64,000 nucleotides of DNA from Sandaracinus amylolyticus (GTDB lineage: Bacteria > Myxococcota_A > Polyangia > Polyangiales > Sandaracinaceae), in contig NZ_CP070225.1 in the NCBI RefSeq assembly GCF_021631985.1, forward strand, positions 2,790,001 to 2,854,000. The letters run 5' to 3'. This document shows, one piece after another, positions 1 to 64,000 of this stretch. Below the pieces are notes generated by a model. The model worked only from the letters and a program-made list of their open reading frames with translations, ran no database searches and was not told the origin of the DNA. The translations under genes were made by a program, and so were the position numbers. Every line of letters starts with the position of its first letter. The stretch's first letter is position 1.

Positions 1-80
1 TCGTCCGCGTTCTTCCCCTCTCGCATCGTGGCCCCGTTCTGCATGGACCGTGTAGTTGTGTCAAGAGAGGCAATCGTTCG

Positions 81-932
81 ATGGACGAGCGCGAAATCGC
101 TGCAGCGATGGCCGTCGTCGCGGGGCGTGAGCTGCTCGCGCGCGCCGCGGACGCGCTGGCGACGGTCGACGTCGTGCCGGTCGCTCTGAAGGGAGTCGTG
201 CTGTCGGCGCTCTCGGAGGGTTGGGGGGCTCCGCCGCGTCGGATGCTCGATGTCGACGTCCTCGTGAGGCCGCGCGAGCGGGACGTCGCGGAGCGGGCAT
301 TGGCTGCCGCGGGGCTCGAGCCGGTGGCTCGCTCGGCGGTCGCGACGACGATGCGCTCGAGCGAGCTGGGGCTCGATCTCGATCTCCACGCGGCGCTGGT
401 CGAGCCCGAGCTGTTCCAGCTCGACACGGAGGGTCTGGTCGAGCGGGCCGAGGACGCCTCGGCGCTGTTCGGACATCCGGTCCTCGTGCTCGAGCGCCAC
501 GACATGTACGCGCACCTCGTCGCGCACTTCGCACGCAATCGCTCGAACGTGCGGGACCAGCGACGCCTCGGCGATTTCTCGATCGTCGCCCGCGCGCTCC
601 CGATGCGCCCCGAGGTCCTCGCGACGCACCTCGTCGATCGAGGGCTCGCGCGTGCGGCGCGCTACGCGTTGGCGCTGGCGTCGCGCCAGGGCGATCGGTT
701 CGCGGCGTCGGTCCTGTCGGCGCTGCCTCGAGACACGGTCGGCGCGATCGTCGCGCGTGGCGCCGAATCCTGGCTCTCGGCGCACGCCGGCAACGCGCCG
801 CTCGCCGTGCCCGCGCTGCACGCGCTCAATCACTCGCTGCCCGCGGGAATGCGCTCGCTGACCGCCCACGCGACCCGTGCTCTGGCGTCACGTGCGCGGC
901 GGGTGCTCGAACGTGCGGCAGAATCGCGGTGA
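81..932 (+). CDS. Nucleotidyltransferase family protein (NTP_transf_5-like)
   Basis: A 283-residue protein with the signature of the NTP_transf_5 group of polymerase-beta-like nucleotidyltransferases: a Leu-Lys-Gly segment near residue 37, then Arg-Met-Leu-Asp-Val-Asp near residue 55, where the Asp pair would bind the catalytic metal. Members are often found beside peptide-modification genes, including lasso-peptide clusters; their substrates are mostly unknown. The ATG is preceded by a GAGAGG ribosome-binding site. The frame is open back to base 3 but offers no ATG, GTG or TTG there. The 3' end overlaps the convergent B2-like gene by about 45 bases. The family call is good; the substrate cannot be read from the sequence. 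Confidence 0.8.
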   Translation: MDEREIAAAMAVVAGRELLARAADALATVDVVPVALKGVVLSALSEGWGAPPRRMLDVDVLVRPRERDVAERALAAAGLEPVARSAVATTMRSSELGLDLDLHAALVEPELFQLDTEGLVERAEDASALFGHPVLVLERHDMYAHLVAHFARNRSNVRDQRRLGDFSIVARALPMRPEVLATHLVDRGLARAARYALALASRQGDRFAASVLSALPRDTVGAIVARGAESWLSAHAGNAPLAVPALHALNHSLPAGMRSLTAHATRALASRARRVLERAAESR

Positions 933-1298
933 GCCCGGCTCGAGGAACGGCGCGCCGTCCAGCTCGAGCCACGCGTGCCCGCTCGCGACGTCGTCCTCGT
1001 CGACGCCCATCACGAACCGCGGCGCGTAGCCCGACTCCCGGAGCAACGCGTAGCGCGCGAGGGCTCGGTAGAGACAGGTGTCCGGGCCGATCGCGCATCG
1101 ACGGCTCACGCCCTCGCCGAAGGCGATGCCCGCCGTGACGTCCTCGCGCGTCAGCGTTGCGCGTGCGGTCGGCCGATCGAGCGAGGCGAGCAGCGCATCG
1201 AGCGGGTCCGAACGAAATCGCCGAACGACGTCGATGCGCAGCGCGACGTATCGCGCTGCGCATCGAGCACGTCGGACGGCGGTCCGGATCAGCGGCAA
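888..1298 (-). CDS. Lasso peptide B2-like transglutaminase-fold protein
   Basis: About 136 residues matching the Transglut_core3/lasso-peptide B2 fold: a Cys in Asp-Thr-Cys-Leu-Tyr-Arg-Ala-Leu and a His in Gly-His-Ala-Trp-Leu-Glu, the expected Cys-His pair of the leader-cleaving protease. The length is that of a stand-alone B2 protein. The only reasonable start is a TTG at 1298, which overlaps the stop of the upstream lipoprotein gene, so translational coupling is possible; no good ribosome-binding site is seen and the start is uncertain. No precursor peptide, RRE/PqqD protein or asparagine-synthetase-like cyclase is visible in the window, so a complete lasso cluster is not shown. It may act with the convergent nucleotidyltransferase. 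Confidence 0.7.
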   Translation of the reverse strand: MPLIRTAVRRARCAARYVALRIDVVRRFRSDPLDALLASLDRPTARATLTREDVTAGIAFGEGVSRRCAIGPDTCLYRALARYALLRESGYAPRFVMGVDEDDVASGHAWLELDGAPFLEPGSPRFCRTFEHPPRT

Positions 1299-2263
1299 CC
1301 CTGGGTGCGCGTCTCGATCACCGGCGCACACGCGGCCGAGCAGCTCGCGATGAACGCGGCGGACTCGCCGCAGCCCGGCACCGTCGCCGCCTGCCAGCCG
1401 GCCGTCGTGGTGCACGAGCCGGCGGATCCGGTGCACGAGCCCTGCGCTTCGTACTGGAGTGCCTCGCTGTAGTCGCAGTCGAAGTCGAAGGGAACGATCC
1501 CGTCGACCGCGGCGGTCGTGAAGAACCCGGTCACGCCGCTGTGCGCGCGGGTGTCTCCGTCCGCGCAGTCGAAGTCGTCGAACTGCGGCGCTCGCGAGGT
1601 CCACGCGGGCGACGCGGTGGTGCAGCCGGTCGCACCGGGCGTCGGCATCGTGCAGCCGTCGATGCTCGGGGCGGCCTCCACGGCCCACCCGTCTCCGTCG
1701 CAGTCGGGGTAGAACGTCCCGGTCAACCGCTCGTCGATCGCGCCGTCGCAGTCGTCGTCTTCTGCGTCGCACGTCTCGCTCGCGCCGGTGTGGCGCAGCG
1801 GGTCGCCGTCGTTGCAGTCGGTGCACGCGCCGTCGCCGTCACCGTCGACGTCGACCGGGGTGTGCACGCAGCCCGTCGCTGCGGCGCAGGTGTCCGTGGT
1901 GCAGTCCATCAGGTCGTCGCAGACCAGAGGGCCGGCGGAGGGCATGCACATGCCGTCGACGCACTGCTCTTCGCCGTCGCAGCGGTCGGCGTTCTGACAG
2001 TGGGCGTTCGTCGTGCAGAAGCCGCCGCCATCGACCGATCCGCCATCGACCGGACCACCGTCGAGCGCCGCGTCGGGCGCGCCACCGTCGGTGCCCGCAT
2101 CCTCGGCACCGGAATCCGGCCGCCCGGAGTCGACGGGAGATCCGGAGTCCACCGAGCCCGCGTCGTCCATGCCGGCGTCGGTCACCGGTGCGTCGTCGTC
2201 CCCGCAGCCGGCGACGGCGAGCGCGAGGAGTGTTGCAAAAGCAAGTGGCGTGCGGATCGACAT
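1289..2263 (-). CDS. MopE-like lipoprotein with Asp-rich linker
   Basis: A 324-residue predicted lipoprotein. The start at 2263 is chosen because GGAGG lies just upstream and a classical signal peptide with a lipobox ending Val-Ala-Gly-Cys follows at once. After the Cys comes a low-complexity Asp/Ala/Gly/Ser/Pro linker of about 70 residues, then Cys-rich modules. One of these, with Asp-Gly-Asp-Gly and Cys-Asp-Ala-Glu-Asp-Asp-Asp-Cys-Asp-Gly, is the putative metal-binding motif of MopE-like proteins common in myxobacteria. It is probably displayed on the outer membrane. A second protein of the same design lies at 4593-5528. Substrate and role are unknown. Confidence 0.82.
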   Translation of the reverse strand: MSIRTPLAFATLLALAVAGCGDDDAPVTDAGMDDAGSVDSGSPVDSGRPDSGAEDAGTDGGAPDAALDGGPVDGGSVDGGGFCTTNAHCQNADRCDGEEQCVDGMCMPSAGPLVCDDLMDCTTDTCAAATGCVHTPVDVDGDGDGACTDCNDGDPLRHTGASETCDAEDDDCDGAIDERLTGTFYPDCDGDGWAVEAAPSIDGCTMPTPGATGCTTASPAWTSRAPQFDDFDCADGDTRAHSGVTGFFTTAAVDGIVPFDFDCDYSEALQYEAQGSCTGSAGSCTTTAGWQAATVPGCGESAAFIASCSAACAPVIETRTQGCR

Positions 2264-2369
2264 GGAGCCTCCCTCGGGCGTGGCGGACGGCCCTCGCGAA
2301 GTGCTCCAGCGAGGACGTCCGTCGAAGCCGGGACGATGTAGCACGCCGGAGAGCACCGGCGCGCACGGC

Positions 2370-4496
2370 TCACCGCGCGGCTGCGGGCATCTGCGCGCGG
2401 GGATCGCCCACCGGGCTCACGAACACCTGGAGATCCGCCGTGGCGACCGGCGTCCACCCGGCGCCGTTGGTCTGGTACGCGACGTAGCAGGACTCTTCTT
2501 CGTCGGCGCACGCCATCGCGCTGCGCCCACCACCGACGCTCGCCCCGCCGAGCACCGCGAACGCGCTCTCGGGCGTTGCCTGGAACGTGCTCGCGACGAA
2601 GCAGCGCTGCAGCTCGGTCGCGGTCGCGCCCATGTCGCACACGTAGTGCTGCGTTCCCGCGACCGGGAACGTCGTGGTCGACGCGAGGTTCGTGTAGCTG
2701 CTCCAGAACGACACGAACCGACCGTTTCGCGAGAGCGCCGGCCACGGCGCGTCGAACGACGTGCCGGTCGCGTTCGCGTCGGTCGGCGTCAAGGTCACGC
2801 GCCGGACGCTCTGGCTCGCCGACGCGCCGTTCGCCGACGATCGTCGATAGACGTGCCGGGCACCCACGGCCGTCTGCGCGCCGGTCGAGACGTTGCGCGC
2901 GAGCGACGAGAACGCGACGAACGCACCGTCCGCGGAGATCGACGGGTGATCCGACCCGCCCGCGAGCTGCATGTTGTTGTGGCGCAGGCTCACCCGATAG
3001 ACGTTCACCGTCGCACCGCCGTGCGCGTAGACGTAGACGTCGGAGGCGCCGTTGGTGTCGCCGGTCACGAGCGATGCCCACGAGCCGCGGAACACGATCC
3101 GGCTGCCGTCCGCGCTCACGTCGGGCACCTCGCCTGCGTTCGTGGCGTCGTACGGGGCGAACCCCGCGACCGCGTTCGGGGCGGTGCCGGGGCGCGCGCT
3201 CACGTGCGTCGTCGTGCCCGCGCTCAGGTCGCGTCGGTACACGTCGATGCAGAAGCGGAAGAGCGGGATGCCGAAGAGCTCGAGCGCCGGCGTCCCACTG
3301 ACGAGATCGAACGCGCGGCTCTGGAAGACGACGACCTGACCGTTCCCGCTCAGCTGCGGGCTCGTCGCCGCCTGGTTCGCGTACTCGCCGCCCGTGTCCG
3401 CACTGGCGAGCGTCGTCGTCCCGGCGCTCACGTCACGGACGTAGACCTGCGTGGTCGTGGTCGCGCCGAGACCGACGAGATCGCATCCCGAGCTCTCGAA
3501 CGCGATGCGGTTCCCGTCGTCGGAGATGCTCGGATTGGACGACGTGCAGCCGGTCGCGATCGTCTCGGTGCCGTCGATCCGTTCGACGACGTAGCTCTCG
3601 CCGGTCGTCATGTCGTGACGCACGACGTACTGGCCGCTCGCCTGACCGTGGAGCGCGGTGGAGCTCGTGGTGAACACGACGTAGCGACCGTCCGCGGAGA
3701 CATCGATCGACGAGGGGCCGACCGTCGCGCCCGTGGTGCGCGCCGGGTAGTCGGCGGCGGGATCGTCGTTGCCCACGACGCTCGCGCGGCGCGTCGGCGA
3801 GACCAGCTGTCCGCGCACCTGCACGACGAAGCGGAACGTGAGCTCGGTGCCGGCCGGCGTCGTGCCGTGGAACACCCAGCGCGTGGTCGGGCTCGTCGTC
3901 GCGGTGCCGTCGCGGCCGATCTCGCCGAAGCGCCAGAGCCCGTTCGGGACGGTCGGCGCCAGTGAGAAATCCGCGAGCGCAGCGAACGGCTGCGCCGGCA
4001 CCGAGACGCTCGTCGTCGAGCCGGTCGGCGTGAGCGAGAGGAGCTCGGCGTACGCGCGCTCGATCTGCGTCGAGTACAGGTTGCGCAGCCTGACCTGCTG
4101 GCAGACGCCGGACGTCGGGCTCGCGGGCGCCGCGCCGCACTGCGCAGGGGCCCACGTGCCGACCGTCGCGCCGTTCGTCGACGTCGCGCGCCCGCCGGCG
4201 ACGTTGGAGAACGCGACGTAGTTCGCGTCCGTGCAGGTCGCGGTGGTGCACGAGCGCGAGGGGATGTCGATCAGCGCTTCGCGTGCGACACCGCGCTCCT
4301 CCGCCTCGTCGCGATCGAGCGTCCGGAACGTGAGCTCGTGGCCGTCGTACTCACCCTCGATCAGGGCGACGACCGGGAGTGGCTCGAAGGGCGCGTCGGG
4401 GATCGGATCCGCCGATTCCGGTGTCCCCAGACACCCGACGAGCAGCCCTGCGCACGACGCCCATCGCCACGTGAAAGTCCAGCGTCGTCGCAACAT
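2370..4496 (-). CDS. TolB/WD40-like beta-propeller lipoprotein
   Basis: A 708-residue predicted lipoprotein: a basic N-terminus, a short hydrophobic segment and a lipobox-like Leu-Val-Gly-Cys. The C-terminal two thirds contain repeated blades of the type Ile-Ser-Asp-Asp-Gly-Asn-Arg-Ile-Ala-Phe and Val-Ser-Ala-Asp-Gly-Ser-Arg-Ile-Val-Phe, alternating with Asp-Val-Tyr-Val/Arg-Arg-Asp strands. This is the PD40/TolB-type propeller pattern. The N-terminal 200 residues resemble no family I can name. It lies between two MopE-like lipoprotein genes on the same strand with gaps of about 100 bases. The fold call is firm; a binding or scaffold role outside the cell is inferred. Confidence 0.8.
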   Translation of the reverse strand: MLRRRWTFTWRWASCAGLLVGCLGTPESADPIPDAPFEPLPVVALIEGEYDGHELTFRTLDRDEAEERGVAREALIDIPSRSCTTATCTDANYVAFSNVAGGRATSTNGATVGTWAPAQCGAAPASPTSGVCQQVRLRNLYSTQIERAYAELLSLTPTGSTTSVSVPAQPFAALADFSLAPTVPNGLWRFGEIGRDGTATTSPTTRWVFHGTTPAGTELTFRFVVQVRGQLVSPTRRASVVGNDDPAADYPARTTGATVGPSSIDVSADGRYVVFTTSSTALHGQASGQYVVRHDMTTGESYVVERIDGTETIATGCTSSNPSISDDGNRIAFESSGCDLVGLGATTTTQVYVRDVSAGTTTLASADTGGEYANQAATSPQLSGNGQVVVFQSRAFDLVSGTPALELFGIPLFRFCIDVYRRDLSAGTTTHVSARPGTAPNAVAGFAPYDATNAGEVPDVSADGSRIVFRGSWASLVTGDTNGASDVYVYAHGGATVNVYRVSLRHNNMQLAGGSDHPSISADGAFVAFSSLARNVSTGAQTAVGARHVYRRSSANGASASQSVRRVTLTPTDANATGTSFDAPWPALSRNGRFVSFWSSYTNLASTTTFPVAGTQHYVCDMGATATELQRCFVASTFQATPESAFAVLGGASVGGGRSAMACADEEESCYVAYQTNGAGWTPVATADLQVFVSPVGDPRAQMPAAAR

Positions 4497-4592
4497 CCGA
4501 AGCCTCCCGAGCGTGCTCGTGCTCTGCGTCAGGAGAGCACGCTCCGGGGACGAAATCCAGTCGCGAACAAAAGTTCCGCTGTGACTATTGTC

Positions 4593-5528
4593 TCAACGGC
4601 ACCGCTGGATCCGGGGCTCGGTGCGCACCGCACAGCTCGGATCGCATCCCGCGACGAACGTCGCCTCGCCGCCGCACCCGGGAATCTCGGCGGCGGCCCA
4701 GCCGGCCGTGTGCTCGCAGGTGCCGCCCGACCGCGCACAACCGCCGGCGGCCGCGTGCTCGAGCGTGATCCGGCCGTCGCAGTCGAAGTCGAAGTCGAGC
4801 CCGGTGACGTGGCCCTGCATGCGCGTCGCGAAGAGCTCGGTCTGTCCGGCATGAGCGCGCACGTCGGAGTCGTCGCAGTCGAACGCGCTCTCCGTCGGCG
4901 CTCGGGTGATCCAGGTCGCGCTCGCGCCGTCGCAGCCGGTCGTGCTCGGATCGGGCGGCTCGCAACCGGTGTAGGTCGTCGCATCGCGCGGCGCGTGACC
5001 GTCGTCGTCGCAGTCGGCGAAGTAGACCGCGACGCCGTTCTCGTCGATCGCGAGGTCGCAGTCGTCGTCTCGCCCGTTGCACGTGTCCGTCGCGCCGGGG
5101 TGCACGTCGGGGTCGGAAGGCGCGCAGTCGTTGCAGTCGTCGGCGCCGTCGAGATCCGCGTCGGGCGCGCTCATCGCGCAGCCGCTCGTCGGGTCGCACG
5201 TGTCGAAGCTGCACGCGACACCGTCGAAGCATCCGAGCTGCATGCCGGGCACACACGCTTCGTCGATGCAGCGCTCGATGCCGGTGCACACGTCGTCGTC
5301 GGAGCAGTCGTCGTCGACGAGGCACTCGGGCGGCTCTTCGCCGGCATCGGGATCACCGCCGTCCGCGCCCGCGTCCTCGACGCCCGCGTCGTGCTCCGGC
5401 GGAGCCGCGTCGTGTGTCGCCGCATCGAGGAGCGAGCCAGCGTCACCCACGCTCGCGTCGTCGTCGTCGCCGCACGCGGGGAGCACGATCACGAGCAGCA
5501 GGATCGAGCACAGCGGGATCGAACGCAC
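4593..5528 (-). CDS. MopE-like lipoprotein (second copy of the design)
   Basis: 311 residues starting at a GTG, chosen because a clean lipoprotein signal (hydrophobic Leu/Ile/Val run ending Leu-Pro-Ala-Cys) follows directly; longer open frames upstream read through the divergent nucleotidyltransferase gene. The mature protein has an Asp/Ala/Gly linker, then Cys-rich segments including Cys-Asn-Gly-Arg-Asp-Asp-Asp-Cys-Asp and Asp-Leu-Asp-Gly-Ala-Asp-Asp-Cys-Asn, the MopE-type motif. The order of motifs parallels the protein at 1289-2263, including a shared C-terminal Cys block, so the two are paralogues. It is divergently arranged with the NDP-sugar gene at 5584 across 55 bases. Confidence 0.82.
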   Translation of the reverse strand: MRSIPLCSILLLVIVLPACGDDDDASVGDAGSLLDAATHDAAPPEHDAGVEDAGADGGDPDAGEEPPECLVDDDCSDDDVCTGIERCIDEACVPGMQLGCFDGVACSFDTCDPTSGCAMSAPDADLDGADDCNDCAPSDPDVHPGATDTCNGRDDDCDLAIDENGVAVYFADCDDDGHAPRDATTYTGCEPPDPSTTGCDGASATWITRAPTESAFDCDDSDVRAHAGQTELFATRMQGHVTGLDFDFDCDGRITLEHAAAGGCARSGGTCEHTAGWAAAEIPGCGGEATFVAGCDPSCAVRTEPRIQRCR

Positions 5529-5583
5529 TCCGACGACTGTACCCTCGAACGCGGCGCGCACGTATGTGATATCCGTTCGACGA

Positions 5584-6525
5584 ATGCGCGCGATGGTGTT
5601 CGCCGCGGGGCTCGGGACGCGCCTGCGGCCCATGACCGACGTGCTCCCCAAGCCCGTCGTGCCGCTCTTCCATCGTCCGCTGTGCTGGTTCGCGCTCGAC
5701 CATCTACGTCGCGCCGACGTCACGGACGTCGTGCTCAACACGCATCACCTCGCGGCGCGCGTCGAGGAGGCGGTCGCGAGCGCGCCGCGCATCGACGGGC
5801 TCACGGTGCGCTTCGCGCACGAGCCCACGTTGCTCGGGACCGGCGGCGGCGTGAAGCACGCGATCGGGCTGCAGTCGCGCGCGCTCGGGCGTGAGCTCGC
5901 GGACGACGACGTCGTGCTCGCGTTCAACGGCGACATCTCGTTCGCGCCGGACCTCCACGCCGCGATCGCGACCCATCGCGCGACGAACGCGATCGCCACG
6001 ATGATCGTGCGCGAGGATCCCGCCGCGGCGCGCTACGGCGCGATCGAGCTCGACGAGGAACGCGTGGTGCGTCGCATGCTCGCGACGCCCGACGGAACGC
6101 TGCGCGCGACGATGTTCACCGGCGTCCACGTGCTCTCCGGGCGCGCGCTGCGCGAGCTGCCCGACGAGGGATGCATCGTCCAGCGCGGCTATCTCCCGTG
6201 GCTCGCCCGCGGCGCGCGCATCGGCGCGCACGTGGAGCGCGCGGCATGGCGTGATCTCGGCACGCCGCGCGAGTACGTCGCGGCGCATCTCGACGTGATC
6301 CGGGGCGCGCTCGCGTGGCCGGGGATCGACCCGGCGCGCGATGCGGTGCACCCCAGCGCGAGCCTCGGGGCGCGCGTCGCGCTGCACGAGACGACGGTCG
6401 GCGCGGGGGCGCGCATCGAGGACGGCGTCACGCTCGAGCGCTGCGTCGTGTGGCCGGGCACCCGAGTGACCGAATCCGCGCGCGATCTGGTCCTGCTCGG
6501 CGCCCACCGCGTTTCCGCCGTGTAA
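5584..6525 (+). CDS. NDP-sugar (nucleotidyl) transferase with beta-helix tail
   Basis: 313 residues. The N-terminal pyrophosphorylase motif Ala-Ala-Gly-Leu-Gly-Thr-Arg-Leu-Arg-Pro is followed by Leu-Pro-Lys-Pro, and an Asn-Gly-Asp metal-binding motif lies near residue 120: the nucleotidyltransferase fold of sugar-1-phosphate guanylyl/uridylyl transferases. The last 60 residues look like left-handed beta-helix hexapeptides (Ala-Ser-Leu-Gly-Ala-Arg-Val, Thr-Val-Gly-Ala-Gly-Ala). The ATG at 5584 starts directly before the motif; no Shine-Dalgarno sequence is visible. The product is probably GDP-mannose or UDP-MurNAc, but the sequence does not separate the two. No other polysaccharide genes adjoin. 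Confidence 0.83.
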   Translation: MRAMVFAAGLGTRLRPMTDVLPKPVVPLFHRPLCWFALDHLRRADVTDVVLNTHHLAARVEEAVASAPRIDGLTVRFAHEPTLLGTGGGVKHAIGLQSRALGRELADDDVVLAFNGDISFAPDLHAAIATHRATNAIATMIVREDPAAARYGAIELDEERVVRRMLATPDGTLRATMFTGVHVLSGRALRELPDEGCIVQRGYLPWLARGARIGAHVERAAWRDLGTPREYVAAHLDVIRGALAWPGIDPARDAVHPSASLGARVALHETTVGAGARIEDGVTLERCVVWPGTRVTESARDLVLLGAHRVSAV

Positions 6526-6631
6526 CGAACGCACCCCCTGGTGGCGAATCCGTGAGCGATGGCAGTCTCTGTGGTTGCGTCGGAGTGGACGACCCCATTA
6601 GCGTCCGCCGACTCGATGCCGTGGGGGCTCA

Positions 6632-8548
6632 ATGCGTTCTTCACTTCTGTTCTCGTTCGTCTCGTGCTCGCTGATCGTGTCCGTGGGGTGCACCGAGCCA
6701 GTCGGTGGCGGAGGCCGTCCGCGTGACAGTGGGGTGCCGACGCCCGACGGGCAGGGGCCGACGCCGTGCACTGCCGGAGGCCCCTCGAGGATCTGCCTCG
6801 GGGCCGAGGAAGTGAGCTGCAACCCGGACGGCACGGAGTCCGGCCGCCGCAACTGCAGCACGACCGGCGGCACCTGCGCGCCCGAGCTGGGCTGCGTCGC
6901 GTGCTTGCCGAGCCGCGGCATGTGCGATGGCAACACGCTGCAGCGCTGCCGCGCCGACGGCTCGGGCTACGACGTCGTGGAGACGTGCGATGCGTCCGCC
7001 GGTCTCGTCTGCAACGCGACGACCGTGATGTGCAGCTCGCCGTGCGCCGACGCGGAGGCCGCCAACTCGTACATCGGGTGCGAGTACTGGCCCGTCACGA
7101 CGCTGAACTCGCAGGTCGCGCCCGACTTCCCGTTCGCCGTCGTCGTCGCGAACCCGCAGTCGAGCGCGGCGCAGGTGACCGTCACGCGCGGCACCGCGAC
7201 GGTGAGCACGGTGACCGTCGCGCCCGGCGCGGTGCAGACGATCGAGCTGCCCTGGGTCAACGACCTCAAGCAGCAGCTCGCGGCCGCGAGCCCGCCCGAG
7301 CCCTCGACGCTGCTCCGCGGCGGCGGCTACCGCCTGCGCTCGACGCTGCCGGTCACCGTCTATCAGTTCAACCCGCTGGAGTACCGCATCGCGCGTGACT
7401 GCGCGGGCGAGAGCATCCTCGAGCTCGACAACGAGTGCTTCTCGTTCTCCAACGACGCGTCGCTCCTGCTGCCCTCGCACGCGCTCAGCGGCAACTACCT
7501 CGTGACCTCGGTCGCGACGCGCTACATGCGCATCACGCCCTCGGGCGGCGCCGCGCAGGAGGCGCAGAGCCCCGGATTCCTCACGATCGTCGGTGCGTCG
7601 GACACCGCGACCGAGGTGACCATCACGTTCAGCGCGCACACCCGCGCGTCGTCGGACGGCTCGAGCGTGCAGGCGTTCGCGCCCGGTCAGACCGGGACGT
7701 TCACGCTCGGCGCGGGTGACGTGCTGCAGCTCGTCGCGTCGCGCCCCGAGACCTGCACGCCGACCAGCTCGGACACGCAGAGCTCGCTCTTCGGCAGCCG
7801 TCGGATCGACTACTGCGCGGTCGGTCCCGAGTACGATCTGACGGGCACCGAGATCCGCTCGACCGGACGGCTCGCGGTGTACGGCGGTCACAACTGCGCG
7901 TTCATGCCGGCGAACCGCTGGGCGTGCGACCATCTCGAGGAGGCGCTGTTCCCCGAGGAGGCGTGGGGCCGCGAGGCGATCGTCTCGATCACGCAGCCGC
8001 TGATGAACGAGCCGAACGTCGTTCGCATCGTCTCGGCGCGCGACGGGAACATGATCACGTTCGATCCCGCGTCGACGCACGCGGCCGTCACGCTGAACCG
8101 CGGCCAGACGATCGAGTTCGAAGCGCGTCAGAGCTTCCGCGTGTCGGGCACCGAGGCGATCAGCGTCGCGCAGTTCCTCGTCGGCCAGAACTACCCGGGC
8201 ATCAACTCGTCGATCGGCGACGTGGGCGATCCCTCGATGTCGCTCGCGATCCCGACCGATCAGTACCGCACCGAGTACACGTTCCTGGCGCCGAGCACGT
8301 ACGAGCGCAGCTTCGTGAACGTCACGGCGCCGATGGGCGCGACCGTGACGCTCGACGGCACGACCGTCCCCGGCTTCCTCCCGGTCGGCGGCACCGGCTT
8401 CGGCGTGGCGCGCGTCGAGATCACGGGCGGCGCGCACACGATCACGAGCTCGCAGGAGTTCGGCATCGTCGTGTACGGGTTCGGCCAGTACACGAGCTAC
8501 ATGTACCCGGGCGGCCTCGACCTCGAGTCGATCAACGAGCCGATCTGA
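6632..8548 (+). CDS. IgGFc-binding-like lipoprotein
   Basis: A 638-residue predicted lipoprotein (signal peptide with Val-Ser-Val-Gly-Cys). A Cys-rich region covers residues 45-135. The large C-terminal domain starts at Tyr-Ile-Gly-Cys-Glu-Tyr-Trp and runs through Phe-Pro-Phe-Ala-Val-Val-Val-Ala-Asn, with many Thr-Val-Thr and Gln-Phe strands; this resembles the IgGFc-binding N-terminal domain found in many myxobacterial surface proteins. The function in bacteria is unknown, with adhesion the usual guess. The gene stands alone and its 3' end faces the methyltransferase gene across 11 bases. Confidence 0.75.
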   Translation: MRSSLLFSFVSCSLIVSVGCTEPVGGGGRPRDSGVPTPDGQGPTPCTAGGPSRICLGAEEVSCNPDGTESGRRNCSTTGGTCAPELGCVACLPSRGMCDGNTLQRCRADGSGYDVVETCDASAGLVCNATTVMCSSPCADAEAANSYIGCEYWPVTTLNSQVAPDFPFAVVVANPQSSAAQVTVTRGTATVSTVTVAPGAVQTIELPWVNDLKQQLAAASPPEPSTLLRGGGYRLRSTLPVTVYQFNPLEYRIARDCAGESILELDNECFSFSNDASLLLPSHALSGNYLVTSVATRYMRITPSGGAAQEAQSPGFLTIVGASDTATEVTITFSAHTRASSDGSSVQAFAPGQTGTFTLGAGDVLQLVASRPETCTPTSSDTQSSLFGSRRIDYCAVGPEYDLTGTEIRSTGRLAVYGGHNCAFMPANRWACDHLEEALFPEEAWGREAIVSITQPLMNEPNVVRIVSARDGNMITFDPASTHAAVTLNRGQTIEFEARQSFRVSGTEAISVAQFLVGQNYPGINSSIGDVGDPSMSLAIPTDQYRTEYTFLAPSTYERSFVNVTAPMGATVTLDGTTVPGFLPVGGTGFGVARVEITGGAHTITSSQEFGIVVYGFGQYTSYMYPGGLDLESINEPI

Positions 8549-8559
8549 TCCTCACGTGA

Positions 8560-9375
8560 TCACGCGCGACGGCGCGCGATCACCTCGAAGGTCGTGTTCT
8601 TCGCGAGCACGCGCTTCAGGTGGTCGACGCGCCGTCTGCGTTTCGGCGTGCGCTCGGGCAGGAGCGCGCGATGCAGGATCTCGAGCTCGTCGCGCTCGAC
8701 GAGGCGCGTGGCGTCGCGCGCCGTGAGGTGCACGGTGTGATCGGCGAACGGGCCGCCGAGATCACGCGGGAGCCCGAGCAGCGTGAGCAGTCCGTACGCG
8801 CGCGAGAGCGCGTCGTAGATCGGATGGTGCACGTGCACCGTGAAGTAGAGGACGCCGCCAGGTGCGAGGACGCGCACGAGCTCGTCGACGATCGCGGCGG
8901 GGCGCTCGGCGTGATCGATGACGTTGTCGGAGACGACGAGATCGAAGCGCGCGTCGTCGAACGGGAGGTGCTCGCCGTACGCGGCGATCGTTCGCGCCCG
9001 GGGCTGCCAGGGGAAGAGCGCGCGGTACTCGTCGGCGAGCGGATCAACGCCGATCGCATCGGGCACGCCGAGGAAGAACACGTGGCCGTGGGCGCCCGAG
9101 CCGACCTCGAGCACGCGCGTGCCCGACGTGATCGCGACGTGGGGCGCGAGCGTCGCGACGAGCGCGTTCGTCCGCGCGCTCATGATCCGCTCGATGCGCG
9201 CGTGGTCGCGGGCGATCGCCGCGGCTTTGCGGCGTTGATAGTCGAGCTGTCGCGCGATCGCGTGCGACGCGCGCTCGGAGGTCGGTCGTGCCCGGAGCTC
9301 GGCGACCCCCTCGCGGAGGCGACCGACCCCCTCGCGGAGGCGACGGAGCGCGGAGATCAGCCCTTGCCGATCCAC
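8560..9375 (-). CDS. SAM-dependent methyltransferase (class I)
   Basis: 271 residues. After a helical N-terminal extension of about 85 residues comes motif I, Val-Leu-Glu-Val-Gly-Ser-Gly, with Asp-Leu-Val-Val-Ser-Asp-Asn (motif II region) and Val-Leu-Ala-Pro-Gly-Gly-Val-Leu-Tyr (motif III). This is a Methyltransf_11-type Rossmann fold. The N-terminal extension contains a perfect-looking heptad duplication (see the repeat at 9304). The start codon overlaps the end of the PP2C phosphatase gene by 19 bases, so the two are probably cotranscribed. The substrate is not identifiable. Confidence 0.8.
   Translation of the reverse strand: MDRQGLISALRRLREGVGRLREGVAELRARPTSERASHAIARQLDYQRRKAAAIARDHARIERIMSARTNALVATLAPHVAITSGTRVLEVGSGAHGHVFFLGVPDAIGVDPLADEYRALFPWQPRARTIAAYGEHLPFDDARFDLVVSDNVIDHAERPAAIVDELVRVLAPGGVLYFTVHVHHPIYDALSRAYGLLTLLGLPRDLGGPFADHTVHLTARDATRLVERDELEILHRALLPERTPKRRRRVDHLKRVLAKNTTFEVIARRRA
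9304..9345. repeat. Two tandem 21-bp units inside the methyltransferase gene
   Basis: Two adjacent 21-base units, 9304-9324 and 9325-9345, are identical except for the last base. On the minus strand they encode a doubled Gly-Arg-Leu-Arg-Glu-Gly-Val heptad in the helical N-terminal extension of the methyltransferase. The unit length of 21 bases keeps frame. This looks like a recent in-frame duplication. Confidence 0.9.
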
Positions 9376-10136
9376 TTCGCGAGCACGACGGTGACGTTGT
9401 CCGGTCCGCCGTTCGCGTTCGCGCGCTCGATCAGCTTCGACGCGACGCCCTTCAGATCGTTCGAGGACTGCGCGATCTCGCCGATCTCCTGATCGCTCAC
9501 CGGGCCGCAGAGGCCGTCGGAGCAGAGCAGGTACACGTCACCGGGCTGCGGGGGATCGAGGCGCGTGTCGACCTTGACGGTCTCCTTCATGCCGAGCGCG
9601 CGCACGATGACGTTCTTGTGCGGGAAGTTCGCGATCTCCTCCTCCGTCAAACGCTTCATCTTGATGTAGTCGTTGAGGAGCGAGTGATCGTCGGTGAGCT
9701 GCTCGAGCTTGCCCTGACGAAGGCGATAGACGCGCGAGTCGCCCACGTGCGCGATGAGCACTCCGTCGTCGATCACGAGGATCGCGACGATGGTCGTGCC
9801 CATGCCGCGCAGGCGCGGCTCGCGCTGCGCGGCCTCGTGGATGCGCAGGTTCGCGAGCTTGATCCCGGTGATGAGCCGGTTCTCCTCGTACCCGCGCGCC
9901 TTGTCCATCTTGTACGGCCAGGTCGCCTCGGGATCCTGCGACGTCGCGGAGAAGAACTCGCGAAGCGTCTCGATCGCCATCTTGCTGGCGACCTCACCGG
10001 AGGCGTGACCACCCATGCCGTCGGCGACGAGATACAGACGCTCGTCGTCGATGAGGTCGTAGGCGTCCTCGTTGTGAGTGCGCTTCATCCCGACGTTGGT
10101 CTCGCCGGCGACGAGAACACGAGCACTGGACGCCAC
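9357..10136 (-). CDS. PP2C-type Ser/Thr protein phosphatase (Stp1-like)
   Basis: 259 residues with all hallmark PP2C motifs: Arg-Thr-His-Asn-Glu-Asp, Ala-Asp-Gly-Met-Gly-Gly-His, His-Val-Gly-Asp-Ser-Arg, Cys-Ser-Asp-Gly-Leu and a final Gly-Gly-Pro-Asp-Asn-Val-Thr. The metal-binding Asp residues are all present. The length equals a stand-alone bacterial PP2C without membrane anchor. The GTG start has a GGAGGG site about 8 bases upstream. Such enzymes reverse Hanks-type kinases; three of those kinases are encoded elsewhere in the window, but pairing is not shown. It is followed by the methyltransferase with overlap. Confidence 0.92.
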   Translation of the reverse strand: MASSARVLVAGETNVGMKRTHNEDAYDLIDDERLYLVADGMGGHASGEVASKMAIETLREFFSATSQDPEATWPYKMDKARGYEENRLITGIKLANLRIHEAAQREPRLRGMGTTIVAILVIDDGVLIAHVGDSRVYRLRQGKLEQLTDDHSLLNDYIKMKRLTEEEIANFPHKNVIVRALGMKETVKVDTRLDPPQPGDVYLLCSDGLCGPVSDQEIGEIAQSSNDLKGVASKLIERANANGGPDNVTVVLAKWIGKG

Positions 10137-10214
10137 TTCGCGGTTCCCTCCGTTGAGCCCGTGAACGCTAACGCGGCGCCACGAACGCAGTCAATCGATG
10201 ATCCAGCGCGGGCT

Positions 10215-10226
10215 GACCGTTCGGTC
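10215..10226. repeat. GACCG-TT-CGGTC palindrome just past a gene end
   Basis: A perfect 12-base palindrome (5-base arms, 2-base centre) lies two bases beyond the stop of the glycosyltransferase gene. A sister site with an AA centre lies past the S41 protease gene at 60661, and a cluster of the half-site occurs at 56650-56742. It may be part of a terminator or a protein-binding site. Confidence 0.5.
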
Positions 10227-10228
10227 GC

Positions 10229-11044
10229 TCAATTGCGACGGGCTGCCTGCGCGCGATCGGCGCTGGTGCGAGCCTCGTCGCGCTCGGCATCGCGCGCGGC
10301 CGCGGCCTGCGAGCGCGCGACCTCGGCGGCGCTGATCCGCGCGGGCACGCCGTAGCGGACGATGCAGTACACCGCGCGGAACGCGTCCTTGAGCCCGATC
10401 TTCTTGCCCTCGGCGTAGGTGCGGCCGTGATAGCTGATCGGCACTTCGTAGACGCGCACGCCGAGGCCCGCGACCTTCGCGGTGAGCTCGGGCTCGATGC
10501 CGAAGCGGTTCTCCTCGAGCGTGAGCTGCTGGAGGACCTCGCGGCGGAAGACCTTGTAGCAAGTCTCCATGTCCGTGAGGTTCAGGTCGGTGAGCATGTT
10601 GCTCAGCGTCGTGAGCATGTGGTTCGCGACCGAGTGCCAGTAGTAGAGGACTCGGTGCGGGCCGCCGCCCGCGAAGCGCGAGCCGAAGACGACGTCGGCG
10701 CGATCCTCGAGCAGCGGCTGGAGCAGCTTCGGGTACTCGTTCGGGTCGTACTCGAGGTCGGCGTCCTGGATCAGCACGAAGCGGCCGCGCGCTTCCTGGA
10801 AGCCGGTGCGCAGCGCCGCGCCCTTGCCGCCGTTCTGCGCGTGCAGGACCACGCGGACGCGCGGATCGAGCGCGGGACCGCGGGTGAGCAGGTCGCGGGT
10901 GCCGTCGCTGCTGCCGTCGTCGACGACCACGACCTCGATCGAGTCGACGGGTGAGCGCAGCACGCGCTCGAGGCAGGAGTGGATGGTCCCGCGCTCGTTG
11001 TAGCAGGGGATCACGACCGACAGGACGGGCTCGCTGCTGGGCAT
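10229..11044 (-). CDS. GT2 family glycosyltransferase (DPM1/ArnC-like)
   Basis: 271 residues. The GT-A fold of family 2 is clear: Val-Val-Ile-Pro-Cys-Tyr-Asn-Glu, Val-Asp-Asp-Gly-Ser-Ser-Asp-Gly-Thr, Gly-Lys-Gly-Ala-Ala-Leu, and the metal-binding Gln-Asp-Ala-Asp-Leu-Glu-Tyr. The sequence type is dolichol/polyprenol-phosphate mannose synthase-like, using a nucleotide sugar to charge a lipid carrier. No C-terminal membrane segments are present; the last 35 residues are Ala/Arg-rich and charged. The start at 11044 is the ATG nearest the domain; the much longer open frame upstream is the antisense of the uracil-DNA glycosylase repeats. Confidence 0.88.
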
Positions 11045-11135
11045 GGACGCGGCGAGGCTAGCCGCTCGCGTGCGGCGTGGCCAGAGCCGGACGCCGTCGT
11101 GATCGAGCGCGCGGTCGTGGTAGAGGGAGGGTCCC

Positions 11136-12086
11136 GTGAGCGCGTACGACGAGGAGCTGGCCGGGATCGCAGCGATGGTGCGCGAGCACCTCGCGTGGGA
11201 AGAGGGCATGGGCGGCGCGGTCGTGCCGTGGGCCGACGCGAGCGAGAGCGAGATCGCGGTCGCACCGCCGCAGGGCGCGGTGTCGGCCGAAGTTGCCGGA
11301 CAGCCTGCGGCGCTCGTCGCAGAGCCGGCGGCGGTCACACGGGAGCCGGCGGCGGTCACACGGGAGCCGGCGGCGGTCACACGGGAGCCGGCGGCGGTCA
11401 CACGGGAGCCGGCGGCGGTCACACGGGAGCCGGCGGCGGTCACACGGGAGCCGGCGGCGGCCGCCGTCGCCGCGCTCGCGGGCGCGTCCGTGCTCTCCCC
11501 GGAGCAGAAGCGCCGCGCGCTCGAGGTGCTCGCCGCCGAGGCCGGCACCTGTCGCGCGTGTCGCTTGTGCGAGGGCCGCACGACGTCGGTGTTCTCGCGC
11601 GGCACGCCGCTCACCGAGATCGCCTTCGTCGGGGAGGGCCCGGGGTACCACGAGGACCAGCAGGGCTCCCCGTTCGTCGGCCCCGCCGGGCAGCTGCTCG
11701 ATCGCATGATCGGCGCGATGGGCTTCGATCGCGACGCGGTCTACGTCTGCAACGTCGTGAAGTGCCGCCCGCCCGAGAACCGCACGCCGCTGCCCGACGA
11801 GGCCGCGGCGTGCGAGCCGTTCCTCACGAAGCAGCTCGAGATCGTCGCGCCCAAGGTGATCGTCGCGCTCGGTCGCTGCGCCGCGGAGAACCTGGGGTGC
11901 GCCGAGCCCGGGCGCTCGTGGCGCGGCATGTGGGGCACCTGGCGCGGCGTCCCCGTGATGCCGACCTATCACCCCGCGTTCCTGCTGCGCTCGCCCGAGA
12001 TGAAGCGGCCGGTGTGGGAGGACCTGCAGAAGGTCCTGCAGCGCCTCGGGCGCCCGGTGCCGCCGCAGGGCTCGCGAAAGGGCTGA
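11136..12086 (+). CDS. udg: Family 4 uracil-DNA glycosylase with repeat-expanded linker
   Basis: 316 residues. The catalytic domain (about 120-316) has motif 1, Gly-Glu-Gly-Pro-Gly-Tyr-His-Glu-Asp, then Pro-Phe-Val-Gly-Pro-Ala-Gly, the late His-Pro-Ala motif, and four Cys for an iron-sulfur cluster (Cys-Arg-Ala-Cys, Cys-Asn-Val-Val-Lys-Cys region, and a later Cys). It removes uracil from DNA. The N-terminal 45 residues are acidic, then residues 63-104 are six identical heptads encoded by exact DNA repeats. Such an N-terminal helix plus Pro/Ala linker also occurs in SPO1 polymerase-related fusions, but here the repeat is unusually uniform. The start is a GTG with GGGAGGG upstream. Confidence 0.9.
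11322..11447. repeat. Six perfect 21-bp tandem repeats in the UDG linker
   Basis: Six adjacent copies of a 21-base unit encode Glu-Pro-Ala-Ala-Val-Thr-Arg each; by eye they are identical at DNA level, followed by one diverged copy. Identity extends to third codon positions, so the array is recent or homogenised. It is an in-frame minisatellite and likely variable in copy number between strains. Confidence 0.95.
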
Positions 12087-12097
12087 CGCAGGGCTAC

Positions 12098-12113
12098 ATC
12101 ATCGATCGATGAT
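12098..12113. promoter_or_regulatory. 16-bp palindrome overlapping the start of a three-gene operon
   Basis: A perfect 16-base palindrome built of ATCATCGA and its complement covers the ATG at 12109. Its position, between the uracil-DNA glycosylase stop and the operon start, suits a dimeric repressor or a structure over the start codon. The role is inferred. Confidence 0.45.
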
Positions 12114-13662
12114 CCGTGCTCCCCGACCGCAGACGGCCGACGACGACGAGCTGCCCGACCTGCCCGACATCGCCGGCGACGACGAGCCGGCGGGTGATCT
12201 CGGCCTCGGCGATGCGGACGAGATCGCGGACGAGATCGACGAGGGCGACGAGACGGTCGGGCTCGACGTGTCCACCGGGATCGACGGCGAGGAGGACTTC
12301 CTCGACGCGATCGACGACGAGGACGGCGACCAGGGCTGGGACGCCGCAGAAGAGCCGCTGACCGAGGATCCCGAGCTCGACGAGGGCGAGGAGGGCGGCT
12401 GGACCGAGGGCTCGGAGGCCGCGGAGGCGCCGGGCTGGGACGCGGATCTCGACGACGCCGATCTCGACGAGGAGCGCGAGCCCTCGCTGGTGCGCGACGC
12501 CGGCGAGGAGGGCGTCGAAGAGCGCATCGAGTCGCTCGGCGACGACGACGCGCCGGTCGGCCTCCCGGCGGGAGCCTCGAGCCGAGAGGACGAGCTCGCC
12601 GACGATCTCGATCTCGAAGGGGAGGGCGAGATCGACATGTTCCCCGGCGCCGACGAGCGCCCCGAGCACCCCGCGCTGTCGCTCCCGCGCATCCCCGCGA
12701 CGTCGCGCTGGCTGGGCCCCGACGACGACGCGATCCTCGCGATCGGCGGTGGGCTCGTCGGGGGACGCACGCTCTACCGGATCGAGGGCGACACGGTCTC
12801 CGAGGTCGACGCGATCGGCCTCGACGGCGACGAGCCGACGAGCCTGGTGCGCACCGCGTCGGGCGCGCTGCTCGTCGGGCTCCAGCTCGGCGGCGTCGCG
12901 CGCTCGACCGACGGAGAGCGCTTCGAGCCCGTCGAGGCGCTGCGGCGCGGCGAAGCGACGAGCGTCGGTGCGTTCCACCTGCTCGCCGAGCCGCACGCGG
13001 GCGGCGTGCGGATCTGGGGGCTCACCCGCGGTGGCGCGCTGGTCCGGAGCGACGACGAGGGCGCGACGTGGTCGCGTCCGCTGATCCCGGGCGCAGTGCT
13101 CGCGCTCGGGCACGACGTCGAGGGCGGCGTGGTCGGTGTGCTCGGCGCGCGGGGCGGTGCGATGCGGTTGATCCGCACGCGCGACGGCGGGCGCTCGTGG
13201 CGCAACGTCGCCGGTCCGACGATCGCCGGGCTCCCCGACGAGCACGAGATCTTCGTCGCCGCGCTCGGGCCGATCGTGGTGCTCACGACCGACGTTCCGG
13301 GGCTCGCGCCCTACGTCACGCGCGACGACGGACAGCGCTGGGAGGTCCTCGACGCGCTCCGCGATGCGGGCGCGATCGCGCTCGCGGCAGAGCCCTCGGG
13401 CGCCGCGCTCTACGCGGGCGTGCTCGCCGAGGGGACCGATCGCGGGCTGGTGGTGCGGGCGCCGATCGCGAGCGATGAGCGGCCCTCGATCGTCGTCGAT
13501 CTCGAGGAGGTGCGCGCGAAGCACCACGTCACCGGCGCCGGGGATCCGGACGGCGATCAGCGCGTGCACGCGCTCGTGGTCGAGCGCGACGGCGAGGGCG
13601 AGACGACGCTGTGGATCGGCAGCGGCATCGGTCTCGTGAGGACGAGGGTGAAGATCGCGTGA
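12109..13662 (+). CDS. Acidic-tail BNR/Asp-box propeller protein
   Basis: 517 residues. Residues 1-185 are strikingly acidic and low in complexity (Asp/Glu/Gly/Leu repeats such as Asp-Leu-Asp-Asp-Ala-Asp-Leu-Asp), probably disordered. Residues 195-517 form a beta-propeller with Asp-box-like motifs (Ser-Asp-Asp-Glu-Gly-Ala-Thr-Trp; Thr-Arg-Asp-Gly-Gly-Arg-Ser-Trp; Thr-Arg-Asp-Asp-Gly-Gln-Arg-Trp), as in Ycf48/BNR proteins. There is no signal peptide, so it is likely cytoplasmic. The first gene of an operon: its stop overlaps the next start. Function unknown; the propeller probably binds protein. Confidence 0.78.
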   Translation: MIRAPRPQTADDDELPDLPDIAGDDEPAGDLGLGDADEIADEIDEGDETVGLDVSTGIDGEEDFLDAIDDEDGDQGWDAAEEPLTEDPELDEGEEGGWTEGSEAAEAPGWDADLDDADLDEEREPSLVRDAGEEGVEERIESLGDDDAPVGLPAGASSREDELADDLDLEGEGEIDMFPGADERPEHPALSLPRIPATSRWLGPDDDAILAIGGGLVGGRTLYRIEGDTVSEVDAIGLDGDEPTSLVRTASGALLVGLQLGGVARSTDGERFEPVEALRRGEATSVGAFHLLAEPHAGGVRIWGLTRGGALVRSDDEGATWSRPLIPGAVLALGHDVEGGVVGVLGARGGAMRLIRTRDGGRSWRNVAGPTIAGLPDEHEIFVAALGPIVVLTTDVPGLAPYVTRDDGQRWEVLDALRDAGAIALAAEPSGAALYAGVLAEGTDRGLVVRAPIASDERPSIVVDLEEVRAKHHVTGAGDPDGDQRVHALVVERDGEGETTLWIGSGIGLVRTRVKIA

Positions 13663-15416
13663 GCGACGTCGGGCGGCGCCTGGTCGAGCGCGTGCGTCGC
13701 GGCGCGGCGCCGGGCGAGGACGCGCTGCGCAAGACGCTCGGTGTCGGCGACGAGTCGGACGACCGCGAGGTCGCGCGCGAGCTGGTCGCGGCGATCGCGC
13801 GGGGTGCCCTCTCCGATCTGCGGGTGGGTGAGCCCGAGGACGTGCGCCCAGCGGCGAGCGCCCCGGTCGACGGATCCTTCCTCGGTCGCCTCGCGGCCCG
13901 GCCCGGCGAGGATCGCCCGTGCATCCCCGAGCTCGACGACGTGCCCACGCTCGTCGCGGTGCTGCGCGGCGGGAGCCTGCAGCAGCGTCGCGCGGCCGCG
14001 CTCCGCTTCCGCGAGATGCTCGAGCGCGGTGATCTCGACGACACGCGGATCGGCACGATCGAGCAGGTGCTGATCGGGCATCGCGATCCCGACGTCGCGT
14101 TCGAGGTCACGCGCGCGCGTGCTGCGCTCCCCGGCGAGGTGGGCGACGAGGCGCGCGACGAGGACGAGCCGTGGGCCGAGCTCCTCAAGAAGCTCGAGCA
14201 GTCGATCGCGCGCTTCTGGGAAGGCGAGACCACGACCGAGCCGATCGCGGAGCTGCCGGGCGAGCAGCGCGCGTGGATCGGACTGCGCGCGCGCCTCTTG
14301 CCGGATCGCGTGATCGCGCACCTCGCGGCGGTGCTCGAGGGCAGCGATGGCGCGTCGGATCTCGCGTCGCGCCGCGCGCTCCTGCAGTCGCTCCGCTGTG
14401 CCGGCGATCCGCGCCTCCTGCCGGCGCTGGTGTCGCTGCTCGAGAGCCGCGTGTCCGATCTCGTGCCCGATGCCGCGCGCGCGCTCGCGCGCATCGACGA
14501 TCCCCGCGCGCGTCCTGCGCTGGTCGCCGCGCACGAACGAAGCGTCGTCGATCTCGAGCGCGCGGTGCTCGCGGGCGCGCTCGCACTGGCGGGCGATGCG
14601 CGCGGCCTGCCGTACCTGCGCACGCTGCTGCGCGGCGACGATGCGCGCGTGGTGCTCGCCGCGGCGGAGTCGATGGAGTGGGCCGCGACCAGCGAGGACG
14701 TCGAGCTCCTGATCCGCATGCTCGATCGTCGCGATCCCGCGCTGCTCGGCGTGCTGGTGCGCGCGCTCGGGCGCATCGGCGACGGCCGCGCGCTGCGCGC
14801 GCTCGAGGCGCTCCGGGATCGCGAGCCGCCGAGCGCGCTGCTCGCGGACATCGAGGACGCGGAAGCGTCGATCCGTGCCCAGATGGATCTGCGCGGCGAA
14901 GAGCCTCCGGTGCCCGCGGAGCCGAGCTCGCTCGCGACCGCGGCGCGCGCGGGCGTGGTCGCGCGAGGGGCCGAGGAGACGTTCTGGGCGCGCCTGCAGG
15001 GCCGCTTCGATCTGCTCTTCGGTCGGCTCTGGCTCGCGATCGGCGCAGTCGGTCGTGCGATCGCGTGGTTCGAGCTCGCAGCGGCGCGCCGTCCGCGCTG
15101 GCCGGAGCCGCTCGCCGCGATCGCGCTCGCGCACGTGCGTCAGGGCGAGCCGGCGCGCGCGCTCGGCGCGTTCCGCCGCGCGATCGAGGCCAACCGCGCG
15201 TGGGTCGAGCACGAGCGCCCGGTCGTGCGCACGCTCGCGGGCGTGGTGCTCCGGCGCGCCGAGGAGATGGAGCGCGCGGGGCGTCTCGACATCGCGCGCG
15301 GGCTGCTCGACGAGGTGCTCGATCTCGATCTGCGGCGCGTGCCGAGCAACGTGCGCTTCGAGCTGCGACGCCGACGTCAGGCGCTCGCGTCGTCGGCATC
15401 GGCGGAGCCCGTATGA
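13659..15416 (+). CDS. HEAT-repeat plus TPR scaffold protein
   Basis: 585 residues starting at a GTG that overlaps the upstream stop (GTGA). Residues 95-410 show repeated helical pairs typical of HEAT/PBS-lyase-like repeats (Pro-Asp-Ala-Ala-Arg-Ala-Leu-Ala-Arg-Ile-Asp-Asp-Pro; Leu-Val-Arg-Ala-Leu-Gly-Arg-Ile-Gly-Asp). Residues 440-560 resemble TPR units (Ala-Ile-Ala-Trp-Phe-Glu-Leu-Ala; Ala-Leu-Gly-Ala-Phe-Arg-Arg-Ala-Ile-Glu). There is no signal peptide or enzyme motif. It is the middle gene of the three-gene operon and ends with an ATGA overlap into the next. A scaffold role is inferred from architecture only. Confidence 0.8.
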   Translation: MSDVGRRLVERVRRGAAPGEDALRKTLGVGDESDDREVARELVAAIARGALSDLRVGEPEDVRPAASAPVDGSFLGRLAARPGEDRPCIPELDDVPTLVAVLRGGSLQQRRAAALRFREMLERGDLDDTRIGTIEQVLIGHRDPDVAFEVTRARAALPGEVGDEARDEDEPWAELLKKLEQSIARFWEGETTTEPIAELPGEQRAWIGLRARLLPDRVIAHLAAVLEGSDGASDLASRRALLQSLRCAGDPRLLPALVSLLESRVSDLVPDAARALARIDDPRARPALVAAHERSVVDLERAVLAGALALAGDARGLPYLRTLLRGDDARVVLAAAESMEWAATSEDVELLIRMLDRRDPALLGVLVRALGRIGDGRALRALEALRDREPPSALLADIEDAEASIRAQMDLRGEEPPVPAEPSSLATAARAGVVARGAEETFWARLQGRFDLLFGRLWLAIGAVGRAIAWFELAAARRPRWPEPLAAIALAHVRQGEPARALGAFRRAIEANRAWVEHERPVVRTLAGVVLRRAEEMERAGRLDIARGLLDEVLDLDLRRVPSNVRFELRRRRQALASSASAEPV

Positions 15417-16720
15417 GCCTGCGCGACTCGGCGCGACGCGCGCTCGGCGACGATCCGATCACGCTGCCGTCGATCGTGCTCCCCGACGCGCCGCGCGCCG
15501 GGAAGGCACGCACGACCGATCGCTTCTCGATCACGCCCGAGGCGACGCGCGAGACGAGCGTGGAGCGCATCTCGCTCGACGTGCGCGTCGATGCTCGCGT
15601 CGAGCAGGTCACGCTCGTGATGCGCGACGGAGAGCTCGCGTGGTCGTGCACCGACGGGAGCGCGGGACGCGAGAGCTCTGGCGCACCCTCGTCGCCGTGG
15701 GTGCGCGCGGCGCTGCGCTGGGTGCTCGCGGAGCCGCGCCCCGAGCCGCAGCAGGCCGCGCCGCGCCCGCTTCGTCCGGTGGCCGGCGCCGCGGGCGACG
15801 ACGTCGTGGAGCGCGGAAGGCCGCTCGCCGATGCCCTCGACGACGTGGTGCTCGCGGTCGTGCGGGCCGGCATCACGGGCCGCGAGTCGCCGAGCGTGCG
15901 CGAGGCGCTCGATCGCGTGGCGCGCGTGATCGTGCCGGTGCCGAACCCGGTCTCGCGCTGGATCGGCCGGCTCGAGCGCGCGATGAGCGCCGGTGACGCG
16001 CGCACCGTCGCGCGGCTGCTCGATGGCGCGACCCGCGCCGGGGACGATCTCCGCGGCGCGCGCAGCGGACCGATCGGACGCGCCCGCGCTGCCGCATGGC
16101 TCGCCGCGCACGGACCGTCGCAGCTCGAGCGCGTGATCGATCGCGCGATGATCGAGCTCGCGCGCGAGTCGCTCGATGGCATCCAGCGCGCTGCGATCGA
16201 GCGCCGCTACCTGCTCGATCTCGCGACCGGTGAGGTGCTCTGCGAGGAGCGCGCGCGCAGCGCCACGCCGCCGTCGCTCGGGCCCTGTCCGCGCTCGCTC
16301 TTCGTCGGGCTCGCGGAGATCGAGGAGGGGCCCGCGCCGCGGCGCGTGCGCATCCTGCAGTACACCGTCGCGATCGACGTGCAGCCGAGCGACCTCGAGA
16401 AGGTGCTCGCCCACGCGGTGCGTCGCGCGTCGATGCTGGTCGACGTCTACCGCGAGGCCCTCGCCGCGTCGCCTGCGCTCGCGGAGCCGGTGCAGGTGAT
16501 CGGGTGCACCGGCGTCGAGGACGGGTTCCTCGTGGACGCGGTGGGCGAGCCGATCCCCATCGCGCGCGAGGAGGATCCCGGCGCGGCGGCCGCGCTCGAC
16601 CAGCTCGCGAAGCAGAGCCCGCCCGCGTGGATCGTGGGGCGGCTCGTCGATCTCGAGGGCGCGGTGCGCGTGGTCCCGTGCGCGTGCGGGGACGCGACGA
16701 GCGTCGCGCGCCTTCGCTGA
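15413..16720 (+). CDS. Uncharacterised protein with degenerate SWIM-like segment
   Basis: 435 residues; ATG overlaps the upstream TGA. Residues 50-85 read like a SWIM domain (alternating Val/Asp strand, Asp-Gly-Glu-Leu-Ala-Trp-Ser-Cys), but only one Cys remains and the expected later Cys-x-His pair is absent, so zinc binding looks lost. The rest is helical, Arg/Ala/Leu-rich, with a conserved-looking Tyr-Leu-Leu-Asp-Leu-Ala-Thr-Gly-Glu-Val-Leu-Cys-Glu-Glu strand region in the middle and a Cys-Ala-Cys near the C-terminus. I recognise no full-length family. Third gene of the operon with the propeller and HEAT/TPR proteins; probably one complex, by inference from coupling. Confidence 0.7.
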   Translation: MSLRDSARRALGDDPITLPSIVLPDAPRAGKARTTDRFSITPEATRETSVERISLDVRVDARVEQVTLVMRDGELAWSCTDGSAGRESSGAPSSPWVRAALRWVLAEPRPEPQQAAPRPLRPVAGAAGDDVVERGRPLADALDDVVLAVVRAGITGRESPSVREALDRVARVIVPVPNPVSRWIGRLERAMSAGDARTVARLLDGATRAGDDLRGARSGPIGRARAAAWLAAHGPSQLERVIDRAMIELARESLDGIQRAAIERRYLLDLATGEVLCEERARSATPPSLGPCPRSLFVGLAEIEEGPAPRRVRILQYTVAIDVQPSDLEKVLAHAVRRASMLVDVYREALAASPALAEPVQVIGCTGVEDGFLVDAVGEPIPIAREEDPGAAAALDQLAKQSPPAWIVGRLVDLEGAVRVVPCACGDATSVARLR

Positions 16721-16778
16721 GCCGGGTCCGTTCGCAGCGACGGGCTCCGTCGCGATGCTGCTCGGGCTCGACGAGTGA

Positions 16779-17776
16779 TCACATCCCGCGGAACCGCTGC
16801 TCGGGCCCTGCGGGTGCGTAGATCTGGATCGCGCGCAGTGGGCGCGTGCCGCCGCTGCGGAACGAGTGCAGCGTGCCCTCGGGCACGTAGATCGCGACGC
16901 CCGGGCCGACCGTGATCTCGCGATCGCCGACCCTCATCGTGCCCTCGCCGTCTTCGAACAAGAGGATCTCGGCGGCCTCCGCGTGCCGGTGCTCGGGCAC
17001 GCTCACGTCGGGCGGACCTTCGAGCCACGAGAGCGCACCGTGCTCGGCGCCTGCGCCGTCGGCGTCGAGCAGGATGCGGATCTCCATCCGGCCTCCAGGG
17101 GCGCGCAGCGGAGGTGTCGTCGCGATCGATCCGATGCGCAGCGGGCGCACCAGCGGATCGGAGTGCGACGCGGCGACCACGCACGCGTCACCTCTCGGCC
17201 CGGGCGCGCGTGCCGGCCCGGTGCCCGCGCGTCGCGCGATCGCCATCACCGTGCGCACGCGCGTGGTGCCCGCGTTGACCGCGAGCCCATCGCCCTCGGG
17301 ACCGAAGCGCACGGCGTCGCCCGCGTAGAGCGTCGCCGGCGCGTCGCTCGTCGCGATGCCGGTGCCCGTCGCCTCGAGCTGTCCCGCGCGCACGAAGAGG
17401 ATCACGTCCTGGCACGTCGTCGCGGGCGGGCGGAACGCCTGTCCCGGAGGGAGCTCGAGCGTCGCGAGCATCACGCGCTGCGGTGTCGCCGGCGCGATCG
17501 CCCACTCGTGCGCGTCCCACGGCGACGGCTCGGGGCGCGGCACGGCGACGAGCGTGTCGCGGCTGAGATAGGCGCCGCCGCCGCTGCCCGTCGAGTCCGT
17601 CGCGGGCGCCGCTTCGGCCGTGCTCGCCGCCTCGCTCTGGACCGACGTGACGTACTCGCCGCCCCCCGACTCGCGCGCGCTCTCTTCTTCGCGCGCATCG
17701 CGCGGGGCGAAACCTCCGCAGCCCGCGACGCCGATCAGCCCGAGCGCGAGCAGCCCGAGCGCGACGCGACGGGCGC

Positions 17777-17780
<4 letters not shown>
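16779..17780 (-). CDS. Bicupin lipoprotein in the arsS operon
   Basis: 333 residues, starting at a GTG that overlaps the arsS stop. The signal peptide ends with a lipobox Gly-Val-Ala-Gly-Cys. Two cupin halves follow: one around residues 120-195 (Pro-Pro-Gly-Gln-Ala-Phe-Arg-Pro; Gly-Asp-Ala-Val-Arg-Phe-Gly-Pro-Glu-Gly-Asp), and a better one around 240-320 with Pro-Glu-His-Arg-His-Ala-Glu-Ala-Ala-Glu and a later Pro-Glu-Gly-Thr-Leu-His-Ser. The His-x-His...Glu...His metal ligands are visible only in the second. It is exported and anchored, which is odd for a partner of cytoplasmic arsenic chemistry. Function unknown. Confidence 0.75.
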
Positions 17781-18813
<1,033 letters not shown>

Positions 18814-18817
<4 letters not shown>

Positions 18818-19152
18818 ATCGAGATCCCGTTCGCCTTGTTCCGCATCTGCACGCCGTGGACGAGCGACGCGCCACCACGGATCGCCGCCGCGACGTGCAC
18901 CGCCTCGGTCATCTGATCGAGGTCCGAGCCCTTCTCGAGCGCGTCCTTGCTGTACGCGTCGATGCAGTACGGGCACTGCACCGCGTGCGCGACCGCGAGC
19001 GCGATCAGCGACTTCTCGCGTGCGCTGAGCGCGCCGTCCGCGAACACCGCGCCGTACCACTCGAAGAATTTCTTGGAGAGCTCGGGGGCGTTCTCGCCCA
19101 CCTCACCGAAACGTCCCAGGTCGTGCTCGTCGTAGTAGTGCGGGCGGTGCAT
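18814..19152 (-). CDS. AhpD-like protein associated with arsS
   Basis: 112 residues of the carboxymuconolactone decarboxylase/AhpD fold, with the redox motif Cys-Pro-Tyr-Cys-Ile-Asp preceded by Ala-Val-Ala-His-Ala-Val-Gln. Small proteins of this type commonly sit directly before arsS and are annotated as arsenosugar-associated peroxidase-like. The ATG at 19152 has a GGAGG site 7 bases upstream; a longer open frame would run into the IS110 flank. First gene of the three-gene arsenic operon. A peroxidase or thiol-redox role is inferred from the Cys pair. Confidence 0.85.
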
Positions 19153-19205
19153 CGCGGGGTCCTCCGTGTGCGCGCACGGTACCGCGAAAGTGTGTCCAAA
19201 ATCGG

Positions 19206-19272
19206 CTCGCTGGCGGAGGGCACTCCCGTCCGCGTGCTCCGCACGCTTCCGTGCGGGCCCTCCGCCGGCGAG
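19206..19272. other. Strong nested hairpin upstream of the IS110 transposase
   Basis: Arms 19206-19221 and 19257-19272 form a 16-bp stem with one G-U wobble. Stacked on it is an inner perfect 7-bp hairpin (19239-19245 with 19250-19256, loop CTTC). The 17 bases 19222-19238 bulge out on the 5' side and can instead pair, in part, with the inner arm (GCGTGC 19232-19237 with GCACGC 19241-19246), so two exclusive folds exist. It lies 67 bases before the transposase GTG. It could be part of an IS110 bridge RNA, a REP-like insertion target, or a terminator of something upstream. Confidence 0.75.
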
Positions 19273-19339
19273 TCGGCTGTAGGAGAGTTGGGGACGCCTC
19301 GAATAGACAGTCGAAACTGCCGTGCAGGAGGTCGTCCCC

Positions 19340-20659
19340 GTGGGCAAGCGTACCTATCGAACCGTCGAGATCCAACACGTCGACGCGAGCAAGCTCGCCA
19401 GTGCGCTCGGAGCGAGCTGCATCGTCGCGATCGACCTCGCGAAGACGAAGATGTTCGCTGGCTTCGCGAGCGCAGCGGGTCGCTGCGTCGAGATCGTGCG
19501 CTTCGAGCATCCGAAGCAGACGCGACTGTTCCTCGAGCTGCTCTGCCGTCTCCGCGAGCTCGGCGTCGCGCTCGAGGTCGCGATGGAGCCGACGGGCGTC
19601 TACGGCGACGCGCTCCGCTACCAGCTCACGCTGCGCGAGATTCCCGTGTTCCGCGTGGACGCCAAGAAGGTCCACGATGCAGCCGAGCTGCTCGACGGAG
19701 TGCCGAGCCTGCACGACGCCAAGGCGTGCACGCTGCTCGCGCATCTCCACGCGCAAGGCATCTCGAAGCGCTGGAAAGAGCGGAGCGCAGTCCAGAGGGC
19801 GATGCGCAGTCTGATCGACGAGCGCGACCTCTACGCTCGACCTTTCGAGACCGCGTACGGACGGCTCGAAGCGCTCGTCGCGCGTCACTGGCCCGAGCTC
19901 TCCCAGCACCTCGACATGGACGCCGCGTGGCACCTGCACTTGCTCTGCGAGATGCCCGGGCCTGCCGAGGTCCGCGCCAGACGCGGCGATGCGGTCGAGC
20001 TGCTCCGACGCGTCTCGCGCGCGGCGCTCTCCTTCGAGCGCATCGAGCAGATCGTCGGCTGCGCCGTCGGCTCGCTCGGCGAGTCGATGCACGATCAGGA
20101 GCGCTCGTTCCTTCGCTCGCTCGCACGTCACATGCTCTCGTTGCGCGAGCACATCCGCGATGTCGACAAGCGCATCGAAGCCGAGCTCGCCAATCATCGC
20201 GAGCTCCACTCGATGCGCGCCGCGTTCGGTGCCGTCACGACCGCTGCGCTCGTCGCCGACCTCGGCAATCCCGCCGACTACGAATCGTCCGCGTCCTTCG
20301 AGAAGGCGATGGGCCTCAACCTCAGGGTCCAGAGCAGCGGCAACAACGCCGGGCAGCACACGATCCACATCACGAAACGCGGCCCCGGACGGGCGCGTAG
20401 GTATCTCTTCCTCGCGGCGCTGCGCTTCGTGCAGAGCGACCCCGTCGCGCGTGAGTGGTACCGAGCGCGAAAGGGCTACCGCGCCGAGATCAAGCTCAAG
20501 GCAGTCGTCGCGCTGATGCGGAAGCTCGCGCGCGCGATGGTGCACGTCGCGCGAGGAGCGCCCTTCGATGCGACCAAGCTCTTCGACACACGATCGATGA
20601 CCGCCGTGACCGCGTCGCCTTCACGCGACGCGGGCCAATCTTCGCTCGTCGGCTCCTGA
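19340..20659 (+). CDS. IS110-family transposase (DEDD recombinase)
   Basis: 439 residues. The N-terminal RuvC-like part shows Asp-Leu-Ala-Lys (D32), Met-Glu-Pro-Thr-Gly-Val-Tyr (E83) and His-Asp-Ala-Lys-Ala (D126). The fourth acidic residue, usually three positions after the third, appears to be Ala129. The C-terminal transposase_20 part has the Ser-Ser-Gly motif with the expected serine and then Ile-Thr-Lys-Arg-Gly. The start is GTG 19340, since AGGAGGT lies 7 bases upstream; the GTG at 19322 lies before that site. The frame is intact. IS110 enzymes use a bridge RNA encoded in the non-coding end to choose donor and target. Confidence 0.92.
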   Translation: MGKRTYRTVEIQHVDASKLASALGASCIVAIDLAKTKMFAGFASAAGRCVEIVRFEHPKQTRLFLELLCRLRELGVALEVAMEPTGVYGDALRYQLTLREIPVFRVDAKKVHDAAELLDGVPSLHDAKACTLLAHLHAQGISKRWKERSAVQRAMRSLIDERDLYARPFETAYGRLEALVARHWPELSQHLDMDAAWHLHLLCEMPGPAEVRARRGDAVELLRRVSRAALSFERIEQIVGCAVGSLGESMHDQERSFLRSLARHMLSLREHIRDVDKRIEAELANHRELHSMRAAFGAVTTAALVADLGNPADYESSASFEKAMGLNLRVQSSGNNAGQHTIHITKRGPGRARRYLFLAALRFVQSDPVAREWYRARKGYRAEIKLKAVVALMRKLARAMVHVARGAPFDATKLFDTRSMTAVTASPSRDAGQSSLVGS

Positions 20660-21084
20660 CGGCGAGCTTCGCGCTCTCTTCCCTTCGCTTCCGCTCCAAG
20701 GCGCGAAGATCGAGCGGGTGACGCTCACCTGGAGTGCTGGAGCCCCGAGAGGCTGCACCGCGAGTCCCAGCGCACCCTCGAGATCGACGCGGCGGGCGAA
20801 ATGCCCAACGAGGCCGACCCGACGCCGCTCACGTGGACGTCCGACAAGACAGTTCGGGCCTATCCGTCCCGTCGCTCTCCGATCCGACCGCCTGAAGCCA
20901 CCGCACACCAAGCCTCGTTCGCGGCGAGTCACCTCGCGCAAGAAGGGCCCGGTGTGCGGATCAGCGGGTGCGAGAAGCGCCCGATCCGTCGATCACGCGC
21001 GTCCGCACTTGACTACGACAGCACTCCGGCTGGACGCTGCTGCGAATTGGGAGCGCGCGGCGCAGTCGGGCTAGCGTCGCCGGC
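20660..21084. other. 425-bp non-coding stretch between IS110 transposase and kinase
   Basis: No gene is supported here. Just past the transposase an 8-base inverted repeat (20667-20674 and 20701-20708) encloses a pyrimidine-rich loop. Open frames cross the region in all phases but lack domains, ribosome-binding sites or typical codon bias. It should contain the right end of the IS element and possibly its RNA, then the kinase promoter. Confidence 0.6.
21047..21077 (+). promoter_or_regulatory. Candidate promoter of the membrane kinase gene
   Basis: TTGGGA at 21047-21052 and TAGCGT at 21072-21077 with a 19-base spacer. The hexamer ends 7 bases before the GTG start at 21085 and no Shine-Dalgarno sequence is seen, so transcription would begin at or beside the start codon. 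Confidence 0.4.
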
Positions 21085-22665
21085 GTGGTGCCCTCCGGCC
21101 TCGACAGCACGCTCCAGGATCCCGACCCGTCGCCTCCGGCTGCGCGTCGTCGGGGCGGGAGCGGGCTGCACGCGATGCGCGCGCCGCGGAACCGATGCGC
21201 GACGTGCGGGCACGACTTCCCGCCCTCGTACGTCGTGTGCCCGCGGGACGCGACGCCGCTCGGCGTCGCGGGGCAGGGCGGCGATCCGCTGGTCGGCGTG
21301 GTGCTCGCGGGCACGTACCGGCTCGCGCGCACGATCGGACGCGGCGGGATGGGTCGGCTCTACGAGGCCGAGCACACGCGCCTCGATCGCCGCTTCGCGG
21401 TGAAGGTCCTGCACGAGTCGCACGCCGACAAGCCCGAGGCGGTGCGTCGCTTCGAGCGCGAGGCGAGCGCGCTGGCGCGGATCCGATCGGACTTCGTGCT
21501 CGACGTGGTCGACGTGCTGCGCACGCCCGACGGGCGCACCGCGATCGTGACCGGTCTGCTCGAGGGCGAGGATCTCCAGCGACGCCTCGATCGCTCGCAG
21601 CGCGTGCCCGCTTCCGAGGCGATCGCGATCGCGCGTCAGGTCTGTCGAGGCCTCGCCGCCGCGCACGCGGCGAGCGTGGTGCACCGCGATCTGAAGCCCT
21701 CGAACCTCTTCCTCGAGGCCGCGCCCGACGGGCGTCTCGCGGTGAAGATCCTCGACTTCGGCGTCGCGAAGCTGACCGGCGAGGACGAGATGACCCGCAC
21801 CGGCGTGGTGCTCGGGACGCCGGCGTACATGGCGCCCGAGCAGGCGCGCGGCAGCTCGGCCGCCGATCCTCGCAGCGACGTGTACGCCGTGGGCGCGGTG
21901 CTCTACCGCATGCTCACCGGGCGCATGCCGTACGAAGGCGCCGACCCCGGCGCGACGCTCGCGCGCCTGCTGATCGAGCCTCCGCCGCGACCGCGATCGA
22001 TCGCGGCCGACGTGCCGGTCGCGCTCGAGGTCGTGATCCAGCGCGCGATGGCCCGCGATCCCGCGGAGCGTCCCGCGAGCGCGCTCGAGCTCGAGACCGC
22101 GCTCGCCGCGCTCGCGACCGTCGAGGACGCACCGCTCGCGTCGGCCTTCGGGATGCGCGCCGAGCGCGAGGATCCGAGCACGCTCGCGCTGCCCCAGGGC
22201 ACGATCGAGCGCGCCGAGCACATCGAGCGCGACGCGAAGCGCGCACGGCCTCTCGCCGCGCTGCTCGCGATCGTGGCGTGCCTCGCGAGCGGCGCCGCGA
22301 CGGCGGCGATCCTCGGCGCGATCGCGTCGTGGCCCGAGGGCTCGATCGATGCCGGCGAAGCGCGGGTCGCGCTCTCTCGCGCCCTCGCGATCGTCGGTGG
22401 GCTCGCGGCCGCGATCGCGTGTGCGGTGGGCGTCGCGCGCTGGCTGCAGCCCCGCTGGTCGAGCGCACCGGCGGTGCAGCACGCGAGCGCACGTCTGTCC
22501 GCGAGCGTGCAGCTCGGGCTCTCGCTCGCGGGCGGCGCCGCGCTGCTCGGCCTCGCGCGCGCGTCGATCGCCGGACTGCGCTTCGAGGTCGCGCCCGCGA
22601 TGGTGATCGTGGTGCTCGCGCTCGCGGCCGTCACCTCGCTCATGGTGCTGCGCCGCAGGGCGTGA
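21085..22665 (+). CDS. Membrane-anchored Ser/Thr protein kinase with zinc ribbon
   Basis: 526 residues. The N-terminus has a Cys4-type ribbon (Cys-Ala-Thr-Cys...Cys-Pro-Arg-Asp, residues 38-55). The kinase domain (about 75-345) has the glycine loop Gly-Arg-Gly-Gly-Met-Gly, Phe-Ala-Val-Lys, the catalytic loop His-Arg-Asp-Leu-Lys-Pro-Ser-Asn, Asp-Phe-Gly, and Ala-Pro-Glu, so it should be active. The C-terminal 140 residues hold four hydrophobic segments, a multi-pass anchor instead of the more usual single one; no extracellular sensor domain is seen. The gene starts GTG-GTG. It follows the IS110 element and is 166 bases before the antiporter gene. Confidence 0.9.
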   Translation: MVPSGLDSTLQDPDPSPPAARRRGGSGLHAMRAPRNRCATCGHDFPPSYVVCPRDATPLGVAGQGGDPLVGVVLAGTYRLARTIGRGGMGRLYEAEHTRLDRRFAVKVLHESHADKPEAVRRFEREASALARIRSDFVLDVVDVLRTPDGRTAIVTGLLEGEDLQRRLDRSQRVPASEAIAIARQVCRGLAAAHAASVVHRDLKPSNLFLEAAPDGRLAVKILDFGVAKLTGEDEMTRTGVVLGTPAYMAPEQARGSSAADPRSDVYAVGAVLYRMLTGRMPYEGADPGATLARLLIEPPPRPRSIAADVPVALEVVIQRAMARDPAERPASALELETALAALATVEDAPLASAFGMRAEREDPSTLALPQGTIERAEHIERDAKRARPLAALLAIVACLASGAATAAILGAIASWPEGSIDAGEARVALSRALAIVGGLAAAIACAVGVARWLQPRWSSAPAVQHASARLSASVQLGLSLAGGAALLGLARASIAGLRFEVAPAMVIVVLALAAVTSLMVLRRRA

Positions 22666-22831
22666 CCTCCGTGTGTGTGGCGCGGCGTCGTGCCGCAGGT
22701 GGGACGCATCGTCCTCACCGCTCACGCGCGATCGTGGACCGGGGCCCCGCGAACCCGGGCACGCTGCCTGCGACGCTCGAGCCTTCGAACACCGAGCTCG
22801 CGCTGCGAGCGATCCGCGCTCGGGCCGCGCG

Positions 22832-24841
22832 ATGGAGCACATCCCCCACCTCGATCAGCTCGCGCTCGTCGCCGGCCTCGGCGTGCTGGTCTCGGTGCTG
22901 CTCGCGAAGCTGCGCCTTCCCGCGGTCGCAGGGCTCCTCTTCGCGGGCGCGCTCGCCGGGCCGCGCGGCCTCGCGCTGGTCGTGTCCACCGACGCGATCG
23001 CCGCGCTCGCCGAGATCGGGGTGATGTTCCTGCTCTTCTCGATCGGCCTCGAGCTCTCGCTCGAGCGGCTCCGCGCGATCCTGCGCGACGCGGCGGTCGG
23101 CGGCGTGCTGCAGGTGACGCTCACGATCGCGGTCACGTTCATGATCGCTCGCGCGCTCGGCCACGGCATCGCCGCCTCGGTGCTCTACGGGTTCGTGTTC
23201 GCGCTCTCGAGCACCGCGATCGTGCTGCGCACGCTGACCGAGCGCCGCGAGCTCGACGCGCCGCACGGCCGCTTCCTCGTCGGCGCGCTGATCCTCCAGG
23301 ATCTGTGCGTCGTGCCCATGGTGCTCGTCGTGCCCGTGCTCGCGCGCGGCGGCGAGGCGATCGACGCCGGCGCCGAGATGGCGTGGGCGCTCGTGAAAGC
23401 GGGCGTGCTCGTCGCGGCAGTGCTGCTCGTCTCGCGGTGGCTGGTGCCGCGCGCGCTGGCGTGGGTCGACTCGAGCGGAAGCCGCGAGGTCTTCCTGCTC
23501 GCGGTGCTGGGCCTGTGCCTCGGCACCGCGTGGCTCACGTCGCTGGTCGGGCTCTCGCTCGCGCTCGGCGCGTTCCTCGCCGGGATGATGCTCGCCGAGA
23601 CCGACTTCGGCGATCGGGCGCTCGGCGACGTGCTCCCGCTGCGCGACGCGTTCGTCAGCATCTTCTTCGTCTCGCTCGGGATGCTCTTCGACGTGCAGGT
23701 GGTGCTCGATCACCCGCTCGAGATCGCGCTGCTCCTGCTCGCGTTCGTGCTCGGAAAGGGCCTGATCGCGACGTTCGCCGCGCTGGTGATGCGGTTCCCC
23801 GCGCGCGCCGCGTGGCTCGCGGGCGTGGGCCTCGCGAACTTCGGGGAGTTCGGGTTCGTGCTCGCGAACCTCGGCCTCGAGCGCCGCGTGATCGCGCCCC
23901 ACGACACGCAGCTGCTGCTCGGCGCCGGCATCCTCAGCATGTTCCTCACGCCGCTGCTCTCCACGCTCGCACCGCGGATCCCCGCAGAGCGCGCGCTCGC
24001 GCCCTTCGCGCACCTGCTGCGCGCACGACCGCTCCGCGAGCTCGAGGTGTGCCCCGCACGATCGGGGCACGTCGTCGTCGCGGGCAGCGGCATGGGCGGG
24101 CGGCTCGTCGCGGACGCGCTCGCGCGCTGCGGGATCGGGCACGTCGTGATCGACTCCGACGCCCAGAGCGCGCGCACCGCGCGCGATCGCGGCGAGGCCG
24201 TGGTCTATGGCGAGCCGACGAGCCGCACGGTGCTCGCCCACGCGGGCCTGGGATCGGCCAGCGCGCTCGTGCTGGTCGGCACCGATCCCTCGGCGGTCGC
24301 CCGCGCGGTGACCGCAGCGCGCGCGATCGCACCCAAGGTTCCGATCCTCGTGCGCGCCCACTACGTGCGCGAGGGCGCGAGCCTCGAGGAGCGCGGCGCG
24401 AGCGACGTCGTCTCCGACGAGATCGAGACCGGTGTCGAGATCGTCGCGCGCGTGCTCCGCAGGCTCGAGGTGCCGCGCAACGTGATCGAGGCGCGCCTGC
24501 GCGAGGCGCGCAGCGAGCTGCCCGAGGAGTGCGCGCGACGCTCCGCGACGCTCCCGCGCAACGTGCTCGGCGCGTCCACGGAGCTCTCGCAGATGAAGGT
24601 GGACAGCCTCGAGGTGCACTCGGGGTCGCACGCGGAGGGACGCACCCTCGTCGAGCTCGATCTGCGTCGTCGCTCCGGCGTCACCGCGTTCGCGCTGCGG
24701 CGCAACGGTGGGATCGTCGACGCTCGCGGGCTCGCGACCACCGCGTTGCATCGTGGTGACGTGCTCTTCGTCGTGGGCACCAGCGAGGCGGTCCGGGTCG
24801 CGAGCGACGTGCTCGAGCACGGCGACGCGGACCCGAGTTGA
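22832..24841 (+). CDS. CPA2 cation:proton antiporter, KefB/C-like with TrkA-N and TrkA-C
   Basis: 669 residues. Residues 1-400 form about 12 membrane segments of the Na_H_Exchanger type (Leu-Phe-Ser-Ile-Gly-Leu-Glu-Leu; Ala-Leu-Ser-Ser-Thr-Ala-Ile-Val-Leu; Leu-Gly-Ala-Phe-Leu-Ala-Gly). Residues 410-530 are a RCK/TrkA-N domain with Val-Val-Val-Ala-Gly-Ser-Gly-Met-Gly-Gly, and residues 575-665 a TrkA-C domain. This is the KefB/C/YbaL architecture, probably potassium:proton exchange gated by a nucleotide or thiol ligand. No KefG-type partner adjoins. The ATG at 22832 is followed at once by the first hydrophobic helix. Its stop abuts the convergent kinase gene with no gap. Confidence 0.9.
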   Translation: MEHIPHLDQLALVAGLGVLVSVLLAKLRLPAVAGLLFAGALAGPRGLALVVSTDAIAALAEIGVMFLLFSIGLELSLERLRAILRDAAVGGVLQVTLTIAVTFMIARALGHGIAASVLYGFVFALSSTAIVLRTLTERRELDAPHGRFLVGALILQDLCVVPMVLVVPVLARGGEAIDAGAEMAWALVKAGVLVAAVLLVSRWLVPRALAWVDSSGSREVFLLAVLGLCLGTAWLTSLVGLSLALGAFLAGMMLAETDFGDRALGDVLPLRDAFVSIFFVSLGMLFDVQVVLDHPLEIALLLLAFVLGKGLIATFAALVMRFPARAAWLAGVGLANFGEFGFVLANLGLERRVIAPHDTQLLLGAGILSMFLTPLLSTLAPRIPAERALAPFAHLLRARPLRELEVCPARSGHVVVAGSGMGGRLVADALARCGIGHVVIDSDAQSARTARDRGEAVVYGEPTSRTVLAHAGLGSASALVLVGTDPSAVARAVTAARAIAPKVPILVRAHYVREGASLEERGASDVVSDEIETGVEIVARVLRRLEVPRNVIEARLREARSELPEECARRSATLPRNVLGASTELSQMKVDSLEVHSGSHAEGRTLVELDLRRRSGVTAFALRRNGGIVDARGLATTALHRGDVLFVVGTSEAVRVASDVLEHGDADPS

Positions 24842-25732
24842 TCAACCGATCTCGTCGAGCGACCAGAACGCAGGTCGGGGCAGCGCGCGGAACGCCGCGA
24901 GCAGCTCGCGCGCGTCGGCGAACCGCGTGCGCGGGTTCTTCGCGAGCGCGCGCGCCACGAGCTCCTCGAGCTCCTCTCGGAACACGACGTCGTCGCGCAT
25001 CGCCGAGAGCGCCGGCGGCTGCTGCAGCGCGTGCGCGCGCAGCACGTCCACGACCTCCTCGGCGACGAAGGGCCAGCTCCCCGTGAGCAGCTCGAAGAGC
25101 AGCACGCCCGCCGAGTACACGTCGCTGCGTGCATCGACGCTCGGACCGAAGACCTGCTCGGGCGCGACGTACGCCGGCGTGCCCACGAACGAGCCTCGCG
25201 ACGTGAGCGTCGTCTCCGCGCCGAACGCGACGCGGTCGTGGAACTTCGCGAGCCCGAAGTCGAGCAGCTTCGCGTGCGGCACGCCGCCCGGGCCCTCGCC
25301 GACGATCACGTTCCCCGGCTTCACGTCGCGGTGGAGGATCCCCACCTCGTGGGCATGCGCGAGCGCGGAGATCACCTGATCCGCGATCGTCAGCGCGAGC
25401 GCGGGCGCGAGCCGCGCGTGCTGCAGCATCGCGTCGAGCGACACCCCGGTCGCGAGCTCGGTCACGAGGTACGTGCCGAGCGGATCCACGCCGAGATCGA
25501 AGACCTCGAGCACGTGCGGATGACGCAGCGCCGCCAGCGCGCGTCCCTCGCGCTCGAGGCGCTTCGTGAGCTCCTCGGTCGCCGCGCTCGCGGGGATGAT
25601 CTTGATCGCGACCACGCGTCCGTCGGGCTCGCGCGTCGCGCGGTGCACCGAGCCCATCGTGCCTTCGCCGATGCGTGCCTCGATGCGGTATCGACCTCCG
25701 ACGAGCGTGCCTGTCGCGATCTCGTCGGGCAT
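24842..25732 (-). CDS. Soluble Ser/Thr protein kinase
   Basis: 296 residues, essentially only a kinase domain. Gly-Glu-Gly-Thr-Met-Gly (glycine loop), Val-Ala-Ile-Lys, His-Arg-Asp-Val-Lys-Pro-Gly-Asn, Asp-Phe-Gly-Leu and Ala-Pro-Glu are all present, so it should be catalytically competent. There is no membrane segment or sensor domain. The ATG at 25732 starts 13 residues before the domain. It lies downstream of, and on the same strand as, the Cys-rich membrane protein gene at 25759, with 26 bases between, so the two are probably cotranscribed. Targets unknown. Confidence 0.9.
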   Translation of the reverse strand: MPDEIATGTLVGGRYRIEARIGEGTMGSVHRATREPDGRVVAIKIIPASAATEELTKRLEREGRALAALRHPHVLEVFDLGVDPLGTYLVTELATGVSLDAMLQHARLAPALALTIADQVISALAHAHEVGILHRDVKPGNVIVGEGPGGVPHAKLLDFGLAKFHDRVAFGAETTLTSRGSFVGTPAYVAPEQVFGPSVDARSDVYSAGVLLFELLTGSWPFVAEEVVDVLRAHALQQPPALSAMRDDVVFREELEELVARALAKNPRTRFADARELLAAFRALPRPAFWSLDEIG

Positions 25733-25758
25733 CCGTCCGGCAGCGTACACCACGACGA

Positions 25759-26835
25759 TCAGGGCGCGCTGGCCGCAGGGAAGGGCGTCGGCACGGTCGC
25801 GCCGCGGACGTCGACGACGCGCAGCGCGCCCGCGCTCGGCGCCACCGCGACCGTGGAGCGGCTCGGGCCCGCGCCGCTCGTGCCCCACGCCCGCCAGTGC
25901 ACGACGTAGCCGTCCCCGCGCTCGTCGGTGAGGCTCGTCATCGTCGACGGAACGGACGACGAGGGCGCGCACGACGCCGCGCCGAAGAGCGCGCGATCGC
26001 GCGCGTAGTCACGACCGAGCAGCGTCCCGCGCGACATCGTCTCGGCGCGCCCCGCACCGATCGCGACGCCGACCCACGCGATGCATCCACTCGTCGGTGC
26101 CACGCCCGCGGGCGGGCTGATGAACGCGACGCTCCCCGCGGCGTGGAAGTCCTGGACGATCTCGTCGCGCGGCTCCCATCCACGCGCGCGCCACAGCGCC
26201 TCCGCCTCCGCGTGCGCGAGCACGATCTCGGGCGAGAGCCCGCTCGCGCTCACGTCCGTGGGCGTGATCCCGGGGAGCTGCCACACCGCGATCGTCGCCA
26301 TGCCGGTGCCGGTCGCGCGCACCGACGTCGTGTCGCACGCCGCGATCGTGACCACGCTCGGATCGGATGCGGGCACCGCGCCGTCGGGCCCATCCACCGC
26401 GAGCAGGCTCGCGTTGCCCACGCCGAGCACCGCGACGATCCCGCACGCGCCCTCGAGCCCGCGGATCGCGCTCTCGAACGGCAACGAGCGCCCGTGCGAG
26501 TCGTCCGCGACCTCGACCTGCACGTAGCCGCGGGCCGCGAGCGCGTCCTCGAGCGCCACCCGCGCCGCGTGCGCGTCGGGCACCGCGGGCATCGCGTACG
26601 CCGGCCGCGCCCGGGTCGCGTCGCGCCAGCCGAGCTCCTCGATCGCCGCGGCCGCGCCCACGAAGGGCTCGCTCCCCGCGGGCCCCGGCCCGATCGCGTT
26701 GGGCACGCACGACGTGCACGAGCGCGTGCACGTCGCGACCAGCGTCATCGACGCCAGGCACAGCGCGCCGAAGATCGCTCCGATCGCGAGCCCCGCCCCT
26801 CGTGGTCCGACCTTGCCCGGCTCTCCGCGCGCCAT
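25759..26835 (-). CDS. Membrane-anchored protein of unknown function
   Basis: 358 residues with one N-terminal hydrophobic segment (about residues 12-32) followed by a Cys cluster (Cys-Thr-Arg-Ser-Cys-Thr-Ser-Cys). The remainder is an exported domain with regularly spaced Cys and repeated Val/Ala strands, for example Gly-Ile-Val-Ala-Val-Leu-Gly-Val-Gly. I recognise no family. An in-frame ATG four codons upstream (26847) is an equally possible start; neither has a clear ribosome-binding site. Probably in one transcript with the soluble kinase downstream; divergent from glgB. Confidence 0.65.
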   Translation of the reverse strand: MARGEPGKVGPRGAGLAIGAIFGALCLASMTLVATCTRSCTSCVPNAIGPGPAGSEPFVGAAAAIEELGWRDATRARPAYAMPAVPDAHAARVALEDALAARGYVQVEVADDSHGRSLPFESAIRGLEGACGIVAVLGVGNASLLAVDGPDGAVPASDPSVVTIAACDTTSVRATGTGMATIAVWQLPGITPTDVSASGLSPEIVLAHAEAEALWRARGWEPRDEIVQDFHAAGSVAFISPPAGVAPTSGCIAWVGVAIGAGRAETMSRGTLLGRDYARDRALFGAASCAPSSSVPSTMTSLTDERGDGYVVHWRAWGTSGAGPSRSTVAVAPSAGALRVVDVRGATVPTPFPAASAP

Positions 26836-26913
26836 CGCGCGAAGCATACGGAGATCACGAGGCGATCTTGCGGTGATGTCGTGGAGGACGATTCGCGATA
26901 TGAAGGCGCCCGT

Positions 26914-28820
<1,907 letters not shown>

Positions 28821-28824
<4 letters not shown>

Positions 28825-28846
28825 TCATGTTGATCAACACGATCAA
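28821..28846. promoter_or_regulatory. AT-rich palindrome made of three GATCA repeats
   Basis: A 26-base palindrome (12 of 13 pairs match) fills the gap between the glgB stop and the GH57 start. Read the other way, it is three direct GATCA repeats at 28823, 28832 and 28841, a strict 9-base period. In such GC-rich DNA this is conspicuous. A repressor site or an RNA hairpin controlling the second gene is possible. Confidence 0.5.
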
Positions 28847-28849
28847 TCC

Positions 28850-31300
28850 ATGAGCGGTCCGAAGTACATCTGCATCCACGGGCACTTCTACCAGCCGCCG
28901 CGCGAGAATCCGTGGCTCGAGGCGGTGGAGCGCCAGGACTCGGCGTACCCGTTCCACGACTGGAACGAGCGCGTGTTCGCGGAGTGCTACGGGCCCAACG
29001 CCGCGGCGCGCATCCTCGACGCGCACGGGCGCATCGAGCGCATCGTCAACAACTACGCGTCGATCTCGTTCAACTTCGGCCCGACGCTGCTCTCGTGGAT
29101 GGAGCAGGCGCAGCCCGAGGTCTACGACGCGGTGCTCGCCGCGGATCGTCGGGCGCGCGAGCTGCGCGGCGGACACGGCTCCGCGATGGCCCAGGTCTAC
29201 GGCCACGTGATCCTCCCGCTCGCGAACGAGCGCGACAAGCGCACCCAGGTGATCTGGGGCGTGCGCGACTTCGAGCGCCGCTTCGGGCGCGCGCCGCGCG
29301 GCATGTGGCTGAGCGAGACCGCGGCGGACGTCGCGAGCCTCGAGGCGCTCGCCGAGCAGGGCGTGCGCTTCACGGTGCTCGCGCCGAACCAGTGCCGTCG
29401 CGTGCGCGCGAAGGGATCGACGACCTGGCTCGACGTGAGCGGCGCGCGCGTCGACACACGTCGCGCCTACGAGGTCGCGCTGCCGAGCGGGCGATCGATC
29501 GCGGTCTTCTTCTACGACGGGCCGACGTCGCGCGCGGTCGCGTTCGAGCGCCTGCTCGACGACGGCAAGGGCTTCGCGCGGCGGCTCGCGTCGGTGCTCG
29601 ACGATCGCCAGGAGCCGCAGCTCGTCCACATCGCGACCGACGGCGAGAGCTACGGGCACCACCATCGCTTCGGCGAGATGGCGCTCGCCTACGCGCTCCA
29701 GACGCTCGAGCGCGATCCCGACGTCCGCCTCACGACGTACGAGGAGTTCCTCGATCGCCATCCGCCCGAGTGGCAGGCCGAGATCGTCCCCAACACGTCG
29801 TGGAGCTGCGCGCACGGCGTCGAGCGATGGCGCGCCGACTGCGGGTGCAAGACCGGCGGTCCGCCGCAGTGGAGCCAGGCGTGGCGCGCGCCGCTGCGCG
29901 CGGCGTTCGACTGGCTGCGCGATCAGCTCGTCGAGGTCTACGAGCGCGAGACGTTCGGCCTGCTGCGCGATCCCTGGGCCGCGCGCGACGACTACGTCGA
30001 CGTGGTGCTCGATCGCAGCGAGCCCGCGCTGCGCCGCTTCTTCGGACGACACGGCGCACCGCGGCCCGAAGGCGGGCTCTCGCCGCGCGAGGTGGTGCGC
30101 GCGCTCGAGCTGCTCGAGATGCAGCGCCACGCGATGCTCATGTACACGAGCTGCGCGTGGTTCTTCGACGATCTCGGCGGGCTCGAGACCGTGCAGTGCA
30201 TCCTCTACGCAGCGCGCGCGGTGCAGCTCGCGACGGAGATCGCGGGCGACAAGTTCGAGGCAGGCTTCCTCGCGCGGCTCGCGCGTGCGCGCAGCAATCG
30301 CCCCGAGCTCGGCGATGGCGAGCGCATCTACGTCGAGCGGGTACGCCCCGCGATGGTCGATCTGCGCAAGGTCGGCGCGCACTTCGCAGCGAGCTCGCTC
30401 TTCGAGGAGTACCGGGCGCGCGAGCGCGTGTTCGGCTTCGAGGTCGACGTGATCGATCGCGAGGAGGCGCGCGCGGGCCAGGCGCGCATGTCGATCGGCC
30501 GCATGGAGGTCCGCTCGCGCGTCACGCAGGCGAGCGAGGATCTCGAGTACGCGGTGGTGCACCTCGGCGATCACAACCTCAGCGGCGGCGTGCGCGCGTG
30601 GCAGGGCGAGACCGCGCACGCATCGCTGCACAACACGCTGCGCGCGGCGTTCGGTCGCGCCGACATCGCGGAGGTGCTGCGCGCGCTGGAGCGTTCCTTC
30701 CCGAACGCGACGTACACGCTGCGCACGCTCTTCCGCGACGAGCAGAAGAAGATCCTCGACGAGGTGCTCGCCTCGACGCTCGAGGGCGTGGAGCGCGACT
30801 ACGAGCAGATCTACGCGCAGTTCGCGCCGCTGATGCGCTACGTCGCGAGCCTCGGCCAGCCGGTGCCGAAGGCGCTGCATCAGGCCGCCGAGTACACGCT
30901 GACCGCGCGGCTGCGGCGCGAGCTCGAGCGCGGCGCGGAGGTCGATCTCGAGGGCGCGGGCGCGCTGCTCCAGGAAGCGCGCGATGCGGGCATCGTGGTG
31001 CAGCGCGACGAGCTCGGTCTCGCGGCGCAGGCCTCGCTCGAAGAGCTGCTCTGCGATCTGCAGCGCGACCCCGACGATCGCGAGCTGCTCGAGCGCATCC
31101 GCGCGATCGCGGCGTTCGCGGGCGAGGCCGAGCTGCGCTATGCGCCCGCGGTGGCGCAGAACCGTTTCTACGCGATGCGAGAGACCGTGTACGTCGCGCG
31201 CAAGCGCGCGCTCGGGCCCGATCAGCGCCCCGAGAACGACGCGTGGCTGCGCGCGTTCGCAGAGCTCGGCGCGCAGCTCGGCGTGAGAGTCGACGGATGA
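28850..31300 (+). CDS. Glycoside hydrolase family 57 protein with DUF3536
   Basis: 816 residues. The N-terminal GH57 barrel has His-Gly-His-Phe-Tyr-Gln-Pro-Pro (conserved region 1), Met-Trp-Leu-Ser-Glu (region 3 area; the Glu suits the nucleophile) and Thr-Asp-Gly-Glu-Ser-Tyr-Gly-His-His (region 4 area). The following 500 residues match the DUF3536 type, mainly helical. GH57 enzymes act on alpha-glucans (amylase, amylopullulanase, 4-glucanotransferase, branching); the sub-activity cannot be assigned here. No signal peptide, so cytoplasmic. Downstream of glgB by 25 bases and overlapping mazG, so one operon is likely. Confidence 0.88.
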   Translation: MSGPKYICIHGHFYQPPRENPWLEAVERQDSAYPFHDWNERVFAECYGPNAAARILDAHGRIERIVNNYASISFNFGPTLLSWMEQAQPEVYDAVLAADRRARELRGGHGSAMAQVYGHVILPLANERDKRTQVIWGVRDFERRFGRAPRGMWLSETAADVASLEALAEQGVRFTVLAPNQCRRVRAKGSTTWLDVSGARVDTRRAYEVALPSGRSIAVFFYDGPTSRAVAFERLLDDGKGFARRLASVLDDRQEPQLVHIATDGESYGHHHRFGEMALAYALQTLERDPDVRLTTYEEFLDRHPPEWQAEIVPNTSWSCAHGVERWRADCGCKTGGPPQWSQAWRAPLRAAFDWLRDQLVEVYERETFGLLRDPWAARDDYVDVVLDRSEPALRRFFGRHGAPRPEGGLSPREVVRALELLEMQRHAMLMYTSCAWFFDDLGGLETVQCILYAARAVQLATEIAGDKFEAGFLARLARARSNRPELGDGERIYVERVRPAMVDLRKVGAHFAASSLFEEYRARERVFGFEVDVIDREEARAGQARMSIGRMEVRSRVTQASEDLEYAVVHLGDHNLSGGVRAWQGETAHASLHNTLRAAFGRADIAEVLRALERSFPNATYTLRTLFRDEQKKILDEVLASTLEGVERDYEQIYAQFAPLMRYVASLGQPVPKALHQAAEYTLTARLRRELERGAEVDLEGAGALLQEARDAGIVVQRDELGLAAQASLEELLCDLQRDPDDRELLERIRAIAAFAGEAELRYAPAVAQNRFYAMRETVYVARKRALGPDQRPENDAWLRAFAELGAQLGVRVDG

Positions 31301-32145
31301 GCGATCCGAAGAAGGACGACGACGCGCTGCGCGTGCCCGCGGCGGCGCCGCTCGATGCGCAGATCGGTGCCGCGCTGCCGCGCTTCGTCGCGGTGATGCG
31401 GCGCTTGCTCGGTCCCGGTGGGTGCCCGTGGGATCGCGAGCAGACGTTCGAGACGATGCGTCCCTTCGTCGTCGAAGAGGCGCACGAGGTCGTCGACGCG
31501 ATCGATCGTGGATCGCCGGACGCGCTGCGCGAGGAGCTCGGCGATCTCCTGATGCAGATCGTCTTCCTCGCCGAGCTCGCGCGCGCTCGCGGATGGTTCG
31601 GCCCCGACGACGTGGTCGACGCGATCAGCGACAAGATGATCCGCCGTCATCCCCACGTGTTCGGCGACGCGAAGGCATCGACGCCCGCCGAGGTGCTCGA
31701 GCGCTGGGAGCGCGACAAGGCGCGCGAGAAGGGCGCATCGGGCGAGCCGAAGGGCGCGCTCGACGGAGTGCCGGTCGCGATGCCCGGGCTGCTGCGCGCG
31801 GTGCGCATCGGCGACAAGGCGGCGCGCGTCGGATACGACTGGCCCGACGCCGAGGGCGCGCGCGCGAAGATCACCGAGGAGCTCGCGGAGCTCGACGAGG
31901 CCGCGGCATCGGGCGACGCGACGCGCACCGAAGAGGAGCTCGGTGATCTGCTCTTCGCGATCGCGAGCTGGTCGCGCAAGAAGACGATCGATCCCGAGGC
32001 CGCGCTGCGCGGCGCGCTCGATCGCTTCACGCATCGGTTCCGTGAGGCCGAGCGCATCGCGCACGACGAAGGGCGACCGCTCGCGGAGCGCAGCGCCGAC
32101 GAGCTCGATGCGCTCTGGCGTCGCGTGAAGGCCCGCGCGCGCTGA
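31297..32145 (+). CDS. mazG: MazG nucleoside triphosphate pyrophosphohydrolase
   Basis: 282 residues. The MazG hallmark Cys-Pro-Trp-Asp-Arg-Glu-Gln-Thr leads the first domain; Glu-Glu-Ala-His-Glu with Glu-Leu-Gly-Asp-Leu-Leu gives its metal site. A second copy (Glu-Glu-Leu-Ala-Glu-Leu-Asp-Glu ... Glu-Glu-Leu-Gly-Asp-Leu-Leu) lies in the C-terminal half, so it is the two-domain form that removes pyrophosphate from (damaged) NTPs. ATG overlaps the GH57 stop (ATGA), so translation is coupled, though the two activities are not obviously related. Normal length. Confidence 0.95.
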   Translation: MSDPKKDDDALRVPAAAPLDAQIGAALPRFVAVMRRLLGPGGCPWDREQTFETMRPFVVEEAHEVVDAIDRGSPDALREELGDLLMQIVFLAELARARGWFGPDDVVDAISDKMIRRHPHVFGDAKASTPAEVLERWERDKAREKGASGEPKGALDGVPVAMPGLLRAVRIGDKAARVGYDWPDAEGARAKITEELAELDEAAASGDATRTEEELGDLLFAIASWSRKKTIDPEAALRGALDRFTHRFREAERIAHDEGRPLAERSADELDALWRRVKARAR

Positions 32146-32271
32146 GGCCATTCATCTTCCGAACGGGAACTGCGTCCCCGAACGTGGGACACCGACGCGC
32201 ATCGTAGGCGGATCCCTCCGCCTCGTGTCGCTGTTCGTGCAACGAACGCACACTGCTGACGCGCAGTGGAT

Positions 32272-32277
32272 TAGACT
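32272..32277 (+). promoter_or_regulatory. -10-like hexamer TAGACT before the FHA-LuxR gene
   Basis: The hexamer ends 6 bases before the GTG at 32284; no Shine-Dalgarno sequence is present. The -35 region is not obvious. A leaderless transcript is suggested. Confidence 0.35.
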
Positions 32278-32283
32278 GCCTGC

Positions 32284-32847
32284 GTGCCCGCGTACGTGAT
32301 CCGACTCGGTCCGCAGCGCATCCGACTGTACCCGGGCGTCTCGCGCGTCGGGCGCGATTCGCTCTGCGAGATCCAGCTCACCGACGAGTCCGTCTCGCGC
32401 CGCCACGCGACGATCCGCGTCGACGAAGAGGGCGCGAAGCTCTCGGACGACGCGAGCCGCAACGGCGTGCGCGTGAACGGTGAGAAGATCCGCGGCGCGC
32501 ATCTGCTGCACGACGGCGACAAGATCCGCGTCGGCACCGTCGAGATGCAGTTCGAGGTCGAAGACGAAGCGACCGACGCCGGCTTGTTCGGCGCAGGCAC
32601 GCGACCGCTGCCGCGACCAGGATCGGGCGAGCCCGATCCGCTCGCCGCGCTGAGCCCTCGCGAGCGCGAAGTGCTCGCGCGTCTCGCGCGCGGTGAAGCG
32701 CATCGCGACATCGCCGAGGCGCTCGACGTGAGCACGAAGACCATCGAGACCTACCGCGCCCGCATCGGCGAGAAGCTCGGTGTGAAGGGTCGCGCCGATC
32801 TCGTGCGACTCGCGCTGCAGGCCGGTCTGCTCTCGCCCGATCGCTGA
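32284..32847 (+). CDS. FHA domain fused to LuxR-type HTH
   Basis: 187 residues. Residues 5-95 are an FHA domain, with Gly-Arg-Asp, Ser-Arg-Arg-His and Asn-Gly-Val-Arg-Val-Asn-Gly, which binds phosphothreonine. Residues 120-180 are a LuxR/GerE helix-turn-helix: Leu-Ser-Pro-Arg-Glu-Arg-Glu-Val-Leu and Ile-Ala-Glu-Ala-Leu-Asp-Val-Ser-Thr-Lys-Thr-Ile-Glu. The fusion suggests a transcription factor switched by a kinase directly, without a receiver domain. A kinase with PEGA domain lies 0.9 kb downstream. GTG start without ribosome-binding site. Targets unknown. Confidence 0.9.
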   Translation: MPAYVIRLGPQRIRLYPGVSRVGRDSLCEIQLTDESVSRRHATIRVDEEGAKLSDDASRNGVRVNGEKIRGAHLLHDGDKIRVGTVEMQFEVEDEATDAGLFGAGTRPLPRPGSGEPDPLAALSPREREVLARLARGEAHRDIAEALDVSTKTIETYRARIGEKLGVKGRADLVRLALQAGLLSPDR

Positions 32848-32952
32848 TCGCCGATCGCTTCGCGAGGGACGTGCTCGCGCGGACGCACGCGCGGGGTGTA
32901 CGGGATCTCCCGGATACTTCGATCCCTTGTGAAATGACAGTTTCAGCGTGCG

Positions 32953-33756
32953 ATGCTGCCACCGCTCCGCTGCGCCGGTCTGGTGCTCGCGCTCCTCGTG
33001 TGGGCGCTCGATCCGAGACCCGCGCACGCCGACGGCAGCGCGCTCGATCAAGCGATCGCGCACGTCGAGGACGCGGACTTCGCGAGCGCGCTCGCCGCGT
33101 TCGAAGAGGCCGAGTCGTCGACCGAGCTCACGCGCGACGACCTCGTGCGGCTCTACGCGCATCGCGCGACCGTGCACTTCGCGCTCGGCGAGCAGGGCGC
33201 GATGGAGGCCGATCTCGCGCGCCTCGTCGCGCTCGATCCCGACGTCACGCTGCCCGCATCGGCACCTCCGCCGGTCCACGAAGCGCTCGAGCGCGCGCGC
33301 ACCGGCGTGCAGCCGCCGACCCTGCGCGCCGAGGCGGTGCCCACCGACAGCGGCGTCGAGGTGCGCGCGCGCGCCGAGGAGCACGGCGCGGATCTGGTGC
33401 GCGGCCTGCGCGCGTGGGCGCGTCGTGATCGCGACGGCGACGCCGCGTGGCGTCGCGGCGATGGCGGTGCGATCGCGGTCGAGGCCTCGCCCGGTGAGAC
33501 TGTGCTCTGGTACGCGGAGGCGATCGGCCCCGGCGGCGCGGTGCTCGCGAGCGAGCGATCGCGCGTCGATCCCGGCGCGCTGATCGTGCCCGAGCCGCCC
33601 CCCGCGCCGAGCGGAGGAGGCGACGACTCCACGGCGTGGTGGCTCGTCGGCGGTGGCTCCGCCGCGGTGGTCGTGGGCGTGATCGTCGCCGTGGTGGCGG
33701 TGGTCGCGACGACGGAGCCGAGCACGACGCTCGGTGGACCGACCCTGGTGCCGTGA
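32953..33756 (+). CDS. Exported TPR-like protein with C-terminal membrane segment
   Basis: 267 residues: a signal peptide ending near Ala-His-Ala, a helical TPR-like region (residues 28-105; Phe-Ala-Ser-Ala-Leu-Ala-Ala-Phe-Glu-Glu-Ala), a beta-rich middle, a Pro/Gly linker and one C-terminal hydrophobic helix. Proteins of this design precede kinase genes in myxobacteria and may be periplasmic partners. The stop is 15 bases before the kinase ATG, so both genes are probably one transcript. No enzymatic motif seen. Confidence 0.75.
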   Translation: MLPPLRCAGLVLALLVWALDPRPAHADGSALDQAIAHVEDADFASALAAFEEAESSTELTRDDLVRLYAHRATVHFALGEQGAMEADLARLVALDPDVTLPASAPPPVHEALERARTGVQPPTLRAEAVPTDSGVEVRARAEEHGADLVRGLRAWARRDRDGDAAWRRGDGGAIAVEASPGETVLWYAEAIGPGGAVLASERSRVDPGALIVPEPPPAPSGGGDDSTAWWLVGGGSAAVVVGVIVAVVAVVATTEPSTTLGGPTLVP

Positions 33757-33771
33757 CGTGAGGACGCTGTG

Positions 33772-35547
33772 ATGACGTCGGCAGCCTCGGACGAGCTCCA
33801 CGAGATCGCGATCCCGCAACCGGCGCCGGCCGCGCCCCCACCGACCGTCGGTCGCTATCGCGTGTGCGGCGAGATCGCGAGCGGCGGCATGGCGAGCGTG
33901 TACCTCGGCGTGTCCGAGGGCGAGACCTCGCCCGGCGCGGTGCGCGCGATCAAGCGCGTGCATCCGCACCTCGCGCGCCAGCGCGCGTTCGTGGAGATGT
34001 TCGTCGACGAGGCGCGCATCAGCGCGCGCATCAAGCACCCGAACGTGTGCGAGGTGCTCGAGTGGGGCGAGGCCGACGGCACGTTCTATCTCGCGATGGA
34101 GCTGCTCGCGGGCGAGCCCGTCGTGACGCTGCTGCGGCGGCTCAAGAAGAAGCCCCACCTGCTGATCGATCCGCGCTGGCATCGCTGCGTCGCGCGCATC
34201 GTCGCGGGCGCGTGCGCCGGGCTCCACACCGCGCACGAGCTGAAGGACGACGAGGGCGAGCCGATGATGATCGTCCATCGCGACATCTCGCCGCACAACC
34301 TCTTCGTCACGTGGGACGGATCGACGAAGGTCGTCGACTTCGGCGTCGCGAGCGCGAAGCACCGGCTGCACCACACGACGACCGGCACGGTGAAGGGCAA
34401 GTTCGCGTACATGTCCCCGGAGCAGCTCCAGGGGGCCAAGGTCGATCGACGCGCGGACGTGTGGGCGCTCGGTGTCGTGCTCTGGGAGCTGCTCACGGGG
34501 CGCCCGCTCTTCCGGCGCACGATCGAGAGCGAGACGATCTTCGCGGTGCTCAAGGAGAAGGTCCCGAGCTTCGCGAGCGTGCGACCGCAGGCGCCCGAGG
34601 CGCTCGAGCAGATCGCGCGCGCTGCGCTCAAGCACGATCTCGCGCGACGCACGCCGACCGCGAAGGTGATGCAGGACGCGCTCGAGGCGTGGCTCGCGTC
34701 GCAGGGCGGCTTCCAGCCGAGCGACGTGGCGGCGCTGCTCGACGAGCTCATGCCCGGCGAGCGCGACGCGTACCAGGCGTGGCTGCAGAAGGCGCTCACC
34801 GGCGGCAACACGCTCACGCCGCAGCGCGAGGCGGAGCTCACCGCGCCTGCGCCCGCCGCCACGGGGAGCGCGCGCGTCGAGCTCGACGATCAGTCGATGA
34901 TCCAGCGCCGTGCGCAGCGAGGGCGCGCGCGGTGGATCATGCTCGGCGTCGGCGTCGGGCTGCTGATGTCGATCGGTGGTGGCGCCGCAGCGTGGGAGCT
35001 CGCCCGCGCATCGAGCCGCGACACCGCCGAAGCGCCCGCGATCGCCACCGCGATCCCCGTGAGCGCGCCCGCGCCGCGCGTTCATGCACCGGCGCAATCC
35101 GCCGAGCTCCCGGTCGCCGATGCGCCGCCGAGCGAGACGACGCCGGAGCCCGCACCGCGGCGCGCTGCGCCGACGCCGCCGGCCGAGACTCCGCGTGCGA
35201 CCGAGACACCCGCCGCGCCCGAGACCCCCGCAGCGCCGACGCCCGCCGCGACCGCGGTCCGACAGAGCGCGCACCGCGCCGCGCGCCTGGCCGCCTCGCG
35301 CGCCGCGTCGTCGCCTGCCGACGATGACGGATCGGGCGTGGGATCGCTCGACGTCGCCACGCCCGGCGGTTGGGCCGAGGTGTGGCTCGAGGGCCGTCGC
35401 CTCGGTCACACGCCGGGCCGCTTCGAGCTGCCCGCGGGTCGCCACACGCTCGTGCTGCGCCCCGGCGGCGGCGGTGAAGAGCGGCGCGCGGCGGTTCGCA
35501 TCGTGGGCGGTCAGCTCGCCCGCCTGCGCGTCGAGCTCGGAGAATGA
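33772..35547 (+). CDS. Ser/Thr protein kinase with transmembrane helix and PEGA domain
   Basis: 591 residues. Kinase domain about 28-310: Gly-Gly-Met-Ala-Ser-Val-Tyr (glycine loop, one Gly replaced), Ala-Ile-Lys, and the catalytic loop His-Arg-Asp-Ile-Ser-Pro-His-Asn, with Ser where the usual Lys follows; this variant recurs in myxobacterial kinases and keeps the catalytic Asp. Asp-Phe-Gly and Ser-Pro-Glu follow. A single hydrophobic helix near residue 385, then a long Pro/Ala/Thr linker, then a C-terminal PEGA domain (Val-Trp-Leu-Glu-Gly-Arg-Arg-Leu-Gly) outside. The ATG at 33772 directly follows an alternative GTG (33769). The stop overlaps the lectin-like gene. Confidence 0.9.
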   Translation: MTSAASDELHEIAIPQPAPAAPPPTVGRYRVCGEIASGGMASVYLGVSEGETSPGAVRAIKRVHPHLARQRAFVEMFVDEARISARIKHPNVCEVLEWGEADGTFYLAMELLAGEPVVTLLRRLKKKPHLLIDPRWHRCVARIVAGACAGLHTAHELKDDEGEPMMIVHRDISPHNLFVTWDGSTKVVDFGVASAKHRLHHTTTGTVKGKFAYMSPEQLQGAKVDRRADVWALGVVLWELLTGRPLFRRTIESETIFAVLKEKVPSFASVRPQAPEALEQIARAALKHDLARRTPTAKVMQDALEAWLASQGGFQPSDVAALLDELMPGERDAYQAWLQKALTGGNTLTPQREAELTAPAPAATGSARVELDDQSMIQRRAQRGRARWIMLGVGVGLLMSIGGGAAAWELARASSRDTAEAPAIATAIPVSAPAPRVHAPAQSAELPVADAPPSETTPEPAPRRAAPTPPAETPRATETPAAPETPAAPTPAATAVRQSAHRAARLAASRAASSPADDDGSGVGSLDVATPGGWAEVWLEGRRLGHTPGRFELPAGRHTLVLRPGGGGEERRAAVRIVGGQLARLRVELGE

Positions 35548-36461
35548 TGCGCGCCACGATCCCTCTGCTCGTCGCGATCCTGCTCGCCGCCTGCGAGCGC
35601 ACCGAGGAAGTACCGTGGGAGATCCGCAGCGCGGATCCCAGTGCGCTCGAGAGCGCCGCGATCATCGAGACCACGGTGCGTCGCGGCGGCTGCGAGGGCG
35701 TGCTCATCTATCGCGAGTCGATCGCGCCCGATCGCCCGGGGCCCAGGCCTCAGGTCGGTCGCGGTCTGCACGGGTTCGCCGCGGAGGTGCGCGATGCCGA
35801 GTGCCGCCCGCTGGTGCGCGGCTGCATCGAGCGCGATCTCCCGCTGCGCGCGGGCGAGCGCGTGGAGCTCGTGCTCGAGCGTGTGCTGCCGACCGCGGCG
35901 TGCGCGGCGAGCGCGTGCGTCGAAGGCACCTGCACCGATCGCGACGCGGGCGCGGTCGAGATCGACGACGCGGGCATGCACGACGCCGGCGTCGAGGACG
36001 CGGGCGCGCCAGTCGATCAGGACGCGGGCACGCCCGACGACGGCGGCACGGTCGACGAGGACGGCGGGATCGAGATCGACGCCGGTCCGCTGCCCGCGGA
36101 ATGCGACGGAACCGAGTGGTCGGGCCACTGCTACAGTTTCCGTAGCACCACTCGCGACTGGTCCACCGCCGAGGCCGCGTGCGTCGCGTGGCGCGGCCAC
36201 CTCGCGAGCCTCGGCGGGCCCGACGAAGAAGCGTTCGTGCGCGGCCTCGCGAGCGGCGCGGCGTACTGGATCGGCCTCAACGATCTCACCGTCGAGGACA
36301 TCTTCACGTGGGTCGACGGCAGCTCGTCGTCGCACCGTCACTGGGGGCCCGGCGAGCCCAGCGGGAACCCGCAGGCGCACTGCGTGCTCGACGAGCCGAC
36401 CACCGACGGGTGGGCGCTGCGGCGCTGCCGCGACCTGCAGGCGTACGTCTGCGAGCGCTGA
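35544..36461 (+). CDS. C-type lectin-domain lipoprotein
   Basis: 305 residues; ATG overlaps the kinase stop (ATGA). Signal peptide with lipobox Leu-Leu-Ala-Ala-Cys. An Asp/Ala/Gly linker (residues 145-190) separates an N-terminal part of unknown type from a C-terminal C-type lectin fold: Cys-Tyr-Ser-Phe, Trp-Ser-Thr-Ala-Glu-Ala-Ala-Cys, Tyr-Trp-Ile-Gly-Leu-Asn-Asp, Trp-Val-Asp-Gly, and a final Cys-Glu-Arg. It probably binds a ligand at the surface; carbohydrate specificity cannot be deduced. Coupling to the PEGA kinase suggests a shared surface-sensing role, by inference. Confidence 0.85.
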   Translation: MMRATIPLLVAILLAACERTEEVPWEIRSADPSALESAAIIETTVRRGGCEGVLIYRESIAPDRPGPRPQVGRGLHGFAAEVRDAECRPLVRGCIERDLPLRAGERVELVLERVLPTAACAASACVEGTCTDRDAGAVEIDDAGMHDAGVEDAGAPVDQDAGTPDDGGTVDEDGGIEIDAGPLPAECDGTEWSGHCYSFRSTTRDWSTAEAACVAWRGHLASLGGPDEEAFVRGLASGAAYWIGLNDLTVEDIFTWVDGSSSSHRHWGPGEPSGNPQAHCVLDEPTTDGWALRRCRDLQAYVCER

Positions 36462-36466
36462 GAACG

Positions 36467-36504
36467 ACGAGGCCGCCGGAGCGCAGGGCTCGCGGCGGCC
36501 TCGT
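36467..36504. terminator. Bidirectional hairpin between convergent lipoprotein genes
   Basis: A perfect 12-bp stem (36467-36478 with 36493-36504), with further pairing inside the 14-base loop, lies between two convergent genes ending at 36461 and 36520. No uridine tract follows, as is common in GC-rich genomes. It is a probable bidirectional terminator. Confidence 0.7.
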
Positions 36505-36519
36505 TCGTCGTTCCCGTGA

Positions 36520-37953
36520 TCAGCGGCAGGCGCCCGTCGACGCCACGCTCACGCCCGCGGCGTTCGCGGTGCATCGGTTCGAGTACGTGCGTCCGTCGCA
36601 GCCGCAGACCGGCACGTACTCGCGCGTGCACGCGCTCGGGACGTCGCGGCAGGTGCCCATCTGATCGGCGGCGCCACACGACGCCTCGATCGCGTAGTCG
36701 CAGAACTGCGCGTCACCGCACCCGAGGCCCGCGATGCCGCCGCACGGCTGCGCGCACTCGCCCTCGTGATCGACGCTGATGCCCGCGCTCGCCGCCTCGC
36801 ACGCGTTGCCGTGGGTGCGACCGTCGCAGCCGCACACGGGCTGATCGATCTCCGCGCACGCATCGGGGCGACGCTGGCAGGTGCCGGGCGCATCGGCGCG
36901 ACCGCAGATGTCGTCCGGCTCGTACGCGCAGTAGAAGCCCTCGGGGCACTCGCGCGGGCCCTCGAGGCGGAAGCCGCCGCACGAGCGACCGGTGGGATCG
37001 GTGCTCGGGCACTCGCGCATCTCCCACGCGCACACGCCCGCTTCGTCGCGGAGGCAGCGACCGGTGTTGCCACCGATCGATCCGTCCTCGCACATGATGA
37101 TCGGCGCGCGGCTCGGCGGACCGCACTGCTCGACCGGGCACTCGCTGCCGGGCGTCGCGGCCACCATCTCGCAGCGGCTCGCGACGCACGCGGGCTGCTC
37201 GGCGCCGCACAGGTACACCGCGCGGCAGGGCTCGCGCACGTCGGGATCGCAGACCGGCGCGAACGCGTCCGCGTACGACGCGTTCACCGCGCGCTCGTGA
37301 CCGCCCCACGCGCAGCTGCAGCACGTCGTCGGCACCGCGACGCAGTCGACGTCCGTCTCGCACGCGACGGTCGGATCGATCGGCGCGCAGAACGAAGGGC
37401 ACGGCGCGCGGATGCAGAAGCGCTGCTCGCAGGCCGAGCCGCTCGGGCACTCGCCGAGGCGACACACCGGACGGCACTCGCTGCCCGTGCAGCCGAGCGA
37501 GAGCGTGAACGAGCCCGCACGATCGAAGTACTCGCGCACGACCACGAGGTACGTGCCGTCCGCGGGCGCGCGCAGCTCGACGTGCGAGTCGAGCGTGCCG
37601 CGCGCGTCGTCGTTCACCGCGATCGCGCGCATGCGCGACCAGGTCTGGTTGCGCTGCGGGCCGTAGACGTAGAGCACGGTGTCGAGCCCGTCGTGGCCGC
37701 TCGCGTCGAGCACGATGCGCGCGCCGCCCGCGGCGGTGAAGAGCCAGCCGGCGTAGCCGCGCTGCGAGAACGACGCGTCGAGCGCCTGGCCGTGATCGAT
37801 CACGCCGCGCAGCTCGAGGCGACGCGAGACGGAATCGGCGGCCTCGTCGCGGTCGACGATCTCGATCTCTTCGGGCGCGGATTTGGGCTCCGCCGCGACG
37901 CAGCCGACGGCGAGGATCGCCATGAGCGGGAGCACTTGGACCTGGCGAATCAT
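36520..37953 (-). CDS. Cys-rich lipoprotein with Kazal-type inhibitor domains
   Basis: 477 residues. ATG 37953 is followed by a signal peptide and lipobox Ala-Val-Gly-Cys. Residues 35-145 look like a pre-peptidase C-terminal-type beta domain (Tyr-Leu-Val-Val-Val-Arg-Glu-Tyr). Then come Cys-rich segments, and two Kazal-like modules near residues 385 and 450 (Pro-Val-Cys-Gly-Cys-Asp-Gly-Arg-Thr-His/Tyr...Asn...Cys). Kazal domains inhibit serine proteases; whether these are functional is not known. The protein probably sits on the outer membrane. An AGGAG-like site precedes the ATG. Confidence 0.83.
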   Translation of the reverse strand: MIRQVQVLPLMAILAVGCVAAEPKSAPEEIEIVDRDEAADSVSRRLELRGVIDHGQALDASFSQRGYAGWLFTAAGGARIVLDASGHDGLDTVLYVYGPQRNQTWSRMRAIAVNDDARGTLDSHVELRAPADGTYLVVVREYFDRAGSFTLSLGCTGSECRPVCRLGECPSGSACEQRFCIRAPCPSFCAPIDPTVACETDVDCVAVPTTCCSCAWGGHERAVNASYADAFAPVCDPDVREPCRAVYLCGAEQPACVASRCEMVAATPGSECPVEQCGPPSRAPIIMCEDGSIGGNTGRCLRDEAGVCAWEMRECPSTDPTGRSCGGFRLEGPRECPEGFYCAYEPDDICGRADAPGTCQRRPDACAEIDQPVCGCDGRTHGNACEAASAGISVDHEGECAQPCGGIAGLGCGDAQFCDYAIEASCGAADQMGTCRDVPSACTREYVPVCGCDGRTYSNRCTANAAGVSVASTGACR

Positions 37954-38157
37954 GGAGCGGGATCTCCTGGGTGGACGAGAGCGTTCCCCCGCCTCGCTCG
38001 TACAGCCCTCGCGCTTCGGGGTGCGCCGCGCCACGCACTTGTCGTTCCATGTAGCCAAACGCGGAGCAGGACCGCGTGATCAGTGGATGTTTCGCGGCAG
38101 AACGGCAGGGATGGCCGATCGAGTCGCCGGCGAGTGTGGCCAGTTGGCCTTCCAGGA

Positions 38158-38187
38158 TTGCTGGAATCAGGACCGTCGGTCTAGGCT
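38158..38187 (+). promoter_or_regulatory. Candidate promoter of the hybrid kinase gene
   Basis: TTGCTG at 38158-38163 and TAGGCT at 38182-38187, spacer 18. The GTG start lies 6 bases after the -10 hexamer, so the mRNA would be leaderless; no Shine-Dalgarno sequence precedes the GTG. Confidence 0.45.
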
Positions 38188-38193
38188 CGCGCC

Positions 38194-39435
38194 GTGGCCC
38201 GAATCCTCCACATCGAGGACGACCCCAAGAGCCGCCTGCTGGTCCGCAAGATCCTCGTCGCCGCAGGGCACGAGGTGGTCGATGCGGCCACAGGGCTCGA
38301 GGGCATCCGCCTGGCGGGCGAGGTCAGCCCCGAGCTCGTGCTCGTCGACATCAACGTGCCCGATCTCGACGGCTACGAAGTGACGCTGCGACTGCGCGGG
38401 ATTCCACGCCTCGCGGGCGTACCGATCGTCGCGATCACCGCGGAGGGCGATCGCGCGACGAGCCTCGCGGTCGGCTGCGACGGCTTCCTCGAGAAGCCCA
38501 TCGACGCGCGGCGCTTCCCTAAGCAGATCGAGAAGTTCTTACGTGGGCACCGCGAGCGCGCCGAGGACAACACCGGCGAGATCCACCTGCGCCAGCAGTC
38601 GCAGCGCATCGTCGAGCGCCTCGAGAAGAAGATCGTCGAGCTCTCGCAGGCGAACACGCGCCTCGAGGAGATGATGCGGCTCCGCCGCGAGTTCCTGCGC
38701 AACCTCTCGCACGAGCTCGCGACGCCGATGACGCCGGTCGTCGGCTACCTGAAGCTGCTGCTCGGCGAAGAGCTCGGCCCGCTCACGCCGGTGCAGCGCA
38801 AGGCGCTCACGAGCGTCGACGCCGCGACCTCGCGCCTGCGCTCGCTGATCGACACGCTGCTCGACGTCAGCTCGCTCGAGACCGGGCGGCTCCACTTCTA
38901 CGCGCGCGACTACGACTTCGCGCAGGTCGCGGCGCGCGCGATCGACGAGAGCAAGCCGCGCTTCGAGGATCGACGGCTCACGCTGCGCGACGGCCGCAGC
39001 AAGGAGGCGCTCCTCGCGACGGGCGATCCCGACAAGCTGCGCCGCGCGATGGCGCACCTGCTCGACAACGCGGTGAAGTTCACGCCGCCGGGCGGCGAGG
39101 TCGCGATCGCGGTGCAGCGCGTCGCGGGCCCGACGCCCGAGGACGCCTCGTACGAGTTCATCGTCGCCGACAACGGCCCGGGCGTGCCGCCCGATCGCAT
39201 CGCGAAGATCCTCGAGCCGTTCTACCAGGTCGACGGATCGGTCACGCGACAGCACGGCGGGGTGGGGCTCGGGCTCGCGTTCGCGCGTCGTGTCGCGGAG
39301 GCGATGGGCGGCGACGTGACGGTGAACAGCCCGCCGAGCCCGGCGCTCACGGCGCGCGGCCTCACCGGCACCGAGGTCGTCCTGCGGGTGAAGGTCCGCC
39401 CCCGGATCCCGGCGAGCACGCATCCGATGGAGTAG
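38194..39435 (+). CDS. Response regulator-histidine kinase hybrid
   Basis: 413 residues. Residues 1-118 are a receiver domain (acidic Glu8-Asp9-Asp10, phospho-acceptor Asp52, Lys101). A coiled-coil-like helix follows (130-165), then a HisKA/HATPase pair: His173 in Leu-Ser-His-Glu-Leu-Ala-Thr-Pro, N-box Leu-Leu-Asp-Asn-Ala-Val-Lys-Phe-Thr, Asp-Asn-Gly-Pro-Gly-Val, Gly-Leu-Gly-Leu. There are no membrane segments, so it is a cytoplasmic kinase controlled by its own N-terminal receiver. No partner regulator adjoins. The cysteine desulfurase gene begins 10 bases after the stop and may share the transcript. Confidence 0.92.
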   Translation: MARILHIEDDPKSRLLVRKILVAAGHEVVDAATGLEGIRLAGEVSPELVLVDINVPDLDGYEVTLRLRGIPRLAGVPIVAITAEGDRATSLAVGCDGFLEKPIDARRFPKQIEKFLRGHRERAEDNTGEIHLRQQSQRIVERLEKKIVELSQANTRLEEMMRLRREFLRNLSHELATPMTPVVGYLKLLLGEELGPLTPVQRKALTSVDAATSRLRSLIDTLLDVSSLETGRLHFYARDYDFAQVAARAIDESKPRFEDRRLTLRDGRSKEALLATGDPDKLRRAMAHLLDNAVKFTPPGGEVAIAVQRVAGPTPEDASYEFIVADNGPGVPPDRIAKILEPFYQVDGSVTRQHGGVGLGLAFARRVAEAMGGDVTVNSPPSPALTARGLTGTEVVLRVKVRPRIPASTHPME

Positions 39436-39445
39436 ATCGATCGGG

Positions 39446-40555
39446 GTGCGCATCTACCTCGATCACCACGCCGCGACGCCGCTCTCCGAGGGCGCACGGC
39501 GCGCGATGGACGAAGCGCGCGAGCGTGGATGGGCGAACCCGGCGAGCGTGCACGCTGCGGGTCGGGCCTCGCGCGCGCTGCTCGAGAAGGGGCGCGACCG
39601 CATTGCTGCCGCGATCGGCGCGACGCCCGCGGAGATCGTGCTCACGTCGGGCGGCACCGAGGCGTGCAACCTCGCGGTGCGTGGGCTCGCGCGGCCGGGC
39701 TCGCACGTGATCACCACCGCGATCGAGCACCCCGCGATCGCGACGAGCGTCGAAGCGATCGCGGGATCGCGCGTGACGCGGCTCGCGGTGACCCACGGTC
39801 GCGCACCGAGCATCGACGAGGTCTCGCGCGCGATCACCGACGACACCTCGCTCGTCGCGCTGCAGTGGGTCAACCACGAGACCGGCACCGTGCTGCCGGT
39901 CGCGGAGATCGCCGCGCTGTGTCGGACGCGCGGTGTCGTGTGCGTGATCGATGCGACCCAGGCGCTCGGGAAGATCGCGATCGACGTGCGCGCGATCGGC
40001 GCGACTGCGATGGCGTTCGCGTCGCACAAGATCGGCGGGCCCGCGGGGGCGGGCGCGCTCTGGATCGCGCGCGATGCGCCGGAGCTCGCGTCGTTGATCC
40101 TCGGTGGCGCGCAGGAGCGCGGGCGTCGCGCGGGCTCGCCCGACGTGGTCTCGATCGCGGGCTTCGGTGGTGCGTGCGCGTCGATCGACGAGCGGCTCGC
40201 GGCGATGCCGGCGATCGCTGCGCGTCGTGATCGGATCGCGCGCGCGCTCGAGGAGCTCGGCGCGTCGATCAACGCAGGGGAGGGCGCTCGGGTCGCGACG
40301 TGCGTGAGCGCGAGCGTGCCCGGATGGCGCGGCAGCGCGCTGGTCGCGGCGCTCGATCTCGAAGGGCTCGAGGTCGCGAGCGGTGCGGCGTGCTCGTCGG
40401 GGCTCGATCGGCCGTCGCCGGTGATCGCAGCGATGCACGAGGACGAGCCGTGGCGCGCGAGCAGCGCGCTGCGCATCTCGCTCGGCCCCGAGACGAGCGA
40501 CGCGATGATCGAGCGCGCGATCGACACGCTCCGCCGCGTGATCCCGCGCGCCTGA
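39446..40555 (+). CDS. Cysteine desulfurase (NifS/IscS-like)
   Basis: 369 residues of a class V PLP aminotransferase fold: Tyr-Leu-Asp-His-His-Ala-Ala-Thr-Pro at the N-terminus, Ser-Gly-Gly-Thr-Glu-Ala-Cys-Asn, the PLP Lys in Ser-His-Lys-Ile-Gly-Gly-Pro, and a Cys-containing loop Ser-Gly-Ala-Ala-Cys-Ser-Ser-Gly. It takes sulfur from cysteine as a persulfide. The next gene is mnmA, which needs such a sulfur donor for 2-thiouridine, so it probably serves tRNA thiolation. GTG start; GGGG upstream is the only Shine-Dalgarno-like stretch. A group II/NifS-type loop is likely. Confidence 0.92.
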   Translation: MRIYLDHHAATPLSEGARRAMDEARERGWANPASVHAAGRASRALLEKGRDRIAAAIGATPAEIVLTSGGTEACNLAVRGLARPGSHVITTAIEHPAIATSVEAIAGSRVTRLAVTHGRAPSIDEVSRAITDDTSLVALQWVNHETGTVLPVAEIAALCRTRGVVCVIDATQALGKIAIDVRAIGATAMAFASHKIGGPAGAGALWIARDAPELASLILGGAQERGRRAGSPDVVSIAGFGGACASIDERLAAMPAIAARRDRIARALEELGASINAGEGARVATCVSASVPGWRGSALVAALDLEGLEVASGAACSSGLDRPSPVIAAMHEDEPWRASSALRISLGPETSDAMIERAIDTLRRVIPRA

Positions 40556-40762
40556 GAGCGATTCTGCAGACCTCAGACCGCGTCGAGGTTTCGCGCGTCC
40601 GGATCAGCGCGCGTCGCGATTCGGATCGCAAGTGCGCGAAAGAAGATCGGAATCGATCGAGCGTTCTCGCGCGATCGTGCGTTCGCTCGAATGGAACGCG
40701 AGGGATCCGGATGTTCAGGGGTCGCATTGACGATCGCGCGCGCGTGCGCCAGGTCGAGCGCG

Positions 40763-41833
40763 GTGAGCGGTCCCGAGCGCGTGTTGGTCGCGATGAGCGG
40801 CGGTGTGGACTCGTCGGTGGCAGCAGCGCTGCTTCGCGAGCAGGGGCACACGCTCGTCGGCGTCACGCTGCACCTCTGGGATGCGAGCGGCGAGAGCAAG
40901 GTCGGACGCTGCTGCGCGCCCGAGGATCGCGACGACGCGCGGCGCACCTGCGAGGCGCTCGACATCCCGCACTACGTGATCGACGAGCGCGACGCGTTCC
41001 GCAGCGAGGTCGTCGATCCCTTCCTCGACGCGTATCGCAGCGGCACGACCCCGAGCCCCTGCGTCGCGTGCAACCAGCACGTGAAGCTCGGCCGCCTCGC
41101 GCAGCTCGCGGATCAGCTCGGATGCACGAAGATCGCGACCGGGCACTACGCGCGCGTCGAGCTCGATCCCACGGGCCCGGTGCTCCTGCGGGGCGCCGAC
41201 GCGAGCAAGGATCAGAGCTACTTCCTCTACGGCGTACCGAGCTCGATCCTCGCGCGCCTCGTGCTCCCGCTCGGCGCGATGACGAAGGATCGCACGCGCG
41301 ACGAGGGTCGTCGCCTCGGCGTGCCGAACTGGGCGAAGAAGGACTCGCAGGAGCTCTGCTTCGTGCCCGACGGCGACATCGGCGGGTTCGTCGAGCGCGA
41401 GGCGGGCGCGGGCGCGACGGGGCGGATCGTCGACGAGACCGGCGCGGTGCTCGCGGCCCACGAGGGCGTGCAGCGCTTCACGATCGGACAGCGCAAGGGG
41501 CTCGGCCTCGCGGGTCCCGCGCCCGACGGCAAGCCGCGCTACGTCCTGCGGATCGTGCGCGACACCGGCGACGTGATCGTCGGCGGCGAGGAGGGTCTGC
41601 GCGCGGACGTGCTGACCGCGCGTCACGTCGCGTGGATCGGCGATGCACCGCGCGAGGGGTTCGAGGGCGAGGTCCAGATCCGTCATCGCCACGCGGCGTC
41701 GCCCGCGCGCATCGAGCCGACCGCGGACGGGTTCGTGGCGCGCTTCGCCTCGCCCCAGCGCGCGGTCGCGCCCGGCCAGGCGGCCGTGGTGTACGTTGGA
41801 CCGCGCGTGGTCGGTGGTGGCACGATCGTGTGA
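40763..41833 (+). CDS. mnmA: tRNA-specific 2-thiouridylase MnmA
   Basis: 356 residues from a GTG (AGGTCGAG upstream); this start removes 24 residues not typical of the family. The PP-loop Met-Ser-Gly-Gly-Val-Asp-Ser-Ser is at residue 11, the first catalytic Cys in Pro-Cys-Val-Ala-Cys-Asn, and the second in Glu-Leu-Cys-Phe-Val. The two C-terminal domains are complete. It makes 2-thiouridine at wobble position 34 of certain tRNAs using sulfur from cysteine desulfurase, encoded just upstream. The lipoprotein gene starts 4 bases after its stop. Confidence 0.95.
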   Translation: MSGPERVLVAMSGGVDSSVAAALLREQGHTLVGVTLHLWDASGESKVGRCCAPEDRDDARRTCEALDIPHYVIDERDAFRSEVVDPFLDAYRSGTTPSPCVACNQHVKLGRLAQLADQLGCTKIATGHYARVELDPTGPVLLRGADASKDQSYFLYGVPSSILARLVLPLGAMTKDRTRDEGRRLGVPNWAKKDSQELCFVPDGDIGGFVEREAGAGATGRIVDETGAVLAAHEGVQRFTIGQRKGLGLAGPAPDGKPRYVLRIVRDTGDVIVGGEEGLRADVLTARHVAWIGDAPREGFEGEVQIRHRHAASPARIEPTADGFVARFASPQRAVAPGQAAVVYVGPRVVGGGTIV

Positions 41834-41837
41834 ACGC

Positions 41838-42446
41838 ATGCGCGCACCGTTCGTGATCGGCATCGCGACACTGATCGCGTCGTGCTCGGTGGGGCAGGGC
41901 ACCGGCGAGCTCGTCGGCTCGGTCCTCGATCCGCTCTGCGAGCTCGACGAGCCCGCGTACTCGCTGAACCCGACGTTCTTCTCCGCCGACGTGATCGAGG
42001 ATCGCGGAGATCCCGACGACGACATCGCGAATCGCCTCTCGATGCGCATCCAGCGCGGCAGCTTCCGCGAGGGCGAGAGCGACGGGCTGGTGGTGCTCGT
42101 GCAGGACGCGAACGAGCTCCAGCGCTCGTTCCTCGGCGTGCCGATCCCGCTCAGCGCGCTGGCCGAAGCGCCGGTGAAGATGACGCTCTACCTCAACGAG
42201 ACGTGCGACTCGGGCTTCCCGCGCGAGTTCTGGCGCATCCCGCTGATCCTCCAGGCGTACTCGGGGACGATCACCTTCGACGCGATCTACGCGCCCGACA
42301 TCGACTCGACCGAGACCGAGATCAGCGCGACGTTCACCGACGTCGTGTTCGACGATCCCGAGCGCCCCGGCGAGCGCACCGCGCGCGTGTCCGGGAGCTT
42401 CACGTTCTTCTACCAGCGCGGCCGTCCCGCGCAGACGTTCCCCTGA
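41838..42446 (+). CDS. Predicted lipoprotein of unknown function
   Basis: 202 residues: a short signal peptide with lipobox Ile-Ala-Ser-Cys, then a beta-rich globular part without a domain I can name. Its few Cys and strands such as Ser-Gly-Thr-Ile-Thr-Phe-Asp-Ala are compatible with a small beta sandwich. It is wedged between mnmA and an RNA methyltransferase gene with 4- and 2-base gaps, so expression is coupled to two RNA modification enzymes though no functional link is evident. Confidence 0.75.
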   Translation: MRAPFVIGIATLIASCSVGQGTGELVGSVLDPLCELDEPAYSLNPTFFSADVIEDRGDPDDDIANRLSMRIQRGSFREGESDGLVVLVQDANELQRSFLGVPIPLSALAEAPVKMTLYLNETCDSGFPREFWRIPLILQAYSGTITFDAIYAPDIDSTETEISATFTDVVFDDPERPGERTARVSGSFTFFYQRGRPAQTFP

Positions 42447-42448
42447 GC

Positions 42449-43717
42449 GTGAAGGCGATCGAAGGGCGCGTCCGAGGGCTCGCGAAGGACGGCGACGCCG
42501 TGGTGGAGACCGAGCGCGGGCTGGTGTTCGCGCCCGGCGGTCTCCCCGGCGAGCGCGTGCGCGTCGAGGACGTGCGCAAGGAGGGCAAGCTGCTGCGGGC
42601 GCGGCGGCTGGTCGTGCTCGAGCCGTCGTCGTCACGCGTCGAGCCCGCGTGCGTGCACGTGGCGCGCTGCGGCGGGTGCCCGTGGATGCACGGCTCGGCC
42701 GAGGCCCAGGCCGAGGCCAAGCGCGCGACGGTGGAGCGCGCCCTCGCGAAGGTGCCGCGCGCATCGAGCGAGGTCTCGATCGCGATCACCCAGCCCGCGG
42801 CGATGCTCGGGTATCGCGGCCGCGCGCGGCTCGCGTGGAGGGGTGGGGCGCTCGGCCTGCGGGCCCGGCGCGACGAGCGGATCGTCGACGTCGAGCGCTG
42901 CATCGTGCTGCGTCCCGAGCTCGACGCGGCGCTCGCGCTCCTGCGTGCTCGGCTGCGCCCGCACCTCCCGGGATCGGGCGAGATGCAGCTCGCGATCGGC
43001 GCGGGTGGACGCGCGGTGATCGTGATCGAGACCGATGCCGTGCTCCCGCGCGCCGCGTTCGCCGAGGTCGAGGCGATGGTCGCCGAGGGCGCGCTCGCAG
43101 GCGCGAGCGTGCGCGCGGGCGGTGCGAGCGTCGCGACGCGCATCGGCGATCCGCGCGAGGTCGGGCGCGACGTGGAAGGCCGGGTGATCCACGGCGCGAT
43201 CGGGGGCTTCAGCCAGGCGCACGACGAGATCAACGCGGCGCTCGGTGCGCGGGTGATCGCGTGGGCCGAGCCCGAGGGCGCGCGCGTGCTCGAGCTCTAC
43301 TGCGGGCACGGCAACCTCACGCTCGCGCTCGCGTCGCGTGCCGCGTCGGTGCGCGCGGTCGAGCTCTCCTCGGGCGCGACCGAGGCGCTGCGCGAGAACC
43401 TCGCGGCCCACGATCTCCGCGCCGAGGTGATCACGGCCGACGCCCTCGCGGGCGTGCCCACCGGCAAGAAGGAGCGCGTCGACGTCGTGGTGCTCGATCC
43501 TCCGCGCACCGGCGCGAAGGAGGTGATCGATCCGATCGCCGCGCTGCGCCCCTCGCGCATCGTCTACGTCTCGTGCGATCCCGCGACGCTCGGGCGAGAC
43601 CTCGAGCGCCTCGCGACCCACGGCTACGTGCTCGCGCGCGTCGAGGCGTTCGACATGTTCCCGCAGACCGCGCACGTGGAGACGGTCGCGCTCGTGATCC
43701 CGCGCCCTTCGTCGTGA
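42449..43717 (+). CDS. 23S rRNA (uracil-5-)-methyltransferase-like (RlmD/RumA type)
   Basis: 422 residues starting at a GTG two bases after the lipoprotein stop. N-terminal TRAM-like strands, then an iron-sulfur Cys cluster (Cys-Val-His-Val-Ala-Arg-Cys-Gly-Gly-Cys-Pro-Trp). The catalytic C-terminal domain has Leu-Glu-Leu-Tyr-Cys-Gly-His-Gly-Asn-Leu (SAM-binding), Asp-Pro-Pro-Arg-Thr-Gly and Tyr-Val-Ser-Cys-Asp-Pro-Ala-Thr-Leu, the Cys there being the nucleophile. It makes 5-methyluridine in rRNA or tRNA; which site is not certain. Third in the row with the sulfur and thiolation genes. Confidence 0.9.
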   Translation: MKAIEGRVRGLAKDGDAVVETERGLVFAPGGLPGERVRVEDVRKEGKLLRARRLVVLEPSSSRVEPACVHVARCGGCPWMHGSAEAQAEAKRATVERALAKVPRASSEVSIAITQPAAMLGYRGRARLAWRGGALGLRARRDERIVDVERCIVLRPELDAALALLRARLRPHLPGSGEMQLAIGAGGRAVIVIETDAVLPRAAFAEVEAMVAEGALAGASVRAGGASVATRIGDPREVGRDVEGRVIHGAIGGFSQAHDEINAALGARVIAWAEPEGARVLELYCGHGNLTLALASRAASVRAVELSSGATEALRENLAAHDLRAEVITADALAGVPTGKKERVDVVVLDPPRTGAKEVIDPIAALRPSRIVYVSCDPATLGRDLERLATHGYVLARVEAFDMFPQTAHVETVALVIPRPSS

Positions 43718-43753
43718 TCCCAAGGTCGGCCCGCCGCGCCGGCTCCGACACGC

Positions 43754-44689
43754 ATGCGCCCACGCGCCCCTGCGCCGGCTCTCGTCGCCTTCGCGATGCT
43801 GATGGCGTGCTCGAGCGAGAGCGCGATCCGGATCGCACGTCACGACCAGCCATCGCCGCGTTCGGACCGCAATGCCCACGTGAGCGCGCGCCTGCTGGGC
43901 CCGCGTGTGCGTCCCCCGAACGACCACCCGCAGCTGCGCGTCGATCTCGAGCTCGGCGCGTCGCGAGCGCGACCCGGTGAGCGGCCACCGATCTTCGCGA
44001 ACGTCCGCAACCTCGGCGACGACGGGCTCTGGGTCGCGTCCGGTGATCCCCACGCTGAGCGCGAAGCGGCTCGGCTGTCCGGCATCGCGCTCAGGGTCTC
44101 CAGCGGCAGCGCGCATCAGCACACCACGTTCGAGCCCGCGCGCTTCTGGGTGCCGCCGCACGGCTCGTACCGGACGCGCGTCCTCTGGGCGGAGGAGCCC
44201 GACGCGCTGCCGAGATGGATGCCGGGACCGCACACGATCGACCTGCACTACTGCGGTCCCGGCTCCGATCGCTGCACCTGGACGGAGCCGGTCACCTGGG
44301 AGCTCGTCGACGACGGGTCCGCGCCGGATCGTGGCGGCGTGCTCGCTTACGTCCTTCTCACCCTGTTCGTCGACCTCGACGCTCGTCGTCCGCCGAGCGG
44401 CTCGCTCGCGGTGCGAAACCGTGAGCTGCGCCCCGTCGTGCTGCCGCGCTGGGTCGAGGTCGAGTGGGAGCTCGGGCGCAACGAGTGGGTCACGACGCAC
44501 GTGATCCTGGCCGAGGAGGTCGAGGTGCCGTCGCTGGGCGAAGCGCGAGTCGGCCCGTTCGCGCTCGTGCCACCCGAGGGGTCGCACCCGCTGCGGGTGC
44601 GCGTGGTGATCGGAGCCGTCCGGAGCGCGCCCACCTGGGTGTGCCGGGGCCACGCGGCATGGCCGGACTGCGGCTCGCCTGCGCGCTGA
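43754..44689 (+). CDS. Predicted lipoprotein of unknown function
   Basis: 311 residues with a signal peptide and lipobox Leu-Met-Ala-Cys. The mature region has aromatic-rich strands (Ala-Arg-Phe-Trp-Val-Pro-Pro; Val-Glu-Val-Glu-Trp-Glu-Leu) and two late Cys; no family is recognised. The final 100 residues alternate Val/Leu with charged residues, suggesting an immunoglobulin-like sandwich. It stands alone, 36 bases after the methyltransferase gene. Confidence 0.75.
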   Translation: MRPRAPAPALVAFAMLMACSSESAIRIARHDQPSPRSDRNAHVSARLLGPRVRPPNDHPQLRVDLELGASRARPGERPPIFANVRNLGDDGLWVASGDPHAEREAARLSGIALRVSSGSAHQHTTFEPARFWVPPHGSYRTRVLWAEEPDALPRWMPGPHTIDLHYCGPGSDRCTWTEPVTWELVDDGSAPDRGGVLAYVLLTLFVDLDARRPPSGSLAVRNRELRPVVLPRWVEVEWELGRNEWVTTHVILAEEVEVPSLGEARVGPFALVPPEGSHPLRVRVVIGAVRSAPTWVCRGHAAWPDCGSPAR

Positions 44690-44799
44690 TGGGGAAGGCT
44701 CGACGACCCGTCGAACATCGGCTCGCCCGCCGGTCCCTACCGTCCGCGCGCGTCGCGCGCTCCCGTCCGGGGCCTGCGGGACGAGCACTCCGGCAGGGC

Positions 44800-45666
44800 T
44801 CAGGACGGCGCGCGCTTCGTCGTGATCATGGCGCGGAGCGCCTCGGCGGCGCGCGGGAGCGGCGCGCCCCTCCGCGACAGCACGCGATAGGTCACGGACG
44901 GCAGCGCGCGGAGTGGGCGCGCGTGGAGCCCGTCGGGCACGCGGCAGAACGCGTTCACGATCGCGAGGCCCAGGCCCATCCGCGCGAAGTGCGCCATGAG
45001 CTCCCAGCCCTGCGCTTCGACGGCGGGCGACCACGCGAGCCCTTCGGCCTCCATCGCGCGCGCGATCGCGTCGCGGTGCGGCGCGCCGACGGGCGGGACG
45101 ATCAGGCGCTCACCCGCGAGATCGCGGAACCGCAGCGCACGCTTGCGCGCCAGCGGATGGCGCCGCGGGATCAACACCTTCGCGCCCACCTGCGCGACCA
45201 CCTGCGCGTCGAGGTCGTCGGGCACGCTCGGCAGCGCGGTCACCGCGAGCTGGGCCTCGCCGCGCCTCACCGACTCGAGCGCGGCGGGCCCCGAGCGCGT
45301 CAGCAGGCGCAGCGGCGCGATCGCCTTCGCGTGGAACGCGCGCACCGCAGGGCCCAGCAGGTAGAGGAACGCGCCTTCTCCCGCCGCGAGCACCACCGGC
45401 TGCGAGCTCGCGCCCGCCCGCAATTCGTCGCAAAAACCGCGGATTCGCGCGTCGGTCTCGCGCGCGAACGCGAGCACGCGCACGCCGTCCTCCGTGAGCT
45501 CCACGCCGCGCCCCACGCGCCGGTAGAGCGGCACCCCGAGCTGCTCGGAGAGCCGCGCGATCTGCCCGTGCAGCGTGGCCTGCGAGACGTGCAGCGCGCT
45601 CGCTGCGCCCGCGAAGGTGCCGTGCTCGGCGAACGCGACGAACGCGCGGAGGAGGTCGAGATCCAT
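44800..45666 (-). CDS. LysR-type transcriptional regulator
   Basis: 288 residues. The N-terminal winged HTH is canonical (Leu-Leu-Arg-Ala-Phe-Val; Ala-Ala-Ser-Ala-Leu-His-Val-Ser-Gln-Ala-Thr-Leu; Gln-Leu-Gly-Val-Pro-Leu-Tyr-Arg-Arg), followed by a periplasmic-binding-like effector domain. It is divergent from the HAD-like gene, with 93 bases between, containing an inverted repeat that suits a LysR site. Control of the neighbouring gene and of itself is therefore likely. The inducer is unknown. Confidence 0.93.
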   Translation of the reverse strand: MDLDLLRAFVAFAEHGTFAGAASALHVSQATLHGQIARLSEQLGVPLYRRVGRGVELTEDGVRVLAFARETDARIRGFCDELRAGASSQPVVLAAGEGAFLYLLGPAVRAFHAKAIAPLRLLTRSGPAALESVRRGEAQLAVTALPSVPDDLDAQVVAQVGAKVLIPRRHPLARKRALRFRDLAGERLIVPPVGAPHRDAIARAMEAEGLAWSPAVEAQGWELMAHFARMGLGLAIVNAFCRVPDGLHARPLRALPSVTYRVLSRRGAPLPRAAEALRAMITTKRAPS

Positions 45667-45671
45667 CGTTC

Positions 45672-45716
45672 GGATTCTCCGATCGATCGTCGGGATTCTT
45701 CAACGGACGCGAATCC
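45672..45716. promoter_or_regulatory. Candidate LysR binding region
   Basis: GGATTC (45693-45698) and GAATCC (45711-45716) form an inverted repeat around 12 bases. A further GGATTC at 45672 is spaced 21 bases, two helical turns, from the first. It lies in the divergent LysR/HAD gap, typical of recall and activation sites. Confidence 0.55.
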
Positions 45717-45759
45717 TCGTTCCGCCCAGCTTCGATGCGAACGAAAGGACATCGCGAAC

Positions 45760-46314
45760 ATGACCTCCCATCTCCCGCTCTCGCCCGATGCGCGCCTCGG
45801 CGTCGACATCGGTCGCGTGATCATCGGTGCCACCGCCGACGACGGCACCACCGACACCTCGTTCCTCTCGGGCACCGAGGACGACGCGCTCCGCACGCCA
45901 CCGGTGCCCGGCGCGCTCGAGACCATCGCGCGGCTGCACGCGCACCTCGAAGGGCGCGTGTGGCTCGTCTCGAAGTGCGGCCCGCGCATCCAGGCGCTCA
46001 CGCGTCGCTGGCTCGCCCACCAGGGCTTCCACGACATGACCGGGATCCCGCCCGAGCACGTGCGCTTCTGCCGCGAGCGCAAGCAGAAGCGCGAGCACGC
46101 GCTCGCGCTCGGGCTCACCTGCTTCGTCGACGATCGCCTCGACGTGCTGCGTCACCTCGACGGCGTCGTGCCCGCGCTCTGCTGGTTCGGCGTGCAGCGC
46201 GATCCCGCGCCCGACTGGGTCGTCGCGACCCGCACCTGGCGCGACGTGCAGCGCGTCCTACTCGGGGATGACGAGGCACGCCGCGGGCACGTGATCGACG
46301 AGCCACACCCGTGA
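45760..46314 (+). CDS. HAD-like hydrolase-family protein
   Basis: 184 residues. Gly-Val-Asp-Ile-Gly-Arg-Val near the N-terminus resembles HAD motif I, but the usual second Asp is Gly; Cys-Phe-Val-Asp-Asp-Arg-Leu-Asp-Val-Leu looks like motif IV with its Asp pair, and Trp-Leu-Val-Ser-Lys is in the motif II/III region. Loss of the second Asp suggests weak or altered phosphatase activity. AGGA lies about 11 bases before the ATG. Divergent from the LysR gene; the 3' end overlaps the convergent kptA by 57 bases. Confidence 0.7.
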   Translation: MTSHLPLSPDARLGVDIGRVIIGATADDGTTDTSFLSGTEDDALRTPPVPGALETIARLHAHLEGRVWLVSKCGPRIQALTRRWLAHQGFHDMTGIPPEHVRFCRERKQKREHALALGLTCFVDDRLDVLRHLDGVVPALCWFGVQRDPAPDWVVATRTWRDVQRVLLGDDEARRGHVIDEPHP

Positions 46315-46779
46315 CCCCGGCGCGCGCGAGAAGCGCACGCCACGCGCGTGGAGCACCGCGGCGCGGACCTCGATCACGATCGGCGGTCCGCGCCGCGCGC
46401 CCACCTCGATCGCCTCCTCGCGCGTCTCCGCGAGGTGCACGTGACGGCGCGCGCCCGCCACCAAGCCCTTCGCGCGGATCGACGCGAGGCGCGCCCGGAT
46501 CGTGCCGTGGAACAGGATCTCCGGCGGAGCGCTCGCCGGATGATCGACGTCGACGGCGACCGAGTGCCCGTGCAGCGCGCGGATCCGCGAGCCCTCGAGC
46601 TCGAAGCGCCGCTTGCCCGGCATCGCCAGCACCGCGTCGAGCTGCTCGCGCGTGATCACGAGCGCGTCGAGCAGGCCGTCGACGTCGGTCCAGCCCGCGG
46701 GATCGAGCGTGATCCCCAGCGCGTCGGGCCGATGACGCAGGGCCCATGCGAGGCGCTTGCTCAGCTGGACCGAGGGCAT
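46258..46779 (-). CDS. kptA: RNA 2'-phosphotransferase (Tpt1/KptA family)
   Basis: 173 residues. Family motifs: Leu-Ser-Lys-Arg-Leu-Ala-Trp-Ala-Leu-Arg-His-Arg-Pro, Gly-Trp-Thr-Asp-Val-Asp-Gly-Leu-Leu, Phe-His-Gly-Thr, and His-Val-His-Leu-Ala-Glu-Thr. The catalytic Arg/His set looks complete. In eukaryotes it removes a 2'-phosphate left by tRNA splicing, using NAD; bacteria lack that splicing pathway and the native substrate is unknown. Length is that of a minimal KptA. Convergent overlap with the HAD gene. Confidence 0.92.
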   Translation of the reverse strand: MPSVQLSKRLAWALRHRPDALGITLDPAGWTDVDGLLDALVITREQLDAVLAMPGKRRFELEGSRIRALHGHSVAVDVDHPASAPPEILFHGTIRARLASIRAKGLVAGARRHVHLAETREEAIEVGARRGPPIVIEVRAAVLHARGVRFSRAPGSRVWLVDHVPAACLVIPE

Positions 46780-46812
46780 GCGGGGTGCAGCGAAGGAGGG
46801 TGGAGGACGAGT

Positions 46813-47256
46813 ATGCAGAAGGTCCGAGACATCATGACCCGCTCGCCCGCGTGCTGCGGTGCCTCGACGTCGCTCGAAGAGGTCGCGCGCATGATGATCG
46901 TGCACGACTGCGGCGAGATCCCGGTGCTCGACGATCTGGGCACGCCGATCGGCGTCGTGACCGATCGCGACATCTGCTGCCGCACCGTGGCCCAGGGGAA
47001 GAACCCGATCGAGATGACGGCCGGCCAGGTCATGTCGACCCCGTGCGTGACCGTGAACGTCGACGACAGCATCCACGAGTGCTGCGAGGTGCTCGAGTCG
47101 AACATGATCCGGCGGGTGCCGGTCGTGGACTCGAAGGGACGATGCTGCGGCATCGTGTCCCAGGCCGACGTGGCGCGCGCCGGAGACGAGCACGAGACCG
47201 CCGAGCTGGTCCGCGAGATCTCGCGGCCGCTCCAGGCGACCTCGACGTTCATCTAG
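46813..47256 (+). CDS. Two-CBS-domain protein
   Basis: 147 residues, nothing but a CBS pair: Asp-Ile-Met-Thr (first repeat), Gly-Val-Val-Thr-Asp-Arg-Asp, then Gln-Val-Met-Ser-Thr (second), and Gly-Ile-Val-Ser-Gln-Ala-Asp. Such proteins bind adenine nucleotides and often act as stress or energy sensors. Cys-rich for its size (seven Cys, two adjacent pairs), which is unusual. GGAGG lies 5 bases before the ATG region. Followed by a probable terminator. Confidence 0.9.
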   Translation: MQKVRDIMTRSPACCGASTSLEEVARMMIVHDCGEIPVLDDLGTPIGVVTDRDICCRTVAQGKNPIEMTAGQVMSTPCVTVNVDDSIHECCEVLESNMIRRVPVVDSKGRCCGIVSQADVARAGDEHETAELVREISRPLQATSTFI

Positions 47257-47280
47257 GTCCCCGCGCGTGACATCGCGCCC

Positions 47281-47331
47281 CGGGCTCGTCGCCGCCGCGG
47301 CGAGCCCGCGCACAAGCCTGTTTGCCCTTTT
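47281..47331 (+). terminator. Hairpin and T-rich stretch after the CBS gene
   Basis: An 8-bp stem (47281-47288 with 47301-47308) is followed by a T-rich stretch at 47320-47331. It follows the CBS gene stop and precedes nrdR, so it separates the two transcription units. The T tract is interrupted. Confidence 0.6.
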
Positions 47332-47350
47332 GCGGCCGAGGGGTTAGCGA
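47322..47350 (+). promoter_or_regulatory. Candidate promoter of the nrdR-rib-nusB cluster
   Basis: TTGCCC (47322-47327) and TAGCGA (47345-47350) with a 17-base spacer. The nrdR ATG at 47360 lies 9 bases beyond the hexamer, so a leader of only a few bases is expected. No FMN riboswitch is seen here. Confidence 0.45.
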
Positions 47351-47359
47351 TCGGCCGCG

Positions 47360-47842
47360 ATGAAGTGCCCCTTCTGCGGCACCCTGGACAACAAGGTGAT
47401 CGACTCTCGCCTCTCGCAGGGCGGCGAGGTCACGCGTCGTCGTCGTGAGTGCGAGGGCTGTGCGCGCCGCTACACGACCTACGAGCGGGTCGAGCAGGTG
47501 CTCCCTCTCGTCGTGAAGAAGGACGGCCGGCGCGAGCCCTTCGATCGCATGAAGATCCTCGGCGGAGTCCGCCGCGCGTGCGAGAAGCGCCCGGTCTCGC
47601 AGGAGTCGCTCGAGCGCCTCGTGGACCGCCTCGAGCGCGAGCTGGTCGAGACCGGCGAGAAGGAAGTGCCCTCGTCGATGATCGGCGAGAAGGCGATGGA
47701 CGCGCTGCGCGAGCTCGATCCGGTCGCGTACGTGCGCTTCGCGAGCGTCTATCGATCGTTCGCCGACCTCCACGAATTCATGGCGGAGATCGCGCAGCTC
47801 CTGCCCGACGGCACGCCGAAGCGCGAGAGCTCGTCGTCGTGA
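47360..47842 (+). CDS. nrdR: Ribonucleotide reductase regulator NrdR
   Basis: 160 residues. The zinc ribbon Cys-Pro-Phe-Cys-Gly...Cys-Glu-Gly-Cys heads the protein, then the ATP-cone: [11 protein letters not shown]. NrdR represses ribonucleotide reductase genes according to ATP/dATP. Its position directly before ribD is typical of many bacteria. The stop overlaps the ribD GTG. No reductase gene is in the window. Confidence 0.96.
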
Positions 47843-48957
47843 GCGACACGCTCGCGCTCGACGAGCGGATGATGGACCTCGCGCTCGCCGAGGCGCGGAA
47901 GGGCCGGACCGCGCCGAACCCCCACGTGGGCGCAGTGATCGTGCAGGGCGGCGAGGTCGTCGGCGTCGGTCACCACGAGCGCGCGGGCGAGGTCCACGCC
48001 GAGGTCGACGCGATGCGCGCAGCGGGCGATCGCACGCGCGGCGCGACGCTCTACTGCACGCTCGAGCCGTGCAACCACCACGGGCGCACCGCGCCGTGCA
48101 CCGACGCGATCCTCGGCGCGGGCATCGCGCGCGTCGTCGTGGGCTGCGTCGATCCCGCGAAGCACGGGCCCACCTCGGGCGCGGCGCGGCTCCGCGATGC
48201 GGGCGTCGAGGTCGTGCTCGGCGTGCGCGAGCCCCAGGCGCGCGAGGTGATCGAGGACTTCGCGTGCCTCGTGACCAAGAAGCGCCCGCTCGTGGTGCTC
48301 AAGGCCGCGGTGACGCTCGACGGGCGCATCGCGACGCGCACCGGCGACTCGAAGTGGATCACCGGCGATGAGGCACGTCGCGAGGCGCACCGACTGCGTG
48401 ATCGCGCCGACGCGGTGATGGTCGGCGTGGGCACCGTGCTCGCCGACGATCCGCGCCTCGACGTGCGGATGATCGAAGGCCGCGACCCCATCCGCGTGGT
48501 GCTCGACACGCACCTGCGCACGCCCGAGACCGCACAGCTCGTGGCCCACGGCTCGTCGCGCCCGACGTGGATCGTGCATGGTCCCGACGCGCCCGAGGAG
48601 CGCCGCGACGCGCTCCGCCGCGACGGTGTGGTGCTGATCGAAGCGCCGCTCGAGGGCGACACCGTCGACGTCGCGTGGATGCTCGCCGAGCTCGGCCGTC
48701 GCGACGTGATGCGCCTGCTCGTCGAGGGCGGTGGGCGCGTGCACGGCGCGCTGCTCGATCGTGGGCTCGCCGACCGCGCCGAGATCTTCGTCGCGCCGGT
48801 GGTCCTCGGGGATCCCGAGGCTCGGCCCTTGGCAGCGATGCACGATCCCCCCATGCAGATCGCGAGCGCGTTCCAGCTGGCGGATCTCGAGATCGATCGG
48901 CTCGGACGCGACGTTCGCTTCCGCGGTCGTGTCACCAAGGGCCCTCGGGAGGCGTGA
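47839..48957 (+). CDS. ribD: Riboflavin biosynthesis deaminase/reductase RibD
   Basis: 372 residues, bifunctional. Deaminase domain: His-Ala-Glu-Val with [11 protein letters not shown], the zinc and catalytic motif. Reductase domain: [13 protein letters not shown], Trp-Ile-Thr-Gly, and Glu-Gly-Gly-Gly-Arg-Val-His. It carries out deamination and side-chain reduction of the pyrimidine intermediate. The GTG overlaps the nrdR stop; the ribE ATG overlaps its stop by one base. Confidence 0.96.
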
Positions 48958-49628
48958 TGTTCACGGGTCTAGTCGAAGAGATCGGGACGGTGCGCGACAT
49001 CCAGCGCGGGGCGCTCGGATCGACGATGCGCATCGAGTGCCCGTGGCGCGACCTCGTGCTCGGCGAGTCGATCGCGGTGAACGGCGTGTGCCTCAGCGTG
49101 ACGACGATGCCGGGGGGCGGCTTCACCTGCGACGCGTCCGCGGAGACGCTCGAGAAGACGACGCTCGGCGCGATCGCGCGCGGCACGAAGGTGCACCTCG
49201 AGCGCGCGCTGCGCGCCGGGGATCGCTTCGGCGGTCACGTCGTGAGCGGGCACGTCGACGGCGTCGGCAAGGTCGCGGCGAAGACGCCGCTCGGCGACGC
49301 GCTGAAGGTCGAATTCGAGGTGCCCGAGGTGCTCGCGCGCTTCCTCGCGCCGAAGGGATCGATCACGGTCGACGGCGTGAGCCTCACGGTGAACGGCGCG
49401 ACCGGCACGCGCTTCGACGTCGTGCTCGTGCCGATCACGCGCGAGAAAACGCTGCTCGATCAGAAGGACGTCGGCGCGCCGATCAACCTCGAGGTCGACG
49501 TGCTCGCGAAGTACGTCGCGCGCCTCCTGGGCAACCCCGGCGTCGACGGTGTGCCCCCGCAGAACCCGCCCGGTGCGGGCGGCGAAGGTGTGACCCTGGA
49601 TCTCCTGGGTCGCACCGGATTCCTGTGA
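48957..49628 (+). CDS. ribE: Riboflavin synthase, alpha subunit
   Basis: 223 residues with the duplicated lumazine-binding barrel: Met-Phe-Thr-Gly-Leu-Val-Glu-Glu at the start, Val-Asn-Gly-Val-Cys-Leu in the first half and Val-Asp-Gly-Val-Ser-Leu-Thr-Val in the second. It dismutates two lumazines to riboflavin. GGGAGG lies 4 bases before the ATG. The C-terminal 25 residues are a Pro/Gly tail beyond the second barrel. Second of the rib genes; 29 bases precede the next. Confidence 0.95.
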
Positions 49629-49657
49629 TCCGCAACGAACGAGAGACGAGGTCAACG

Positions 49658-50812
49658 ATGCTTCGCACCGCGATCGAGAGAGTCCACCGTGCCCTCGAGG
49701 ACATCCGCGCCGGTCGGATGGTGATCCTCGTCGACGACGAGGACCGCGAGAACGAGGGCGACCTCGTGATGGCTGCGGAGAAGGTCACGCCCGAGGCGAT
49801 CAACTTCATGGCGAAGTGGGGCCGCGGCCTCATCTGCCTGACGATCACCGACGAGCACGTGCAGCAGCTCGATCTGCCGATGATGGTCGACGACAACCAG
49901 TCGCAGCGCTCGACCGCGTTCACCATCTCGATCGAGGCGCGCCACGGCGTGTCGACCGGCATCAGCGCGGCGGACCGCGCGCACACGATCAAGGTCGCGA
50001 TCGCCGAGGACGCGCGTCCTTCCGACATCGTGAGCCCCGGCCACGTCTTCCCGCTCAAGGCGCGCCCCGGCGGCGTGCTGCAGCGCACCGGTCACACCGA
50101 GGGCTCGGTCGATCTCGCGCACCTCGCGGGCTTCCGTCCTGCGGGCGTGATCTGCGAGATCATGAACGACGACGGCACGATGGCGCGCATGCCCGATCTC
50201 GTCGAATTCGCCGAGAAGCACGGGCTGCGCATCCTCTCGATCGCGGATCTGATCCAGTACCGCCTCGAGCACGAGCAGATGATCGAGCGGCGCCTCGACG
50301 GCGAGATCGCGCTGCCGAGCGGCAAGCAGTGGCGCGCGCACCTCTTCGTGCAGAAGCACGATCGGCGCGAGTTCCTCGCGCTCACGCTGGGCGAGATCGA
50401 CGAGACCCCGACGCTGGTGCGCATGCACACCGGCAGCGTGCTCGGCGACGTGTTCGACGTGCGCAGCCGCGGGCGCGTCGCGATCGACGACGTGGTCGCG
50501 CGCATCGAGGAGGAGGGGCGCGGCGTGATCGTGTTCATCCCGGGCCCGATCGATCTCGAGTCGGATCTCGCGCAGCGCCTCGGCAAGCAGGTGAAGCCGA
50601 AGCACATGGACAGCGGCGAGGTGCTCCGCGAGTACGGCCTCGGCGCGCAGGTGCTGCGGGCGATCGGGCTGCGTCGCATCCGCCTGCTGACGAACCGTCC
50701 GCGCCGCATCGCGGGCGTCGACGGCTACGGCCTCGAGGTCACCGAGCAGCTCGTGGTGAGCGAGGACGCCGCGCTCAGCGGCGAGATGGACGCGCCCGAG
50801 CTCAAGCACTGA
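49658..50812 (+). CDS. ribBX: DHBP synthase with GTP cyclohydrolase II-like domain lacking zinc ligands (RibBX type)
   Basis: 384 residues. Residues 1-205 are an intact DHBP synthase ([10 protein letters not shown], Arg-Thr-Gly-His-Thr-Glu-Gly-Ser). Residues 206-384 resemble GTP cyclohydrolase II (Gly-Leu-Gly-Ala-Gln-Val-Leu-Arg; Arg-Leu-Leu-Thr-Asn), but the three zinc Cys of the canonical enzyme are replaced, at about V261, S270 and G272, and the Gln-Glu-Gly-Arg-Gly-Ile segment is missing. A hybrid of this type, with an inactive second domain, has been described as RibBX. It can make 3,4-dihydroxy-butanone phosphate; GTP opening must be done by another RibA. AGACGAGG precedes the ATG. Confidence 0.9.
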
Positions 50813-50837
50813 GCTTCCACGCGTCGACGCACATGCA

Positions 50838-50876
50838 CGCGCGCTCGTGATCGTCCTCGGCGTGCACGAGCGCGCG
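50838..50876. other. 12-bp hairpin between ribBX and ribH
   Basis: Arms 50838-50849 and 50865-50876 match perfectly, with a 15-base loop. No T tract follows. It could slow transcription into ribH, protect an mRNA end, or terminate partly, making ribH and nusB semi-independent. Confidence 0.55.
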
Positions 50877-50907
50877 GCGTGCGTTAGACACGCGACCCGA
50901 GGGAGTG

Positions 50908-51396
50908 ATGGCTGACATCCTGGAGATCGAGGGGACGTTCGAGACGCCCCAGGGCGCGCGCATCGCGATCGTCGTGTCGCGATTCAATCACTTCATCACC
51001 GATCGACTCCTCGAGGGCGCGCTCGACGGCCTCCGCCGCCACGGCGTGCCGGACGCGAACGTCGTCGTCGCGCGCACGCCCGGCGCGTTCGAGCTCCCGG
51101 TCGCGGTGCGGCAGCTCGCGTCGAGCAAGAAGGTCGACGCCGTGATCGCGCTCGGCGCGGTCATCCGCGGCTCGACGCCGCACTTCGACTACGTCGCCGG
51201 CGAGGCCACCAAGGGCTGCGCGCAGGTGATGATGCAGACCGGCGTGCCCGTGATCTTCGGCGTGCTGACGACCGACACCATCGAGCAGGCGATCGAGCGC
51301 GCCGGCACGAAGGCGGGCAACAAGGGCTGGGAAGCGGCGCTGGGCGCGATCGAGATGATCAACCTCCGCCGCGCACTGGAGAAGGCCGGCTTCTGA
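50908..51396 (+). CDS. ribH: 6,7-dimethyl-8-ribityllumazine synthase
   Basis: 162 residues of the RibH fold: Val-Ser-Arg-Phe-Asn near residue 24, Pro-Gly-Ala-Phe-Glu-Leu-Pro, [13 protein letters not shown], and the catalytic His in that run. It condenses the RibB and RibD products. The ATG (after an in-frame GTG) follows GAGGGAG. Length matches the icosahedral type. NusB starts 32 bases after its stop. Confidence 0.95.
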
Positions 51397-51428
51397 GCGC
51401 GCACGCGCTCGGTCCGGGTCCGACGACG

Positions 51429-51857
51429 ATGAGCTCCACCGCGCGCACGGGCTCGAGGCGGAAGGGCCGCGAAGCGGCGCTCCAGATGCTCTATCAGATG
51501 GAAGCATCGGGAGTGCGCGCGGAGCAGGCCATCCACCTCTTCTGGGCCAACCTCGGCTCCTCTCGCGAGGGCGAGGACTTCGCGAACCGCATCGTGCGCG
51601 GCTGCGAGAGCGAGGGCGACAAGATCGACGAGATCATCCGCAAGGTGAGCCAGCACTGGCGGCTCGAGCGGATGACGCGCGTCGACCGCAACATCCTCCG
51701 CCTCGCGACGTTCGAGCTGATCGCGATGGAGGACATCCCTCGTCGCGTGACGCTCAACGAGGCGGTCGAGCTCGCGAAGCGCTACGGCAGCGATGGCAGT
51801 GCGGGCTTCGTGAACGGCGTGCTCGATCGCATCGCGAGCGATCTCGGCAAGGACTGA
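51429..51857 (+). CDS. nusB: Transcription antitermination factor NusB
   Basis: 142 residues, all-helical. Gly-Arg-Glu-Ala-Ala-Leu-Gln-Met-Leu-Tyr-Gln and Val-Asp-Arg-Asn-Ile-Leu-Arg-Leu-Ala-Thr-Phe-Glu-Leu are the NusB signatures, with Ile-Asn-like Arg-Val-Thr-Leu-Asn-Glu-Ala-Val-Glu-Leu-Ala-Lys and Phe-Val-Asn-Gly-Val-Leu. It binds NusE and BoxA RNA in rRNA antitermination. The placement after ribH is the common bacterial order. Confidence 0.96.
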   Translation: MSSTARTGSRRKGREAALQMLYQMEASGVRAEQAIHLFWANLGSSREGEDFANRIVRGCESEGDKIDEIIRKVSQHWRLERMTRVDRNILRLATFELIAMEDIPRRVTLNEAVELAKRYGSDGSAGFVNGVLDRIASDLGKD

Positions 51858-51863
51858 GCGAGC

Positions 51864-52394
51864 GTGGAGCTCCGGTTCGTCGCGCCCGATCTCCGCGCGC
51901 TCGACGGCCTGCGCTCCGAGGCGCTCGCGCTCCCGTTCTTCCAGGACGAGCGCCCGCTGCGCGGCGCGGCGGGGCTCGTCGACTGGCGCCTCTGCGGTCG
52001 TCTCTCGCGCCTCCTCGTGCGCGGCCGGGTGCGCGGCGCGCTGGGTGAGCGCGTGCTGGTGCCGGCGCGCCCGCGGCTCGCGTTCGAGAAGCTCTTCCTC
52101 TTCGGGCTCGGTCCGCGCGCGGCGTTCGACGAGACCGCGTTCGTCGCGTCGGTCGACGACGTGCTCGACACGCTCGAGAAGGCGCGCGCGCGCACCGCGG
52201 TGATCGCGCTGCCGGGACGCAGCCTCGAGCTCGTCGGCCCGGAGCGCGCGCTCGAGCTCTTCCTGTCCGCGGCGCGCGACCGCACCGAGCACGACGAGCT
52301 CACGCTGATCGAGCCGCTCGACGCGCAACGCTCCATGATCCCCGTGCTCGAACGGGCACGAAGGAAAGCCCGCGCCCTCGAAGGCGGAGCCTGA
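51864..52394 (+). CDS. Stand-alone M17 N-terminal-domain-like protein
   Basis: 176 residues from a GTG 7 bases after nusB. Phe-Gln-Asp-Glu-Arg-Pro-Leu-Arg-Gly-Ala-Ala-Gly-Leu-Val-Asp-Trp-Arg-Leu-Cys-Gly-Arg-Leu resembles the N-terminal (macro-like) domain of leucyl aminopeptidases, including Leu-Phe-Gly-Leu-Gly later. The peptidase domain is missing and no metal ligands are seen, so it is not a peptidase. It might bind an ADP-ribose-like ligand or act as a protein-interaction module; both are guesses. Confidence 0.65.
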   Translation: MELRFVAPDLRALDGLRSEALALPFFQDERPLRGAAGLVDWRLCGRLSRLLVRGRVRGALGERVLVPARPRLAFEKLFLFGLGPRAAFDETAFVASVDDVLDTLEKARARTAVIALPGRSLELVGPERALELFLSAARDRTEHDELTLIEPLDAQRSMIPVLERARRKARALEGGA

Positions 52395-52412
52395 CGCACC
52401 CGCGCCCCGTGC

Positions 52413-52418
52413 TAATTT
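52413..52418 (+). promoter_or_regulatory. -10-like hexamer TAATTT before the FHA gene
   Basis: An AT-rich hexamer, rare in this DNA, ends 8 bases before the GTG at 52427. No Shine-Dalgarno sequence follows. It suggests a leaderless transcript beginning at the FHA gene. Confidence 0.4.
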
Positions 52419-52426
52419 GACGAGCC

Positions 52427-52945
52427 GTGCAGAAGCTCGGCTCGGGGATCGCGTTCGTCGATGCGATCGACCTCGCGCGCAAGCACGACGACACCAAGCT
52501 CGCCGAGCTCCTCGGCCCGGCGCAGCTCCTCGGCGCGCCGCCCACCGTCGAGGACGACGAGGACGAGTGGTCGTTCCAGACGCGCGCGATCCTGCGCCCA
52601 GAGCTCGGCGCGCGCCTAGGCCTGGAGCTCTCGCGCGCCTACGTGTTCCCGGTCCGCAAGCTGCGCTCGACCTTCGCCGACACCATCCTCGTCGGCCGCG
52701 CGAGCACCAGCGACGTGTTCGTCGACGACGCGAGCATCTCGAAGCTGCACGCGCGCATCCGGCGTCAGAGCGACGACGCGTGGACGATCGCCGACGCAGG
52801 CTCGACCAACGGCACCGCGATCGGCACACGCGCGATCAACGGCGAGGAGTCGTCGCTCCCGTACGGCACGCGCTTGCGGATCGGGAAGTGGTCGTTCCGC
52901 TTCGAGCGCCTCGATGGCACGCTCGCGATCCTGCGGAACGGATGA
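52427..52945 (+). CDS. FHA domain protein
   Basis: 172 residues. A short N-terminal helix region (1-70) precedes a C-terminal FHA domain: Val-Gly-Arg-Ala-Ser-Thr-Ser-Asp, Ile-Ser-Lys-Leu-His-Ala, and Gly-Ser-Thr-Asn-Gly-Thr. The phosphothreonine-binding residues are all there. It lacks any output domain, so it probably acts as an adaptor for a kinase substrate. The next gene starts within its stop (ATGA). Confidence 0.88.
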   Translation: MQKLGSGIAFVDAIDLARKHDDTKLAELLGPAQLLGAPPTVEDDEDEWSFQTRAILRPELGARLGLELSRAYVFPVRKLRSTFADTILVGRASTSDVFVDDASISKLHARIRRQSDDAWTIADAGSTNGTAIGTRAINGEESSLPYGTRLRIGKWSFRFERLDGTLAILRNG

Positions 52946-53712
52946 GCATCATCGAGCCACGACCGGCGATCCTCGTGTTGGCGGCGCTCGCGACGGCATG
53001 CGGCAGCGGGCTCGCGTCGCACGCGGATTCGGTGCGCGATCGGGCGCTGCGCGCGGAGGTCTCGACCGCGCTTCGAACGATCGAGCGGCTGCGCCGAGAC
53101 GAATGGCTCGCGCGCATCGCGAGCGGTGCGTGCAGCGCGCAGTCCGATTCGAGCGCATGCATCGACGCGCTCGACGCGCTCGCTTCGGTGCAGGCACTGC
53201 GCTCGCGGATCGAGCGTGAGCGCGACGACGCTGGCGCGCTCGACGCGTTCCGCCTCGCGGTCGCCGACGGCACTTCGATCGACGACGAGTGCACCGGAAG
53301 CGATGCGCTGCGATCGATCGCGGCGGCCGTCGTGCGGCACGTCGCCGAGCTCTCGGTCGCACCTCCGCGCGAGATCGAGGTTCCCGAACCGATGGCGGAC
53401 TGCCGCATCGCGACGCTCGGAGGTCCCGTCCTGCTCACGAGCGAGCCGCGCGCGCAGGCGCCGATGCGCGTCTCCAGCGTGATCGTCCTCCGCGGCGACG
53501 TGCTGCCCGGCGTCTCGTCGAAGACAGCGACGTACGACTTCTCCGATGATCTGCCCGCGGTCTGGTTCGACGCGCCGCGCGCCGGCCCGTGGAGCGACGC
53601 GCCCGCGGTGCAGGTCGAGCTCTGGCAGGGCACGTCGATCGACGTCCACCTCGTCGTGCGCGCCGCCGATGGTTGGCGCGTCATCGACTTCGCGCACGTC
53701 GGCGACACGTAG
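52942..53712 (+). CDS. Predicted lipoprotein, coupled to an FHA gene
   Basis: 256 residues; signal peptide with lipobox Ala-Thr-Ala-Cys. The mature part is helical in the first 100 residues (with two or three Cys) and beta-rich later (Val-Trp-Phe-Asp-Ala-Pro; Val-Glu-Leu-Trp-Gln-Gly-Thr). No family recognised. Translation is coupled to the FHA protein, whose cellular compartment differs, so a direct interaction is unlikely. Confidence 0.72.
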   Translation: MSIIEPRPAILVLAALATACGSGLASHADSVRDRALRAEVSTALRTIERLRRDEWLARIASGACSAQSDSSACIDALDALASVQALRSRIERERDDAGALDAFRLAVADGTSIDDECTGSDALRSIAAAVVRHVAELSVAPPREIEVPEPMADCRIATLGGPVLLTSEPRAQAPMRVSSVIVLRGDVLPGVSSKTATYDFSDDLPAVWFDAPRAGPWSDAPAVQVELWQGTSIDVHLVVRAADGWRVIDFAHVGDT

Positions 53713-53758
53713 GTCGCCACCCGGCACGTCGCGATCGTGAGATAGTCCGCGCGCCCTC

Positions 53759-55342
53759 ATGCGTGCGACACGTCTCTCCGCGATCCTCGTCCTCCTCGCG
53801 CTCGGCGCGTGTGGCGGCGCAAGCCTGCGCACCGCGCGTCCATCGGAGCCCGAGCCGAACCCCGCGCCGCCGCTCCTGCCGTGGCAGGCGCAACGCCCCG
53901 GCGTGCCGACGATCGAGTCGCCGCTCGTCGTGCTCGCGGGCGGCACCGTGCTCACCGCGACCGGTCGCACCATCGACGACGGCGTCGTGATCATGGAGGA
54001 CGGCGTGATCCGCGCGGTCGGTCCGCGCAGCGAGGTCGCGATCCCCGAGGGCGCCGAGGTGATCGACGTCTCGGGTCGCTTCGTGACGCCGGGCATCATC
54101 GACACCCACTCGCACATGGGCGTGTACCCGGTGCCCGAGGCGCAGGCGCACGAGGACGGCAACGAAGCGACCGGACCGATCACGCCGCACGTGCGCGCGT
54201 CGGACTCGTTCTGGCCGCAGGATCCCGCGCTCGCGCGCGCGCTCGCCGCGGGCATCACGACGATCCAGGTGCTGCCCGGCTCCGCGAACCTGATCGGCGG
54301 CGCGGGCGAGACGTACAGGCTGCACCTCGGCCGCACGTCGAGCGAGATGGAGCTGCCCGGCGCACCCGACACGATGAAGATGGCGTGCGGCGAGAACCCG
54401 AAGCGCGTGTACGGCGGGCAGCACCAGGAGCCCTCGACCCGCATGGGCAACGTCGCGGGCTATCGACGCGCGTTCCAGGAAGCGATCGAGTACGGCCGCT
54501 CGTGGAGCGACTGGCAGGAGACGTATCGCCTCTGGTCGATCCGCCAGGAGCGATGGGAGGGCTGGCAGAGCGCGCAGATGCAGGACGTCGACGAAGCCGC
54601 TGCGGTGCCCGGCGCAGGAGGGGAGGGCGCGGGCGACGATCCCGGTGCGCCCGAGGAGCACCCCGAAGATCCCGGACCGGCGCCCGCACCGCCCACGCGC
54701 GACTTCGGTCACGAGCTCCTGCTCGGCGCGATCGAGGGCCGCGTGCTCGTGCAGATGCACTGCTACCGCGCCGACGAGATGGCGCGGATGATCGAGATCG
54801 CGCGCGAGTTCGGCTTCCGCATCCGCGGCTTCCACCACGCGGTCGAGGCCTACAAGATCCGCGACCTGCTGACGGCCGAGGAGATCTCGATCTCCACCTG
54901 GGCCGACTGGTGGGGCTTCAAGCTCGAGGCGTTCGACGCGATCCCCGAGAACCTCGCGCTGCTCACCGAGGCGGGAACCCGCGCGGTGCTGCACTCGGAC
55001 TCGCCGATGTTGATCCAGCGGCTCAACCAGGAAGCCGGCAAGGCGATGGCCGCGGGGCGTCGCGCCGGGGTCGACATCACCGAGGACCAGGCGCTGCGGT
55101 GGATCACCACGAACGCCGCGTGGACCCTCGGCATCCACGAGATGACGGGCACGCTCGAGCCCGGGCGCATGGCCGACGTCGTCGTGTGGTCGGCGAGCCC
55201 GTTCTCGGTCTACGCGCACGCCGAGCTCGTGTTCGTCGACGGCCTCCGCGAGTACGACCGCGCGCGCGACGGCGCGTCGCGCGACAGCGACTTCGAGCTC
55301 GGCCTCGATCTCCAGCTCGAGCAGGACGGAGGTGCGCGATGA
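53759..55342 (+). CDS. Amidohydrolase-family lipoprotein (metal site intact)
   Basis: 527 residues; lipobox Leu-Gly-Ala-Cys. The amidohydrolase barrel begins with Val-Thr-Pro-Gly-Ile-Ile-Asp-Thr-His-Ser-His, giving the first two metal His. Further ligands are visible in Gln-Met-His-Cys-Tyr-Arg-Ala-Asp, Phe-His-His-Ala-Val-Glu-Ala-Tyr and Leu-His-Ser-Asp-Ser-Pro. A Glu/Pro/Ala/Asp-rich insertion of about 40 residues (near 275-315) sits inside the barrel. Substrate not known; imidazolonepropionase- or dipeptidase-like hydrolysis of an exported compound is plausible. Coupled to a second amidohydrolase gene by an ATGA overlap. Confidence 0.88.
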   Translation: MRATRLSAILVLLALGACGGASLRTARPSEPEPNPAPPLLPWQAQRPGVPTIESPLVVLAGGTVLTATGRTIDDGVVIMEDGVIRAVGPRSEVAIPEGAEVIDVSGRFVTPGIIDTHSHMGVYPVPEAQAHEDGNEATGPITPHVRASDSFWPQDPALARALAAGITTIQVLPGSANLIGGAGETYRLHLGRTSSEMELPGAPDTMKMACGENPKRVYGGQHQEPSTRMGNVAGYRRAFQEAIEYGRSWSDWQETYRLWSIRQERWEGWQSAQMQDVDEAAAVPGAGGEGAGDDPGAPEEHPEDPGPAPAPPTRDFGHELLLGAIEGRVLVQMHCYRADEMARMIEIAREFGFRIRGFHHAVEAYKIRDLLTAEEISISTWADWWGFKLEAFDAIPENLALLTEAGTRAVLHSDSPMLIQRLNQEAGKAMAAGRRAGVDITEDQALRWITTNAAWTLGIHEMTGTLEPGRMADVVVWSASPFSVYAHAELVFVDGLREYDRARDGASRDSDFELGLDLQLEQDGGAR

Positions 55343-56682
55343 GACTGCGCGCGATGAGGAGGTGCGCGCTCGCGGTGATCGCGCTGCTCGCGATCACGCT
55401 CCCCACGTCGGCGCAGCGCCGGCCGACCACCACCGAGCCGCCGATCGTGATCACCGGCGCGACGGTGCGTCCCGGCAACGGCCCGCCGATCGAGAACGCG
55501 ACCGTCATCGTGCGCGGCGATCGCCTCGAGGCGGTCGGCGCGGGCCTCGCTGCGCCCGCGGGCGCGACGGTGATCGACGCGACCGGCGCGGTGATCACGC
55601 CGGGCTTGGTCGCGACGATGACCGCGCTCGGGCTCGAAGAGATCGAGCTCGAGCGTGCGTCGCGCGACACCGGCCCCGAGGGCGACGACGCCGACGCGAT
55701 CCGCGCCGCGTTCTCCGCGGCCGACGGATACAACCCGCTCTCGACGTTGATCCCGGTGGCGCGGCTCGGTGGGATCACGAGCGTGACGAGCGTGCCCGAG
55801 GGCGGGCTCGTCCCGGGCACGAGCGCATGGGCCGATCTTCTCGGCGCCTCGCCCACGGTGGGCACCGACGCAGTGCTCACGCCGGTGCTCGCGCTCCACG
55901 TGAGCCTGAACGACGAGGGCATCGACGCCGCGGGTGGCGCGCGCTCGAGCGCGATCACCCGCCTCCGCGAGCTGCTCGACGATGCGCGCCTCTACGCGCG
56001 CCAGCGCACCGCGTTCGATCGCGGCGACTTCCGCGACACCGACGTGAGCCGCCTCGATCTCGAGCGTGTCGGCGAGGCGCTCGCGGGCCGCATCCCCGTG
56101 GTGATCAAGGTGTCTCGCGCGGTCGACATCGTCCGCACCATCGCGCTGGGGCGCGAGTACGGCCTGCGCATCGTGCTCGCCGGCGTCGAAGAAGGCTGGA
56201 TGGTCGCGCCGCAGATCGCGGCGGCGAACGTGCCGGTGATCGTGCAGGCGATGACGAACCTGCCCGAGCGCTTCTCGCGCTTGCACGCGCGCTACGACAA
56301 CGCCGCGCTCCTCGCGCGCGCCGGCGTGCGCGTGATGCTGATGTCGCCGGGCGCGTGGGACGCGCGCAACCTGCGTCAGGAGGCGGGCAACGCGGTCGCG
56401 TGGGGCATGGATCCCGATGCCGCGCTCGCCGCGATCACGTCGCTGCCCGCCGAGGTCTTCGGGATGCGCGACCACGGTGTGATCGCCGCGGGCCGCCGCG
56501 CGAACCTGGTCGTGTGGAGCGGTGATCCCTTCGAGACGACCAGCGCGCCGACGCACGTGATCGTCGCGGGCCGTGACCTGCCCCTTCGCTCCCGCCAGAC
56601 GCTGCTGCTCGAGCGCTACCGCTCGCTCGACTCGGTGCCCCGCGGCTGGACCGGAACGGTCGCTCGCGACCGCTCGGAGTGA
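55339..56682 (+). CDS. Amidohydrolase-like protein without metal ligands
   Basis: 447 residues with an N-terminal signal peptide (cleavage near Thr-Ser-Ala-Gln) and the same barrel order as the upstream enzyme. Aligned by eye, each metal position is lost: the Asp-Thr-His-Ser-His motif reads Ala-Thr-Met-Thr-Ala (residues 92-96), the next His position reads Val in Ile-Lys-Val-Ser-Arg-Ala, the third reads Gly in Leu-Ala-Gly-Val-Glu-Glu, and the Asp reads as Pro/Gly. The rest, including Gly-Arg-Arg-Ala-Asn-Leu-Val-Val-Trp near the end, is preserved, so the fold is under selection. It may be a non-catalytic partner of the first protein. Confidence 0.87.
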   Translation: MRLRAMRRCALAVIALLAITLPTSAQRRPTTTEPPIVITGATVRPGNGPPIENATVIVRGDRLEAVGAGLAAPAGATVIDATGAVITPGLVATMTALGLEEIELERASRDTGPEGDDADAIRAAFSAADGYNPLSTLIPVARLGGITSVTSVPEGGLVPGTSAWADLLGASPTVGTDAVLTPVLALHVSLNDEGIDAAGGARSSAITRLRELLDDARLYARQRTAFDRGDFRDTDVSRLDLERVGEALAGRIPVVIKVSRAVDIVRTIALGREYGLRIVLAGVEEGWMVAPQIAAANVPVIVQAMTNLPERFSRLHARYDNAALLARAGVRVMLMSPGAWDARNLRQEAGNAVAWGMDPDAALAAITSLPAEVFGMRDHGVIAAGRRANLVVWSGDPFETTSAPTHVIVAGRDLPLRSRQTLLLERYRSLDSVPRGWTGTVARDRSE

Positions 56683-56742
56683 GCCGAGCGACCGTTCGGG
56701 CGGTCCGAGCCGACCGCTCGAACGGTCACTGGTGACCGTTCG
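56650..56742. repeat. Cluster of GACCG(T/C)TCG half-sites
   Basis: Within the last codons of the amidohydrolase-like gene and the following gap, the octamer-like motif GACCGYTCG or its complement occurs about six times in 93 bases. They combine into several overlapping inverted repeats, the most perfect being the 24-base palindrome at 56719. Sister palindromes lie at 10215 and 60661. Confidence 0.65.
56719..56742. terminator. Perfect 11-bp inverted repeat between convergent genes
   Basis: Arms 56719-56729 and 56732-56742 are exact complements around TG. The element lies between the amidohydrolase-like gene and the convergent sigma factor gene, so a bidirectional terminator is likely, though the short 2-base centre would open in RNA to a larger loop. 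A protein-binding palindrome is the alternative. Confidence 0.5.
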
Positions 56743-56794
56743 CGAAAACGGGCCGAAATCCCTTGCGAAACAGCGATCTCGCGCAGCGAATTCG

Positions 56795-57457
56795 CTAACG
56801 ATCGAGCGCTTCGCGCAGCAATCCGAGCGCGCGCGTGTGGATGCGACACGCCCAGCTCTTCGAGATCCCGAGCTCCGCGCCGATGTCGTCGAGGTTGCGG
56901 CCCTCGAAGTACATCCCGTTGATCACGATGCGCTCGCGCTCGGGCAACGTCTCGAGCGCGCCGCGCACGCGCTGCTTCTCGTGCGCGCCGATGAGCTGAT
57001 CCTCGGGGCTCTCGCGCGTCGCTTCTTCGTCCTGCCCGACCGCGGCGAGCATGAACGTCGCGGTGATCTTGCCGAGGATGTCGTCGACCGCGGCGAGGGT
57101 CGCCTCGACGTCGGCGCGCTGCTCGGGCGTGGCCGCGCGCGCTTCGCCCTCCGCCTCGATCGCCCAGTCGATGGCCTCGGCCGCGCGGCGCTTCTGATGG
57201 ATGCGCCGTGGCAGGTACGCCATCTTGCGCACGCCATCGAGGATCGCGCCGCGGATGCGGTAGTACGCGAACGTGCTGAAGAGCACGCCGCGCGACTCGT
57301 CGAAGCGGCCGCGCGCCTCGACCAGGCCGTGGTACCCGAACGCGATCAGGTCGTCGAGATCGCACGTCAGGTCGAGCTCGGCGCGCACTCGATGCGCGAT
57401 CTTCCGCACCAGCGGTGCGTGCTCCTCGACGAATCGCTGGTCGTCGCTCTGCCCCAC
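56795..57457 (-). CDS. FliA/WhiG-like sigma-70 family factor
   Basis: 220 residues from a GTG. Region 2: Asp-Leu-Asp-Asp-Leu-Ile-Ala-Phe-Gly-Tyr-His-Gly-Leu-Val-Glu-Ala with Phe-Ser-Thr-Phe-Ala-Tyr-Tyr-Arg-Ile-Arg-Gly-Ala-Ile-Leu-Asp, the sigma-28 type. Region 4: Leu-Pro-Glu-Arg-Glu-Arg, then the HTH Asp-Asp-Ile-Gly-Ala-Glu-Leu-Gly-Ile-Ser-Lys-Ser. Region 3 is present between. No flagellar genes or anti-sigma factor adjoin, so its regulon is unknown. Longer open frames upstream are antisense to dcd. Confidence 0.88.
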   Translation of the reverse strand: MGQSDDQRFVEEHAPLVRKIAHRVRAELDLTCDLDDLIAFGYHGLVEARGRFDESRGVLFSTFAYYRIRGAILDGVRKMAYLPRRIHQKRRAAEAIDWAIEAEGEARAATPEQRADVEATLAAVDDILGKITATFMLAAVGQDEEATRESPEDQLIGAHEKQRVRGALETLPERERIVINGMYFEGRNLDDIGAELGISKSWACRIHTRALGLLREALDR

Positions 57458-57541
57458 GGTTCGTAGGTACCACGCGTGCAGCGCGATCGTCGAGAGTCGC
57501 TCGTTGCGCCGATCCGACCCGCGCGCGACGATGCCGCCGCG

Positions 57542-58114
57542 ATGATCCTCTCCGACCGCGACATCGAAGCGGCGCTCGACGCCGGACGCATCGTCATCGA
57601 TCCGCTCGTCGATCGCGCGGTGCAGATCCAGCCGTGCTCGGTGGACCTGCGGCTCGGCTCGCGGTTCGCGCTCTTCCGGAGCTCGGCGACGCCGTTCGTC
57701 GATCCCGAGCTCGACGACCCCGACGCGCTCACCGAGATCGTCGAGGTGAACGAGGGCCAGCAGTTCGTGCTGCACCCCGGTGAGTTCGTGCTCGGCAGCA
57801 CCGTCGAGCGCGTCGCGGTCCCCGAGGATCTGCTGGCGAAGGTCGACGGGCGCTCGAGCCTCGGGCGCCTCGCGATCCTCATCCACGCCACCGCGGGCTT
57901 CATCGATCCCGGCTTCCGCGGGACGATCACGCTCGAGCTCTCGAACGTCGGTCGGCTCCCGGTCGCGCTGCGCCCGGGCATGCGCATCTGCCAGATCAGC
58001 TTCGAGACGCTGAGCTCACCCGCGGAGCGCCCCTACGGCGACGCCCGACGCAGCAGCAAGTACCAGGATCAGACCGGCCCGACGCCGTCCCGCATCCGGC
58101 GCGACCAGCGCTGA
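57542..58114 (+). CDS. dcd: dCTP deaminase
   Basis: 190 residues. Signature Asp-Gly-Arg-Ser-Ser-Leu-Gly-Arg-Leu and [11 protein letters not shown] with Ile-Thr-Leu-Glu-Leu-Ser-Asn, where the Glu is catalytic. It turns dCTP to dUTP for thymidylate synthesis. Start ATG 57542, because the N-terminus Met-Ile-Leu-Ser-Asp-Arg-Asp-Ile is standard; an open frame 22 codons upstream has no support. Divergent from the sigma factor. Confidence 0.95.
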
Positions 58115-58138
58115 GCGGGCGAGCACTCCAGCAGGCGA

Positions 58139-59515
58139 TCACGCCCCGTCGTCGTCCTCGGCGCGATCCTTGGGCGGCGGCGGGATCGACGAGGGCTGGC
58201 TCGGGCGATCGCTCTCGCGCTCCGCGCCCGACGGCTCGGGCTTGCGGCGCAAGCGAACGCGATGGACGCGGCGCGCGCGCACGTCCTCGACGATCATCTC
58301 CCAGCGACCGAGATCGATCACGTCACCCGGGCTCGCGAGCCGCCCGAGGCTCGCGACGACGTAGCCGCTCACCGTGTCGCCGCCCTCGATCTCCGGGATG
58401 CGTTGATCCGAGAGCTCGAGCTCGTCGATCGGCACGGTGCCGTCGACGATCAGCGATCCGTCCTTCACCGGATGGATGCGCGTCGCGATGCCCATCGTGA
58501 TCTCGTCCTGCAGATCGCCGACGATCTCCGTCACGACGTCCTCGAGCGTCACGAGCCCCGCGGTGCCGCCGTACTCGTCGACGACCAGCGCGATCGGGAT
58601 CTTCGTGCGCTGGAACTGCTCGAGCACCTCGCCGACGGTCTGGCCCTCGGGGACGATCAGGATGTCGCGCTTGAGGCTCGCGATGCTCGGCGGTCGCTCG
58701 CGCCCGCCCGCCATCAGCAGATCCTTCACGTACACGTAGCCGATGACGTGATCGGGATCGCCGTCCTGGCTCACCGGGTAGCGGCTGAACCCGAAGCGGC
58801 GGACCTTCGCCATCCACTTCTCGTATCCGTCGCCGACCGAGAGCACCTCCATGTCGACGCGGGGCACCATGATCGCGCGCACCGGGCGATCGGTCGCGCG
58901 CAGCACGCGCTCGAGCAGATCGCGCTTCTTGCCCTCGAGCTCGTCGAACGACGCCTGGATCACGAGGCGCAGCTCTTCGAGCGAGAGCTTGCCCTCCGCG
59001 TGCTGCGGCGCGGGCAGGCCCATGAGGCGCAGCACGAGGTTCGACGTGCCGTTGAGGATCCAGAGCGCGGGATACGACGCGTAGAAGAACGCGCGCATCA
59101 GCAGCGAGCTGTGGCGCGCGACGTCCTCGGGGCGCTGGATCGCGAGCGACTTCGGCACCAGCTCGCCGACCACGATGTGCAGCGCCGAGATGATCATGAA
59201 CCCGGTGGTCACGGCGACGCCGGAGGCGGTCTGCTCGTCCACGCCGAGCGCGTGGAGCGGCGGCGCGAGCAGGCGCTCCATCGCGGGCTCGCCGAGCCAG
59301 CCGAGGCCGAGCGACGCGAGCGTGATCCCGAGCTGGGTCGCGCTCAGGTACGCATCGAGGCGCTGGGTGATCGCGTAGGCGCGCGCCGCCGAGGGATCGC
59401 CCTCGTTGGCGAGGGCCTGCAGCGCGGTGGGACGCACCTTCGCGAGCGCGAACTCCGCCGCCACGAAGAACGCGTTGGCGAGCACGCACAGGAGCGCGGC
59501 GAGCAGCGCGAGCAC
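58139..59515 (-). CDS. CNNM/CorC-type membrane protein with CBS pair
   Basis: 458 residues. Residues 1-200 are a DUF21/CNNM membrane domain (Phe-Phe-Val-Ala-Ala-Glu-Phe-Ala-Leu; Gly-Glu-Leu-Val-Pro-Lys-Ser). A CBS pair occupies 205-335 (Ile-Met-Val-Pro-Arg-Val-Asp-Met; Leu-Val-Val-Asp-Glu-Tyr-Gly-Gly), and a CorC_HlyC-like domain 340-430. The Pro-rich tail (last 30) is extra. The family was called haemolysin-like but acts in Mg2+/Co2+ transport or efflux. The GTG start precedes the first hydrophobic helix. Confidence 0.92.
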   Translation of the reverse strand: MLALLAALLCVLANAFFVAAEFALAKVRPTALQALANEGDPSAARAYAITQRLDAYLSATQLGITLASLGLGWLGEPAMERLLAPPLHALGVDEQTASGVAVTTGFMIISALHIVVGELVPKSLAIQRPEDVARHSSLLMRAFFYASYPALWILNGTSNLVLRLMGLPAPQHAEGKLSLEELRLVIQASFDELEGKKRDLLERVLRATDRPVRAIMVPRVDMEVLSVGDGYEKWMAKVRRFGFSRYPVSQDGDPDHVIGYVYVKDLLMAGGRERPPSIASLKRDILIVPEGQTVGEVLEQFQRTKIPIALVVDEYGGTAGLVTLEDVVTEIVGDLQDEITMGIATRIHPVKDGSLIVDGTVPIDELELSDQRIPEIEGGDTVSGYVVASLGRLASPGDVIDLGRWEMIVEDVRARRVHRVRLRRKPEPSGAERESDRPSQPSSIPPPPKDRAEDDDGA

Positions 59516-59621
59516 GGCTCCCCGGACTAGCGCCCTCGCGGGCGACTGTCGATCCCCATGATGGTGACTGTGGCGCGTGCGCGAGCCGAGCCGGCCGCGC
59601 TCCCTGGGTCGGGGCCGCCGC

Positions 59622-60395
59622 TCACAGCTTGTGGAACGGGATGGGCGAGCGTGCGCCGCCGCTCGAGGTGGGCGCGGTGCCGGGCGGCGGCGCGAGCGAC
59701 GGGTCGACCTCGCCGTCGAACACCGCGATCGCGGCGGACACGCGATCGAGACCCGCCTGGGTGGCGGCCTCGCGCTGGAACACCTGCACGGCGCGCGCGA
59801 GGCGCAGCCCGAGCTGCTTGCCGAGATCGATCTCGCGCTCGAGGAACGCCTCGAACGAGCCGTAACCCTTGACCTCGTAGAGCTTCCGCTCGTCGATGTC
59901 CTTCAGGATCAGGCCGATGTCGTAGAAGCTGCGCTGGAGCGAGCGCTTGAGGTTCCGGATGTTCGCGGTCGCCGTCGCGAGCGCGCCGATCTTCTGCTTG
60001 AGCTCGTCCGCTCCGACCGGGGTGCGCACGGTGAGGCGCGGCGCAGTGGGCTTCGCGAGACCGGCCGCAGGCGCGGGCGCGGGCGGCGGCTCGCTGCCAC
60101 CGGCCTTCTCGGCGGCGACCTTCTCGGCCTTCTCCGCCTTCTCCGGCTTCGCGACCTTCTCCGGCTTGGCCATTGTCTTCGCCGGCTGCTTGGGCAGGGG
60201 CGTCGCCTTCTTCGCAGCCGGGACGGGCGCAGCGGCCTTCGCCGTCTTGGGCGCGGCCGCAGCCTTCACGGGCTTCGTGGGCTTCTCGACGGCCGCCTTG
60301 CTCGGCACGGACTTCTTCGCCGGTGCTGCGGGCGCCCGACCGGGCTTGCTCGCGGCGCTCTTCGCTGCTGCGGTGCTCTTCTTCGCGCTCGTCAC
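59622..60395 (-). CDS. Lys/Ala/Pro-rich (histone H1-like tail) protein
   Basis: 257 residues. The first 130 are a low-complexity Ala-Lys-Pro tail with repeated Lys-Pro-Glu-Lys and Ala-Lys-Lys units, similar to histone H1-type nucleoid proteins. The C-terminal 120 residues are a folded, mainly helical region (Ile-Gly-Leu-Ile-Leu-Lys-Asp-Ile-Asp-Glu-Arg-Lys-Leu-Tyr; Leu-Gly-Lys-Gln-Leu-Gly-Leu-Arg-Leu-Ala-Arg) of unknown family. The start may be the GTG at 60395 or 60398; GGGAGG lies upstream. A DNA-binding role is inferred from the tail alone. Confidence 0.75.
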   Translation of the reverse strand: MTSAKKSTAAAKSAASKPGRAPAAPAKKSVPSKAAVEKPTKPVKAAAAPKTAKAAAPVPAAKKATPLPKQPAKTMAKPEKVAKPEKAEKAEKVAAEKAGGSEPPPAPAPAAGLAKPTAPRLTVRTPVGADELKQKIGALATATANIRNLKRSLQRSFYDIGLILKDIDERKLYEVKGYGSFEAFLEREIDLGKQLGLRLARAVQVFQREAATQAGLDRVSAAIAVFDGEVDPSLAPPPGTAPTSSGGARSPIPFHKL

Positions 60396-60452
60396 CACCT
60401 GCCGCCTCCCCCTCCTCGGCGTGGGCCCTGGAGTCCGGGTGCTCCCGTGACG

Positions 60453-60481
60453 CGCATACCACTCTTGAAACAGGGTGTAAA
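60453..60481 (-). promoter_or_regulatory. Candidate promoter of the Lys/Ala/Pro-rich gene
   Basis: On the minus strand, TTTACA (60476-60481) and TATGCG (60453-60458) with a 17-base spacer, about 50 bases before the GTG. The -35 element is a five-of-six match to TTGACA; the -10 is weak. Confidence 0.4.
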
Positions 60482-60618
60482 GAACGTGTGCAGCGCGCGC
60501 CGTGCCAAATCGTATGAGGACGAATGATCCTCCGAGAAAACGTCCGGGAGTGGTGGGCACCCCGCCGATCGAGGCCCCGCCCGTCGCGATCTAGGCCCGG
60601 ATCAGGACGGACGCGAGA

Positions 60619-60650
60619 AGGCCGGAGCCCCCGTCGGGGTGCTCCGGCCT
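60619..60650. terminator. Strong GC-rich hairpin after the S41 protease gene
   Basis: A perfect 10-bp stem (60619-60628 with 60641-60650) plus four more G-C pairs inside, with one bulged T and a 3-base loop. It lies 34 bases past the protease stop (minus strand) and upstream of the Lys/Ala/Pro-rich gene. No T run follows on the minus strand. Confidence 0.7.
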
Positions 60651-60660
60651 CCTGAAGGGT

Positions 60661-60672
60661 GACCGAACGGTC
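60661..60672. repeat. GACCG-AA-CGGTC palindrome after the protease gene
   Basis: A perfect 12-base palindrome, 11 bases past the protease stop, with the same arms as the site at 10215 after a glycosyltransferase gene. Both lie at 3' ends. Confidence 0.5.
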
Positions 60673-60683
60673 GGAGGGGAGGG

Positions 60684-63600
60684 CTACTCCTCGCCCTCTT
60701 CACCCTCGATGCCGAGGTGGAACCAGTCCTCGCCCGCGCGCGGGGTCTCCATGAGCGTTCCGTCCGGCGCGTCGCGCCGCACGATGAACGTCCGCCGCGA
60801 CAGCACCTCGTCGTTCTCGCGGGCGACCACGATCACGACGTTCACGCCCGGCCGCAGCGGCACCTCGGTGTCGAACCGGACCTCCCGGGGATCCGTCGCG
60901 TCGCGGTTCGAGACGTAGAAGACCTTCCGCGTCCCGACGAAGACGTAGGCGTCGCGCACCTGCAGATCGTCGCGCACGATCGCGCGGATCGGCACGCGGT
61001 CCGCGGTGGTCGTGAGCATGCCCGCGACGCCCTCGACGTCGATGCGGGGCGGCATGTGGTCCATCAGCGGCGTGACGCGCGCGCCCGAGGCCGCGCGATC
61101 GGTCGTCACGTCCGACGACGCGACCCAGCCGGGACGGCCCTCGCCGAGATCGACGCGCACGAAGCCCGAGAGCTCCGCCTGCGCCGGGAGCGAGATCGCC
61201 CCGCCCTCGACGCGGGCCAGGGTCTGCGAGTCCGCGGCCGGACGCTCGCGCACCGCCGCACCGTCACGGAGCGTCACGCGACCCCGACGCGCCGTCGGAG
61301 CGGCCGCGCTCGGCGCGATCTGCACGTCGACGCGCTCGACCATCAGCTCGCGGAGGCTCACGTCCGCGACGCGCGCCTCGAGACGGACGCTGTCGCGCTC
61401 GAAGTCGGGCAGCACCTCGAACGTGAAGTGGATGAGGCGCTCCTCGCCGGGCGGGATGCTCTCGAGCTCGAAGCGCCCCGCGTGGAGCAGCACGCCCTGA
61501 CCGGCGCGGCTCTGGAGGTTCGCCTGGGTCTCGTAGGTGCGGCCCTGCCCGGTGTTGCGCACCCGGAGGTACACGCTCGCGGTCTCGCCGCGCTGCACCA
61601 GGCCGTCGCCGTTGCCGCGCACGTCGTCCGCGACCTGCACCTGATAGGCGAACTGCGGGCGCGGGAGCGCGCGGATGTGCGTGCGGATCTCGGTGCTCGC
61701 CGGCGCGTGCCCGTGCGCTTCCGAGAACTCGACGCGGATGCCATCGGCGCGATCCGGGACCTCGCGCGGCACCACGCAGGTGCGGCGCTCGTTCTCGGTC
61801 GTGCAGATGCCGAGCGTCGTCGTCCACTCGCGCGTCTGGCCGGGGTCGAGGCGACCGAAGACCAGCTCGCGGTGGTTGAAGAGCGCGAAGTCGCTGCGGG
61901 TCTGCGCACGCAGGCGATAGAGCGGCGCGGTGCCGGTGTTGGTCACGCGCACGCGCAGCTCGAGGTTCTCGCCCGCGGTGATGCGGTTCTCCTGCGCGTT
62001 GGTCGTGACCTCGACCTGGACCGGGCTCGCGCCCTGATCGGTGCCCTCGGTCCAGTCGACGCCGAGGCGCTGGAGCTCGCGCTCCGCGGTCGACATCTCC
62101 TGCCCGCGCAGGCGCTCGATGACGGGCGTCGCCTCTTCGATCATCTGGCGGCGGTTGCCGCGGCGGGGCGCGCCCTCGCGCGTCGCGTGCACCAGCACCT
62201 CGCGCGCGAAGCGGAGCAGGAACTCGTCCTCCTGCTCGTTCTCCTCCTGGTCCTCGGGGCGCGCTTCGCGCAGGCGCTCGCGCGTCTCGACGGGGAGGTA
62301 GTAGCGCATGACGACGGCCGACTCCTCGCCGTCGCGCGCGCTCGTGTTCGTGAGGTGCTGATCGAGATCGGCCTCGCGGACGTAGCCCTGGTCGACCTCG
62401 AGATCGAGATCGGTGCGGTCGACCGTCATGGGATCGATCGCGATGTCGGGCACGATGCCGACGCCCTGGATCGAGACGTCGCCGGGCGTGAGGTACTGCG
62501 CGATGGTCAGCTTGAGCGCCGAGCCGTCGTCGTAGTTGTAGAGGACCTGGACGCTGCCCTTGCCGAAGGTGCGCTGTCCGACGACCAGCGCGCGATCGTG
62601 GTTCTTGAGCGCGCCCGCGACGATCTCGCTCGCGCTCGCCGAGCCGCCGTTGACCAGGACGATCATCGGATAGTCGGGCTCGGTGCCCTCACGGCGCGCA
62701 CTGCGCTCGTCGCGCTGCGAGGGATCGCTCGAGCTCGTCGTGACGATGATGCCGTTGTCGAGGAACGCGTCGGCGACGCGCACCGCCTGATCGAGCAGAC
62801 CGCCCGGATCGTCGCGCAGGTCGAGCACGAGGCCGCGCATGCCCGACGCGTGCAGCTGCGCGAGCGCGCGCGTCATGTCCTCGAACGTGTTGCCCTGGAA
62901 CGAGTTGATCGAGATGTACCCGATGTTCCCCTCGAGCATCCGCGACTCGACCGACTCGATGTGGATCACGGCGCGCGTCAGCGTGAACGGGCGCGGCGTG
63001 CTCCAGCCGCCCTGGCCCTCACGCGTGACCCACACCTGCACGTTCGAGCCCGGCGGGCCGCGGAGGCGCGACACCGCGTCCTCGAGCGGCATGTTCAGCG
63101 TGCTCTCCTCACCGATGCGCACGATGCGGTCCATCCGGTTGAGGCCCGCGCGCGACGCGGGCGTCTCCGGCATCGGGCGGATGATCGTGAGCTGTCCGTC
63201 GCGGATCGAGATGACGATGCCGAGGCCGCCGAACTCGCCTCGCGTGCTCATCTGCATCTCGGTGTACGTCTCGGGATCGAGCAGCACCGAGTGCGGGTCG
63301 AGCGTGCGGAGCATGCCGTTGATCGCGGCGTACTCGATGTCGCGGAGCTCGACGTCCTCGTCGCGCAGGTTCGCCTGGAGGAACCCGAAGATCTCGCGCC
63401 AGCGATAGCTGAGGGCCCACGGGCTCGTGACGTCGTCGACGCGGAAGTTGCGCGACGCGCCGTACACCGTGACGCCGACCTCGCTCGCGCCGTCCTCGTA
63501 GTGCACGAGGACCGGGGCGACCGTCTGCTGCACCGCGTTCAGGCCGCCGAGCAGCATGCGCTGCGGGCTCACTCGCTCCGGGTCGACGTAATGATCCTTC

Positions 63601-63833
63601 ACCTGGAGGATCACGCGGTTCATGACCGTCAGCTGGGTGAGGTCGTAGGGCTCGCGGCTCCGCACCTCCTGGGCGCGCGCCGAGCTGTCGATGTCGAGAT
63701 CGAGCCCGTTGCGATGCGGCCAGACGTAGGTGAGCCCGACCGCGGCGCCGATCGCCAGGGCCGCGAGGCTCGCCCCCGCCACTCGTGCTCGTGCCTGAGG
63801 GGACTGCCACAGGGGCTTGCGCTGGTCGTTCAT
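60684..63833 (-). CDS. Large S41 (C-terminal processing) protease with extra C-terminal domains
   Basis: 1049 residues. A single N-terminal hydrophobic helix anchors it (residues 18-38). The S41 core follows: PDZ (about 195-275) with Gly-Leu-Gly-Ile-Val, then the catalytic Ser400 in Gly-Gly-Ser-Ala-Ser-Ala-Ser-Glu-Ile and Lys425 in Thr-Phe-Gly-Lys-Gly. Normal CtpA proteins are about 400-550 residues; here about 480 further residues hold two immunoglobulin/CARDB-like segments (Val-Arg-Val-Thr-Asn-Thr-Gly; Leu-Arg-Val-Arg-Asn-Thr-Gly), an SH3-like part (Arg-Pro-Gly-Trp-Val) and a last beta domain. Probably periplasmic; extra domains could position a large substrate. Confidence 0.9.
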   Translation of the reverse strand: MNDQRKPLWQSPQARARVAGASLAALAIGAAVGLTYVWPHRNGLDLDIDSSARAQEVRSREPYDLTQLTVMNRVILQVKDHYVDPERVSPQRMLLGGLNAVQQTVAPVLVHYEDGASEVGVTVYGASRNFRVDDVTSPWALSYRWREIFGFLQANLRDEDVELRDIEYAAINGMLRTLDPHSVLLDPETYTEMQMSTRGEFGGLGIVISIRDGQLTIIRPMPETPASRAGLNRMDRIVRIGEESTLNMPLEDAVSRLRGPPGSNVQVWVTREGQGGWSTPRPFTLTRAVIHIESVESRMLEGNIGYISINSFQGNTFEDMTRALAQLHASGMRGLVLDLRDDPGGLLDQAVRVADAFLDNGIIVTTSSSDPSQRDERSARREGTEPDYPMIVLVNGGSASASEIVAGALKNHDRALVVGQRTFGKGSVQVLYNYDDGSALKLTIAQYLTPGDVSIQGVGIVPDIAIDPMTVDRTDLDLEVDQGYVREADLDQHLTNTSARDGEESAVVMRYYLPVETRERLREARPEDQEENEQEDEFLLRFAREVLVHATREGAPRRGNRRQMIEEATPVIERLRGQEMSTAERELQRLGVDWTEGTDQGASPVQVEVTTNAQENRITAGENLELRVRVTNTGTAPLYRLRAQTRSDFALFNHRELVFGRLDPGQTREWTTTLGICTTENERRTCVVPREVPDRADGIRVEFSEAHGHAPASTEIRTHIRALPRPQFAYQVQVADDVRGNGDGLVQRGETASVYLRVRNTGQGRTYETQANLQSRAGQGVLLHAGRFELESIPPGEERLIHFTFEVLPDFERDSVRLEARVADVSLRELMVERVDVQIAPSAAAPTARRGRVTLRDGAAVRERPAADSQTLARVEGGAISLPAQAELSGFVRVDLGEGRPGWVASSDVTTDRAASGARVTPLMDHMPPRIDVEGVAGMLTTTADRVPIRAIVRDDLQVRDAYVFVGTRKVFYVSNRDATDPREVRFDTEVPLRPGVNVVIVVARENDEVLSRRTFIVRRDAPDGTLMETPRAGEDWFHLGIEGEEGEE

Positions 63834-63880
63834 TCGGTTGTCGTCTCGGACTCGCGCTCCGGCTCGAAGCGTGGGTTTGG

Positions 63881-63910
63881 AGTATAGGTGTCGCGCCCGA
63901 GCGCGGCCAA
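63881..63910 (-). promoter_or_regulatory. Candidate promoter of the S41 protease gene
   Basis: On the minus strand, TTGGCC (63905-63910) and TATACT (63881-63886), spacer 18. The -10 matches five of six. It lies about 48 bases before the ATG and is the clearest sigma-70-like promoter in the window. Confidence 0.6.
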
Positions 63911-64000
63911 GCTGCTGGATTTTCCGGGAGGCTTCGTGACAGTGGGTGCGGAGCCCGAGGCTCGCTCGCGAATTGGAACGGACCGGACCGGAGCGGGAGA

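Follow-up and report, generated by a model that had tools for sequence, protein, structure and literature searches.

Why would a bacterium keep, directly behind the gene of an intact amidohydrolase and overlapping with it, the gene of a sister protein from which the metal ligands have disappeared? This question is raised by two genes of Sandaracinus amylolyticus in the 64,000-nucleotide stretch of DNA analysed here (the window), for which an earlier note had proposed an enzyme together with a pseudo-enzyme partner. The first gene product, P1, and its metal-free paralogue, P2, are listed in Table 1 together with variants and neighbours from other loci.

Table 1. Coordinates of the gene pair in the window and of related features elsewhere (L numbers denote loci).
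Feature	Position	Strand	Description and basis
P1, amidohydrolase	53759..55342	+	527 aa; nearest PDB entry 3ooq; lipobox-like LGAC (Cys18); basis: translation, Pfam, ligand columns, pattern
P2, metal-free paralogue	55339..56682	+	447 aa; signal-peptide-like N-terminus to about SAQ (by eye); basis: translation, Pfam, columns
ATGA, P2 start codon over P1 stop codon	55339..55342	+	basis: sequence; putative translational coupling
Three-domain form	L235:2924-6028, L247:1958-5104, L248:1325-4324		N-domain keeps 0/5 ligands in 3/3
Second pair type	L243:3084-5701, L158:2959-5528, L163:2986-5603		most ligands lost in partner
POT-family peptide transporter	L245:5784-7430; L134, L169, L231, L238, L240, L242, L246

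Two paralogues and the fate of their metal ligands

Two BLASTP alignments connect P1 and P2 (54/173 and 44/141 identical residues, E 7e-15 and 1e-8), and in a search of their own genome the best match of each elsewhere is the other. The paralogy claimed in the earlier note is borne out. Both exceed the Pfam gathering scores of Amidohydro_1 and Amidohydro_3: P1 reaches 52.8 bits against a cut-off of 29.7 and 45.6 bits against one of 25, and P2 reaches 38.3 bits against 29.7 and 38.4 bits against 25. The best solved relative of both in a PDB search, by a wide margin, is 3ooq, an 'amidohydrolase' that we take to be from Thermotoga maritima; it matches P1 with E 4e-67 (single sequence) and 4e-106 (profile) and P2 with E 4e-27 and 1e-67, and a literature search on this PDB code returned nothing. 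AlphaFold2 gave single-chain models of low confidence, with a mean pLDDT of 42.9 for P1 aligned with one relative and of 46.8 for P2 aligned with two. Assignment to a known substrate was rejected: among the 25 top matches listed, out of 69 and out of 43, NCBIfam models stayed far under their cut-offs, including the curated equivalogs for imidazolonepropionase (hutI; P1 58.7 vs a cut-off of 298, P2 37.3) and Xaa-Pro dipeptidase (XaaProDiPepCaul; P1 58 vs a cut-off of 500, P2 39.4).

Metal binding in the amidohydrolase superfamily follows the pattern HxH, Lys, His, His, Asp, which in the P1 of the window corresponds to H117, H119, K207, H334, H360 and D414, K207 being presumably the strand-4 lysine of two-metal amidohydrolases. 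All six are visible in the alignment with 3ooq. The matching columns of the window P2 hold M94, A96, H187, K257, G282 and P337, that is, 0/6 ligands, so that the previously reported replacement of every ligand position stands and the list is extended by K207.

This division holds well beyond the window, in relatives from its own phylum and from a second one, presumably Pseudomonadota. The lysine of the K207 column is found in 111/111 P1 rows, and the other five ligands, scored on one joint alignment of 227 rows, are all kept in 73/75 P1 rows of the window-phylum group (among which L011, recorded as Aeromonadales, was tallied), in 36/36 rows of the second phylum and in 4/4 of the Gram-positive relatives considered below. 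The complete set occurs in the 109/111 P1 rows that span every column; the remaining two (L136 and L146) are contig-end pieces of 294 and 299 aa, which keep four of the six, the columns they span. Among the P2 rows, on the other hand, 0, 1 and 2 of the five ligands are left in 39, 32 and 2 of 73 rows in the window-phylum group and in 20, 12 and 4 of 36 rows in the second phylum; when K207 is included, 0, 1 and 2 of six are kept in 57, 46 and 6 of the 109 rows. The two histidines of HxH are never found together (0/109). The loss of ligands, whose conservation the earlier note had left to be surveyed, hence extends to 109 P2 rows from two phyla. Loci dropped before these counts were those with a broken P1 frame (L105), a contig end after P1 (L110), broken frames (L171), a second gene scoring closer to P1 and therefore no P2 row (L158, L163), P1 only (L159, L162) or P2 only (L160, L161, L012).

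It could be argued that P2 has enzymatic activity of its own, either through a metal site that has been rebuilt or through a chemistry that needs no metal, and the distribution of histidines gives this view some substance: His occupies the column of P2 position 340 in 80/109 P2 rows, the K207 column in 45/109 and is retained at H334 in 30/109, and because of these counts a changed or rearranged site is conceivable in some P2 lineages. None of these histidines is universal, however; the window P2 has W340, H187 and K257 at the three columns, its histidines are restricted to positions 187, 316, 379 and 406, and its single cysteine, C9, lies inside the N-terminal signal-like segment. An alternative metal site in the window P2 is unsupported by this inventory, in agreement with the metal-free character first assigned to the protein. 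In addition, the H360 column has become Gly in 62/73 and 34/36 P2 rows of the two groups (96/109), an exception among the former ligand positions, most of which drift. An active P2 is therefore regarded as very improbable.

Gene order, joint retention and selection

The pair is arranged uniformly, with P1 first and both genes on the same strand in 106/106 pairs. The ATGA overlap first noticed in the window has a counterpart in 88/106 pairs, in which a start codon for P2 is available exactly 4 bases ahead of where the P1 stop ends; since this position was tried first, the figure counts possible rather than proven starts. Other P2 starts, between -14 and +15, apply to 16/106 pairs, and in the last two, both from one genus, P1 and P2 form one continuous gene (L098, 959 aa; L099, 944 aa). 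The overlap is not due to chance, as 88 of the 106 pairs share a possible 4-base overlap and two more are fused. Overlapping genes may nevertheless be co-regulated without their products binding each other, and co-translation is not essential here, because 4/4 inspected genomes of genus g88 retain both genes but have them on different contigs (L159-L162, L256-L259). The two P2 proteins aligned from this genus keep 1/5 (L160) and 2/5 (L161) ligands.

Retention was surveyed in 144 genomes of the window's order, with P1 called at E 1e-40 or better and P2 at 1e-10. P1 was found in 31 of them and P2 was matched in the same 31; in one of these (G090), whose contig stops 140 bases past P1, the sequence matched as P2 is P1 itself, which leaves a true P2 in 30/31. 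Of 282 genomes sampled from the phylum, 122 have P1, 129 a P2 match and 121 both. The ratio 121/122 is an upper bound, because a P2 match may be P1 itself, and firmer evidence comes from the loci inspected individually. In the sole P1 genome lacking a P2 match (G364) the contig terminates within P1, so that in this survey of sister genomes, as called for by the earlier note, loss of P2 with P1 retained was not seen. Four of the eight genomes with P2 only were inspected: in one a truncated P1 adjoins P2 (L251), in two the contig breaks off on the upstream side, within or at the P2-type gene, and leaves no P1 beside it (L252, L254), and in one a single relative obtains nearly the same score as P1 and as P2 (L253).

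The disappearance of the catalytic ligands from P2 would be expected of a functionless, decaying duplicate. P2 is, however, retained with P1 across two phyla, and in nine locus comparisons its NG86 dN/dS ranges from 0.14 to 0.45, much like that of P1 (0.10 to 0.44); between the window and L092 the values are 0.033/0.237 for P2 and 0.033/0.194 for P1. These are NG86 figures, the YN00 estimate having failed in 6/9 comparisons. P2 is under purifying selection similar to that on P1, and its being a mere relic is scarcely credible.

Spread beyond the phylum, domain variants and history

The pair, which the earlier note considered with regard to myxobacteria, is not confined to them, given its occurrence in a second phylum and on a Hymenobacter plasmid. 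In the second phylum, that of the genome harbouring L011 (G383), a search with the P2 profile at E 1e-20 hits 36/299 genomes, 35/36 of them at least twice, and the pair is present in every one of 34 stretches taken from 33 of these 36 genomes (G623 and G673 were left out). Plasmids carry it as well: that of Qipengyuania citrea (L169) has a coupled pair at 4526-5905 and 5902-7311, a plasmid record of Novosphingobium resinovorum includes the pair, and in Hymenobacter volaticus (Bacteroidota) a plasmid encodes an apparent three-domain form with broken frames. Scans of viral collections yielded no relative. In Acetoanaerobium, Nonomuraea, Cytobacillus and Monoglobus the region of 8.6 to 9.2 kb surrounding the match contains a single relative in each case, and these four Gram-positive relatives look like single genes.

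Two further arrangements were encountered. The three-domain form of the second phylum comprises a protein of 999 to 1048 aa, in which a metal-free domain is fused before the P1 domain, and behind it a P2 encoded separately; L235, L247 and L248 accordingly have two dead domains per active one. In the second pair type (L243, L158, L163) the partner is nearer to P1 or outside the main P2 group and keeps 0/6 (L158) or 1/6 (L163) ligands. The dead partner in L243 branches apart from the main P2 group, so that ligands may have been lost on more than one occasion.

In a tree of 88 rows, made by a quick method with SH-aLRT as its only support measure and an arbitrary root, 45 rows (P1s, single genes and 3ooq) form one group (SH-aLRT 99) and 35/40 P2 rows, from both phyla, a second (SH-aLRT 96), while the P2 rows of L164, L235, L243, L247 and L248 and three N-domains are weakly placed outside both. 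Within the first group, 3ooq joins the four Gram-positive relatives (SH-aLRT 98). As the main P2 group spans both phyla, either the split between P1 and P2 would be older than the phyla or the pair would have moved as a unit. The P2 branches are longer than those of P1, P2 changing faster. Eleven columns, several of them adjoining ligands, show a conservation of 93% or more across 110 P1 rows and carry other residues in each of the four single genes (P126, L172, C335, Y336, H359, Y365, K366, D383, W384, G386 and D393).

Export, neighbours and the proposed partnership

The P1 of the window apparently resembles a lipoprotein and its P2 begins with a signal-like segment, which suggests export of both. 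A lipobox-like pattern occurs in 70/111 P1 rows and 11/109 P2 rows, as a pattern count rather than a signal-peptide prediction and with uncertain start codons. Clustering of neighbourhoods revealed no universal neighbour, the two largest clusters being, by eye, mostly frames that overlap the pair. A POT-family transporter gene is present in 8/121 stretches, seven from the second phylum and one (L134) from that of the window; Pfam PTR2 was tested for the copy at L245. In Qipengyuania an FKBP gene lies downstream of the pair. Among the genes inspected in the window neither a POT transporter nor an FKBP neighbour was found. Small peptides as the substrate are a guess, and a reasonable one because of the POT transporter and FKBP neighbours.

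Upstream of the pair in the window, a small FHA-domain protein is encoded at 52427-52942, and for the frame between it and the pair (52945-53709) Pfam gave nothing at E 0.001. Further upstream (50758-52400), genes that presumably correspond to ribH and nusB, which they resemble, recur ahead of the pair in 8 to 9 loci, the window included (L092-L100), and this recurrence suggests a fixed chromosomal site of the pair within the family.

Another explanation is that P2 is a separate periplasmic ligand-binding protein that scavenges or senses the same substrate without binding P1 and is co-expressed for balance only. The suggested export of both proteins and the peptide transporter in 8 of the 121 stretches would suit such a role, as would the conserved set that P2 has of its own, e.g. 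R142, R260, D263, E285, W287, R419 and Q420, the last two being, together with Y427, conserved residues of its C-terminal part. Fusions of P1 with P2, and of the N-domain with P1, nevertheless join metal-free and catalytic domains in one chain, and we consider this explanation unlikely.

P2 is probably not junk but a functioning subunit, because the pair is kept in distant bacteria and is sometimes fused. We favour as likely a hetero-oligomer of an exported P1 enzyme and a metal-free P2 subunit, a reading that draws support from the fusions, the close coupling of the genes, their retention together and the probable export of both proteins. P1 would be an exported lipoprotein amidohydrolase, probably anchored in the membrane, and P2 would be exported through its signal peptide; the ATGA overlap would let the two be translated in step, and their assembly would take place in the periplasm. 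P1 would perform the metal-dependent chemistry, P2 taking the place of one subunit of a putative ancestral homo-oligomer and supplying P1 with stability, a completed pocket or substrate selection, comparable to the inactive partners discussed below. Weighing against it, the drift of P2 at most former ligand positions, apart from the Gly at H360, and its faster change fit a scaffold better than a conserved pocket. The enzyme and pseudo-enzyme pattern originally proposed is supported in that neither a replacement metal site in the P2 of the window nor a loss of P2 beside a retained P1 came to light, the physical partnership itself being a matter of interpretation.

Metal-free members of this fold have precedents. 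CRMPs (dihydropyrimidinase-related proteins) have the amidohydrolase fold without a working metal site; they belong to another, eukaryotic subfamily and appear among the weak PDB matches. In Pseudomonas aeruginosa, the pseudo-dihydroorotase (pDHO) of aspartate transcarbamoylase (ATCase) is reported to be an inactive dihydroorotase homologue that is obligatory for ATCase activity (PMC7053772). An inactive homologue of amidohydrolase fold is kept there as a subunit, as proposed for P2. The partner of pDHO, a transcarbamoylase, is not its paralogue, whereas P2 stands beside an active enzyme that is its own paralogue, the two being apparently exported. For the trypanosome prozymes of AdoMetDC and DHS, the opening passages of the sources describe an active enzyme with a dead paralogue, the complex of the two being the form that is active; for DHS the gain is 3000-fold (PMC6221367, PMC5201418, PMC3663545). 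Retention of a dead paralogue alongside the active enzyme, as these passages portray prozyme-like complexes, is likewise found for P1 and P2, although the prozymes are other enzymes from a eukaryote. In titles and abstract beginnings of open-licence papers, no description was found of an amidohydrolase that is exported and coupled to a dead paralogue of its own.

More tentatively, and with rather less than even confidence, the pair may belong to a class of exported two-component hydrolases that is old, widespread among Gram-negative bacteria and so far undescribed. In this class a catalytic amidohydrolase would be accompanied by a single metal-free sister (by two where three domains are present), and the dead sister would complete the active site or fix specificity. 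If so, the single-gene relatives would stand for the ancestral homo-oligomer and a natural series would be available for a pseudoenzyme taking over half an enzyme. In practical terms, P2 is easily miscounted as an enzyme, since in the only intact annotated pair found (Qipengyuania) both genes are labelled amidohydrolases, and an assay of P1 alone could overlook an activity that requires P2. Single genes, coupled pairs, fused pairs and the three-domain form make up a series in which the evolution of an obligatory pseudoenzyme would become directly testable, and this in harmless bacteria.
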